From Chrysomallon squamiferum (Eukaryota; Mollusca; Gastropoda; Neomphalida; Peltospiridae), in the NCBI GenBank assembly GCA_012295275.1, contig CM022670.1, positions 24,192,255-24,256,254 of the forward strand: 64,000 nucleotides of DNA, in the 5' to 3' direction. Shown in pieces: positions 1 to 64,000 of the stretch (position 1 is the stretch's first letter; each line of letters begins with the position of its first letter). Under the pieces are notes generated by a model. It saw only the letters and a list, made by a program, of their open reading frames with translations. It was not told where the DNA came from and made no database searches. The position numbers and the translations under genes were made by a program.

Positions 1-1467
1 GATGCAAATTTATTTAAATAAACAAAATTTGTTTGAAAGAAAATAATCAAAACTCAATTTGATCATGTACAATTAATCTGCTGTTTGTTATCCAGGCTCA
101 AATCAGTGCATTACAAGAATGTTCTATAAGTTTAAATCTGTGAAGAATGGTTTAAACCAAAGTCACAAATCTTCTTTCATGTGACTTGTAACTTACCATT
201 ATCTAGGACAAATTAACTAAGCTCATCAAACTGTGCTGTAGTGTTACTTTGACTCTGTTGCAGTTTAAAGAAGTTTGAAATTGATTTTGCAAAATAGTTA
301 TCTATGCTCTAAAGAGTACTAAACATTTTATTATTTTATTATGATTACCAATTACTGGCTAAGGGTAAATTTGTTTAGTAAACAAAGTTGAAATATATTT
401 CTTTAAAAATTAAATGTGACTTCTTGTGTTTTGAAGATTCTGTAAGAAACAAAGCCATTGGCTGAAGACTTTGTTGTTCATGACTTAGCTGTCAGAATGG
501 AGCTTTGTTGTTATCGTTTCATCAGAGCATCATAAAGAATTCCCATCATGACCACAAACGTTGACTTCATCTCAGTCCCGGACTGTTGGGGGAAAATAAC
601 AGCAGGCTAATGGCTTGCATAGATCACAAGAGTTCTTAGTTTCTGATTTTTGTAATAACTAATTTTGGTGTCATTTACTTATTGTCAGGAAATTGCTAGT
701 GATTACAATTTACACCAAATTAGGCAGCAAAAAAAAAAAAAAAAAAATCAGGGTACAGAATTTATGAAGTATTGCATTCATTTTAACTGTGAATAAATTT
801 GACACCTTAATCTAAGGAACCATCGCAGTAATTGCATGAATTATGGAACAGTAAGAATCATAAGCTTGGATGGAAGGTCTCAATGCAGACTTTGTCACAT
901 TAATGATGTTCACTGTACAGACGAGTGTGAGGCAGGCTGTCAGAGATTAATTTGTTAGGCCCTGTATTGACTTGGCAGTGCTACCCAAGTGAACGAACCT
1001 CCTGCTATGGTAATTACCTATTACAGTAGCAAATGCTGTATAAACATCAGAAAGTAAATTACATTGGATAAAGTGCTGGCTAGTGAACAAACAGTTGTGG
1101 GAGATATCATTGTTATTCTGATAGAGTATATTCTCAAGCTGGAATTGGATATTGAAACCCTAAGAGAGCACTTCTTTTTGGCTTTAATATGATCTGAATC
1201 ATCTTGTTTTTGTACATATGACTTCAGTTACTTTCAGCAGGATTTTTGGTTTTCTACTTGGTCCCAGATATCTTCAGTTTGAGTTTGCAGCAGAAGACAG
1301 GTGAATTGTGGTTAACTGATACTATCAACTATCTGAAGCTTTTATGTCAACAATGAAATAAAGATGAACCTAAATTTATAAGAGGTTCAGGGATGTCTGG
1401 AGCTTGTATAAAATTACTAAGTATTCTCCACTGTGTACTCAGAACCAAGTACTGAGCATTAATCTCA

Positions 1468-1536
1468 AAAGGAAGAGGCTGTTTTTGAAATCTGAATCGA
1501 TACCAGTTTCAGATTTCAAAAACAGGCTCTTTCTTT
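1468..1536. other. near-perfect 29-bp hairpin with an 11-nt loop
   Basis: The left arm (1468-1496) and right arm (1508-1536) are reverse complements apart from one G-G mismatch and one G-U wobble pair. The loop is 1497-1507. The size suits a microRNA precursor, but a small foldback repeat would look the same. It probably lies in an intron of the FRMPD gene. Confidence 0.55.
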
Positions 1537-3848
1537 AAAAAAAATACTTCTTCATATTTGCCCTTAAAGAAAACTTATGGTTTTTCTTTTCACTATTATT
1601 ATTTTTTTTGTTTTAATGTCTTTGTTTTAACAAATTTCAAGTGTGATAAGAACATAAAATAAAAATTAATAATAATAATAATAATTTATAAAATGAAATT
1701 CTGACTAGAGTGCATGGGAAAATACTGATAGTAAATTATTAATTTCCTCATTACTGATGATGTATAAAATAATTCAGTCACTTAACTGAAGAAAGGTTTC
1801 CAGTCTTGTAAATATTTTTACAATTTTTTAGCAAAATTAAGTGATACAGATACAAAACATATTCCAAAAATGATTAAAATAAAGGATATTTTCCTAAATT
1901 CATATAGATATGAAATAGTTTTCAAAACTGATACAGACATAAAACATTTCCCCAAATGATACAAAAATAAAATATTTCCCCAGAACTGGCATCAAGAGAA
2001 GTGTATTTGACACGGTTTTATCTGTTGTTTCCATGTGTTGTTTCAGTTATATTAAAAACATGTCATCAATCTGACTTTTTTCCCATTTAGATCGGCCTGC
2101 TGTTTTAATGTCAGTCAGAGAGCTCCGAGGAATATTTCTGATATTGACTCCTTGGCTAATATCCCTTGGTATTTGCCATTTAACATTTCTGTAGTCTCCA
2201 TTCTTTTGAAACACACAATGTGCCCCTAGCTCTGTTCATGCTTATTTAGTTTCTTTCAGATTTGTCAAAAAATATCTGACCTCACGTAATGACTTTATAT
2301 GTAAAAAGCTTTGGAATAATTTACGATATGAAAAGAAAATCAAATTACATTTTGACATTATTTAATTTTTTTTTTTTTTATGGATAATAACATTTACAAA
2401 TGTCATTACATGACCCAAATTTTGTTTGAAATATTTCTGGTAATAAATATTCACCGGTTTTTTGTTTTGATGGAATCAGAAATTTAAAATGACATTTGAA
2501 AGTTGTTTTTCTTGTGAGGTTTGCTCTTTTTTCATCTTGCTTTTTAAATTTTAAATATTTTATATAGTAATCTCAAATAAATAAATAACTATGTAAGTAA
2601 GTAAGTAAATAAGTAAGTAAATAAATGATTAATAACAAATGATATACAAAACATAAATATCAAAAATAATCATTCATAAAGACACTAACACTCAGAAATA
2701 TACTATAAGTAAAATGATATGCTAATGTACATAAACACACACCCAAAAAGCAAACATTAATTCAAATATTAAAAACTAAAAAACAAAAAAGAATTGAAGG
2801 AAAACATTGCATGCAACTTTAAATTACACCCATCTCTCTTGTGCACACAATAGTTATGAAAATAAAAATAAAAATAAAAATACATAACGGATAATTTTCA
2901 TGTTCAACGATTTCTGACACTCAATGCCATATTGAAGGGATTGCATTTTGCACATTATTGTATTAGAGTTCACATTTCTCCACACGTCAGTGAAGCAGTC
3001 AAGTGTTGACTTTAAATCACAGAAAATTGTTCCCGTAATAAAAATGGAGATGAGTGTTGCATTGGAATAAAGATGCATTGTTAGTGGAAAGCGTTTCTGT
3101 GGATAATGCCTTAACCAGAGATTGCATGTCACATATGAGATTTAAACAATGAAATTAATCAAAGCACAACTTTGTTGTTGTTTTTTGTACATTTTTTAAA
3201 TTTTTATTAATTTTGTTTTTATTTTTTTAAAGAATTTTGTAAAAAAAAATTGCAGTACTTTTCTTTCCTCTTTTTCATTTGTAGGTTTATTCAATGTTGG
3301 TTTTTTTTCTGTTTTTTTCTTCAAGAAAGAAAATCTGGTTTTGTGTTTTTATTTAATTTTTTTTATAAAATGTTTTGTTTCACTTTTCTTATTTTATCCA
3401 CATTTTCTTTTTTTATAAAATTTTCTTACCTGATAAAGAAAAATATCATTAGTATTTGTTAAAAATCACTAAAATGCAATCAGAATTAGTTATTTAGAAA
3501 AAAAGAAACTAGTACTTTTTGAATATCGACCAAATCAAACACATAATACAATTTATATAAGATATTTTTTTTAAAATGTCATTTCAAATAATAATTAAAA
3601 TTCTTGCTAATCCACATACACAGTAATAAAAAACAAATCTTAAAAGTAGTCATTTACAATTTTGGGGGGTAATTATTTAATATTAATTATTGCAATTAAC
3701 ACATTTTCAGTCTCTCCTATTTCTGTATATATATTTTTTGCTATATTCTTTATGAAATATTTCTTGTTAACAATCACTGACAACAGTTTTTAACATTACA
3801 TCCATCGTCAGGAAACAGAAATGGTGACACCTGAATCGGGGATTCTCA

Positions 3849-4441
3849 GTGGTTTAATCACAGAGCAAATATCCATTCCTCTGACCTACAGTGCATGAGA
3901 TTAAATTCTGAACATAAGAATAAAAAAATATGATGAGATTTCAAAAAAAATAGAAAAGAAAAGAAGGATCAAAAGAAAAATATTATATCTTAAAATAATT
4001 ACCTACTCCTGGAGGGTTTTTGGATTCATTTCAGAAATAAACTTATCACATGATAATGTGCTTTTTGATTTATTAATTCTGTTTTTTAGTTAGCTGGGTC
4101 ATATTTAATTATATGACCTTTGAAATGCTCCACCAAACTATAATATTAAATATTTTACAAGTGGTTTAAACACAGAGCAAATATCCATTCCTCTGACCTA
4201 CAGTGCATGAGATTAAATTCTGAACATTAGAATAAAAAATATAAGATTTCAGAAAAGGATAGATCAAAAGAAAAATATTATATTGAAATGCAGAGTTTTT
4301 GGATTCATTTCTGAAATAAACTTGTCGTGTGATTATGTGCTTTTTGATTTATCATTTCTGCTTATTAGTTAGCTGGGTCATATTTAGTTAAATGATTTTT
4401 GAAATGCTCTACCAAAATGTAATATTAAATATTTTAAAATT
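3849..4441. repeat. tandem duplication, two diverged copies of about 300 bp
   Basis: The unit beginning with GTGGTTTAA at 3849 recurs at 4161 with the same order of features: CAGAGCAAATATCCATTCC, AGTTAGCTGGGTCATATTTA and TAATATTAAATATTTTA. The copies differ by substitutions and small deletions, so the duplication is not recent. Confidence 0.85.
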
Positions 4442-5915
4442 ACAGAATCAATAAATAAAAGCAATATGTTTAATATCAGTATGTAGGGAAGATTTAAAAA
4501 GTATACAAGCCAAAACCTACAATAATAAACAGGTATTCCCCCCCAAAAAAAAAATATATATATTACAAAAAATAAATGTTTAAAATGGTCAAATTTGGAT
4601 ATTTGGACAAATGTAAATTAAATCATCTAAGTTGATGTTACAACTATCATTAATGCCAAAGAGAATACAAAATAATTATTTCTCTGATCAGCATAATAAA
4701 AGTGTATTTGTCTCTGACACTCAATGGTTAATTCATTCATTCCTCTGTAGAGTCAGTTGTTCTGTTAAAACTAAGTTAATACCAGCAAACTCAGCTTTAC
4801 TCCTCCACCTGAAGTTAACAATTTGGCAGAAGTACCAGGCAGGCGAGCAGAGTAAGTTAATTTCCAAGTTAACATTTGCATTTGAAAGTATAATTTAATT
4901 TGTTTGTCTTGTTTCTTGTCACAACGAGTCAATCAAAGGAAGCACTCTCACTGTCAGACAGAAAAAAAAAGAAGATCATTTGTGGACAAGATGTGCTAAT
5001 ATTAGGATAGTTAGGTTACAGTTTCCACAATTTCAGAGTGGTTCATTCAAGCTGAAAATATAATGAGGACCATTTAGTTCTAATTATATGTGCAGTCAGG
5101 TTTTAATTTCTCAGTTATTATCTTCAATTTTTTTGCAATTATTATGAAGGAATTTGTTAGCATTTATTTATAGTTGCGATTGAAAGAAACCATTAAATTT
5201 TGTCAGTTACAGTGTCAGTTAACCACTGCTGTCAGTTGAGATCAATCAAGAACTTTCAAATTCTTTTAATTAAGTTTAAATAAGATAAAGATAACTCATT
5301 TCCTTGATAATTTGAAATGTGCTTTCAGTTGAAAGGTTTTCATGTAAAGAAATTCATAAATTTATGGTAATTGTTTCCTGAATTTAAGCTACTAGTTACG
5401 CTATGATTAGAATATTAAAATGATCATTGTGTTGTTGTATAATGAGACGTCATTGTGTTTTTATAATAACTATTATCAAATATCATTAAAGTAATTTTTA
5501 ACCAGAGTGTGATGCTTCAATAAATAAATCATGATAAAAAAATATCATTATCATTGTGTCCTTTTTTTTTTTGCTTGACATTGTTTTTTGTGTTATCATG
5601 AATTACACATGTAGTTGTTTCAAAATCACTCATTTAATTATTTTGTCTATTTACTGAAGAAAGCTACTTTTGAACCATTCACTTCCCTTCTTAACATAAT
5701 ATATAGCCAAGATATAAAAAAATTACATTTAATATATTAACATTGAAAACTAAGTTGTAGAAAGGTTAAAAATTTCACGTTGTTATTCATGGAAATCTTT
5801 CATATTTCATGACATCGAAACATTAAATGTTAAAATAATATTAACATTATCCTGTTGGTTTATTTTCCTGGTTCTTTTATTCAGCATGTGATGAACATGG
5901 ACTTTTGTTTTTCAG

Positions 5916-6047
5916 GATGTGGTGGACTCACTGAAGGAAAAGCTGAACATCAAGTGTATCCAGCATTTCAACGTGGTTCTACAGAACATGAAGAACAACA
6001 CAGCTGGCAAAATGACACTCCTAGAAGAACATGAAACACTGGCTGAG
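5916..6047 (+). CDS. FRMPD exon 1 of window: FERM F1 lobe
   Basis: The acceptor is a pyrimidine-rich tract ending in CAG at 5915. The exon encodes 44 residues in phase 0, including [15 protein letters not shown] and [10 protein letters not shown], which match the end of the ubiquitin-like F1 lobe of FRMPD proteins. The donor is GAG|gtcttc, a GT site that matches the consensus poorly after the first two bases. An in-frame stop follows six bases later, so splicing here is needed. Confidence 0.85.
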
Positions 6048-6744
6048 GTCTTCTAGAATATACTGCATTTACAACATTACTACATTATTACTAAGCTATT
6101 ATTATTATTACTATGACTACTACCACTACTATTAGTACATTACTTTCACTACTACTACAACTGCTAAAATAACTGCTGCTATTGCAGCAATTACAATTTT
6201 CACCACCAACATCATCAGTAATAAGAACAACAACAATAAAACAACAATAACTATTAACAACTTCCACTACTGCTAGTACTAATGCAGCTGCTGTTGCTGC
6301 TATTAGTAGTAGTAGTGGTGCTGGTAGTTACAGTGTTATTATATAAGCTACTATGGTGATTAAATAAAATGGATAAAAGTTTTTATTGCATTTGATTTGT
6401 ATGGATAATGAAATTTTCTACAAAACAATAAATACAACACACTTGAAAAAGTCACTTGTGGTAATTGTTTGATGGTTCAGGGTAAATCTGTTGAAGTGTC
6501 ATTAAACACGTAATGACTTGTTTTCAGATTGCTGCTAGACCTGGTGCTCAACACTTCCGATGTCTGTTTCGTGTTACTTATGTTCCACGTGATGCTTATG
6601 ACCTGCTGAAGGAAGATCCCATTGCCTTTGAATACTTCTACCTTCAAGTAAGATGTGGTTTATATCTGTATTATTTATTGTTCTTTTCTGATATCTGTAT
6701 TACTTATTGTACTTTTCCTATATCTTACATCACTACTATACTGT

Positions 6745-6785
<41 letters not shown>

Positions 6786-9700
6786 ATGTGCTAGTTTACA
6801 TAGTAGAAAGATATAAGTCTGCCGTTTTATTAACCCTTATGGTAAGATAGCTGGGTACCCCACAGAAAATAATGTCTTTGTAATGCCAACATGCATTTTA
6901 TTAGTTCTAGAGTTTTAAAGATTGCCCAACTTTGGCAGTGAATAGATGCTGAATCGGGCAGACTGTTGGAAATGTCAGTGTTTGATGGAAAAACTGTAGC
7001 ACATGTGACTAAATTCCCATCCTATGATCCATCTGGGTAAACAGAAATATAGTCATGATACCTGTCTTGAATTTTGATGAAAAATTTATGATATAAAGAC
7101 CCATCTGTATGATCTTTTTTCTAATGCACCAAATCTAGCACAATCTTGGGTGGTTTGAAATTTCAAAGGCAGTAACACAAAATATGAAGTTGTTTCCAAA
7201 ATGTCAGACAAATCAATGTTGGAAGGAGATAAATATTGCTTAATGTCAAGTCCAAAAGTGGGTGTAGCCCCTGGTCTTACATCAGACAACTTCATATATT
7301 TGTTATCAAACACTGTGCTATGTGCAGAATGTTCTAGTACTTCTGAGACAACTTTGAACATCTAGCATTCAAACGTACAAGCTCTCTACAGGTGAAGTCC
7401 TATATGCTCCAAGACAAAATCTAACATGCTGGTTGTGTATCAAATCCAGCACTTGTAAGTAAGACTTTTGTCCAGAAATAAATGTGGTTCTAAATGGAAA
7501 TCTCTTTTCTGGCAAATATTCATATAGACTGTCTTTGTCTTTGAGAATCTAAAGTCATTGACATTGTCCATTGTCCATTGCAAATCTGAAAATCATCAAC
7601 ATATAAAGACCAATCAACACCAGGTTTTAAACACTGAATAATGCTGTTAAATTTTAGAGAAAATAAAGTTATTGACAGGATAATACACTAAGGAGCACCC
7701 ATCTCTTGCAGGTGGGAATCAGAAAATGTAGATCCTATCTGGACTTGGACAAGATCTGTCTTTTTAAAATAATATTTATAAAAATAGAAAGACAACTGGT
7801 TATAGGAAAATTATGGAGGTCAAGCATTATCCCATACTTTCATATAGTGTGATAAGCTTTCTGACAATCAAAAAACATCAAAACAAGATGTTGATTGTGG
7901 ATGAAAAACATTTCAAATCTAATAAGATAATCTGGACCTGAACCCACATTACACATTAGTAAGCAGTTTGTGAGATTCAAGAAACCAGACAAGTCTATGA
8001 CTTCTCATTCATTCCATGGTTTTGCAGATGCATCTTGTCAAGGCAATAGGGTGATAATTAGTAAGAAATACAATTCCTCCAAGAAGTTTTCTTTCTGAGT
8101 CAGACATCCCTGCATGCCTTAGCTTTAGCAGGTGTGTGATAAGCATTCAGGTGGTTCACATTTGAATCTTTTACGGGACCTGAAAACAAATGTCCTTCAC
8201 AATGGATGTAAACAAGGACATGGGATCATGAAATGGCAGACTTGTGCAGATGAATACTCCATAAATGCCAGAATTGATCCCAATTTGTTTTCACCAGCTC
8301 TCATCTTAGAACCTTTTTGGCATGGTGGTCCATCATTCTCCAAAATAACTGGAAAGTGGTCACTACTATAAGGAGAAATCAAAATACAGTGTGGAAGACA
8401 AAGGGTTAAATCTACTGAAGTGAAGATACCATTTAATGAACAAAATTCTCTCCTATATTAATATTATACATTGCATTAGATAAGATTTTATTGTCAAATA
8501 AAGCATGTTTTTATTTATATGCGTTATTTATTGTATTACTCAACTGTGCATTTTTATTTTTAAATTGGAAATGTTTTTGAAATATGTGTTTGTATGAACA
8601 AACATACACATAATATTGGCTGCATAGTTTACAGACATTAATGTTTTGTCACATAAATGGTATTGAAAAATTGTTTCATCTAATTCCATCACATATATAT
8701 TGGCTGCCATAAACTTATAATCATTTTTATTTTGTTTAACTGGTTTTATTGTGGAGTTATTTATGAACAGAAATTATTACTCTTTCAGTAACGAAATATC
8801 AGTTTTACAGTGCAGATGATATTTATGTCCTTTTTGTTTATCATTGGCAGTGTTGCAACGATGTTGTCCAAGAAAGATTTGCCTCTGAGTTGAAGTACGA
8901 TACAGCACTGAGGTTAGCAGCGTTACAGATGCAACAACATGCCATGAGCAACAACTTGACTGGAAAGATCTCAATCAAAACAATTGAGTAAGTATTTTAT
9001 TATTTTATTTCAGAAAATCTATAAATTGTCAGATGTTGATGTCATCACTGAAGACATTATTTGTGATATGAAAGATTTTAATTTACATATATGTTATTAA
9101 AGAAAATATAGATTAAAAATATTATAAGTCCCACAGACATGTCTACACATACACAAAAACAGAAATAGGAAAGGTATGTTTACATACACAAAACTGGGAG
9201 AATCAAAAAGAGAGAGAAAGTAAGAATGAGAAAAAGAAGAGAAGAAGAGGAATAGAGAAAGGGAAATGAATAGAGAGGAAGAGAGAGAGAGAAAGGGAGG
9301 AAGGGATAGGAAGAGATAGAAAGACTGAGAAAAGATATTCAGAGAGAAAGAAAGATAAGCAGAAAAGATAAAAAAAGAATTAATATTTCAAAATGAAAAT
9401 TATTTACTGAATTGAGACAACCTCTGATACCTCTGTTACAAAGTGCAGACAGCTCTGTAATATTCCTGGTACATTAATAACTCAGAACATATTGCTTGTA
9501 CTATTGATCACAAAGTGTCTGGATGGAAGGACACTTCCTAATGGTGTGTTGTACAATCTCCTTAGGGAGATATATGAAATAAAAAATTTATTTTTAAGAT
9601 CTGTTTGTTTTGGAGGAACCTACCTGGTTCCTTCAATGATATTTAATTTACAAAAGAGGAGTTTTACTGAAAAGCACGTATATTATTAAATATGACTATT

Positions 9701-12700
9701 AGTCCAATAGAAATATGCCAAAAGAGGAGTTTTACTGAAAAGCATGTATATTATTAAATATGACTATTAGTCCAATAGAAATATGCCAAAAATGGCTTAA
9801 CCTGAAATTAATTGCAGTAGAATTTTTATTGATTGCTTCTGGTTTAGGGGCTAACTCTGAATATTCATACCAATCTTCTACAAAATCTAGCCAGCAGAAG
9901 TGCCCTAATTTGCACAAATCATAGACCTTACAAATGAAATGCAAGAGACATGATATAATTGCCCAAATTACCTAATATTTATGTATGAGTTAGTTTTCAG
10001 GCAAGATATCTGTAAATGTGTTCCTTTATTGACCATTTTTCCAATGTGGGATGTGAGCTGAAAGTAATTCTGATGATGTTTAGGCTGTTAAAATCTGTGT
10101 GTTTGAGAAACTGATCATTAGAAGAGATAGTATGTAGACATTTGTCATGCAGCATTGACCTACCAGCAACTGATGACATATATCTGCAGGGTGAACTTCA
10201 GAACTGGGAAACAGGTTCCCCTCTGCAACTTCTGATTCTCGGAGTCTAAGAAGGGAAGATGAAAAGACCTTTCACGTGATGAGGCATTCTTGCAGGTTTG
10301 AGTTTGAGCTGACTGTTGTAACTGATCAATGTCAAAGTTATGCAGGAAACTGTGTTGTCCAAAGTACATGCAACAGAACATAGTTTACTATTTTGCCAGT
10401 TCTGTATTGATCACCAGTATTAATGACAGAGACAATACTGTATAGGGCTGCAGCAGCATTGATTCTCCTGGATGTTTTAGGATCTGGGCAAAATGGACAG
10501 AGATGATGCTCAAAAATGTAGGATCATTAAAACCTCTGCTGAACTGACATTAACAGCATTTACAGGTTAAAGGCTGTATACCCAGCTCATTTCTGTTAAG
10601 ATCATTTGAACATAATTTAAGGTATCTACCTAAATCCCTTTGGCTGTTTTTGTTGGATTTTTCACTGACAAGTCACCTGATCTTAAATTCACCACACAGG
10701 GACAGTGTATCATACAGAATGCAAGACATAGAAGAGTTGTGGTACCTATCCTTTTCAGTCTAGGTGTGCATTATTCAAGGTTTTTAATAGACAATGATTG
10801 TTCTTGTCATACATTTTTCAAACTCTGCAACAAATTGTCATTATAGCTACCCAATATGAGATAATTTTGGTCACTTTTATTGCTGACAATGGCGACTATA
10901 ACCTCTGCATATGTGATTGATGTGGAACATACACTAGAGCCCATGACATACTGGGAAAGGCTCATCACTGCTATATGATAAATAATTACTTAAGACCGAG
11001 CTCCAACCTTGATTGTCTTTGAATGATATCTTTGCCACTTTGTCCCAGGAATGACGCAGGCTGTATGCAAGAGTGACCATACTGGAAAATCATCTTTTCA
11101 ATCTGTCCTCATGACTGATGTGGACCAACCAACATATCTTGTGTATGTTCCATTTTGTTTTTCAAGAAGCATAACACAGTTGCAATGCTGAACTTTGATC
11201 AACGTTAATGGTTAAAAGCATGAAAATCATTAATCACTAGGAAAAAAAAGAGAACTTAAGTCAGTAGATTTATATTTGCATGGCTTTTACACACAAATTT
11301 ATCTTGGGTCCATTGAGCACCTCATTAATAACTCAGGTCTTAGGGAAGTGCTTGAATTGATCCATGCCAAAAATGTTTTAGACTACATTCTAAATGGAAA
11401 ACCGTATGCTGTACACTGATTAATGCAGTGTTCAGTGCAATACTTATGTGAGAGGCTTGTGTTTCATGTGTGAAAAAAATTATGACAAATCTTGCTTCTG
11501 CTAGACATTCCCAGTACATATAGTCTGCCCATACCTACATGACAGACATGGAGAATCACTACTTCACAGAATCCACTGAAAGAAAGATGATACCTCTGAG
11601 CTCACTTCTAAGCAGTATGTCAGTAAATTACAATAATTCTACATAGTTTTTGATGGATATTCACAAGGTCCATCCACCAAATATATTACCCATGAAAGGA
11701 GAACAAAGGGAAAAGTTGGTCCATGGGCCTTATTGTCCCCAAAATGGCCCTGAAATAAAAAAAAGGAATAATTCTTTGAAAACACTGTAGTTTTTTCAAA
11801 TGACTTCAGACACAGTGAGATAAACTCATAAAGTTTTTACTTTCAAGTCCAGGTTTGAATGGGTTCTGAGGTCATGAACAAGATAACAAGACTTAAAGAA
11901 GACAATTTGTGTTGTTATGCAAAACCTAAAATTGATTTGATATTGTGAATAATGATAAATTACCTATGAAATATTATGTATCACATTACTTAAATGTCAA
12001 ACATCTGAATCATCACAGATGTCAGTCTGTTCTGTTAATAATATCTTCTGGAATATGGTTTGAGTTTAGTCAAATATGTTTTCTGTGTTATGAAATGTTT
12101 AGAACTATCACATAGTTTAGTGAAAGGATGAAAAGGAAAGTATGAATATGTAATGTTTATGGATGATTTCATTTTTTTTTTTTAATTGAAAGGAATTTAA
12201 TTTAATTTGTTTAAGTTTCTCTGGATTCCAGTTTAGTTCAGTATTATGAGATGTTTAGTATTAACAGACACTTTTTTGAAAAATGTGAATGTGTAATTGT
12301 TTCTAAAGCTTTTTTTTTCTGTTTATAAATATACAGAATGATAACATCATATTTGTTGTTTTTTTTAAAAAGAAAAAAGAAAAAGATTTTGTTAACATCA
12401 TCTGTAATTCACAAATCCTTTATGACACCTTTTATCAGTTTGTCACAAGAAAAAATGCCACAGTCACAGATCTCATTTGCTGATAAGACACTCGAGTGGA
12501 AAACATAAGCTTTTTCCTTACCACCCATCGGAATTGAATGAAGTTTAAATATATTGATCATGGCCCTATGTTCATCATGCCAGTATTGATGGATGAAGAA
12601 GGAATCCCGAATCTCTAGGGAGGATATAGTTTCTGACACTTCTGACCGAAATATCTCTAATTCTGAGTGCTTAGCTCCTAAAGCTGGACTCATATTGCTT

Positions 12701-15700
12701 AATTGAATAATGGAAGAGGGATGAAATGCTTGGGATGTTGTTTAACTTAAACCATTTTTCTTTTGTGTGCTGGCTTCACCGTAATTGATTATCTGCAGTA
12801 AATCTGCCAATAATGTTATCTTTGGGGCCTTTTAAATCCAAAATTTATTAAAAAGTTATATATTTTAATATTTTTTTCTAAAGTAACTGGCTAAATTACA
12901 TTACTTGACATTGGTTTTAAAATGGTTTACTTACCTATATCTTGCATTATGCAGTATTTCTTATGTAATTTGGCTTTTACAGAATTTTAATGTTAAAAGA
13001 AATGAGATTTAGCTTACGTGACAAGAAGCAACCACTTTAAATTTTGTCAAGCTTAAAACATTAATTCCAGTTTGATAGGATTTCTTGCATTTTGTCCTAA
13101 CACAACATTATTTTTCACTTGAAAATTGTGTTCTGAAAATGTATTTTTAATGTTCAGATGTGTACGTTAAGCATTACAATGAATCAACAAATAATGTATA
13201 GCTATTTACACTGAGGCAAATGCATTGAAATTAAGCAAAGTGTGTGAAGAACAGTCAGTTACAAAACTAAATTAATTTGATGATCGATTATATATCAGTA
13301 TTGGAGGAATGTATGATATACCAGTGTAATAGTCTCTTATCCCAATTTAAATCTCGAGTTTATAAAAGTGTTTTTGCAAGTGAAATGACAGTGTGAAGAT
13401 TATGTTCACTTCAGTTCATGTGTGTGCTTTGAGATTTCTTACATTCATGAATATTCCATTGTAAATATGCCCAGTTATAAGAGAGTTTATTTACTGTTCT
13501 CTCTCTTAATGGAGAAAACTAATTTCAAACATAATTTTATTTATTTATTTATTTATTTATTTATATTTTTATTTTTATTTTTATTTTTATTTTTATTAAT
13601 ATTATTATTATTATTATTATTTATTTATTTATTTTTGATAAAGAAAGAAAAGAAATTTGTTTTTATGATAAACATTTCTGATACTAATACTAGTATGTGT
13701 AATGCTGTCACCTCAGTTCATGACACACTGATCCATTTCATGAATAAATGAATAATTATTTGCATAATGGCACCTCAGTATATTTTATTATAGATTGCTG
13801 TTAAGTTCAGTCACTGAGAGTTAGCTTTTTAGTAAATATATAGATCTTTTACTTGTTCTTACTGATTTTGTCCTAGTGAATGACAGCAACAGAGTTCCTT
13901 TGTCTTGTCATTTTAGATTTATTTTTGAAGTAGTAAATAAACATTTATAACATTTTTTGTTTGAGTTCATTTGTTTTCTAAAAAGATTAAATTATAAAAG
14001 GCTGTGTATGTTTTGTTCTGTATATGAAAATATGAACAATAAAAGATTTCTTGATAATAGTAATCAGACATAAATATGACAGCAATAGGTTTCTTTTTTA
14101 ATATTTTAATTTAAAAATCACAGACTAGTTATCTAATAAACTGTTATTTTAGAAATATTTAGAGGTGTTGTTAAACACTGATTGTGTTAATTGCAGAAAG
14201 AACTGTGGTCTGGAGAAGTTTGTGCCTCACAGTCTGCTAGAAAACATGAAGGGCAAAGAGCTGCGCAAGATTCTGAGTCAGTACATGAAGATGAACCAGA
14301 ACCTGACAGCTCCAGGACAGAAACAGCTCACAGCTCTGCAGGCCAAGCTACACTACATGAAGATAATCAGTGAACTGAAGACTTTTGGCAGTCGTGTCTT
14401 CATGGTCACATTGCTGGTAGAGGTTTTATAAACTTTTTTTATCTTTATGATCATTATCATAATCATCATCTTCTAATTATTATTCAGTATGCTTGCATTG
14501 TTCAAAAATATGTGAATATTTCTCTGTGTTTATCACATTTTAATATCACATTCTTGTTTCAGGATAAGAAAACCGAAGCAATGGTTCTGGTTAGTCCCAA
14601 GTCTGGAGTCAGTGTTGTGACCAGTATCAAATCATACTCAGTGAGTGACTTGTAATATCATTTTACGTGTATTCATAGAAAACATTCTAGTTAATTCTGC
14701 TTCTTAAACAAGGACAGATATATAGTCAATAAAAAAAATAAGGTTATGCACCATCCATTAGTTGCAGTCTTATTCAAATTTCAAAAGACTAATTAGTAAA
14801 ATGATAAAACCTTTATACAAAACAACAACAGAAGTGAATAAAGTGTTTATTAGGAATCAAATAAGTAGTTGATTACATCACATTTGTAGTTGTCATGTGC
14901 GTATTTGAAAGCCAATACTGTGTGCAGAGAAAAGAAGGCTGAACAACTTTGTCAGTACAAAGCAAGGCAGAATGAAAAAAGGTACCTAGCACTATCAGGC
15001 TGGCCTCGACCCACTGTCACTCAATAACATGCATTCCTCACTGCTGGTACACTAAGCTTCATGCTTTGAATTAACCTCCAAATAGCTGTTGTGGGACCAA
15101 CACCCATTCCTGATGTACAGCAGCTTCAAGGATGGCTATTGCTATGTGAGGCCAAGCATTGCCATTTATGTGCACAGTTGTTAGGGATGGTGCTCAGTGA
15201 TGTATATCCCTGTTAAGCATTGTTTGCAGTTTGCATCTATAACAAACATATCCCACCACTTTGATGAGCAGGCTGAATGTGTTTAGGTGAAAAGTGACTC
15301 TAATCCTGACTAGAACTAGACTATCAGTAACTCACAGTAGCATTCAACACTCATCTGAACAATGGATCCTCTTCCAAGAACCCAAGCTGAATTATAGACA
15401 GCAGAAAAATGACAACAAAAAGTTGATTTGTGAACTTGTAGAACCATATTATTTTGGTGGACCTTAGGGAATATTAACCTGTTGCACTGACATTGCAGAC
15501 TAAAATGTATCATTGCTTGTAAAGCAAGTTATTTTTTATTTTCCTTTCAAGCCAAAACATTATTCATATACAATTTAGGTTGTACTTAACTTTTTTTGCT
15601 ACATATATCTACAAAGTACATCAGCTATCATGTCTAGTAAGTATTCAAATATGATATTTACAGATGCATTTATTTGAAATACATGAATATATGTTATTTG

Positions 15701-17008
15701 TTTTCTTATAGGTTTTTTTTGTTTTTTTTTAAATAAAATTATTATTTCGTTTTTGGTTGATTTTAATTTTTGGCATATTCAAACCTAAAAACACCTGCAT
15801 TTGTATGTTTTATGTTTTCATTTGTAACATGTCACTAAAATGTAAGCCAATCTTTGAGAAAATGTCAAGATAACTTAGCACTTTTATAAAAGTCTTCTTT
15901 GCATTTTTTTTAAAAATCTTCAAGGTTTAATTTTTTTTTCTCTTGTGACAATCTTCTTACATTGATTTTTGTGTATGTGTGGTATGGCCACTGATGTGTT
16001 ATGTAGTTCCTTTCTATAAAATTCTATAAATCTTAACTGTTCTGAATTTTTTCCAGGCTCATCAGTTTGTAATGTGAAAATAGATAACTTTAAGATAGTT
16101 TATAAACTTTATCATAATTTTGTTAAGTCATATATAATGCGAAGAAAACTAAAGTTACTACAATATGAATTTAATCTGAATTCTTTTAATTATTAACATT
16201 CAAATTATTTATTTATTTAAGCTCACACAGTTAACAGATTTTGAGCACATTGAAGCCATCAAGGTGACTAAAGAAGGTGAAAATCTGCAGAGGGTTGACA
16301 TTAAGGTCAATGGGAAACAAGAGGTGAGTTACTTGTTTAAACAAACTCACTGAGACAGATCACAAGACTGGGGTAATTCCCATGCCAGCCAGGACATTAA
16401 AAGCAGTTATTAAAAATTGTGATATGAGATTTCCTACCTGTAAAGTGCTGTTAATAAAGAATATCTGACATCTAATAATTAACTAAAAACAATGATAATG
16501 ACTATGAACTAAGTGTAAACAAAAGATTTTATATCGTTGATGCCAGATACTTGTTTAGATAATTGTTTTAGTTTTTTCTTCTGTGGATGAAACATACTTA
16601 AAAAAAAAAAAATAATAATAATAATAATAATAATAACAATAATAATAATAATAATATATATGGTCTCATTATTTATATTTCACATGATAATGCATAAATA
16701 AGGTATAGGTACAGTTTGAAAAAAATATGGGTTGGCAGTGTTTCATAAACTGAGTCTTTGTGAGAACTATATATTTTTTATTTACAGGATATATCTTTGG
16801 GCCTGCTTACTGAAGATGCTCAGAATTTTGTTTGTATGTGCGAAGGATATTTCCACATCTTTGTGGACAGTGATAAACAAATTGTAGAGAGAACACTTGG
16901 CAAATACACCTCAGATCCAGATGGTAAATTAATACTCTATATAAACCTGCTTCCATTATGGAGATGTCTGTTATGATAATTAATGTTGTTGTTGTTGTTT
17001 TGTTATTG

Positions 17009-17070
<62 letters not shown>

Positions 17071-18795
17071 TATATTTTTATTTTAAATTTAAAGTAGAAA
17101 ATGTATGTTTGTGTGTGTGTGTGTGTGTGTTTATTTGTGTGTCTGAGAACATAAGTCTAAGTATGCTTACTCAAAGGAAACCAAAAACATAATTATATCT
17201 GTGAACATAAAACCCATTTTGCTTTATGCAGTGTGTTAAACATGACATTGATATTCTTCTAAACAATCCCTTGAATGTTTTTTATGTATTTGATTAAGGT
17301 TTTACTTGTGTTTTATAGATTTGGCTTGAGATCAAATTACAGAAGTCAAAATCTAGGTCAAATTATTAAATGCTAACATATTCAACTTCAAGTAAACAAA
17401 TATCTTACATTGTATGCAGTATTCAGGAAGTTATGTATTCTATTACTATATAGAATATATGGGTGTTTTTTTGTTTTTTTGTTGTTGTTTTTTTTTTTGT
17501 TTCTTCAATGAGTTTGAGGTTTATTTAAGTATATGACTTTTAAATTTTTTTTTTTAGTTAAAACATGTCAGTTTACTGCACATCTGGTTTCTTTAATTCA
17601 CTCAGAGTTTCATACATAACCAAGCATTAATTTCATATCAAAGACAGATGCATATATATGCATGTACACATACACAGACACACAAAACAATAGCAGTAGC
17701 AAGAGAAGTCTTTACTGCAAAAATAAGTTAAGAGATAAAATAAAACTAAACCAGCAAAAGAAGTACTGAACTGATTTAATTGCATCTGATCCATGACTGG
17801 TGTTTAAAGAATATGTATAATTTATGATGACAGTAAAAACCCACTCCTCTCAAGTCCATCCCAGCCATAGATGACATGTTGTGCATGCTACAACTTGCTG
17901 CTTGTTGGCACACACTGAATGAAACACTTCAGATCTATGACTTTTCTCAAGTACAAAGTGATTATTTAGTTTACTTCTGACTTGTTAATCAGTGTCAGGT
18001 AGTTACTCTTGCTTGGAAGACCTTGGTACCACCATGTTTGTATCTCAGACATAAATCTTCTACTTGGAGGTAATTATCTGTGTGTGTACTTCATTATTGA
18101 ATCTTGATGGTATAGTTTTAATTTCCTGTTTTCTTTTTTTTTGGTTTGAGAATTCAGTAAACAGTTTTGTTACAGATATAATGGGCAAGGCATCAAATTT
18201 CATTGGTATTTGCTGTCAGATCATGGTTGATGTAATAATGTATGAAAATGCAATTTAGTGTTTACACAACCGAATTGGTTGGTTTAACTTTATGGAAATA
18301 GGTTTCATTTGACTTTTCTTTGGGTTTTTCTAAGTTACCTGTGAATAAGTTGGAAATGTTTTGCAACCAGCATAATGGACATTATTCCTAAATAGAAAGA
18401 ATACTTATAAATATTTGTGTAACAGGTACACCTATGTGGGTATTACGCTGTAACAAGGCTGAATCATCTAAAAATGACAAATATCTAAAAGGTTAAGCAT
18501 TCCATTTGTTTACAGTCATCCAAAGGTTATAAAATATTATGATGAATATAAATGTGACTTTTAACACAGGTAAATAAAGAAATTGGTAGATATTATTACC
18601 TTTGATGAAATCTGTTAAAAATCTGTATTATCCATACTGAACAAAATTCTATGGATTTAACATTGAATTTAAACATTGGAATGGTCAGAAATAATGGATA
18701 CGGGTGGCAGCGGGACATGGTCACAGATTTGAGAGAGAAAGTGAGAGAGAGAATGAGAGAGTGAGTGAGTGAGTGAGTGAGTATGTGAGTGTGTG

Positions 18796-18891
<96 letters not shown>

Positions 18892-21800
18892 GTTTAATTA
18901 GTCATCAGTATTGATAGTTAAGTGATATATTTTTTCCCTTTCCAAACAGTACCTCCTTATGCTAGTAAACACAGAGTGTTGGCTGCTCCTTGGACGTACC
19001 CAGATGATCTTGTCTCAGAGATAATAGAACCTGATAATGCTGATGAAAATGGCCAAGTTTCAGATGATGAAAAACTAATAAATCTGGCACAGCCTCCACC
19101 TTCCTATGTCAGAAACAAAGATTTCCTTGCTGATGGGAAAACTGAAGAAACAGAATCACAAGAGACTGTAAGAACAAATTTATTTGGTTTTGGTTTTTAA
19201 ATAATTTATTTGTTAGCTCTTTTTTTTTCCTTTTCATTATATTCTTTAAAAGTGTGCAAAGAGAATATAACATATCATAAAAATTTGTTTTCTTTTTGTG
19301 TTAAGTCAGTTACATTACACTTAAGATCAAATGTTATATAAGAGTAGTATAGGAAGATGCAAATGAAGACTTTACCTTCTTCGTTTATAAGATTTTTGAC
19401 TTGTAATATTTTTTGATAAATTATTTAAATCTAAAGAACTAAATGATTAAAAAATGAATCCTAATATCTGCAGTACCAAAGCAAGTTATAAAAAAACGAA
19501 TATACGTGAAATTTGTTCTACAGACTAAGGAAACCAATGAAACCATTGATCTTATCAAACCTGTCCAAAACGGACATTCTGAAGCTGACTCTGTAAGCGG
19601 CACTGTACTAAATGGTAGCATTTATGAAGAGGAAGTGACATCATTTGGTGTGACAGCTCAAGACCAGCAGCAGGAATCTGAGATGGAGTCCAGTGTAACA
19701 GCCAAACCATACAGGACAGTACTGGATGTTTCTGGTAACAACAACTCTGTTGCAACACAGCAGAAAGCAATCAGCAGTCTGCCAGATGAAGTTCCATCAG
19801 ACACTGACAGTGGATCTGGCACAGACATCGAGCGGAAGCCACTGCTGACTCCATCTGCTGTGTTGATGAATGGGGATTCACAGGCCAGTTTTGATATAGA
19901 AAGCAGTGATACAGACAGCTGGGGTACTCCAAACAGCAGTCCAGCAAAGACAAGATTAGGCAAAGAAAGTCTTGGTGAGAAGTATATCTTATTTGTCATG
20001 AAGTAAATTTTGTTGTATTTTCTGATAATGCTGATTAAAAGTAAATCTCATATACATATCTTATAGAAGTAGAGGGATTTAGTTATGAGTCCTAATAATG
20101 GAAGATTGTGGTTTCATCACCTGGCACTGCCTCTTACCAACAGCTAAGCCACTGACAAGTGTTTTAAAAATACTTGTGTATCAATCTTTTAGTCAGTGTA
20201 ATAACAGTGCCATGATCCATAAAAGCTTAAGAACTTCTTGATCTAACATCTTAAAAACGTAGCATTATTCTTTCTGGACACTTCTGAGGCATTCTGACAA
20301 TGGAAAAGATAAAAACTTTAAAAGAAAAGAATTACAGTCTCCTTTCATGAACTTTTATCAGGGAATATATTACTGATCATTCCATCCTCATCTTTGTTTC
20401 CAAGTATTATTGTATTACGATCACTTCATACTAATAAATGATTATACATCTTAAGCTACAGAGCAGAGGCAGAAGCCCTATACCAAAACCTGCTACAATT
20501 TGTGAAGGAAAATAAAAATCTAATTTTTGTTATTGTAATTTTACCTAACCATCAACAATATGTTTCTGATAAAAATTTAAAATTTACCAAATGTTTGTTT
20601 TTTCCTGTTTAGGGTTTCAGAGTTTTGGTCTTCACAATCCAGATTTCAGCTGTTCAGCTGTAGATCTTCAGCACACTGCAGAAACTTTTGGTCTGTGCAG
20701 TCCTGACATGATTCCTCCAGATCTCTGGACATCCAATCCAAACCAGCTGAGCACCAAAGGAATTTGCCTCGATCCAGACATCATTGGTAATGTGTTGTGT
20801 GTCTGAATATTTTAAAACATATAAGTATACAAATTATAAAATTATATACTGTGGTATGTAGCCTCATCAGTAAAGAAAATAACTAGAGCTAAAGCATCAT
20901 CAGGGTTTTTTCATCATTTTGTATGGCAGTTCAGCTTGTATTCAACTCTGGACTGTAAAACAATGCTGAAAATGAAGTTTCAGTATAGTCACTGATTTTT
21001 TTTTCAGTGCTAGAGGTGTTGTTCTGTGATGCTTTCATTTTGATCAAATGAAAATTTCTTAAATGAATTTATATTTTGAATGCATGAACCATATTAAAGG
21101 ACTGTATAAAAAAATTAGGGTTAAATGAATTATTTTGGGTGATTCAAAATAATTTTTTAACATACTTTTTTAAAATGTGTGTGTGAGTGTGTGTGTGTGT
21201 GGTGTGTGTGTATGTGTTTCAATATATTGCTGAACATGTGTATTGTTACAAATCCTTAACCAGTAAATTCATGTAATGTTATCTTTATGTAAATTAAAAT
21301 GTATTCAATCTTTCTTTCATTTTTCTTTTCACAAAATAATCTGCATAAATAAAATTAACTGTTTAGCATTGAACAGTTACAAATGATTACAATGTGCTTT
21401 AACTTGCATTTCAAATTTACAGTTATAAATGATTACAATGTGCTTTATCTTGCATTTCAAATTTACAGTTATAAATGATTACAATGTGCTCTATCTTACA
21501 TTTCAAATTTAGTTACAAATGATTACAATGTGCTGTATCTTACATTTCAGATTTACAGTTACAAATGATTACAATGTACTCTATCTTACATTTCAAATTT
21601 ACAGTTACAAATGTTTACAATGAGCTCTTTCTTACATTTCAGATTTACAGTTACAAATGATTACAGTGAGCTCTATCTTACATTTCAGATTTACAGTTAC
21701 AAATGATTATAATGAGCTCTATCTTACATTTCAGATTTACAGTTACAAATGATTACAGTGAGCTCTATCTTACATTTCAGATTTACAGTTACAAATGATT

Positions 21801-24800
21801 ACAGTGAGCTCTATCTTACATTTCAGATTTACAGTTACAAATGATTACAATGAGCTCTATCTTACATTTCAGATTTACAGTTACAAATGATTACAGTGAG
21901 CTCTATCTTACATTTCAGATTTACAGTTACAAATGATTACAATGAGCTGTATCTTACATTTCAGATTTAACACTGTACCCACCTCCCATGACACCTGACG
22001 ATGGCAACATGATTGACTTCACCGACATCGGCAGTGTTTCTCCTCCTGCATTCACTTCTCAAACTTCCCAAGCTCCCACTACAAGATCTACCTCACCTGC
22101 AATTAGTGGTAGTCCTGTACATAGCAAAATAGGTAAAACATTTACTGTGTATCTGTGTGAATGAAAAATACAAAACAGCTAAGCATTAGTTTTGCAGCCT
22201 TAGTTTTGTTTTTTTCTGAAAATATATGTTATAAATAATGTAGTTCAATGGAATTTGGTGCTTTGATTTTGTATGCTATAAATAGCTTCAGATGTTTCTA
22301 AATGTTAATATAAATTTAATTTCATTAAAAAAATTTGATCAATTTTAAATTAGTATTTTGTCGATGTGAATCTGTCTTGTATAGCTAATTTTGAGTTATT
22401 TTGTTTAATAATAGTGGAGTAACTATTGATAATGAATATAACTGACTGTTTTATGCACATTTCAGTGCCAGTGAAGCCTGCAATGCATGGCAGTCCAGTG
22501 AATGCGAGGTTACTACTGAGATCTTCCAGCACTTCAAAACACAGTTCACAGTCTAGTAGTGTTGCTGATGATGTCAGTACCCAGTCTCCTCAGAAGCATT
22601 TTCAAGCAGCAGACTTCCAGCTGTCTCACGATGCCTTGACAAAGTCTGCTAGTGCAGGCCACTGTCCTGACTTCTTTAACAATGACATTGACAAACTAAT
22701 AGCAAAGTTTGTTGTTCCACCACCTCCACCATCAGACTCCTCACTGAAAAGTGGGGACGATGAAGTTGAATCTGCTGAAAAACTGTTTCAGGATCTTGAA
22801 GATGAATTTGCTGCTCTTATCATACCTCCTCCACCAGTGTGTACGCCTAGTGAAGAAGACATTGCTGTTGTTCCTCCTGTCCCCACTAACGATTCAGTTA
22901 CTAATGACCCAAAAGATAAGAATGTTGCACAAACCAAAACCAGTATATTCCGACATAAACATTCTGCCTCTTTAGGTTTAAGTACATCACAGTTAGCTAG
23001 TGGTGACAGAATGAGTTCCTTTGACTCAAAAGACAAGTTGATACAGAGACATTCTGAACCTCCAAATTCTCTGTCTCAGTTAGTCAGAGATCCAGACAAT
23101 CCAGCAAACTCTGCACTACCAGCAGAGTCACCAGCAACAGTGTCAGAAAGGCTGAACAGCATTCTGCAGTCACTACCCACCTTTTGCTCCGTGTCGGAGG
23201 TAACTAAAGAACCATTTGTGAGGACAGGTTCACTTCGAATCAAAGCTTTCAAAGATGTCATGAAATCTAGTGTTTCAACCGTGAATGTTCAAGTTGTCAG
23301 TGGATTCTGTTCTTTGAGAGCTCGGCCAAGCAAGCGCAGCAGCAGTATTGAGAGATTCACTGTGGATGATAGAACAATCAGCAACGAAGCAAGCAATCAA
23401 AGCATGACAAGGGCTCAGTCTTTTGACAGTGTGCAGCAGTCGTCAAACAGCTGCGAACAAAAGGAGATTTCACATTCTGAAAGCTTTGCCTCGCTGAAGG
23501 AAAAATTAAAAGAATATCGTGATGTGTTGTTGAGTCGATCTAACAGTTTTAGAAAAAATAGGTCAAAGAATTCCAGTTCTGATGACAAAACTAAGGTGCA
23601 GAAAAGCAATGGATCACTGCATCGGACAAACTCTTTTTCAGATCTTTTGGAAAAATTTCAAAACCGCCAGACAAACTCCGTAAAAAGTTCAGAGCATTTA
23701 GAAAAAGTGAAACAGAGTTTTGCAGAAGGTGGTTCAAATGCTAATGAGAGTTCAAAAGGTGATAAGAAAACATTTCTGATGTACAGCTCTTTAACAGGAA
23801 GAAGAACACCTTTACGTCCTTCTTTACCGCAGGTAATTATTTACACTCAGATAACATACTAATTTAGGACAAAGTTTATTACACATTTTATCTTTTTGTA
23901 TCCATAACTGCTCAGATGAATTTTATTATTATTATTATTGTATCAGAGAAGAGATTTTTTCAGCAAAGAATTTTTTAATAAAAATATCATAATGAAAGTA
24001 TAATTCCAAGTTCAGCTTGGTAAAACTTGCAGTAAAATGAAATTATTATTTGAAGCTGATTGATTTGTCAAAATATAATAATAAATACATTAAATCAATT
24101 TATTTTTAAATATAATGATTTTAGAGAAGAGTTAAATATTTTGATTTAAATAATACATATACAAAAGTATATGGCAAGATACTGTTATTAAACAAAATTA
24201 TTTAAAATTTTACTTTAAAAGAACAATAAATAAATAAATAAAGTATTACTCAAGTGGTTTCTGTGGCCTGAAAAACTCCATTTTAATACAACACTGTGAT
24301 TAACATAACAAAAATCTGTTTTTCAGCCACACAAAAGAATTCAAAATGTTTAAATATTAACATAAAATGTAGACATTATGAAACCAATCCCTGAAATATT
24401 TTTCTTAATCTGCAGCGACGTCATACTTACCCATTTAGAAAAAAGGTTAGTTTGTATGGTGGGTTGCACAGATTTACCATAACCATGACAACACACCATG
24501 CAGTGATCACATTCATTTTTTACACTGGAATGAAAGCACATTAACTGACATTTTGAAAGTTTGATTTTGCACAGAATATTGAGAAATCTCCATACTAATA
24601 GAAATTTTGTTTTGGTTATTTTATTTTGTATATAACATCAAAGTTTTTAATTTTATTTATTTTTAGTTTAGATCTTGTCTTTAATTGCTTTGGTTGTTAT
24701 TTTATATAATAATATAACAACAAAAATTTTAATTTTATTATTTTTTATTTTTAGTTTAGACTTTATTATTCATTTTGGTTAATTTATATAACATCAAGAT

Positions 24801-27800
24801 ATTTATTTATTTTTAATTTAAACATTGTTTTTGTTTGTTTGTTTGTTTTTCTATTGTTTTAGTTATTATTTTATGTAATACAAATATATAACAACAAATA
24901 TTTGTCATATTTAATTTAGACACTGTTTTCAATTATTATGTTTGTTTTATTTTTTTACATAATGTTAATATTTATAAAAAAAATTATTTCCAAAATGGCT
25001 GTCTGTATTTTTCTTAATTTGTTATGTATACCTGAAAACTATTCAGTGTCTGATACATTTTTATACCTGTCTCATGTCAATATGTATAAAAAAAGAGATA
25101 TAATTCAAATGTTTTACAGTTTTGTTTTGATTTTCAGTAATACTCTGAAAGACATTAGTAGGGCCTACTCAGAAATAACAAATGAATCATTTTTAGCATA
25201 CATCAAACTTCATTAAACTGTATCTCTAACATTCTTATAGACTGGTTTTATCATGTTTAAAACAAAAATGTTTTACTGATTGTTTTATCATGTTTAGAAT
25301 GAACATTATTCAGATTTATGACATTTTAGTTAAAATAATTGATAACCGCACCTAGACTATAACAAGCAACTATGTGACTGTAATCACAGTTATCATTGGT
25401 ACTACGTAATTTATGCTGATTTTTCAGGAAGACCAGTCTAGCACGGCTGATGTTAACTGTGGGCAGATAACTCTGAAAAGTGACGATCTGTCAGTAAGTG
25501 CCACCTCTGTGCACTGTAACTGATAACATACCAGCTAACCCCACCCGTATGTTGTAACATCTTGTAACTATGCATGACAAAAAATTAGCATGAAGCTGGT
25601 TCGTAATCGATAGTTAGTAGTTGTGTTTGGTTGTGCTGGTAGTGGCGAATGGTTGTTTGGTGACAGGGGTTTTGTTTTCGCTTAAATAACTTAAAACTCA
25701 TGTATATACTTGTTATTAATTAATTAGTTTATATTTTTATTGTTTCATATCTGGTTTCATCAATAAATAAAAGTAAAAAAAAAACAAAAAAAACCCCATC
25801 TTTTTCTTGGAAAGGATATGTGTAAATGTATATACTTGATTACTTTAAAGTTGATTACTTTTATTTAAACATCATATAGCTATGAAAACTAATGTTAGTT
25901 ATATAGGGAACTGATTTTTGAGGTTTGTTTATATTAGTTAACTTATAGCTCTGTAAAGAGGGAGTAGGCAAGATTAGCATATATGACTGTTTGTTAATTA
26001 TGGGCTGTTTGGTTTTGCAATGTTAGAAACCTGCATGTATATAAATTATAACTGAATTTACAAAATCCTTCTCATTTTTTTTAAAAGAAAAGATGTTGTC
26101 TATATATAACTTTTTATTAATTTTCTAATCTTAAAATTAACTGTAATTTTAAGAATATTCAACTGTGCATGGTGAAAGTTTACTAATTTTAATTATTCTA
26201 TATTTACACACAGTTTTTCACTAGAACATCATGTTCCGACTCTTTCATGTTTACAGAACGCTAAAGTAAATTTGCTTTAATATTTGTAGGTTAATGTTTG
26301 CTGTATCTTGTCACACAAAGAGTCTCAGTTTATCTTATCTTCCTGGTTCTTTGATATTTATTTATCTGAAGTAAAAAATGTAGATTCATTTGTTTCAATG
26401 ACACACCACAACCCAACTTTTTGTTTTGTTTTACATGATAAATGTATCAAAGTCTGACAAAACTAATACCACATTAAAAAGCTTTGTTTCTTATTTCTTA
26501 TCATATTTCATAACAGAAGAGTCATCAGTTCTGACAAACATGTTAGGGGTTAAAAACCTAAAATACAGAAAAAGACTTTCAAAATATTCAGTTTATTTTT
26601 GGACATTTACCTTAGGTACCATGTATATTAAACAAGATCAGATTTGGCCAGTTTAAAGATATCAGCATTGTTGGGACATTCTGCTAATATGAATACAATA
26701 TCTTTAGTAGAAAAAACACAGATCAGTTAATTATTTTGTAGTTACTACCACTGTTAAGAAAAATGATGTATCTATACTACCACTGTTCTGTGGTTATGTG
26801 AACTCAGCTGACCTGAAGTTAGACCAGTCAGTGGCTGATACTGCATTAATATATAAAATAAAGTTCTAGTTAGAATAATTAACAATAAAATTAATTATTC
26901 CTGTGTAATTTCCACCAGGGTTACTAAAAAAGCAAGACTATGTTATTCTTTTAGAGCTAATTAAAATGGACAGGTGTAACATAATAAAAATAATAAAATT
27001 ATTCCGATTGTTTTTATAATAAAATATTTGGTTTTGTGATTACCACACTTAACAACAAAAGATCTTGTTGTTTTCTCTTCAAGGCCTAAATAAAATCAAA
27101 CTTTCATTTTAAATAATTGTAATATTTTTTCTGCAGCCTCACTTTCTTCGTACAGGTCACAAGGAAGATCGATGAAACCCAGCCTTGCTCCCCACTGTGT
27201 CCCAATACAGTAACAGCTGTTTTCTGCTTTCATTTCCATCCTAGTTTGGAAGTTGTTTCCTCTGAAGTTGACATGGTTGTTTTCATCTGTCTCACAGTCC
27301 ATATAATTATGTTTGTCCTTTTCTCTCTCACTGCCATTCATCACATCCTCAGTAAAATGTTCTTCAATTAATCAGTCAAACCGTGCATGATCACATTCAT
27401 TAACATTCAGTAGCAAAACAAGCAAAGAGAACTTGCAAGTTAATTTTGTTACTGCATTGTCATGAGGATATACAAATAAAACTAGGGGTGAGGTGTTTGT
27501 TTATTTTTCACAATAAGGGCAATGACAAGAGGATGGTCACTGTTGTTACTTGAATACCATCATCATTATTAAAACAGATAACACAATATATCAAATGGTT
27601 TTTTATGTTTTAATATTTCATTTATTTTCATTTACTGTTTCTTTTAAGAAACAGAATCAGAAAGCAAGAGAGACAGAGAGAGAGAATTTAGAGAAAACAT
27701 TGGTTCTCTTGTATGTTTGCAATTTATTTTTATTTATTTATTTAGGGTGTTTCCTGCACACTGAAAAATACCAGGTTTATTTCTTTTGTATGATTTATTT

Positions 27801-29135
27801 ATTTATTTATTTATTCATTCACAGTTTGAAAGCTGTTTTCCCTGAAGTCATCTTCATCTATCTCATAGTTTGTATAAACTTCTTCATCTTTTTCCATCAA
27901 ACTGTCATCTGTCAAATCCTGTGTTAAAATATTCTTCAAACAGTCAAACTGTGCACAATCACATTAATTAACATTCAGTATTCTAAAAACATTTATTTTC
28001 TATTGTTTCGTTCTTTTTCTTTTATCTAGGTCATTGGCCACATGATGTGAATACATGATGTGTTTGTTTATAGGCTTATTAAACTGTCTATCACTGAACT
28101 AATGAAAACAACAGCATGGGTCATGACCATGTCCTTGCTACCACCCAATCAAAATGTGAAAACTGTTGTCTGGTATTGACACAAGTCAGAATAACACTTT
28201 CTGCAACTGATCCTGTTTAACAAACACAGGACAATAACTATTTTACAATTACCATGTTACCTGCTTGAGTGGTTATCATAAACAGGCTTGATGTCCTTCC
28301 ATCACTTTACACTGTTGTTTTATAACAGACCTCTACTGAGTTTAAACCTCACACACAATACAGTTATGTGGAACTTCTGCCTAATGCAGTTATATAGAAC
28401 ACTGACCAAAAACAATTATACTGAATACCCATCTAATACAAATTAATGGAACATGCACCCAATACAATTATATGGCTCATCAATGCTGAATATGATTAGA
28501 CTGAATATCGTCCAAATAAGATTATATGTATCACCAGTTTATATTATATTTGTATGGAAAACCCATTATATAAGCATGCTGCAGAAAGAATTAAATTTAT
28601 TCATAGGAATTAGTCTCTCACAGTCAGTCAGCTGTCACCTGCAGATGTGAGCTTGTGACAGGTATGAATGACTGACTAGTTTTGATATTAATGCTAATTC
28701 AGATATATGATCATGTAATAATTCATATTAATTATTATAGGATTTTTTTTTCTTAATCATTTTTTATCATTGATAATTAATAATAATTTATATAGCAAAG
28801 ATTTTATTGATATACATATATGTGTGTGTGTATATATATTTATATATATATATATATATATATTTTAATGAAAAGTACTAACACTAGTGGCATCTAACAT
28901 TATATTTATTGTTTTTATCTTTTTTATATTATATTTATTTAGAATTCATTATATTTCAGGAACTACTAATTTATTTCAAATATTAGAATTAATATATAGA
29001 TACTCCTTATGCATATTTGTTAATCTAAATATTTAAAGATCTCTAATCTAAAATCAGTAATATCAACAATTTAAGAAGATGTTTTTATTACCAGTTTTAT
29101 TCTGTATCATTTAATAACATAAATGCACATGCACA

Positions 29136-29182
<47 letters not shown>

Positions 29183-32100
29183 AATAATACTAATACTAAT
29201 AATAATACAGAGAAAACCAGCAACAGCAGAACATGATATTTCTGAACACAATGCAAAAAGAAAAATTTAGAGGGTTCTGTCACTGCACCATAAAACAGTG
29301 TAAAATTTAACATGCATATCACATTTCAGTTGTATAACATGATTGTGTTCTTTTATTAATGTCTCAGTCATGACAAAGACTTAACAGACATAAGGTATTA
29401 CTTAAGACAGGTGAGACAAATGTATATCCTATTACCTGCTTCTTTAGGAAGACAGAGTACAAGGTCTGGGTGACTTCAGTTGTTCAGCGACCTACTGAAC
29501 TTTCATACTTTGTCATTTATTGTCTTTTATAAAGGTAGAAAACAACTTAGGGGTTGTGTTTTATTTGTTTTTGTTAATGCATATTTTTCGTAGATGGTGT
29601 GATAAAAATAAAAATATTAAATTCAACAGCTTAAATTTTTACACATATAAATAGCTGATAATAAATTTTGGCCCTCTGCATAATCCTAATTTTCCTGTTG
29701 ACGATTCAAAGTCAGTGGGTAAGTGTCATTGTTTTTCACATCAGAATATTTTATGATTCTTAACTTTCTGCATTATACAGTTCCTATTTACATATATAGA
29801 TACACATGTGTATCCACTGGAATAAAGCTGAATTTTGAAATATTACACAGGTAATTATTGCAGCGTTCATTATAGACTTCTACATTTAAGTATTTAAAAG
29901 TGAATTTATTTATGAATTAAATAATGACTGTTTTTAATCTTTTTAGCTTGATCAGACCATTCATCTATGTTATATGTGTGTGTGTGTGTGTTTTAAATAC
30001 TTAATGTGTTTGTACATCACAAATCATTTTAATGAGAAAAGGTAAACATCTTCAAGACACACAAACTCTGAACATATTTAATTAGACATTTTGTATTTCA
30101 TCCTTTCTAATCAATTAAGAACTAGTCAAAAGTAAAATATTGTCAGGTGTCTGTATTCATTAAATCTTTGCAGTTTAATTAGCTCCATATACATGAGCTT
30201 TTTACAGATACTTTCAGGAGATGCTCTTTAGTATTTAATAGCTTGTATTATGTTCAGTGAGTATAATTTTATAATATTAAGAAAAAGAAAACCTCTTGTT
30301 GGCTGTTCTAAATCAACAAAAGCAGAATGTTTATAGCATCTTTCCTGTAATTAGAAAAAATGTTTACCAAGGCATTTGAATATAAGTGTATAAAGCTCAG
30401 ACTGCATTGGCAATGTAGTGCAGAGTTTTAGTTTGGATTTGAAAGTGTCCCAAAGATCATGCTGGGGAAAATACATTGCACAACCCATTACTCTGATGTG
30501 GACATGCTACATTAGGTGATATCTTGAGAAAGATAAAGTTTGCATGTTCATATTAAAACTGTTGCAATAATGATGGAGAAAAAAAATTTATAAATCCAAA
30601 GATTAATTAGAAAGCAAAAATATATTATTCATTTCACTTTTACTAATTAATTTATTTATTGTTTTAGTTTAAATTTACAACAGTTGTAATTCAATTTCTA
30701 AAGAGTGCATTGAAAAAAGACACAATACAAATGTTAAATAATACTTTTGAAAAAAAAACAAAAAAAAAAACAACAATATAAAAATCTTGTTAAAGTTTAT
30801 TCAAGAATCAAATATGAAATGGTTAAAAGTACTGACTAGGCTTTCCAAGTTATGGTGTCTCAAAATTAGGTTACAGTATCTTCAAAAAAGAAAAGAAAAG
30901 AAAAGAATCTTCCTAAAGAACAGATCGTGTTCTGTGGTTGAACATCATTGTTAGTTTTAATTTCACAGTTCCTGCTTTATAATAACACAATATGTATCTG
31001 GGTTGTAACATAACTCACTTCTTCACACAGGTTAGTTCACCCATGCATTATCTAAAAGTGGAACAGCTGGATTAGTTTCACATCATGACTGCTGATGCTT
31101 TTTCTGTAGATAGCTAGTTACATACCCAAGATATTTTTACATTGATAAAAAAAAAAAAAAAAAAAAAAAAAAAATCGCAACAGTGAATACGTCAACTCTG
31201 TTTTTCTCTGATGTGTCACGACAACGTGGCAACAGGTTGGCTTCACGCATCGTCTTAGTGTGTCATTCAGGTGGTTATCTGGGTGATGGACCAGCAGGCT
31301 GACAAATAGCTGCAGAGGAATTTATTCTTGTTCTTTGTGACAGACAGACAGACAGACAAAAACTAGCACTGATAAGTGTTAATGAAAGGATGCGTTGAAT
31401 GACTTAGCAATAAATGAGACAGTTTCTCCATCTTGAAAAAATGCTGTGATATTTAAACAGGTTTATGTTTACTGCAGAAGATAGTGTATAAAGGAGTTTT
31501 TCATTGAACTTTTCAGTGACTGGATCAAAGTGTTTAGCCATGTTCACGGTAGGTCAGATGTCACAAAAATGTGGTGTGGATAAAAATGTGTTTTCATATT
31601 TTCTGTAAAGTTTATCCAGTAAGGTTTTTGATGAAACTTGAAAGAAATAGATATATAAATATGTCTTTTTCTGTGCATCAAGTATGAATTCAGATGAAAG
31701 AGTAAAATATAGTGCAAAATTTACCAGCTATCAGAATGTTTATGAAACAGAAAATTGATAGATTAATTATAAATTGTTTTCTGTTTAATAATGAAAGCAA
31801 AAACTTTTGTGTAGTTTAATGAATTGCAAGATGAGTTTATTATATTAATTGAAATCTACTTTTGTACAAATTACAGTATTAAGTATTTAGTACTGTCTAA
31901 CTCATTAAAAAGTATCAACTGATAAAGTGAAACAGTAAATAAAAACATGTTTAATTTAAAAGGAGAAGAATGTTTAATTTAATGGCTTCTTATTTAGAAG
32001 ACTTCAAAACAAATGTAAAATGTATTGTTAGGAAAAGAACTGTTGACTAAATGACACCTCAATACACATATTTGCATGATTCACTGAATTGTTTTGAGAA

Positions 32101-32436
32101 CTCCTTTGTGTCTTTTAATAAACTGGTCAGAGAACAAGTACTGGTATTAACTTCTAAAAAATGTTAATGTCTTCTATTATATTGAGATTTGTATGAGATC
32201 CCCGTGAAATCTGCTTTAAAAATTTAATATTGATATTCAGTGCAAACCTAAATCTAAAACCTTTCTTGTATTGAATATTATGATTTCAGATTTATGTTCT
32301 AAGATGCTGTCATATTAATAATTAATGTGACTAAAATGGTGTCTGGAGTGGAAACGTTTTAGTTAACCGAAACTGTCTCTTCTTCACGAAAAAAAAACAA
32401 TAAAAATAAACAATAATAAAATAAAAATATAAAATA

Positions 32437-32471
<35 letters not shown>

Positions 32472-33592
32472 GCATGAAAAACATTATAGAATATCTTTAA
32501 AAAAAAAAAAAAAAAAAAAAAAATGAGTTTATAAATCCTAAAATACCTTTTACCTGAAATAAAAAATTAAAAAAAAAAAAAAAAAAAAAAGGAAAAAGTG
32601 AAAACTTTTATGAGGCTTGACGGTGGAAGATTTGTATGAAAAAGAGGTTACTGGGTGAAGTGTAAGATCTGAGATAACATCAGTGTTTACTTAACAGTCA
32701 CAGCAGACAAAACATAGCAAACTCCAACAATTAAGTGACTTCTGAAATGAGCACTTCAAGAAGAAAAGACCACTCTAAATCATTCACAATGAGATATTAC
32801 ATGAATTCTTTCACAATTTTCTTTTCTCATGTTGTTGACAACAAAAATAAAATCCTGTCAACAGATTCAGTTGAGATATGATCTGTAAGCATTTCTAAAG
32901 GAGTATGTATGATCACAAAGTGTTTGTGGCCCCAAATAAATCAAGAAAATTAAATTCACAATTATGTTTAAAAAATCATTATATATATATATATAAAGAT
33001 TTTAATTTTCAATTTATCTTTCTTAATTTTGTTCATGTTAAGCCTTATTTTTTAATTTGTTTATTGTAAAGAATGAATGACTTCCATTTAGGGCTTCATT
33101 TATTTCCCTTCCTATGGCAGCAGCTGGCATCTAAAATAAAAAATACATGTTTTTGACTGGGTGATATATCTATAGAAATATATAAGATTTGCTGGCACTG
33201 ATTATGATTTACTCCTTTAGGATTTTTAACTTGCTTTAAAAAACTGGAGAAAAATTGGAGACAAAGTGATTTGTAATTTTGTTATTTTATTTAAAATGAG
33301 ATCTTTATAAATGAATTGCTGATAAACTTGTTTAAATAATTCATCCACTGGATTAATAATTTAGCATCTAATGAAGCTCAGAACTCGTACATACATGTAA
33401 AATAATATTATATGTAATACTAGTTTTTTTTAGTTAGTTTGTATTATTAATCTGTTAATGGTTGTAAGACATATCACGAAAATATTAGTTTTGTTTGCAA
33501 CATAGTTTTGCATGTTTGGTGTGAGGTGCATTAAAACACACTATTCATAAATATTTTAATAAAATTATTATATATTTTATTATTATTATATA

Positions 33593-33623
<31 letters not shown>

Positions 33624-35376
33624 GACTTAATGTTATTATTACTGCTATTACCACTACAACTGTCACTATTATTGTTGTTGTTGTTATTAACAATTTATTA
33701 ATTAAATTACTTGTTGCATATTTTCTGTTTTAAAGGATTGAAGAACACAATCTTCATATGAATTCAGCCATTTCAAAAAAATAATTTTCTTTTATCATAT
33801 TCAGAGAAAGATTTGACTTTTAATTTATTTTATTTAATGTGGCTGTTACCTGAATAATCTACTTTAGTGTTTAAATGTTTTTTGTATTTTCAAAACTTTG
33901 TCAGATGTAAACACATCATTTTAAGGTTATAAACATTACATATTAATTGCTATTATTTTTATTAAGAGGGACTGTTTGAAAAGTGTTTTTATAATATAAA
34001 AATCTTTATTGAGAAATCACTAATTGTACAAAACTACTTCAACAATTATGAATTCTATAATAAATAAATTGTGTTATTACAGTATATTATTAATAGCATT
34101 GATTTATAAAAACAATTTTAAAATTATACAAATTTGGATAATCTTCATTTATGTTATTATATAATTATAATGTATTTTTCAGTTTTATATCAGTGCTCTA
34201 AACAAAATATTTTTTCTAAAAAATAATTTTATTGTCTTTTTATTTTAAATAGAGAAATGAATAAAATAATTTTTATTTTTATTATTACCTCTCATTCCAG
34301 AGCAAAATGAGAAAAAGCGGTCCTCTGAAGGCCTTGTCCACGGTTTTTGTGTCCGAAGACAAGAACATTACAAAGGGAAGCTACTGCTTGAAAGAAAACT
34401 ACACACCAAAAGTTGAGGAGAATCCAAAAAGCAGGAAGAAATCTCGCAGCAAAGATGACTCGGCCATGCTGAAAAAGAAAGACAAAATGAAGGCGAATCC
34501 TTATGCAACGATAAAAATGTGGCGACCAATAACTATGACAACAAGCGTATCACAGGACGAGAATGTGTATCAGAACTTCACCAATTTTGACAGTCTGAGA
34601 GAAATGTCTGAAGCTCAGACCAGTGCTTCAGCTGAACAGATTTCAGAAGAACCTAACCCAACCAAGGAACCAGTGGGTCTTGAGAAGACAGAACTGTCCG
34701 AAACAGCAGTTAAAAGTGTTGGGTCGTTACCGAAATCAGGTGATTTCACAACACTGAATGGCAGCATTGTGTCAGGGGACCCTGTGGCTCCTCCAGACTG
34801 AGGAAAGGATCTGTTGCAGACAACAGTTTTTCCCTTGTCAGTGACACAGTGACGGATTCTGTCAAGTACGTTCTGTCTAAGTCTTACGGCACTGATGGAT
34901 TCGAGTCAGCCACACAAGATGTTGAAAGGTTACTGGACGACTTGAAGGTCACAATGAATTCGCTGAAGACCTCACGAATCGAGCACAAACCGAGACAGTT
35001 TGAAATGTGCAAGGAGGAGCTGATGAATCAGACGAAGCTGTTTGTGAACGATTCAAAAATGCTGGTGAGCAGTGCCACTCACACTCGCAAAGAGCTTGCT
35101 GAAAACTTGCACTGTGGGATACATTCGCTGGCCCGAATTTTCTTGCACTCCCAGGCAGTCATGGTCATGATGGAATCGCAGCATCTTGGTCAACATCTGG
35201 GTGCTGAAGTCATCAAGGTCTCCAATGCTTTCAGGAGCACAGTCATTGCTGCCAATGCTGCTGTCGGCAAACCCATGCAGGACCCACACATGAAGTACTT
35301 GATGCAACAGGCAACAAACTTGGCATCACTGCTAAGCGTGTTGATAAAAACATTAAAGACCCTGGAAAGCAAATAA
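5916..35376 (+). CDS. FERM and PDZ domain-containing protein, FRMPD1/3/4 type, 5'-partial gene (14 exons)
   Basis: Fourteen coding exons join in frame into about 1,480 residues. Residues 1 to about 305 are a FERM domain entered inside the F1 lobe, with family hallmarks EKLNIK, the F1/F2 linker [19 protein letters not shown] and [12 protein letters not shown]. The rest is a low-complexity, serine-rich tail with two PPPP clusters, then a helical C-terminal region. In vertebrates FRMPD4 (Preso) is a postsynaptic scaffold that binds PSD-95 and Homer, and FRMPD1 binds AGS3/LGN-type regulators; a cortical or synaptic scaffold role here is inference. Exon phases are 0,0,2,0,0,0,1,0,1,1,1,0,0, all compatible. 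The PDZ domain and start codon are missing, so upstream exons must lie before the window. The last exon carries a one-base frameshift. I cannot tell which vertebrate paralogue is closest; an invertebrate gene may be equally related to all three. Confidence 0.9.
6080..6345. repeat. degenerate trinucleotide-rich tract (ATT/ACT/GCT)
   Basis: Intron sequence just after exon 1, made of runs of attatt, actact, gctgct and agtagt in changing order. No coding potential is supported. Confidence 0.6.
6528..6647 (+). CDS. FRMPD exon 2: FERM F1/F2 junction
   Basis: Forty residues in phase 0 between a ttttcag acceptor and a CAA|gtaagat donor. The protein reads [20 protein letters not shown] then [10 protein letters not shown], the well-conserved F1/F2 linker and first F2 helix of the FRMPD family. 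Confidence 0.92.
6749..6784. repeat. (TG)n microsatellite
   Basis: About 18 TG units, 100 bp into the intron after exon 2. Confidence 0.95.
6840..8400 (-). mobile_element. decayed non-LTR retrotransposon (I/Jockey-like LINE), antisense in a FRMPD intron
   Basis: Read on the minus strand, broken frames show the expected order of a LINE ORF2. The end of the endonuclease is SSDHFPVIL (about 8340-8373). Then come the reverse transcriptase motif [14 protein letters not shown] (about 8017-8065), the catalytic box LYVDDF (about 7595-7612) and an RNase H remnant VYPDGS.DGN (about 7018-7050). Stops and frameshifts are frequent, so it is inactive. The RNase H points to the I/Jockey group; the exact clade is not resolved. 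Confidence 0.8.
8851..8987 (+). CDS. FRMPD exon 3: FERM F2 lobe
   Basis: Begins directly with [20 protein letters not shown] after a tcattggcag acceptor, and ends in phase 2 at GA|gtaagt. CNDVVQERF and RLAALQM are the most recognisable F2 motifs of FRMPD1/3/4. Confidence 0.93.
9194..9380. repeat. polypurine (GA-rich) tract
   Basis: Nearly 190 bases almost free of pyrimidines on the + strand, built from imperfect GAGA, GAAG and AAAG units, just downstream of exon 3. Such tracts can adopt triplex (H-DNA) forms; that is general knowledge, not shown here. Confidence 0.75.
9651..9791. repeat. 68-bp tandem duplication, two copies
   Basis: The block starting CAAAAGAGGAGTTTTACTG at 9651 recurs at 9719 with one visible substitution (CACGT to CATGT), so the duplication is recent. 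Confidence 0.95.
10400..11760 (+). mobile_element. decayed copy of a repetitive invertebrate ORF family (transposon-like)
   Basis: Broken + strand frames give a run of motifs in the order I associate with a large multi-copy family of uncharacterised proteins in molluscs, cnidarians and other invertebrates. They are [20 protein letters not shown] (about 10730-10790), [13 protein letters not shown] (about 10880-10920), [17 protein letters not shown] (about 11110-11155), [20 protein letters not shown] and [20 protein letters not shown] (about 11280-11400). Stops and shifts are common, so it is dead. The family's mobility class is not certain to me; recognition is from memory of motif order and needs a database search. 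Confidence 0.5.
11761..14196. other. FRMPD intron, no feature recognised except a low-complexity tract
   Basis: The tract at about 13530-13640 consists of (ATTT)n, (TTTTA)n and (ATT)n. A 94-codon minus-strand frame at 12409-12693 has normal composition but no family I recognise and no splice context. Confidence 0.6.
14197..14416 (+). CDS. FRMPD exon 4: F2 lobe end and start of F3
   Basis: The first base completes the Glu codon split by the 5.2-kb intron. Encodes about 73 residues including [20 protein letters not shown], the NQNLTAPG turn, [17 protein letters not shown] and FGSRVF, the F2 C-terminal helices and the entry into the PH/PTB-like F3 lobe. The donor is CTG|gtagag. Confidence 0.93.
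14563..14640 (+). CDS. FRMPD exon 5: FERM F3 strands
   Basis: Twenty-six residues, phase 0 on both sides (tttcag acceptor, TCA|gtgagt donor). Reads [17 protein letters not shown], the beta strands of the F3 lobe. Confidence 0.9.
14641..16221. other. FRMPD intron, possible unrecognised old repeat at about 14900-15530
   Basis: The 14900-15530 part is less AT-rich than its surroundings and looks like decayed inserted sequence. I could not assign it to a family. Confidence 0.35.
16222..16323 (+). CDS. FRMPD exon 6: FERM F3 lobe
   Basis: Thirty-four residues, phase 0. The protein [19 protein letters not shown] continues the F3 beta sheet. The acceptor is an A/T-rich tract ending in aag; the donor is GAG|gtgagt. 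Confidence 0.88.
16604..16655. repeat. (AAT)n microsatellite
   Basis: AAT units with one interrupting AAC in the intron between exons 6 and 7. Confidence 0.95.
16788..16923 (+). CDS. FRMPD exon 7: end of FERM F3 lobe
   Basis: Encodes [20 protein letters not shown] followed by [10 protein letters not shown], the last F3 strands and its C-terminal helix; the family has a similar TAGYYRLLVDS-type segment here. Ends in phase 1 at GATG|gtaaat. The FERM domain closes in this exon. Confidence 0.9.
17003..17072. repeat. (ATT)n microsatellite
   Basis: About 22 ATT units in the intron after exon 7, followed by a short (TG)n at about 17110-17130. Confidence 0.95.
18725..18888. repeat. compound (GAGT)n-(GT)n-(GA)n microsatellite
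   Basis: The longest part is (GA)n at about 18818-18888. It ends 60 bp before the acceptor of exon 8, close enough to influence splicing by length change, though nothing here shows that it does. Confidence 0.95.
18950..19167 (+). CDS. FRMPD exon 8: post-FERM linker
   Basis: Starts 60 bp after a long (GA)n array, at a tttccaaacag acceptor, with phase 1 matching exon 7. About 73 residues ([20 protein letters not shown], then an acidic stretch) with no known fold. Ends in phase 0 at ACT|gtaaga. Confidence 0.85.
19524..19974 (+). CDS. FRMPD exon 9: acidic, serine-rich tail
   Basis: About 150 residues, rich in Ser, Asp, Glu and Thr, with [16 protein letters not shown] and [18 protein letters not shown]. 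Both segments look like potential phosphorylation sites. Probably disordered. Phase 0 in, phase 1 out (CTTG|gtgaga). Confidence 0.88.
20613..20786 (+). CDS. FRMPD exon 10
   Basis: Fifty-eight residues, phase 1 on both sides, [19 protein letters not shown] to GICLDPDII. The acceptor is ttcctgtttag and the donor ATTG|gtaatg. It is followed by the intron that carries the amplified acceptor array. Confidence 0.88.
21373..21970 (+). repeat. 46-bp minisatellite made of copies of the exon 11 splice acceptor
   Basis: Thirteen copies of a 46-bp unit, starts about 21373, 21420, 21466 and then every 46 bp to 21924. Each unit contains CTTACATTTCAGATTTA, the acceptor of exon 11 plus its first five bases. 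The last unit is the real acceptor. Nine copies keep the CAG (the fourth and the sixth to thirteenth); copies one, two, three and five read CAA. The far copies also share different variants (ATGTGCT) from the near ones (GTGAGCT), so the array seems oldest at its 5' end and most uniform next to the exon. Confidence 0.95.
21965..22132 (+). CDS. FRMPD exon 11
   Basis: Fifty-six residues, [20 protein letters not shown] and a Pro/Ser/Thr-rich remainder, phase 1 on both sides. Its acceptor (tcttacatttcag) is the last copy of a 46-bp tandem repeat. Only this copy keeps the correct frame: using any upstream copy leads to a stop codon within a few dozen codons. Confidence 0.87.
22466..23832 (+). CDS. 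FRMPD exon 12: large low-complexity exon
   Basis: The longest exon, 455 codons, phase 1 in and 0 out (CAG|gtaatt). Near the start are two related blocks, a FVVPPPPP cluster (22708-22731) and a LIIPPPP cluster (22816-22836), separated by an acidic helix [15 protein letters not shown]. The vertebrate family has similar IVPPPP segments, possibly ligands for WW, SH3 or EVH1 domains. The second half is basic and rich in Ser, with [16 protein letters not shown] and [13 protein letters not shown], typical of kinase target or 14-3-3-type sites. Confidence 0.92.
24605..24960. repeat. degenerate tandem repeat, about 110 bp unit, AT-rich
   Basis: Three to four diverged units, each with TTATTTTATATAA, ATAACA, TTTTAATTT and TTTAGTTTAGA in the same order, in the intron after exon 12. 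Confidence 0.6.
25428..25493 (+). CDS. FRMPD exon 13: short 22-codon exon
   Basis: Phase 0 on both sides between a gatttttcag acceptor and TCA|gtaagt donor. Encodes [20 protein letters not shown] plus LS. Because it is symmetrical and short it could be skipped without changing the frame, so alternative use is possible. The assignment rests on splice signals and phase, since the peptide itself is not distinctive. Confidence 0.65.
27245..27980. repeat. diverged direct repeat pair of about 160 bp
   Basis: The segments 27245-27412 and 27828-27980 share blocks in the same order: GTTTG[A/G]AAG, CCTGAAGT or TCTGAAGT, TTCATCT, CATCACATCCTC-like and GTCAAATCCTG-like text, CAGTCAAACTGTGCA or its variant, and CACATTCATTAACATTCAGTA. 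The origin is unknown; an 82-codon minus-strand frame covering the first copy is not preserved in the second. Confidence 0.6.
28355..28530. repeat. degenerate tandem repeat, unit about 29 bp
   Basis: Five to six imperfect copies around the consensus AATACAATTATATGGAACA with a short C-rich spacer. Confidence 0.6.
34301..35376 (+). CDS. FRMPD exon 14: last coding exon, with a one-base frameshift
   Basis: Follows an 8.8-kb intron at a ctctcattccag acceptor, phase 0. The first part (to the TGA at 34799) reads [12 protein letters not shown] to SGDPVAPPD. The second part is open in the neighbouring frame from 34744 and continues [20 protein letters not shown] to the stop at 35374-35376. Restoring one base around 34794 joins PVAPP to RLRKGS, so one base seems to be missing. 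The second part (about 190 residues) is helical and non-repetitive: [35 protein letters not shown] and [12 protein letters not shown] suggest a helical bundle. Either a sequencing or assembly error, a damaged allele, or (least likely) recoding. Confidence 0.82.
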
Positions 35377-36546
35377 CTAATCAAATGATCTGCATTAAGT
35401 TCGTACGTGTTCATGGACGTAGAGAGGATATCAGCATAATGAACTGTGAGACTGTTTTATACATAAAGAACTGTGATAATATTAACTATCTGAGTACATG
35501 TGCCACTTTTATTTTATTTTAAAAAATTATAAAAATTGTCAAAATTAATATTGGTAGTAATATATTATTATTATTTTTTTTTTGTTAACACACACTCTAT
35601 TACATCAAAAAGAACAGCAGTTAAAAAATAATTATATTTTTTCATAAAAAAAAAAAGTATTTTATTTTTAGTCACATTGTATTAAGTCTGGCTGTGCTTT
35701 GATTATGAATTTATAATTGGTGGATAAGCAACAAAATTGGACACCAACAGTTTTATAGGAATCTATACCTATTCAAACCACTATACTGTACTGAAAATTA
35801 TTTTATTTACCCTAACATATATATTTCTGTGTTTTCCTGCAATTACTGTTATTTTCCCCACAACCTTGATCTATTGAACTGAAAATTTAGTCCAAACCAA
35901 ACACCTGTATAAGTTTATAGGTAATAATGACATTCAAACATTCAAACACCATTCATTTTGAGGTCCCAGACTACTGATTTAATGGAAATTAACCTTCAAA
36001 AACATAAAGTACTGGAAGGTGAAGCTAATGTTCATCATCCTTGCTCATCTATCTATCTTTCTACAATTACATATATATTTTTTTACAATAAGACTTTCAT
36101 TATGTATTTTTTTGAGACACATCAATGAGTATCTCTATGAAAACGTATGATATGACAGAACTTTTAACAGGTAGGAGTTTCCGTGTGAAATTTTATATAT
36201 ATAGTATCTGCTCAGGTAACAGAAGTGGTAATAAATGAATATCTGTAAAGTGCATGTTACAAGGCAATGTATATTCATTTAATCCGTTATTTAACCACAA
36301 ACCATATTTTGTTCATATATTTGGATGTAGATTTATTTATTTGTGTTTGTTGATGTAATAACAAAACCTTGGTTCGCTATTGTTACAGATTAACCATATC
36401 TTTTATAATTTTTAACCAGGCAATGTCACGTATCTCAGAGATAAAATTTTCTCTTCAGAAATGGATGTTCAAATTCTCTTAAATATGAAATACATGACTT
36501 TTCAAGTGTTCATAATTATAACAAATATTTAAAAATATGTATAGAG

Positions 36547-36586
<40 letters not shown>

Positions 36587-37720
36587 ATGTCAAACATCAT
36601 CTTCTGTTAAAAAAAGAATAACTTCCCACAGTAGTAAAAATCACATCACTGGCTGTTTTTAATCAGTTAATTAACAACATAAGAATACTTAGTGATTGTT
36701 TGACAATATAATTTCAGTGTGAATATGCTGGCATCTTATTCTGTGACAATTTGAAATATGTTTTGGTGCCATCCAGTATGGAACCAGCCATTAGAACCAA
36801 TTTTTTCAAAGCTCAGTTCATTACAGATTATTATTATTATATAAACATAATTCTTAATATTTCATATTTGTTAAGTTTTCAAAAGTAATTTACATTCCAA
36901 TGTTAAGAATATTTAAATTTTGGTATTTTTTATTATTATTATTTTTTTTTTTTGTGTGTGTTTGTGTTCATTCTATGTGACAAATCAATAATGACAAATA
37001 CATCAATCATTTTAACAAGACAGCCTTAAATACATAATTTCTCTTCTTTTTTGTTTTCTTTCAGTAACTGTACAATTGAGTGGAATGACTGTGAATAAAT
37101 TAATTATTATATATATAAAATTATCATTATATACCATTTTTCATTTATTAATATCTTTTTATCAGAGAGACTTGTTAATTACGACCATGTACTGAAAAAT
37201 CCCTTCAAAATTACTTTTATTATTTTCACTGTGGCATGTGAATGGTATTTTATGTTAACCAATATCATAACAGCAATATGTATGTAACTTTGTATATTTG
37301 TTAATTAACAGTAATTATTTAGTTTTTGTTGTGCTCATTTCCGTCCAAGGTTCAACAAAATGAACTTTTTTTTTTTTTTTTTTAATGAAACAAGTGACCA
37401 CAGTTTTGTAGTGTTTGAATGAGATCTAGAAATCTGCAGAATTCCACATTTTATAAAAATCTGTACTTATACACACACTAAAAATTCTAGAATATATTCA
37501 TTGATAATTTTATCCATTATTAAAATATTAGTAAATGAAACTGGTGCCACATGTAAAAATTATATGATTCTTTCTGTGTACCACCTATTTCATTTATTAT
37601 TAATATTCAGATTATTAATTTTTAATATATAATATATTACATAAATTAAATAAAGGTCAAATCGAAAAGGTGTTTATCACATTTCCAATATACTGAATGT
37701 CATATTGTTTAATCTAGATG

Positions 37721-37759
<39 letters not shown>

Positions 37760-39120
37760 CATCATACCCTATATGACAAACTGTCAAATAACATATATAA
37801 TTTTGAACGTCTGGGATGTGTGTGTATGTGTGTGAACCAAAGATACATCAGTTCATTCTGTGTTTCATTAAAAGGAATTAGTCATGATTATTTGGTGCCC
37901 AAAATTATGAAATGAAAACTTACCTTGAACATGAAAAAATCAAAATTAAAATAGAAATCAGTAAAATATTTTAAAAGGTAACTTCTATTCCACATATACT
38001 ATTTTTCTAAACTTAAAAAAGAATAATAACAATTTTATAAATTTATAAAAAAAAAAAACTTTTAATTTGGTCACAACTATACTGACTAATTCTTTTAAAA
38101 AAATAAAAAATAAAATATATATATTAAGATATATATCTATCTATCTATATATATATATATTACATAACACAAACAAATACTATTGTTATTACATGGTAGT
38201 TAAAAAACGTTCAATATTATAACTGACCTGTAACCAAAGTTATTACACTGAAAGGTTGTTGAATGAGGATTAGAAATATTTACACAAATGTTACGTTACT
38301 TCAAAGATTACTGAATGTGTTTATCAAAATTTACAGTTAACAATATTATTCAACAAAACAGCATTCCAATATTATGAAATGTGTCTGTTATTTGTTTTAC
38401 TGTTTTTCAGTATGTCATGTTTTCTGTGTGTATGTTACACGTCCCTCACTCAGGTAGGTAGATTGTTTTGGGAAACTGTGCATATAAAGCAAAGCATACA
38501 TTTTACACTACTAGCCTGTCACAGCAACACAATTGTTTAATGTAAAAAAAAAAAAAAAAAAATTTTTTAAAAATTAACCAGAGAATCCCTAAATAAGCAA
38601 TTTTAGATACATTTGTCTGCGAATGTTTGTATTTTAACACTAAATTATTTATTGATATGAAATAATAATCATAACATACAAGACTAAATAAATAAATAAA
38701 AAATAAATAAACTACAAGTAACAGTCTAACTAAATTTTTAATCGATACAAAAAATTTGGAACTAACTGAATAAAAAATCTTGTCAATAGCTTATGACACA
38801 TAACCCATAATAAAAACATAATTGTATAGTTTTTTAAATTCTATTTAATTTATTTTACATTACAGAGCAAAAAAAACAAAAACATGTTTTCTGAAATAGT
38901 ATTTATTTCATTTAACATTTGCTAACAGGAATAACTTTAAAATTCATGTGAATTCATACTCGATGTTTAAAAGCATCGTTTCAGTTAATTTTTACAGGTT
39001 TCAGTAATGTCATTAATAAAAACAAAAACATACAGGAACTAAACCATTTATGTTACAAGCCTGGGACTGCAGGTTGCCTGAATTACTGGATAAGGGCCTC
39101 ATCTAAATATAAAATAAAAA
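35377..39120. other. FRMPD 3' untranslated region and flank
   Basis: Very AT-rich. Contains poly(A) runs (36547-36582), (ATT)n (37718-37757) and (TA)n (about 38140-38160). No gene recognised. Confidence 0.55.
36230..36235 (+). promoter_or_regulatory. candidate poly(A) signal of the FRMPD gene
   Basis: AATAAA about 850 bp after the stop codon. Other AATAAA hexamers occur in this AT-rich flank (near 37094 and 37645), so the true 3' end cannot be decided from sequence alone. Confidence 0.25.
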
Positions 39121-39124
39121 ATAA

Positions 39125-39560
39125 ACAGTGAAACTGTATCTGTCACACATGTACATCATTGTAGGGATGATAACAAAATTTCAAATGTATTGGACCATGG
39201 CAATGACAGCAGAACTGGCTGCTAAGATTTATGTTTAGTATTGACAAATTAAGCCAAGCTTTTGAGCGAACAACCTTACTTTATCACTCATATTTGTTGC
39301 TCTTGGGACTGTGGCTAGGGTCAACTGAGTGGTTTATTGTTTTATTGCCTAATGTGTATCAACCACATATCCCCAACATGGGTGTCTGGTTCTGGTTATT
39401 CACAGCTTTATGTCTTTTTTGGAGTCCATGGTTGGTGAGGAGCATGGTTATGAATTATATGCCCTACATTATGAATACAAACCATTATCAAATTCTTGGT
39501 GGGACCTTGAAAAGAGCTAACACTGAAGTTACAGATTCCTTATCATCTGATGAGGACTAG
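39125..39560 (+). pseudogene. broken ORF for a small multi-pass membrane protein, family not recognised
   Basis: The open frame 39231-39560 encodes 109 residues with two clear hydrophobic segments (around YLLLLGLWLGSTEWFIVLL and VWFWLFTALCLFW) and an acidic end TDSLSSDED. Directly before it, in another frame, 39125-39235 encodes MYIIVGMITKF and MYWTMAMTAELAAKIYV, also membrane-like, ending in a stop that overlaps the start of the second frame. This fits one older protein interrupted by a frameshift, such as a retrocopy, but no poly(A) tail or target-site duplication is clear. An intact short gene starting at 39231 is the alternative. Confidence 0.45.
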
Positions 39561-41075
39561 TGGAAATGAAAAAAATGAATAAATAAAAATAAAACTTCTG
39601 ACATGGCTAAAAGTGTGAAAAAGTTGAAAAATGGTACATTGCTGGTAGAATGAGTTGGACTCAGTTTTGTTTATTTTCTTCAGTCAAAAGTTTTGTGTAA
39701 TACCTGACAATCACTGTGTTGCCACAATCTTCCTTAAACTCAAGTCATTAGGTTGAAAGATTTGTGAAGATGAAATTGCTGGAAACCCTTCCAGTGTATC
39801 TAAAGACTGGATATCTCTCTCTATACCAGTCATTCCTTTTATAACCAAATTTTATAACCAAATCCATTACAAACGTATTACAAACGTCAAAAGTTTGGTG
39901 ATGGCTAAACTGCACATTGAAACAAACTGTCATGTGCATGCTTTGGTAAATCTGATCACAACAGTTAGACATGCATATATAATAATGACATAGTATGTAT
40001 ATATTTTTAGATCCTTCTGACTAGAGGAAAGCAATTATTATTCATATTCCCAAGGATACAAATAATCCAGCTAGTTTTTGCCCTATCTCTTTGACAAGCT
40101 GCAATTGTAAAACCATGGAACTGATGATGACCAACACAATCGGTGTTCCAGTCTGTGGAGAGAGAAAGTTAGACAGCAAGCATTAGATAATTTTGTCTAT
40201 AAAAGTAATATAACTTTGATTTTAAAGAAGCTCAGTATGTTTAGTAAATTGACTTCTGAGAAAAATGAAAATATTTGCAAGAGGCAAACAAATAATATAA
40301 GTAAATTATGATGATGACAGTATTTAAAAGATGGTAACTTTGAGAAAAACTAAAAATAAAACAATAACAAATTAAATAAATAAAATGAAATAATAAAGAA
40401 TTAATTTCATTTGGTGTTCTAAATCTATTATTACTATGTCTGGATTTAATTAAATTGTTTAATGGTTCTGCAGCAATAATATAAAGTATCATGGAAATTA
40501 GACATTCTTTTCTGACACCTCTTGATAAAGTGTTAAATGTCCATCAATCTTGACACTACGTTTTATGTTTTAATTATAGAGCTTTTTCTCAATTTTAAAA
40601 ATAAATTTTAAAAATAAACCTTTCTTCATTATTTAACTTAACAACAGTTCTAACTTTATCACCCTCACTCATATAAAATATTCAGCAGTTTCTGTTCCCT
40701 TTTCACAACAAGTTTGTTCTGATGAAAAATAATTGAAGATATAACTTGTTTAGTCATTGATATCTGCTTTACCTCTGTTATATATATATTTTTAAATTAA
40801 CCATTTTTCATACTATGGTGACAACATTTCTTCTTTTTGAACTGACATAATATCTATTTTATGAAACAATATCTTTAAAAATTGATACCAGGAGTTTTAT
40901 TTTGATTCACTTTTTTTTAAATACATCCTTTAATTTTTAATTTTTAAACTGTATTTAATTACTTCCCTTGCAAAAATGCATTTGAGGAATATTGACTAAA
41001 ATTTAACTGCATGTGCTTTTCGTAATATTTCCTGGCAGATTTTCGATGTAAATTTCGTAGGAGTCTTGAATAGGC
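39561..41075. other. intergenic, with a LINE remnant and otherwise nothing recognised
   Basis: AT-rich sequence. The only recognisable item is the reverse transcriptase fragment at 40028-40143. Confidence 0.55.
40028..40143 (+). mobile_element. LINE reverse transcriptase fragment
   Basis: One open stretch reads KAIIIHIPKDTNNPASFCPI followed by SLTSCNCKTMELM. This is the fingers region of Jockey-type reverse transcriptases (consensus IPIPKPGKDP.NP.SYRPISLTSC..K..E). Nothing further is preserved around it. Confidence 0.7.
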
Positions 41076-41558
41076 ATCGCTTTTCGGCCTTTTGACCAAG
41101 ATCTAAAGATACAGTTTTTGGAATGATTCCTCTTTGGACGAAAATATAATCTGACAATAATACATGGAAACCAACAGTTTTCTTGTGGAGTAAATTAATC
41201 AAAACAATGTGGATTTTTAGAAAGTTAATTGATAAAGACAAGCCTTGAAATGAAACGGCGTTTTTTTTTTTTTTTTTTTTACTGTTTAAGTTATGTTTGA
41301 ACATTTGTGGCTATCAGAAAGTCAACAACAACAAAAAGTCAGCCATAAATCCCAACTCTTTGTTTCTGAAAAGTTTTTAACGGTTAAAAAATAATAATAA
41401 AAGTGTAGTATCAGTTCTTATCAGCTTCATATTTTATACGCGCTCCACTTGGGGACAACGATATTAAACTGATTTCTGGAAAGAGTGAAGAGCTCGGGAC
41501 TTGCTCCGCACTCACCACCGGTTGACCTCGTGTTGTACGGCTTCCGGGCATGACCCAC
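41076..41558 (+). pseudogene. U2 spliceosomal snRNA-like sequence split by an insertion
   Basis: The left part (41076-41105, ATCGCTTTTCGGCCTTTTGA then CCAAGATC) matches the 5' end and stem I of U2 snRNA. The right part (41401-41558) continues in order: AAGTGTAGTATC with the branch-point-pairing GTAGTA intact (41405-41410), GTTCTTATCAG, a stem II-like CTCC..GGGGAC, a changed Sm-like site ATTTCTGG, CTTGCTCCGCACTC and GTTGACCTCGTGTTGTA. About 295 bp of AT-rich DNA lies between them and has no GT-AG ends. The divergence, the insert and the altered Sm site argue for a pseudogene or a U2-derived repeat, not a working gene. Confidence 0.8.
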
Positions 41559-42002
41559 AAATTCTAAACAAACGAAGAAAAGCTTGTTAATATGCGGTGA
41601 AAATCACCGCCCCCATACTCACACCTACACCGACAGCAGATCAGTCCATCCCATCCATTCCAAGTGAAACAAAGATTTGCTGTACCCAGAGGAATTAACA
41701 AGCGACTGTGACATGTCTCACAATTCCATTGTAAATGCACGCGCGCACACACACACACACACACAGAATGACACACTCACACCGTTATTTTTCTTCATTC
41801 CATTTAATGCAAACATTAATTTGTCTAATGAAATATCTTTATCACAGATTTCATTTTCAAAATCATTTAATTTATTAACATTTTAATTAATTCATTTTTT
41901 GGGAGTGGTAAATCTGTTTCTTTATAAATTCATTAAGTTCATTACCTTTCATTTCATTGTCAACGATTCATCAACTGTACATTCTTTTTGCTAAATTTTT
42001 TC

Positions 42003-42045
<43 letters not shown>

Positions 42046-44085
42046 TCCTTCAATTAGAGAAAATGCAGACAAATGATCAAAGGACAAAAGTTTTAAAGAA
42101 AGTTTTAAACTGTAAAAAGAACGCTCTAACCGACCACCTCAGAGGCTACTGATAAAGCTTTTATAGGTATGTAACTATTGTTTATTTCAAAATCTAAAGA
42201 TGCGGTAAAGTGAAAGAAAGGTGTTAGGCACATACAGTTTTATATACACACAGAAGATGGATGAAACAATTTGTACTGGAAAATTTGAAGATGTGAGTTA
42301 TAAGTTATAAGATATAAGTTAATAAAAAGTAAATAAAATAAAAATACGAGAATCTGTTTTTTATTTTATTTATTTATTTATTTTGTTGTTATGGTTTTAT
42401 TTTTGTTTTTTTTTCTCAAAGTTATTATCTTTCATCATCATCATAATTTACTTACATTATTTGCAAATATTGCCGTCGTTCGCAGAAGTCAATTTACTAA
42501 ACGTACTGAGCTTCTTTGAAATGAAAGTCGTTTTATCTTTATACACAAAATTATTTAATACTTGTTCTGTATCTTTCTCTCTCTCCCTCAGACACTGGAA
42601 CACTTATTGTGTTTATACTATCCTACTGAAAAAGAATAAGACTGTTTTTTTTAAATAAAAATAAATTATAAGACTCGCGAATTCGCTTTAAGGACAAGTC
42701 AAACTTCGTACTGATGTATGTTTTAATAGTAGAGATAAAAACAAATAATAACAATAATAATAATTTAAAAAATGGAAGCGTTAAGCTTATAGTAAATATA
42801 TAATAAAACAAACAACTAAGAGGTCTCTGAAATTGTGACTTCGTTATTTCCAAATGCTGTCAATGTTCTCTTATAGCGAAAAAAAAAAAAAAAAAAAAAA
42901 AAACGTAACTTTTCATATTTATTTATTTATTTATAAATGAATTATACACATATATTTCCTTATCTTTTTTTTTTTTTTTTTTTTTTTGATTTCTAAATTA
43001 CAGTCAGTGATACAGATGACAACAATCGATATCTGTTAAGATAAATATTTTAAATTAAAATAAATTATTTATCTTCGGAATGATTGTGTACCATCAGCGG
43101 CGTGCAGATACCTCGGGCCAACTCCTTAACTGTAACCCTCCCCAAGACTCAATACAGGGTCTAGTACTGAGAAATGTGAGAAAGGATGACATCTTAAGTT
43201 TGTGAAAAGAATAACATAAACTTCTTATTCAAATTAAATATAAATTGTCCAAATTATTCAAAATTTTAATCTACATCTGAGATGGCGTGGTTAAATATTT
43301 TTGAAAATTTGTTAGTGATCTGTTATGGGAGAGGAGCACTGAAGAAGAAAACAGTGTTTGCCCAAACCTTGTCGTAACATTTTAAAACTGAGAGTCCCAC
43401 AAATGTAGGTACGTTTTGACTAGTTACCTTAAAAAATACTTCTGAATCTTTAATTTAATTTAATTTTTTTTTTTTTTTTTTTTTATGTACACAACAAAAT
43501 TCATCTTTAAAGAGAGTTGTGAAAATAATTTATGAAAATTAATAAATGCTATGGAATTATAAAAAAAAAAAAAAAAACAACAACAAAAAAAACAAAAAAA
43601 AACGGATACCCCCCAACCTTCTTACAAATAATATTTTAAATTGCAAAACTAGACGATATTGTAGATATTTCATTACAAATATTTTAAAAACCACATCAGA
43701 AGGGTTTGTTTCTTAGCAGATTACAGAAAAATAAAAATAAAGCTATTGGATTGTTATTTATAATAGAAGTCAAAAGACCTTTTCAACACAGAACAGTGCA
43801 CTTACTATAGTTTTTACTTTTAACATTTGTGAGAAACAATTATTCTTTGATCCTGTTTTAAAATTCTTCAAATAATTTTGCAGTAACAACACACTTGAAC
43901 CGTCATCGATTGTGAAATAACACAATGCGTTATCTGTCCTGTTTTATTTATTTGAAAACAGACAAAAAGTTAGGTACGAACTGTATGCTCTTGAAAAAAA
44001 AAAAGAAAAAAAAAAAAGATTTTACACGTATTATTGCTAAATGAGAAAGGCTTACTCCACTAATGCTGGTGCAGTGAACATTTTA

Positions 44086-44126
<41 letters not shown>

Positions 44127-45678
44127 TAAATAAGACTTTAGTGGGTTTTTTAATGCCCCAGCAGCATGAAGATTTATTGTCAGTAAATTAATTTTAAAAT
44201 AATCAAAGAAACTGAAATTGCGGTCGCTTACAGTATCTATAATTATCAACATTTGTAATAACAAATTTGGCTGAAAACTGATTTAATTACAAATAAACAC
44301 GATTTGTTTAGATTATATTTTTGTCGCATCTTCATTCGTTAATCCTAATGTTTATTCAATCCATGTTTTATTTATTCATACTCTAACATCCTGTACCTCA
44401 TTACAATTATAAATAATTTACAATGTTCAGACATTAACCAAATTATTTTGTTAAGGAAATATCTTTTTCAAAAGGATTAACAAATACATTATAGAATCGT
44501 TTGTAATTTTAATATTCAGAATATAAGTTAATACCTATAATAAGAACTAGTCTTTCAATTGAACTATGTATTCACGGTTCTCTATTTGGATATCTTTTTT
44601 TTTTTATTTTAAAAAAATATTTATATCCCTCTTTTTTTTTTTCTTTTTTTTTTTTTTTAATGTGTTTATTATTAAATAAATCTGCCCGTTTATATTTTTA
44701 AGATAAAAAAAAGTATTTATTTATATATATATATAGATATTTAAATGTAGTGTATAACTGAATGGGTATATGACAAGATACTTATGACAAATGATATATT
44801 TTTAACATATTTATGTCTACCCTTGTTTATTTAGTTTTGCTTTCCTTTATCCGTGCTGGTATAGAAATAAATAATAGTATGTCACAGGTGACAATTAGCT
44901 CTCGGTTCGTGCATTCGCTCGATTAAATTAACAACAAATGTGTTTCTGCCATTGTGTCGTACGTTACAAATTCAGTGCCTCTAAACCGTTAAATAAACGT
45001 AGATTTTAGTATCACGTATAAAAACAGCTTTGACGCGCTAATAAAAAGTGATGTCAAAAGTCCTTGTATTTTATCTTGACAAGTCACCTGCGACTGTTTA
45101 TGCACCTGCAAACTGTCCGCTGTAATACTTCTAACAGTTTTTAATACCATCAAAATCTATGATTTTCCCATTTGAATAAAGTGCCGGAGTTAGAAATCTT
45201 GTGTGAAAAAAAAAATAACAAAAAATAAAAGGCTACAAAACTTTCAATGGCGGCTTTCATAAAGCGTTTAGTTTTCGCTTTCACGCTTGTAAAATAACAT
45301 TTCGCTATTATTTCGGAGGTTTGTGAAGACTCATTTTCAAACGTCAAAGAAAGATTTATCAATAATATGACGGAATTAGAACTCCATACAACCAAAAGGC
45401 AAGCGAATGGTTGGTCGACATTTTTCACATTGGACTTTTCATTCAGGCTGAAGCAATAATATTTTCGATATTATTTTTTAATGGCTAGCAGTCTTCTGAG
45501 GAAGTTCTTAGAAAGTAATAATAAAAACGTTCTATAAATGTGACAATACTGGTACTCCAGACGAATGTACTGGAAGTTTCAGCTTATGAAAATCATCCTG
45601 ATGCACGAAACCATCGTACATTATTCTTAAAACTATTAACGTATTAATAACAACAACGATAAATAAATACATAAATAA

Positions 45679-45715
<37 letters not shown>

Positions 45716-45808
45716 AATTAACCGATTAATATTTGAATATATGTGTATAATCATTGTCTATTAACGTTTATGCATGTGTGTATATGTATGTATGTATATG
45801 TATGTGTA

Positions 45809-45840
<32 letters not shown>
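41559..45840. other. intergenic, AT-rich with simple repeats
   Basis: Contains (CA)n at about 41746-41764, (ATT)n at 42008-42045, poly(A)/(T) tracts near 42880, 42970, 43465 and 43560, (ATT)n at 44090-44124, a high-complexity stretch at about 44880-45130, and (AATA)n at 45660-45715. No gene recognised. Confidence 0.6.
42910..43262 (+). repeat. dispersed repeat, copy 1
   Basis: Matches 55195-55560 in the same orientation. Shared blocks include GATTTCTAAATTACAGTCAG, GACAACAATCGATATCTGTT, CGGAATGATTGTGTACCATC and TATAAATTGTCCA. Both copies begin with an (ATTT)n and poly(T) stretch. Family unknown. Confidence 0.9.
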
Positions 45841-45841
<1 letters not shown>

Positions 45842-45843
<2 letters not shown>

Positions 45844-46250
45844 TCTTCAAAAAAAGTAGGGGAAACCTGAAATAATAACCTTATTCTAGGAAGGGCCATT
45901 AATCACTGTGGGAAAATTACTTTTGTCAGTCGTTTTCAGTTTGCTGATCACACAGTTGTTATTGTTTTATTTTTAATGTTTGAACTGCACTGCGATGAGC
46001 GTCTACGTGCTACGGAACATTCTGCAAACGGGCAGAAATAAGTGGCCAATAATTTCGATGTTTCGAATTCGGGGATTAGGTACCTACAAACCCAAAATAT
46101 TGACGACCGACCCTTATTTAGGTCGTCCCAGGGCAATGGCAGCAGTTCAGGGTTGATTAATCCGTAACGAGGCTGTAAAAAATCGAGTGAATCGGAAATG
46201 AGATCGTTGCACACCTGGTGTCCGAGTTAGAAACCCTCTTCATGAACCCC
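45842..46250 (+). mobile_element. Tc1/mariner transposon remnant (5' end and transposase N-terminus)
   Basis: CTTCAAAAAAAGTAGGGGAA at about 45844 resembles a terminal inverted repeat of Tc1/mariner elements. From about 46030 broken frames give VANNFDVSNSGI, then DDRP and LGRPRAMAAVQ, as in the helix-turn-helix and RPR linker of Tc1-like transposases. The DDE part and the other terminal repeat are missing. Confidence 0.6.
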
Positions 46251-46301
46251 ACACCTAATTTACCGTCTGATTCTGGCAAATGTAAATTCATATTCACCTA
46301 C

Positions 46302-46307
<6 letters not shown>

Positions 46308-46336
<29 letters not shown>

Positions 46337-46424
46337 TTATTTATTTATTTATTTATTTATTATTTTATTATTTTATTTTTTTATTATTTTATTTTATTTT
46401 ATTTTATTATTATTTTATTTTTTT
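46308..46424. repeat. (AT)n and (TTTA)n low-complexity tract
   Basis: Compound AT repeat between the Tc1 remnant and the inverted repeat element. Confidence 0.9.
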
Positions 46425-47027
46425 GCTTAACCATTGGTGATGTTTTGCGTTGTTTCATGTTTGAACAGTTTTGTTTTGTCTTACAGTGTTATAGAAGTCA
46501 CAGAGGGAAGTCCCAGCACGCTCTGAGCAGGGAAGATCTTAATAATTTGTTCCATGCAACGACTTCCATTTATGACGATATTTTATTTATTGTTTTATTT
46601 TGTCTTGTCACCTTTAATATTATTCTAACAAATCGGGGGCGTCCATTAATGCATAAAAACGATGTACCGTTGATACACGCATTGTAAAAGAAAATATTCT
46701 TTCATTGTCAGGAGGGAAATATATTCACTACATGTTTGTTTCACGTTTATTATTATTATTATTTTTTTTTTTTTTTTTTTTTTTTTTCCGCTAGGTTAAA
46801 AATTATTGCTGTGTTTTTAAAATCTCTTTATTTCGTAGCCGGAAATAATTAATAGGACTTTGATACTTCTTTCACTGTAACGGGAATTTTTCTGTTTTCT
46901 TTATTATCCAAGTTCCCAGTTTGATACATGTTATTACTTCCTATCTTAAACATGGCTGAATGTTTTATTTGATTTCTTTTCTTTTTGGGTATTTTGTTAT
47001 CTGTTAAAAACAGCTTTAAGATGTTTA

Positions 47028-47115
<88 letters not shown>
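46425..47115 (+). repeat. inverted repeat element, copy 1, with (TC)n tail
   Basis: About 600 bp (46425-47030) followed at once by a (TC)n array (47031-47115). The same sequence occurs reversed at 59047-59722. Both copies hold an 80-codon frame (46445-46687 here) identical in 77 residues (MRCFMFEQFCFVLQCYRSHR at its start). The frame resembles no family I know. The substitution pattern cannot show coding function at this level of identity. Confidence 0.9.
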
Positions 47116-47118
<3 letters not shown>

Positions 47119-48633
47119 CCCCCCATGTTACCAATAAACACATCAATTTTTTACGAAATATTATTCAAGTTTAAGCAAAGGTAACCATAATGATTATTAT
47201 TACAGAAGGATGATGGCTTTTTAAAACTTTTTGTGTAATTTTAAATTAAATTTGACTGTACAATCAAACAGTTTCATTGATGGCTACGTTACATTTTGAA
47301 GCAAACCACTTATCGTCTCTGTAAGTGAAAATTAGAATACCGTGTAGTCAACGTTAGGCATTGTAGGCGCGGGATCTCGTTTAACGATTTGTTCACCACT
47401 TTAGGTCCCCACCATTCACCGTGCCAGTGATAAATGATCGTCCGTGACAAATGGATAAACAGACTGTGTTTGTGACTGTTATAATAACATTTAAAAACGG
47501 ATTACTCTTTAATACAAACCTGCACAATGAGATTTCATGCTTGCTAAGTCGTGGATCACATCAATTTGGTTTTTTCGGGTTTTTTTTTTTTTCTTCTTGC
47601 TGTTGCTCACTTTGAGATTAAGTGTTCGCCTTATCATATTTATTTTACAGAACAAAATAAATATTTTCCCAATTCAGAAGATCAAGCATTAACCGCCCAT
47701 TAAAAAAAAGAAAAAAAAAAAAAAAAAGAAGACGATACAGAAAAAGAAATGGAAAAAGAAAACTACACGTTACGACACATTATCACATTTTGGTATTTTG
47801 TTATTAAAATGCTTGATGACTGTGATAAAAAAAAAATAATAATAATAAAAAAGGAAACATGCTGTCGCCAAGTGATTTTTTATTTTCAGTTTATAGCACA
47901 TTTATAGCACAGAAAAACCACACCTTCGTAAACTTAGATATATATATATAAATATAAAATAAATACATGTAGAGACGAATCGCTGACAGGTCGGTACAAA
48001 CCATGTTCCTCCACCTGTTATAGTCTCATTTATTAGCTGATTACTCAGTTAATAACTAATCCTGCTGGTTTCTTTGCCTTGTTTTTAACATGTTTTAGTT
48101 GTATTGCAATTCGATATTTATTTGATTTCTTTGAAGAAACCTAAAGTTGAAAAATAAAACAACAACAATATTATTAATATATATATATTTTTTAAAATTT
48201 TTTTTATTTTTATATATAGTTTTTAATGTTTCACAAATTAAATGCAAAGGAACAAGATGCTTATGGAATATTTATTTGTTTGTTTCCTTTTTATTTACGA
48301 CAGCATGCTCTTTATTGAAGTAAATAATCTTTGCCGTTAAAGTAAAATGTAAATTGCTCAACGGACACTGGAAAGCAGCAGGTTCATACAGCGGACTTGA
48401 AACCCGGTGTGAAAGAAACCCGAGCGAGTAATGATAACGAGACCACAGTTACAAAATGTCCACTGAGGCGTGCAGATCTTTGGTCTCTTTTCTTGCTGGA
48501 GTCTTTTCACTTATTTTAAAAGTACGAGTGAAACTGGGCCACTGTTTGTAATACAGTAGAGTTAATCTACTTTTTTTTGTACATAAACCTATTTCAGAAC
48601 AATCTCAGAATAATCTGATATTTTAGAATTGTC

Positions 48634-48754
<121 letters not shown>

Positions 48755-49500
48755 TTAAATATATAGAAACATTTGATTCATTGATGAGGCACTTTAAAAT
48801 CTTGCTATATCAGTTTATTTGATTTCTGCATTGACTGGGTAATTCCAGTTCAGTTCTGAAGTCATGAATGGTTGCCACTTCTTGTATGTTAATTTAAAAC
48901 AAGTACAAGAATGTGTTTTAACAGACTAATGACAAAGAAGGCAGCCAGTTTAAGTCCAGAAAAAACCCGCCAAATACACAATCAGAAACCTCTTTAAATT
49001 ATTTTACTCTGGTTATAAAAACAATTCATATAAACAATGGTATCGATATAATCTTCCATTCACTATAACATGCAAGAAAATTACTTTACAAATTTTGTTT
49101 GACTAGCATTGTGCCGTGACTGTTAAAACTTTAGGTAAATACAATATAAACGAGAAATTACGGATTGTTGACAGTGTAAATTTGGTTAGCGGTCAAACAG
49201 TCATTCTTTCGTAACACGGCACTGTTAGCTGAAAAGCTTGACTGGCAGGTGATGAAGATTTTAAAAACACCGCTATCAGCTGAATCACAGATCTGAGTTT
49301 AAATGAAAACATGTTAATATACTGTGACTTAAACAAACTGGTATTATAATCTTTATGGGTACATACTTTAAAAAGAAAGAATATATATATATATACAAAA
49401 TTAATTAAAAACTTTTGATTAAATCTAAGCAGCTTGGTGTTGTTAGATACAGGCCGCTGATGCTAAATATACATTACGTCAAGTGTTAATTAACTGATAA

Positions 49501-49504
<4 letters not shown>

Positions 49505-49590
<86 letters not shown>
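49505..49590. repeat. (GA)n microsatellite
   Basis: About 43 GA units, the (TC)n arrays of this region in the opposite orientation. Confidence 0.97.
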
Positions 49591-49594
<4 letters not shown>

Positions 49595-51016
49595 AAGTTA
49601 ATTAATATTTTTCAAATTTATTATAATAAAATAGAGAGCTCTCTCATAAATATACTCATATCACTCAATTGAAACGTAATAAATAATTGACGTAATATCT
49701 TTAGTCAGTTTATCAATGTCTGATTGTATCTCACTGCAAGTTAAAAACAAACTGAAAACATAAAATAAATAAAATTTCTTGAAGCGGCATACTGGAATAT
49801 AAGGAGATTATAAGATTTAGAAAACTGTACAGACTACTTTGGAAATAACCGAGTTCAAATAAATCTGCACAACGCAGGCTCATACAAATCTTGAATATTG
49901 TTAGAAACACTTACAATATATTCCCTGTTATGTAGAGCTTTACAATAATAAAATACGTATGAAAACCTGTTATAAATAAGTAACGTTTTTAATTCCAACA
50001 TCTTACTGAAATCTGTTTTAAATATGAATATAAGCACGCACAGATATATATAATCGTATGTACTGGACGTATTACAGTTCAGTCAGTTTGTTTGTAAATC
50101 CACAAACAAGGAAAACAAATAATATCTATCTATATATATATTTATGAAATTATAATTTCGATGTTAGTAAAATAAAAATATAGACATTTGAAAGAATTTT
50201 GTTGTTGTTGTTTTTTGTTATTTGTTTTTGTCATTCGCGTTTCCTCTGTTTATTAGTATTTAAAAATATTTTCCAAATCGTTATATGTGTCGAAACAACA
50301 GTTTGCCAGTAAATTTACTGCTGGTATTTAAATAATAAAAACAATAATAATTAGATGATTTTTTTCGGGTTATTTTCACCTCACCAAATAAATATGTATA
50401 TAAAGCTGTAGCAATATATCGTATCGTGAACTTTAGATACATGCAGACTTTTCTTAATCAAAAATCTGAATCGCACACTAAAAGCAAAATAATATACGAT
50501 ATAAACACACACATATACACACACACACATACACACACACACACACACACACATATATACATATATACACATTTATGCACATGTAAATATAAACTTTTGT
50601 ATGAAATGCTACTTACGAATATATTATAAAAGAGTTTATGAAAAGGAAAAAGACTTATCTATTGAATTAAAAATTTTAATAATTTGTTTCTTTGCATGGA
50701 AATGAATAAAATATATGCTTTGTACTCATCAAATGCATTTGCTTGCAATTATAGAAAAAAGAAAAGCAACATTATTTTAATACAATTTTTATTTTGTTGT
50801 ATTCGTTTTGACTGATGCTATATAAAAATGTTGTACATACATACATACATAGAGACATACGTACATACATACATACATAAATACATACACATACAAACAC
50901 ACACACATACATACATATAATTAGTAAAAATTTAAAGAGGAATATTTTTTATATTATTATGTAAATTGTCTCAACAGCTGTTACTAAATCTACTTAGTAA
51001 AGTAACATAATTATTT

Positions 51017-51056
<40 letters not shown>

Positions 51057-51098
51057 CATACATACATACATATATATTAATATGCATTGATATGTGGG

Positions 51099-51144
<46 letters not shown>

Positions 51145-51694
51145 GATTCCTGAAAATTTCGAACATTAACACATAAACACAAATAACTAGAATACCAGAA
51201 TAGTATACATTATATTTATTATTCTAATAATAAATATATTTGTCATGGATTATATATAATATGCAGTAGAATTTTAATGGAAACGAAAGGATTAGTCATA
51301 TAATAATAAATAATATAATTTTTGTTTAGCATAGTGACAAGTGATTGAATGAATCAGAGGAAGCTTGTTAAGTAAAACAACATAATACTCTTTTGAGGAA
51401 ATATAATAAGTAAGTAAATAAATAATTGTTTTTCTCGTAGTCATATGATGGGATGCTTCTGACGTCCAAGGGAAGAACTGAATCATAATCTGTTAAATGG
51501 TTACTTACACCTTCGCCTTTTAGCAATACTGGTAACATAGCGAATGGCTTTTCACATACATTTCCCCATATTTCCTTTTCAGTTCGTGAAATAACAACAT
51601 TCTGAAGTTAAATCATTCGTCTTCAAAACAGTTATTAATTTCGAATACCTTCGTATTTAAAAAAAAAATAATGGTTCCATTTTTATAATTACTG

Positions 51695-52708
51695 CTATAG
51701 GTAAGTATAACAGGGTTCTATACCAGGCCAACTGTTGCTGAAGGACTGCGTTTGTCTGGTGTTAATGGAAGAGTTAACAGCAAACGACTGAAAACCTGGC
51801 AGTGCTGTTTGTTCTAAACGTACACCTGGGTTTGGAATTTGAAATGCACTTCCATACATCGTACCGTCACTGTCACAATTCGGAGTTCCCTGAGAGAAGT
51901 TACATGCATTCGAACTGTCCTCTGAACTCGCCGGGTACATACCAGCAAGATGTCTGTTCACTCGCGGGGACCAGTCCAAAGACGAAGGAGAAGGAGACCC
52001 ACACGTGTAGCGATCTGAGGAGTCTGAGAAAGAGTTCGGGCTGCAAGTATCAACGCTTCCTGGCGTGCTGGCAGAATCCCTGTGTTGATCTTGCCACGAA
52101 CCAGAAAGTAGTTCATTCAGTTCGTTGTGTCCCAGAATCGATTCCAGAGTGTCTGTGGGTAAAGTGGGACAATGTCCACTGGTCTCGTAACCTATCATCC
52201 CGAAAGGGTTAGGTAATAACAATGGCGGCACGGAACTGTCGCCGTCGTAACAGTCTTCGTGATTTCTGAGGGGCTCCGTGAAAAACGATGCAGGTAACTT
52301 TCTCGATCTCATCGGTTGTTTAGGTCCGCATGGAACTTTAGACGATTCAGAACAACACTTGTCATGAAGGGTTCTGGGATCGAACAGCGCCTGCAACGAC
52401 TTGATCTGGAGTCCGATCTGAGACGATTCTTTTCTCGATGATTTGCAGTTGCCACCGTGTGTTTTCAGATCTCCCGCCTTCGTGTCGCAGCCGCCTTTAG
52501 GTGACGTGCCGCAGCGCTTCAGCTGTTTCTGTAAATACTTCCTGTGGTTGACTTTCCTCTTTGACTTCGAAGGGCGATCTAAGGCCATCTTTATGTTGCT
52601 GGACGCCATGTCAACAAAATTCAACAAACTCGCCGTGTCGTCGTCCTCGTTGCTGACGTTTTGCGCCATTACGGAGTGGATGGTTTGTGCTTGCAGAACA
52701 TTTGTCAT
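51695..52708 (-). CDS. FAM181: FAM181 family protein, putative TEAD-binding cofactor
   Basis: A complete 337-codon frame in one exon; vertebrate FAM181A and FAM181B are also single coding exons of similar size. Residues 24-66 carry the family block ([20 protein letters not shown], then [12 protein letters not shown]). Residues 104-114 read [11 protein letters not shown]. Residues 132-147 read [16 protein letters not shown], close to the Omega-loop by which YAP grips TEAD (PMRLRKLPDSFF in YAP); vertebrate FAM181 proteins have been reported to bind TEAD through such a loop. The remainder is Ser, Pro and Gly-rich and probably disordered, with a short helix [20 protein letters not shown] chose the first Met because it opens the frame; Met14 is an alternative start. 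Expected nuclear; target genes unknown. Confidence 0.9.
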
Positions 52709-52715
52709 CCTTGAG

Positions 52716-52733
52716 TTACTGAATAGTTAAACA
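52716..52733 (-). promoter_or_regulatory. possible splice acceptor just upstream of the FAM181 start
   Basis: On the minus strand, TTGTTTAACTATTCAG stands 10 bases before the ATG, so an upstream 5' UTR exon is possible. No donor could be matched to it. Confidence 0.3.
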
Positions 52734-54110
52734 ACAGCACAAAACACTAAACGTCAAAGTTTTGCTCCTGTTTAAATGTCAGAAAACAAACTACTGTCGT
52801 TAACTAAAGACACACTGGTACCCGACTGAAAAATATCTAAAAAAATACTTCATTCAGAACAAATCTGAATATAAAACGACGTAACGATAGTTAAGTTATT
52901 TGTCAAAACCACAGCTGTTTTAAGATGCAATAAATATTTTAGACAAAAAAATTTGTTTCGTCTTTTATTTATTTATTAATTTTTTTTTTTTTTTCTGAAA
53001 GACTCCCGTGATTCTGTTAATAAATATTCATCAGTTTATTATTCAAGGCCAACAAAATATCTCAAACTTTCCGACTGTTGAATTTTCTGTAGTCTTAACA
53101 ATTGCAGTGGACGAATAAACAATCTTTGTGATGGTATGAAAGAAAAAGAAAAATAACGCAACGGTAACGATATTCTTCTCGTGTGAGAGAATTAGATACA
53201 GCTCGTCCTAATCCTCGTCCACGAATCGATTGCCGAAACAGCACAGACCTCCTACGTGGTCACACAGCGTTCAGGTGTGCTAGTCAGTCGGCAGAACGTG
53301 TGTTATTGTGTCTGCTATGTCCAGGTCTGCGTGGAAAACCAAACATTTTCTACAAACACGGATTTACATAGTCAAGAGCTGGTTCCGGTCTTGTGCACTC
53401 ATTTCTAATGGAAGAACTGCTCGGCTTTTTGCACGCGACGTCAAAGGCTTTCGTCATGTGACGGCAATAATATCGTCTGCTACAAGTTTTTATGCTTTTG
53501 TGGGTGTGGCCGAGATGTGTTGGAAATCTTAAGGGGTGGTCCTCGGAGTTGAAAAGATTATTTCAGTACTCGTCGTAGAAGGTTTTTGCCGTTATATCGC
53601 TTAGCTTCTAACATAATGGATTCGCCCATAATTCAGCGTAAAGACACTTTTGAACGGCACGTCGTAAAGTTAATAGCGCCACAGAGCAGAAAAGCCGAGG
53701 ACCTTACAGAGAAACAGTGACTTTCGGTAGAAAACGCGGACAAAAAAACTCATGAGCTGTTTGGCCGCGCAAAGTGCCATAAACTTAGAGAAAAGCACGA
53801 ACCAGCGTTTTGTGTGATTGCTATAAAAGTTCGTTCGTCCAGTGGCAAAACTTGTGATAGCTGCCTTTTCTCAGCGGGAATCGACGTCTGTTTATGACAG
53901 AGACGACAACTACGAAATATATTTTGGGGGGTTTCGTTTTAAAATCATCGTTAAGTTACAGTTATTAACTCTTACGCACTTGGCGATATTGCACAGAAAG
54001 TGAACCTGATGCACTCTAAAATGAAGTATGAACTGACGCCAGTGTTGTTTGTGTACCATTTCGAGAACATACTTTATTGACTTAGTTATTTTGCGATTAC
54101 GTTGTAATAA
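52731..54110. other. upstream region of FAM181, GC- and CpG-richer than its surroundings
   Basis: From about 53150 to 53920 the sequence is complex and CpG-richer than the AT-rich background, as expected for a promoter or 5' UTR. It has a CRE-like GACGTC (53438-53443), a GGGTGTGGC GT-box (53502-53510) and, on the + strand, TATAAAAG (53822-53829). Short open frames here (such as 53183-53371) resemble no protein. Confidence 0.4.
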
Positions 54111-54829
<719 letters not shown>

Positions 54830-55132
54830 GTGTGGGTATTATTATTATTATTATTATTATTTGTGATCGTGATAGTTTTAAGAATGACTTCCCTCTTTTC
54901 AGTCTATTTTTACTTTAACCTTTCTGCACCTGACATAAAACTTTGAATGCGCCCGCATCACAAACCGAATTACGAAATTAACTTTATTATTTCATGTTAC
55001 TGTATGGAAACTGAAAGTTAAGCTTAAAGGAAATAGATAAAGAGCATTATTTAATAATAAAACAGCTAAAAAAAAACCTTTGGAACTGTCATTTCGAAGT
55101 GCTGGTAAATCAATGATCTGTTGTCGCGAAAA

Positions 55133-55196
55133 TTATTATTATTATTATTATTATTTATTATTATCATTATTATATTATTGTTGTTGTTGTTGTTGT
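55133..55196. repeat. (ATT)n and (GTT)n compound microsatellite
   Basis: Directly precedes the second copy of the dispersed repeat. Confidence 0.9.
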
Positions 55197-55560
55197 TACT
55201 GTTATTTATTTATTTATCAATTATTTATACACATGCATTTCCTTTTCTTTTCTTATTTTTTTTTTTTTTTGATTTCTAAATTACAGTCAGTGATACAGAA
55301 GACAACAATCGATATCTGTTATGATAAATATTTTAAATTAAAATAAATTAATAATCTTCGGAATGATTGTGTACCATCAGGGGCGTGCAGAAGTTTCCTG
55401 ATACCCCGGGGCCAACTCCTTAATTGTATACACCCCCGCTCCAAGACTCAAGTACAGGGCCTAGTACTCAGAAATGTGAGAAAGGAAAGACATCTTACGT
55501 GTGTAAAATTAATAAATTAAACTCCTTATTCAAAATAAATATAAATTGTCCACATTAATC
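55195..55560 (+). repeat. dispersed repeat, copy 2
   Basis: Direct-orientation partner of 42910-43262, with short insertions (for example around GTGCAGAAGTTTCCTGATAC). Confidence 0.9.
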
Positions 55561-55699
55561 TCGTTCGATGCCTAAAATTAAATCTCCTGCCAAACAAGAT
55601 TTGGAATACTTCGTTTTTTTTTCTTCTGATGACAGGAATTTTATTCAGTGCTGATTAAAAATAATCAGTCGCTTTTGTGACATGGAAGACTTCAAATAA

Positions 55700-55731
<32 letters not shown>

Positions 55732-56219
55732 TTTTATTTATTAATTTCAGCTTTGAAAATGACCTTTCCCAAATTGCTGTTGAAAATGCGACAATAAGCA
55801 GTGGTGTATGTTAAAACACGGACACACAATTAACACCAGCTCGAGCAATGTATCCAACGAATTAACTGAAATAAATTCAAAAAAAATTTCAAAAAAAAAA
55901 AACCCCGTCATTTTAGTTTTACGGTTTGATTGGATGCCCTCCTGATTCTAATAGAAAATAACAGTACTAACGGTAGTAAGATTATTTTATTTTTATTTAT
56001 TTGTCTCTGTTATAATAATATACCTTTCTAATTAGACTCCGTAATTGTGATTTTGCATACAGGGATACAAATATCAGTTCAGTGAGTAGTTTTGCCAGAA
56101 AATATGAGTAAGTTTTTTATAATTAAACTTTATTGAAATAAATTGTATTCATGAAGTACAAACTGTCTTCAAAATAATACGTTTATTGTAAACAATTAAA
56201 CTAATGATTCTTTTAATAC

Positions 56220-56256
<37 letters not shown>

Positions 56257-56540
56257 ATTTATTGTTATTATTATTATTAGTTTTAACTGTATTTAAAATT
56301 AAGCATTTTCTCCGTATAATAATATGCATGGACACTTTTTTCTTTTCTTTCATTTCTTACAATCTGCGTACTTCATAACGAACATGTACGAATATCTTTC
56401 TTATCCGTTATGTCTAGCTGTATTTAACGGTATTTTATGAGGGATACGCTTGAAATTAAAACAATTACTCATTTTAATAGTCATTAAATCTCATTTTGAT
56501 TATCTACGCCCTCAAATTAGCCTGGAAATCTTTACGTTTT

Positions 56541-56580
<40 letters not shown>

Positions 56581-57092
56581 CTCTGCCTACAGAGAGAGAA
56601 ACAAAACGCCCGGGTGAGGTGAAATGATATTATGAGTTCTAAATGGATCCTTTGACGAAACATTATCACCTTTAACTGGACGCTAGCATCAAATCCGAGC
56701 AAATTACGGCTTTGCTTTTATCTCTCACTGTCTTTGGTGTCGCCGCGTTTAAAGAGACGCTTTGCTTGATTGAGTCAATCAAAAGAAGTCGCCTCTTTAG
56801 ACCCCTCAGAAAAAAGGTATTATTTTATTTACACCTCCCTCGATCTTGCCAAAAAAGATGTAATTCCTTGGCGATCAAAGGAAGACTGTATTTGACTTGG
56901 AGCTTTTATTGGGTGTGAACCGAGTAATGAGAGTAGCACCTGAAATGACCCGTAAAACTGGCTGTTCACCCGTTCCGATTTTCTCTCATTTAAATATCAT
57001 TACAGGCACTTATTTTTTTTTTTTTTTTCATTTTTTGTACGAGTTCGTCTTCATTTACTAATTTTTAAATTTAGTGATGGTTTTGTTTTTTA

Positions 57093-57143
<51 letters not shown>

Positions 57144-58634
57144 CATAATAATAATTTTTTCTTAAAAATGAATCAAGTTGAATCAAAGAAAGAAAGAAAA
57201 ACATAGTTAATTACGGTATTAGAAAACTGAGTATAACAAAGATTTCTCAACTTCTTTTTTTTTCTTCAGTTTGTATATATATATATATATATGTGTTGTT
57301 TTTTGTTTGTTTTGTGTGTGTGTTTTTGTGTTTAATATCAGCCATCACATTATACTGACTTTAAGAAGATGTTAACAGCTCTGTATTGTGTTATTATGTT
57401 AATATTAATGCATGTTTGAATATCGAATATCTCCTCTGTAACGTAGCGTTCTGAAGTATAATCAACATACACTATACACAGATAAACACAAAATTCTCTG
57501 AACGGTCTCCCACCATTCATTCTTCTTTTCTTTCTTTTTTTTCTACCTCTTTTTCCACCATGCAAACATAAAACATCATTTACGTTAAAAAAAATAAATC
57601 ATATTATTAATATTTACAGATAAAATAAATCTTTATGTAGTGAAAGAACGCGAGATAAAAACATCTCTCGATGTTCGTTCATTACTAAATGATCTAAACT
57701 GCTTTTTCTTTTCCATACAAAACAGAAATGTTGAAATTGTCTGTAACTGGTTAATGGTAATAATAATCGTTACAAAATCAGTGGACCAGTGGCTTTTTTG
57801 TACTTGTTCTTTGAGTGTATTGCAGTGCTGAACTGATACAAGACTTGGCTGAATGGCGTCAGGTATAATACAAGACTTCGTTCGCTTTTTAACACATCTG
57901 TGGTGCTACTGTCCTCACTCGACCGTTTTCCAAACACGGGTTATTCTGTGTAACGGTATTTAGTACAATATAATGGACGAACGCTGAAAAACGAGTTATT
58001 AATGCCGATTTAACAACTTACTCAACCAAACATGTTGATACACAGAATGAGAAGTGTTAAATATACATTAATGGATAAAAGTTTTATTATTTATTTTTTA
58101 ATTTTATGTAATCAGTTTTAAAAAGGATAACCGCAAATAAAAAAATATTAAAAAAAATTAATAGAAAATATTACTCATAACTTTAACAAAGGTTTTATTT
58201 TTCCTGTTTCTTCGTCTATTTGTTCTTCTTGTTATTGCTGCTGTTGCTGTTGTTGTTGTTGTTGTTGTTAATAGTAGTAGGCGGAGAAGGATTATGTTAG
58301 TATCAATGTCGTATTTACGCTGTAAGAACGTCCCATCTAATAAAACGTGTTATTACGCTGAGCGTGATCTCGGTTTATGTCGTTGTTTACTGTTCACGTT
58401 AGAATATCGCTCGACATAAAGACTGGCGAGAGACCAATTAAAAATAACAGCGATGCGAACATGCCGAAACTGCTGTATTTTAATGCGTGGTCATAATACA
58501 TGTATTCATTCACAGAGACATTCAAAACAAGATGTAATAGCGAAATGATAGGGAAAATAAAAATTATTTTTCTTCTTCTTGTTGTTGTTCTTAATTTTGT
58601 TGATGACGTTAGTTGCCTTTAAAATGTTATTCTG

Positions 58635-58666
<32 letters not shown>

Positions 58667-58716
58667 CCTAATTCGTATTACTACGACGTTTTGGTTACAA
58701 CTGTCATTACTGTTGC

Positions 58717-58747
<31 letters not shown>

Positions 58748-59029
58748 CTGGAAGAAATAAAGACTGAAATTCTGAAAATAATTCTGTGGTAAATAAATGA
58801 ATAAACAATTCAATTAATTAAATAGAGAATGATAATTTCGAATCATTATCAAAACTGTTTTATTGTTATTAATGAACCATATACATAGTTTATTTTAATT
58901 ATTCAAACAGTAGCTTTGTGTAATTTGTAAACTTTCAGGCGTAAAATATTTGTCTGATATAATATCTTCGTTTATACTTGAATATTTCATAAAAATTGTA
59001 TATGTGTATTGGTAACATACAACACCCCC

Positions 59030-59030
<1 letters not shown>
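55561..59030. other. intergenic DNA left of the second inverted repeat copy
   Basis: Contains poly(A) at about 55707-55730, (ATT)n at 56226-56254, poly(T) at about 56547-56579, a high-complexity island at 56580-57010, (AAT)n at 57096-57146, a second complex stretch at about 58290-58510, poly(T) at about 58640-58665 and (ATT)n near 58720-58747. No gene recognised. Confidence 0.55.
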
Positions 59031-59046
<16 letters not shown>

Positions 59047-59110
<64 letters not shown>

Positions 59111-59722
59111 TAAAAATCTTAAAACTGTTTCTAACAGATAACAAAATACAAAAAAAGGAAAGAAATCAAATAAAACATTCAGCCATGTTTAAGATAGGAA
59201 GTAATAACATGTATCAAACTGGGAACTTGGATAATAAAGAAAACAGAAAAATTCCCGTTACAGTGAAAGAAGTATCAAAGTCCTATTAATTATTTCCGGC
59301 TACGAAATAAAGAGATTTTAAAAACACAGCAATAATTTTTAACCTAGCGGAAAAAAATAAAATAAATAATAATAATAATAAACGTGAAACAAACATGTAG
59401 TGAATATATTTCCCTCCTAACAATGAAAGAATGTTTTCTGTTACAATGCGTGTATCAACGGTACATCGTTTTTATGCATTAATGGACGCCCGCGATTTGT
59501 TAGAATAATATTAAAAGTGACAAGACAAAATAAAACAATAAATAAAATATCGTCATAAATGGAAGTCATTGCATGGAACAAATTATTAAGATCTTTCCTG
59601 CTCAGAGCGTGCTGGGACTTCCCTCTGTGACTTCTATAACACTGTAAGACAAAACAAAACTGTTCAAACATGAAACAAAGCAAAGCAAAACATCACCAAG
59701 CTGCCATAAACGGTTAACCAAA
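59047..59722 (-). repeat. inverted repeat element, copy 2, with (GA)n = (TC)n tail
   Basis: Reverse-orientation partner of 46425-47115. The (GA)n array (59047-59108) is joined to the same end of the element. The 80-codon frame is 59441-59683 on the minus strand and differs at three residues. This copy has a small insertion near 59690-59715 and a shorter T-rich stretch inside. Confidence 0.9.
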
Positions 59723-59785
59723 AAAAACAACAAAAAAATAAATAATAAATAATAAAAATATAAATTTTAAAAATAAAATAAAATA

Positions 59786-59878
<93 letters not shown>
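59786..59878. repeat. (AAT)n microsatellite
   Basis: About 31 uninterrupted units next to the inverted repeat element. Confidence 0.97.
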
Positions 59879-60129
59879 CGGTATCTGTAGCCGTGATACT
59901 TGGTTTTTTAAAGGATGTAATATTGTTAATTCTGCATCTGTTCTGACTTGAACCGAGGACGTTGTGCGGCGCCGTATGCGACTTTGTTCAGTCTTGTAGA
60001 AACCTGTCACAGGTTGACTTTATTATCTGCTTTTAACGGTCGACAGTATAAAACATACAACAGCATAACTTTTATGTGTTCTGGCAAATACAACGACAAT
60101 AACATGTTATTTTTTTCTGTTATTTATAT

Positions 60130-64000
<3,871 letters not shown>

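Follow-up and report, generated by a model that had tools for sequence, protein, structure and literature searches.

The host gene and its array-bearing exon

Within the window, a stretch of 64,000 nucleotides from the scaly-foot snail Chrysomallon squamiferum, lies an FRMPD4-like gene in which a head-to-tail array of 13 units stops five bases within a genuine exon. The gene was modelled by hand as 11 exons with in-frame joins from 5916 to 23832, and comparison with Gigantopelta gave an extra exon of 102 nt at 16222-16323 that leaves the frame unaffected. For the FERM part of its product there is a match to FERM and PDZ domain-containing protein 4 (7byj) at E 5e-75, and among the homologs a protein of Gigantopelta aegis, 74% identical, ranks first. 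The exon that bears the array is the 11th of those modelled, a numbering that counts the modelled exons and agrees with that of an earlier note on this DNA. The 13-residue peptide at its junction with the preceding exon is the same in this gene and in the G. aegis ortholog, and by homology together with the in-frame gene model the acceptor at 21965 is judged to be genuine. A break in the frame near 34762-34800 may be an assembly error.

TRF gives 92 rows for the window, some of them overlapping, of which 15 have a period of at least 19 and 13 were compared with exon edges, two compound rows (61210 and 62578) being omitted. Among these arrays the 46-bp one lies closest to a modelled boundary, with its end 4 bp away, and the next nearest is at 15 bp, distances that use the exons modelled to about 35 kb, without the 16222 exon, and that have little meaning farther to the right.

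Structure of the array

Run on the window, TRF describes a period of 46 bp with 13.0 copies and 94% matches at 21373-21969, which alignment in the register of the exon resolves into 12 units of 46 bp and one of 44 bp (Table 1), numbered here from copy 0, the real acceptor, outwards. The unit consists of 41 intron bases and five exon bases, and so holds the entire 3' splice site plus ATTTA; its consensus is CAGTTACAAATGATTACAATGAGCTCTATCTTACATTTCAGATTTA, the 3' end of which is the acceptor TTTCAG followed by exon bases 1-5. The earlier note had described 13 units of 46 bp that end at the acceptor of FRMPD exon 11, each carrying the acceptor and five exon bases. This description is borne out save for the single shorter unit, and the match does extend through ATTTA. 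The real copy and eight of the 12 upstream copies (1-7 and 9) have TTTCAG, the other four (8, 10, 11 and 12) TTTCAA; the same counts had been given before, with the four CAA copies called distal, which does not hold strictly, as copy 8 has CAA and copy 9 CAG.

Table 1. Positions in the window of the array, its units and the flanking coding exons
Feature	Position	Strand	Basis
Upstream coding exon, donor ATTG/gtaatg at 20786/20787	20613..20786	+	Gene model
Minisatellite of 13 units of 46 bp (one of 44 bp), intron 3' end and exon bases 1-5	21374..21969	+	TRF, unit alignment, genome-wide pattern
Copies 10-12, diverged upstream edge, all TTTCAA	21374..21511	+	Unit alignment
Copy 9, 44 bp, TTTCAG kept, acceptor position 21551	21512..21555	+	
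Copy 8, TTTCAA replacing TTTCAG	21556..21601	+	Unit alignment
Copies 1-7, all TTTCAG; acceptor positions 21919, 21873, 21827, 21781, 21735, 21689, 21643	21602..21923	+	
Four identical 15-nt stretches between ATTTACAG and GTGAGC, candidate in-frame micro-exon	21651..21665, 21743..21757, 21789..21803, 21881..21895	+	Sequence reading
Copy 0, real acceptor TTTCAG/ATTTA, one base off consensus	21924..21969	+	Unit alignment, in-frame junction, orthologs
Downstream coding exon of 168 nt, phase 1 at either end	21965..22132	+	Gene model, Gigantopelta homology

Divergence, uniqueness and origin of the array

Counted from the exon outwards, the aligned units differ from the consensus at 1, 1, 0, 1, 1, 1, 1, 2, 3, 4, 3, 5 and 5 positions, so that units farther from the exon are the more diverged (Spearman rho 0.90, a value reached in none of 20,000 permutations), and adjacent copies are more similar than under random order (p 0.003). 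This agrees with the previous statement that the copies nearest the exon are the most alike. Copies 1, 3, 4 and 6 are identical to one another, and between copy 2 and the real copy one base of 46 is different. The edge units of minisatellites usually diverge. Here the units of the 5' edge are diverged, the exon-side edge is undiverged and the identical copies are inner ones; divergence of the 5' edge only would be explained by constraint on the real acceptor, and would also be explained by the polishing of a nanopore assembly.

The array was sought throughout the 404.6-Mb genome (404,604,130 bases in 22 contigs, the assembly representing one haplotype). A DNA query with the whole array, in a search that skips very common words, returned one place, the array itself, and a 34-place pattern allowing up to three mismatches returned 13 matches, all within the array, with none for the reversed control. 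The presence of the 46-bp unit elsewhere had been named beforehand as the mark of an ordinary satellite, and none was found outside the array at up to three mismatches in 34. The proposal that the array grew from the real acceptor is supported by a unit that spans this acceptor, by a gradient that runs toward it and by the lack of copies found elsewhere in the assembly. As read from the DNA, the array is a locus-private minisatellite that probably grew out of the acceptor or along with it.

Derivation of the unit from the region around the upstream exon's donor, with which it has AATGTG in common, was rejected, as four units score 5-8 in alignment with that region, under the mean of 8.7 that one of them gives against 1,708 other 60-bp stretches. 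Substitution-variable columns number two of 17 in unit positions 30-46 and nine of 29 in positions 1-29, too few for a claim of selection, and excess conservation of the acceptor columns was likewise set aside.

Splice signals within the units

Each unit contains, by eye, ATTAC as a candidate branch-point region some 25 nt ahead of the AG, followed by a modest pyrimidine tract and then TTTCAG or TTTCAA. Two further signals had been overlooked in the earlier note, namely a second acceptor-like AG, ATTTACAG, which lies 8 nt past TTTCAG in every upstream copy that keeps TTTCAG, and a donor-like ACA/GTGAGC in four copies. The donor-like site scores 5.39, a value that falls among those of the donors modelled for the gene and does not reach 6.07, the 95th percentile for 832 other intronic GTs; the modelled donor at 6047 has a very poor score and may have been misplaced.

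Acceptors were scored with a weak weight matrix built from this one gene's 12 acceptors, with 11 for training when the real site was scored. The score of the real site is 3.93, against 2.51-3.92 for the eight upstream TTTCAG sites and 2.43-3.24 for 10 of 11 ATTTACAG sites; by leave-one-out, scores for the 12 acceptors of the gene range from -1.16 to 10.88. Among 797 other intronic AGs the 95th percentile is 4.48 and 6% score as high as the real site, which is also outscored in its own intron by two AGs that lie outside the array (21008 at 5.62 and 21188 at 4.46). A matrix of 11 training sites thus fails to single out the real site. As copy 2 is so nearly the real copy, choice of the last site, if it occurs, would hardly be due to local sequence. 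A structured RNA that hides the upstream sites was considered and rejected, because the array folds worse than its shuffles (z +2.2), 98 of 100 of which fold at least as well, and the region 20000-23000 has no Rfam match.

Consequences for the reading frame

When joined to the upstream exon, all eight upstream TTTCAG sites lead to an early stop, 77-107 nt past the junction, and the full protein therefore needs the last site. The same fate meets 32 of the 33 upstream AGs of the array; the sole exception is the GAG at 21944-21946, which lies 18 nt upstream in frame and would add six residues. It had been argued that any upstream copy gives an early stop through a TGA in the unit and that the last AG must be chosen. 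The early stop and, for the full protein, the need for the last AG both stand, this GAG excepted. The stop is a TGA within the array for six of the eight TTTCAG sites, and for the two nearest the exon (21919 and 21873) it lies inside the exon instead. The truncated product had been pictured as FERM plus a 'short tail', which does not fit the gene model, from which we estimate that roughly 300 residues would follow FERM in such a product.

Decay is expected of an RNA whose premature stop lies upstream of exon junctions. Two model exon junctions lie 3' of these early stops, so decay of the early-stop RNA would be predicted.

A probable mirage in a mollusc

Tandem repeats across intron/exon boundaries have been described in amphioxus under the name of 'mirages' (PMC3087553). 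Passages of two reports place them in Adh3, troponin C and the globins BflGb6 and BflGb9, with PGBD5 similar (PMC3087553, PMC3902484), and describe inner units that are homogenised and cluster boundaries that are exempt. The BflGb6 mirage lies at the 3' end of an intron, and in the passages concerned the authors take Adh3 data and globin RT-PCR to mean undisturbed splicing (PMC3087553); the lancelet Adh and TnC mirages are likewise said to yield no aberrant mRNAs, and PGBD5 is thought to behave the same way (PMC3902484). Mirages have also been put forward as a stage by which introns are gained (PMC3087553).

The snail array shares with these a minisatellite-like repeat across an intron/exon boundary that carries splice signals, and with BflGb6 the position at the 3' intron end. 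Its tandem unit spans a boundary in a real gene, with the exon start at 21965 in frame, and AG/GT splice signals recur in many units, the eight upstream TTTCAG copies each having a later ATTTACAG AG. The array is also specific to its locus, a property that we add ourselves, as the cited passages do not state it as defining. It differs in belonging to a mollusc, in having 13 units of 46 bp where the two BflGb6 haplotypes are described with six and three units, each of 150-160 bp, and in its five exon bases per unit, and it is known here in one haplotype and from DNA alone. No mirage outside lancelets, by that name, was found in the open-access literature searched. The array would join the known mirage type, and the phylum would be new as far as that literature shows.

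We put at about 0.75 the probability that the array is a mirage in a mollusc, that is, a local minisatellite born from the acceptor, with the last site mostly used. By this route the 3' splice site of the intron (about 41 bp of intron end and five exon bases) would have been tandemly duplicated, after which slippage or unequal exchange would have enlarged the array and made its copies more uniform in part, most recently those beside the exon. The gene would tolerate the array because, of all the copies, it is mostly the last that the spliceosome joins to the upstream exon; this copy may be set apart chiefly by the real exon and donor downstream of it (exon definition). Occasional use of an upstream copy would give early-stop transcripts, likely to be removed by nonsense-mediated decay, and the most likely behaviour is a harmless one, with splicing to the last site and some leakage.

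An alternative with a more active role for the array is a length-variable switch of unproductive splicing, in which a set share of transcripts uses the upstream copies, so that FRMPD output would be tuned by array length from one individual or tissue to another. The eight intact upstream TTTCAG copies are near-identical to the real site, every one of them leads to an early stop with two model exon junctions 3' of it, and longer alleles of the 31-bp VNTR of CBS are reported, in passages of PMC5188458, with lower enzyme activity; the published mirages are nonetheless said to leave splicing undisturbed (PMC3087553, PMC3902484), and we consider such a switch unlikely. On the same reports of amphioxus mirages without splicing interference, the 'length-variable splicing switch' of the earlier note is unsupported, and its word 'decoy' implies a function beyond what is shown for the upstream copies, acceptor-like sites that would break the frame if used. 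Similarly unlikely is a heritable, length-variable tuner, in which each added 46-bp copy, as a further full acceptor, would divert a fraction of FRMPD pre-mRNA to early-stop transcripts, or to in-frame micro-exons in the GTGAGC copies, with protein output falling as the array grows.

That a real array had its copy number or its exon-side near-identity shaped by nanopore assembly and short-read polishing is quite improbable. Passages of the genome report describe nanopore reads, Racon and Pilon polishing and a heterozygosity estimated at 1.38% (PMC7142155), and the frame break noted above may be an error of that sort; the copies differ, however, by common variants in ordered blocks, and an array of 600 bp is short against nanopore reads from which those under 3 kb were discarded (PMC7142155). 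The exact copy number and unit variants may still carry the caveat of a polished, nanopore-based source assembly (PMC7142155). Very improbable is an array of in-frame cassette micro-exons, in which ATTTACAG, 15 nt and GTGAGC in four copies would add VTNDY, the predicted transcript reading TTACAAATGATTACA between the upstream and downstream exons. The four identical 15-nt stretches do keep the frame, their donor-like score is one that donors modelled for the gene also span, and inserts occur at this junction in four of the 26 best-listed homologs aligned (13 aa in Haliotis, 8 aa in three scallops). Against it, that score is below the 95th percentile for other intronic GTs, VTNDY has no visible likeness to the mollusc inserts, and nine of the 20 frame-keeping candidates in the intron lie outside the array; such stretches therefore arise by chance, and we place little weight on them. 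Common as tandem repeats are in the window, an ordinary dispersed satellite lying beside the exon by chance is highly improbable, given the outcome of the whole-array and 34-place searches of the assembly, and the unit moreover includes the exon's own first five bases.

Relation to other repeated splice sites

Beside the mirage that we favour, two systems in human CBS offer comparison. In 844ins68, as in the snail array, an intron/exon boundary is repeated in tandem; duplication of the intron 7/exon 8 boundary leaves two near-identical sites in cis, and the more distal of the two is strongly favoured (PMC2630376). The passage concerned has the word 'donor', and the title of Romano 2002 in its reference list speaks of 3' splice site selection (PMC2630376). 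That duplication has two copies of 68 bp, is a human polymorphism and was tested on RNA, unlike the snail array, for which the frame shows that a full protein would need the last site. The 31-bp VNTR of CBS reportedly offers alternative donors. This variable tandem repeat resembles the snail array in its place at an exon/intron boundary and differs in lying on the donor side, at exon 13/intron 13, where passages of two papers report lower activity with more repeats (PMC5188458, PMC1395315).

A mollusc mirage would mean that the phenomenon is not peculiar to cephalochordates. The gene has an intron with nine TTTCAG acceptors that are nearly identical, the last alone keeping the protein, and so also provides a natural test of whether acceptor choice follows local sequence, order along the intron or the downstream exon, and transcriptome reads exist for C. 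squamiferum, as passages of its genome report indicate (PMC7142155).

Possible alternative splicing at the 20786/21965 junction

Where the exon ending at 20786 meets that starting at 21965, an in-frame insert is carried by four of the 26 best-listed aligned homologs (the mollusc proteins P0002, P0010, P0012 and P0013), which in the protein alignment reads GKGKNVYIDSEIT in Haliotis and ASCKSEMI in three scallops; these molluscs perhaps have an alternative micro-exon here, or splice from an alternative donor. Within the intron between these two exons in the window, the highest weight-matrix AG score (5.62) falls at 21008 (TTTTTTTTTCAG), outside the 46-bp array and 957 bp upstream of the real acceptor, and this AG could possibly start a candidate 18-nt cassette that would preserve the frame.

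Other features of the gene and window

A 29-bp repeat begins 15 bp past the end (6647) of another exon of the FRMPD4-like gene, the donor of which is not within it. The C-terminal frame stops at VAPPD* (about 34762-34800), with Gigantopelta homology continuing beyond in a different frame, a break for which either faulty assembly or an overlooked splice may account. The window also holds five long CT/GA dinucleotide runs of 43-58 copies with 100% matches.

Tandem repeats located by TRF
Feature	Position	Copies
29-bp repeat	6662-6725	2.2
CT/GA run	47030-47116	
CT/GA run	48637-48749	
CT/GA run	49505-49590	
CT/GA run	54712-54827	
CT/GA run	60134-60233
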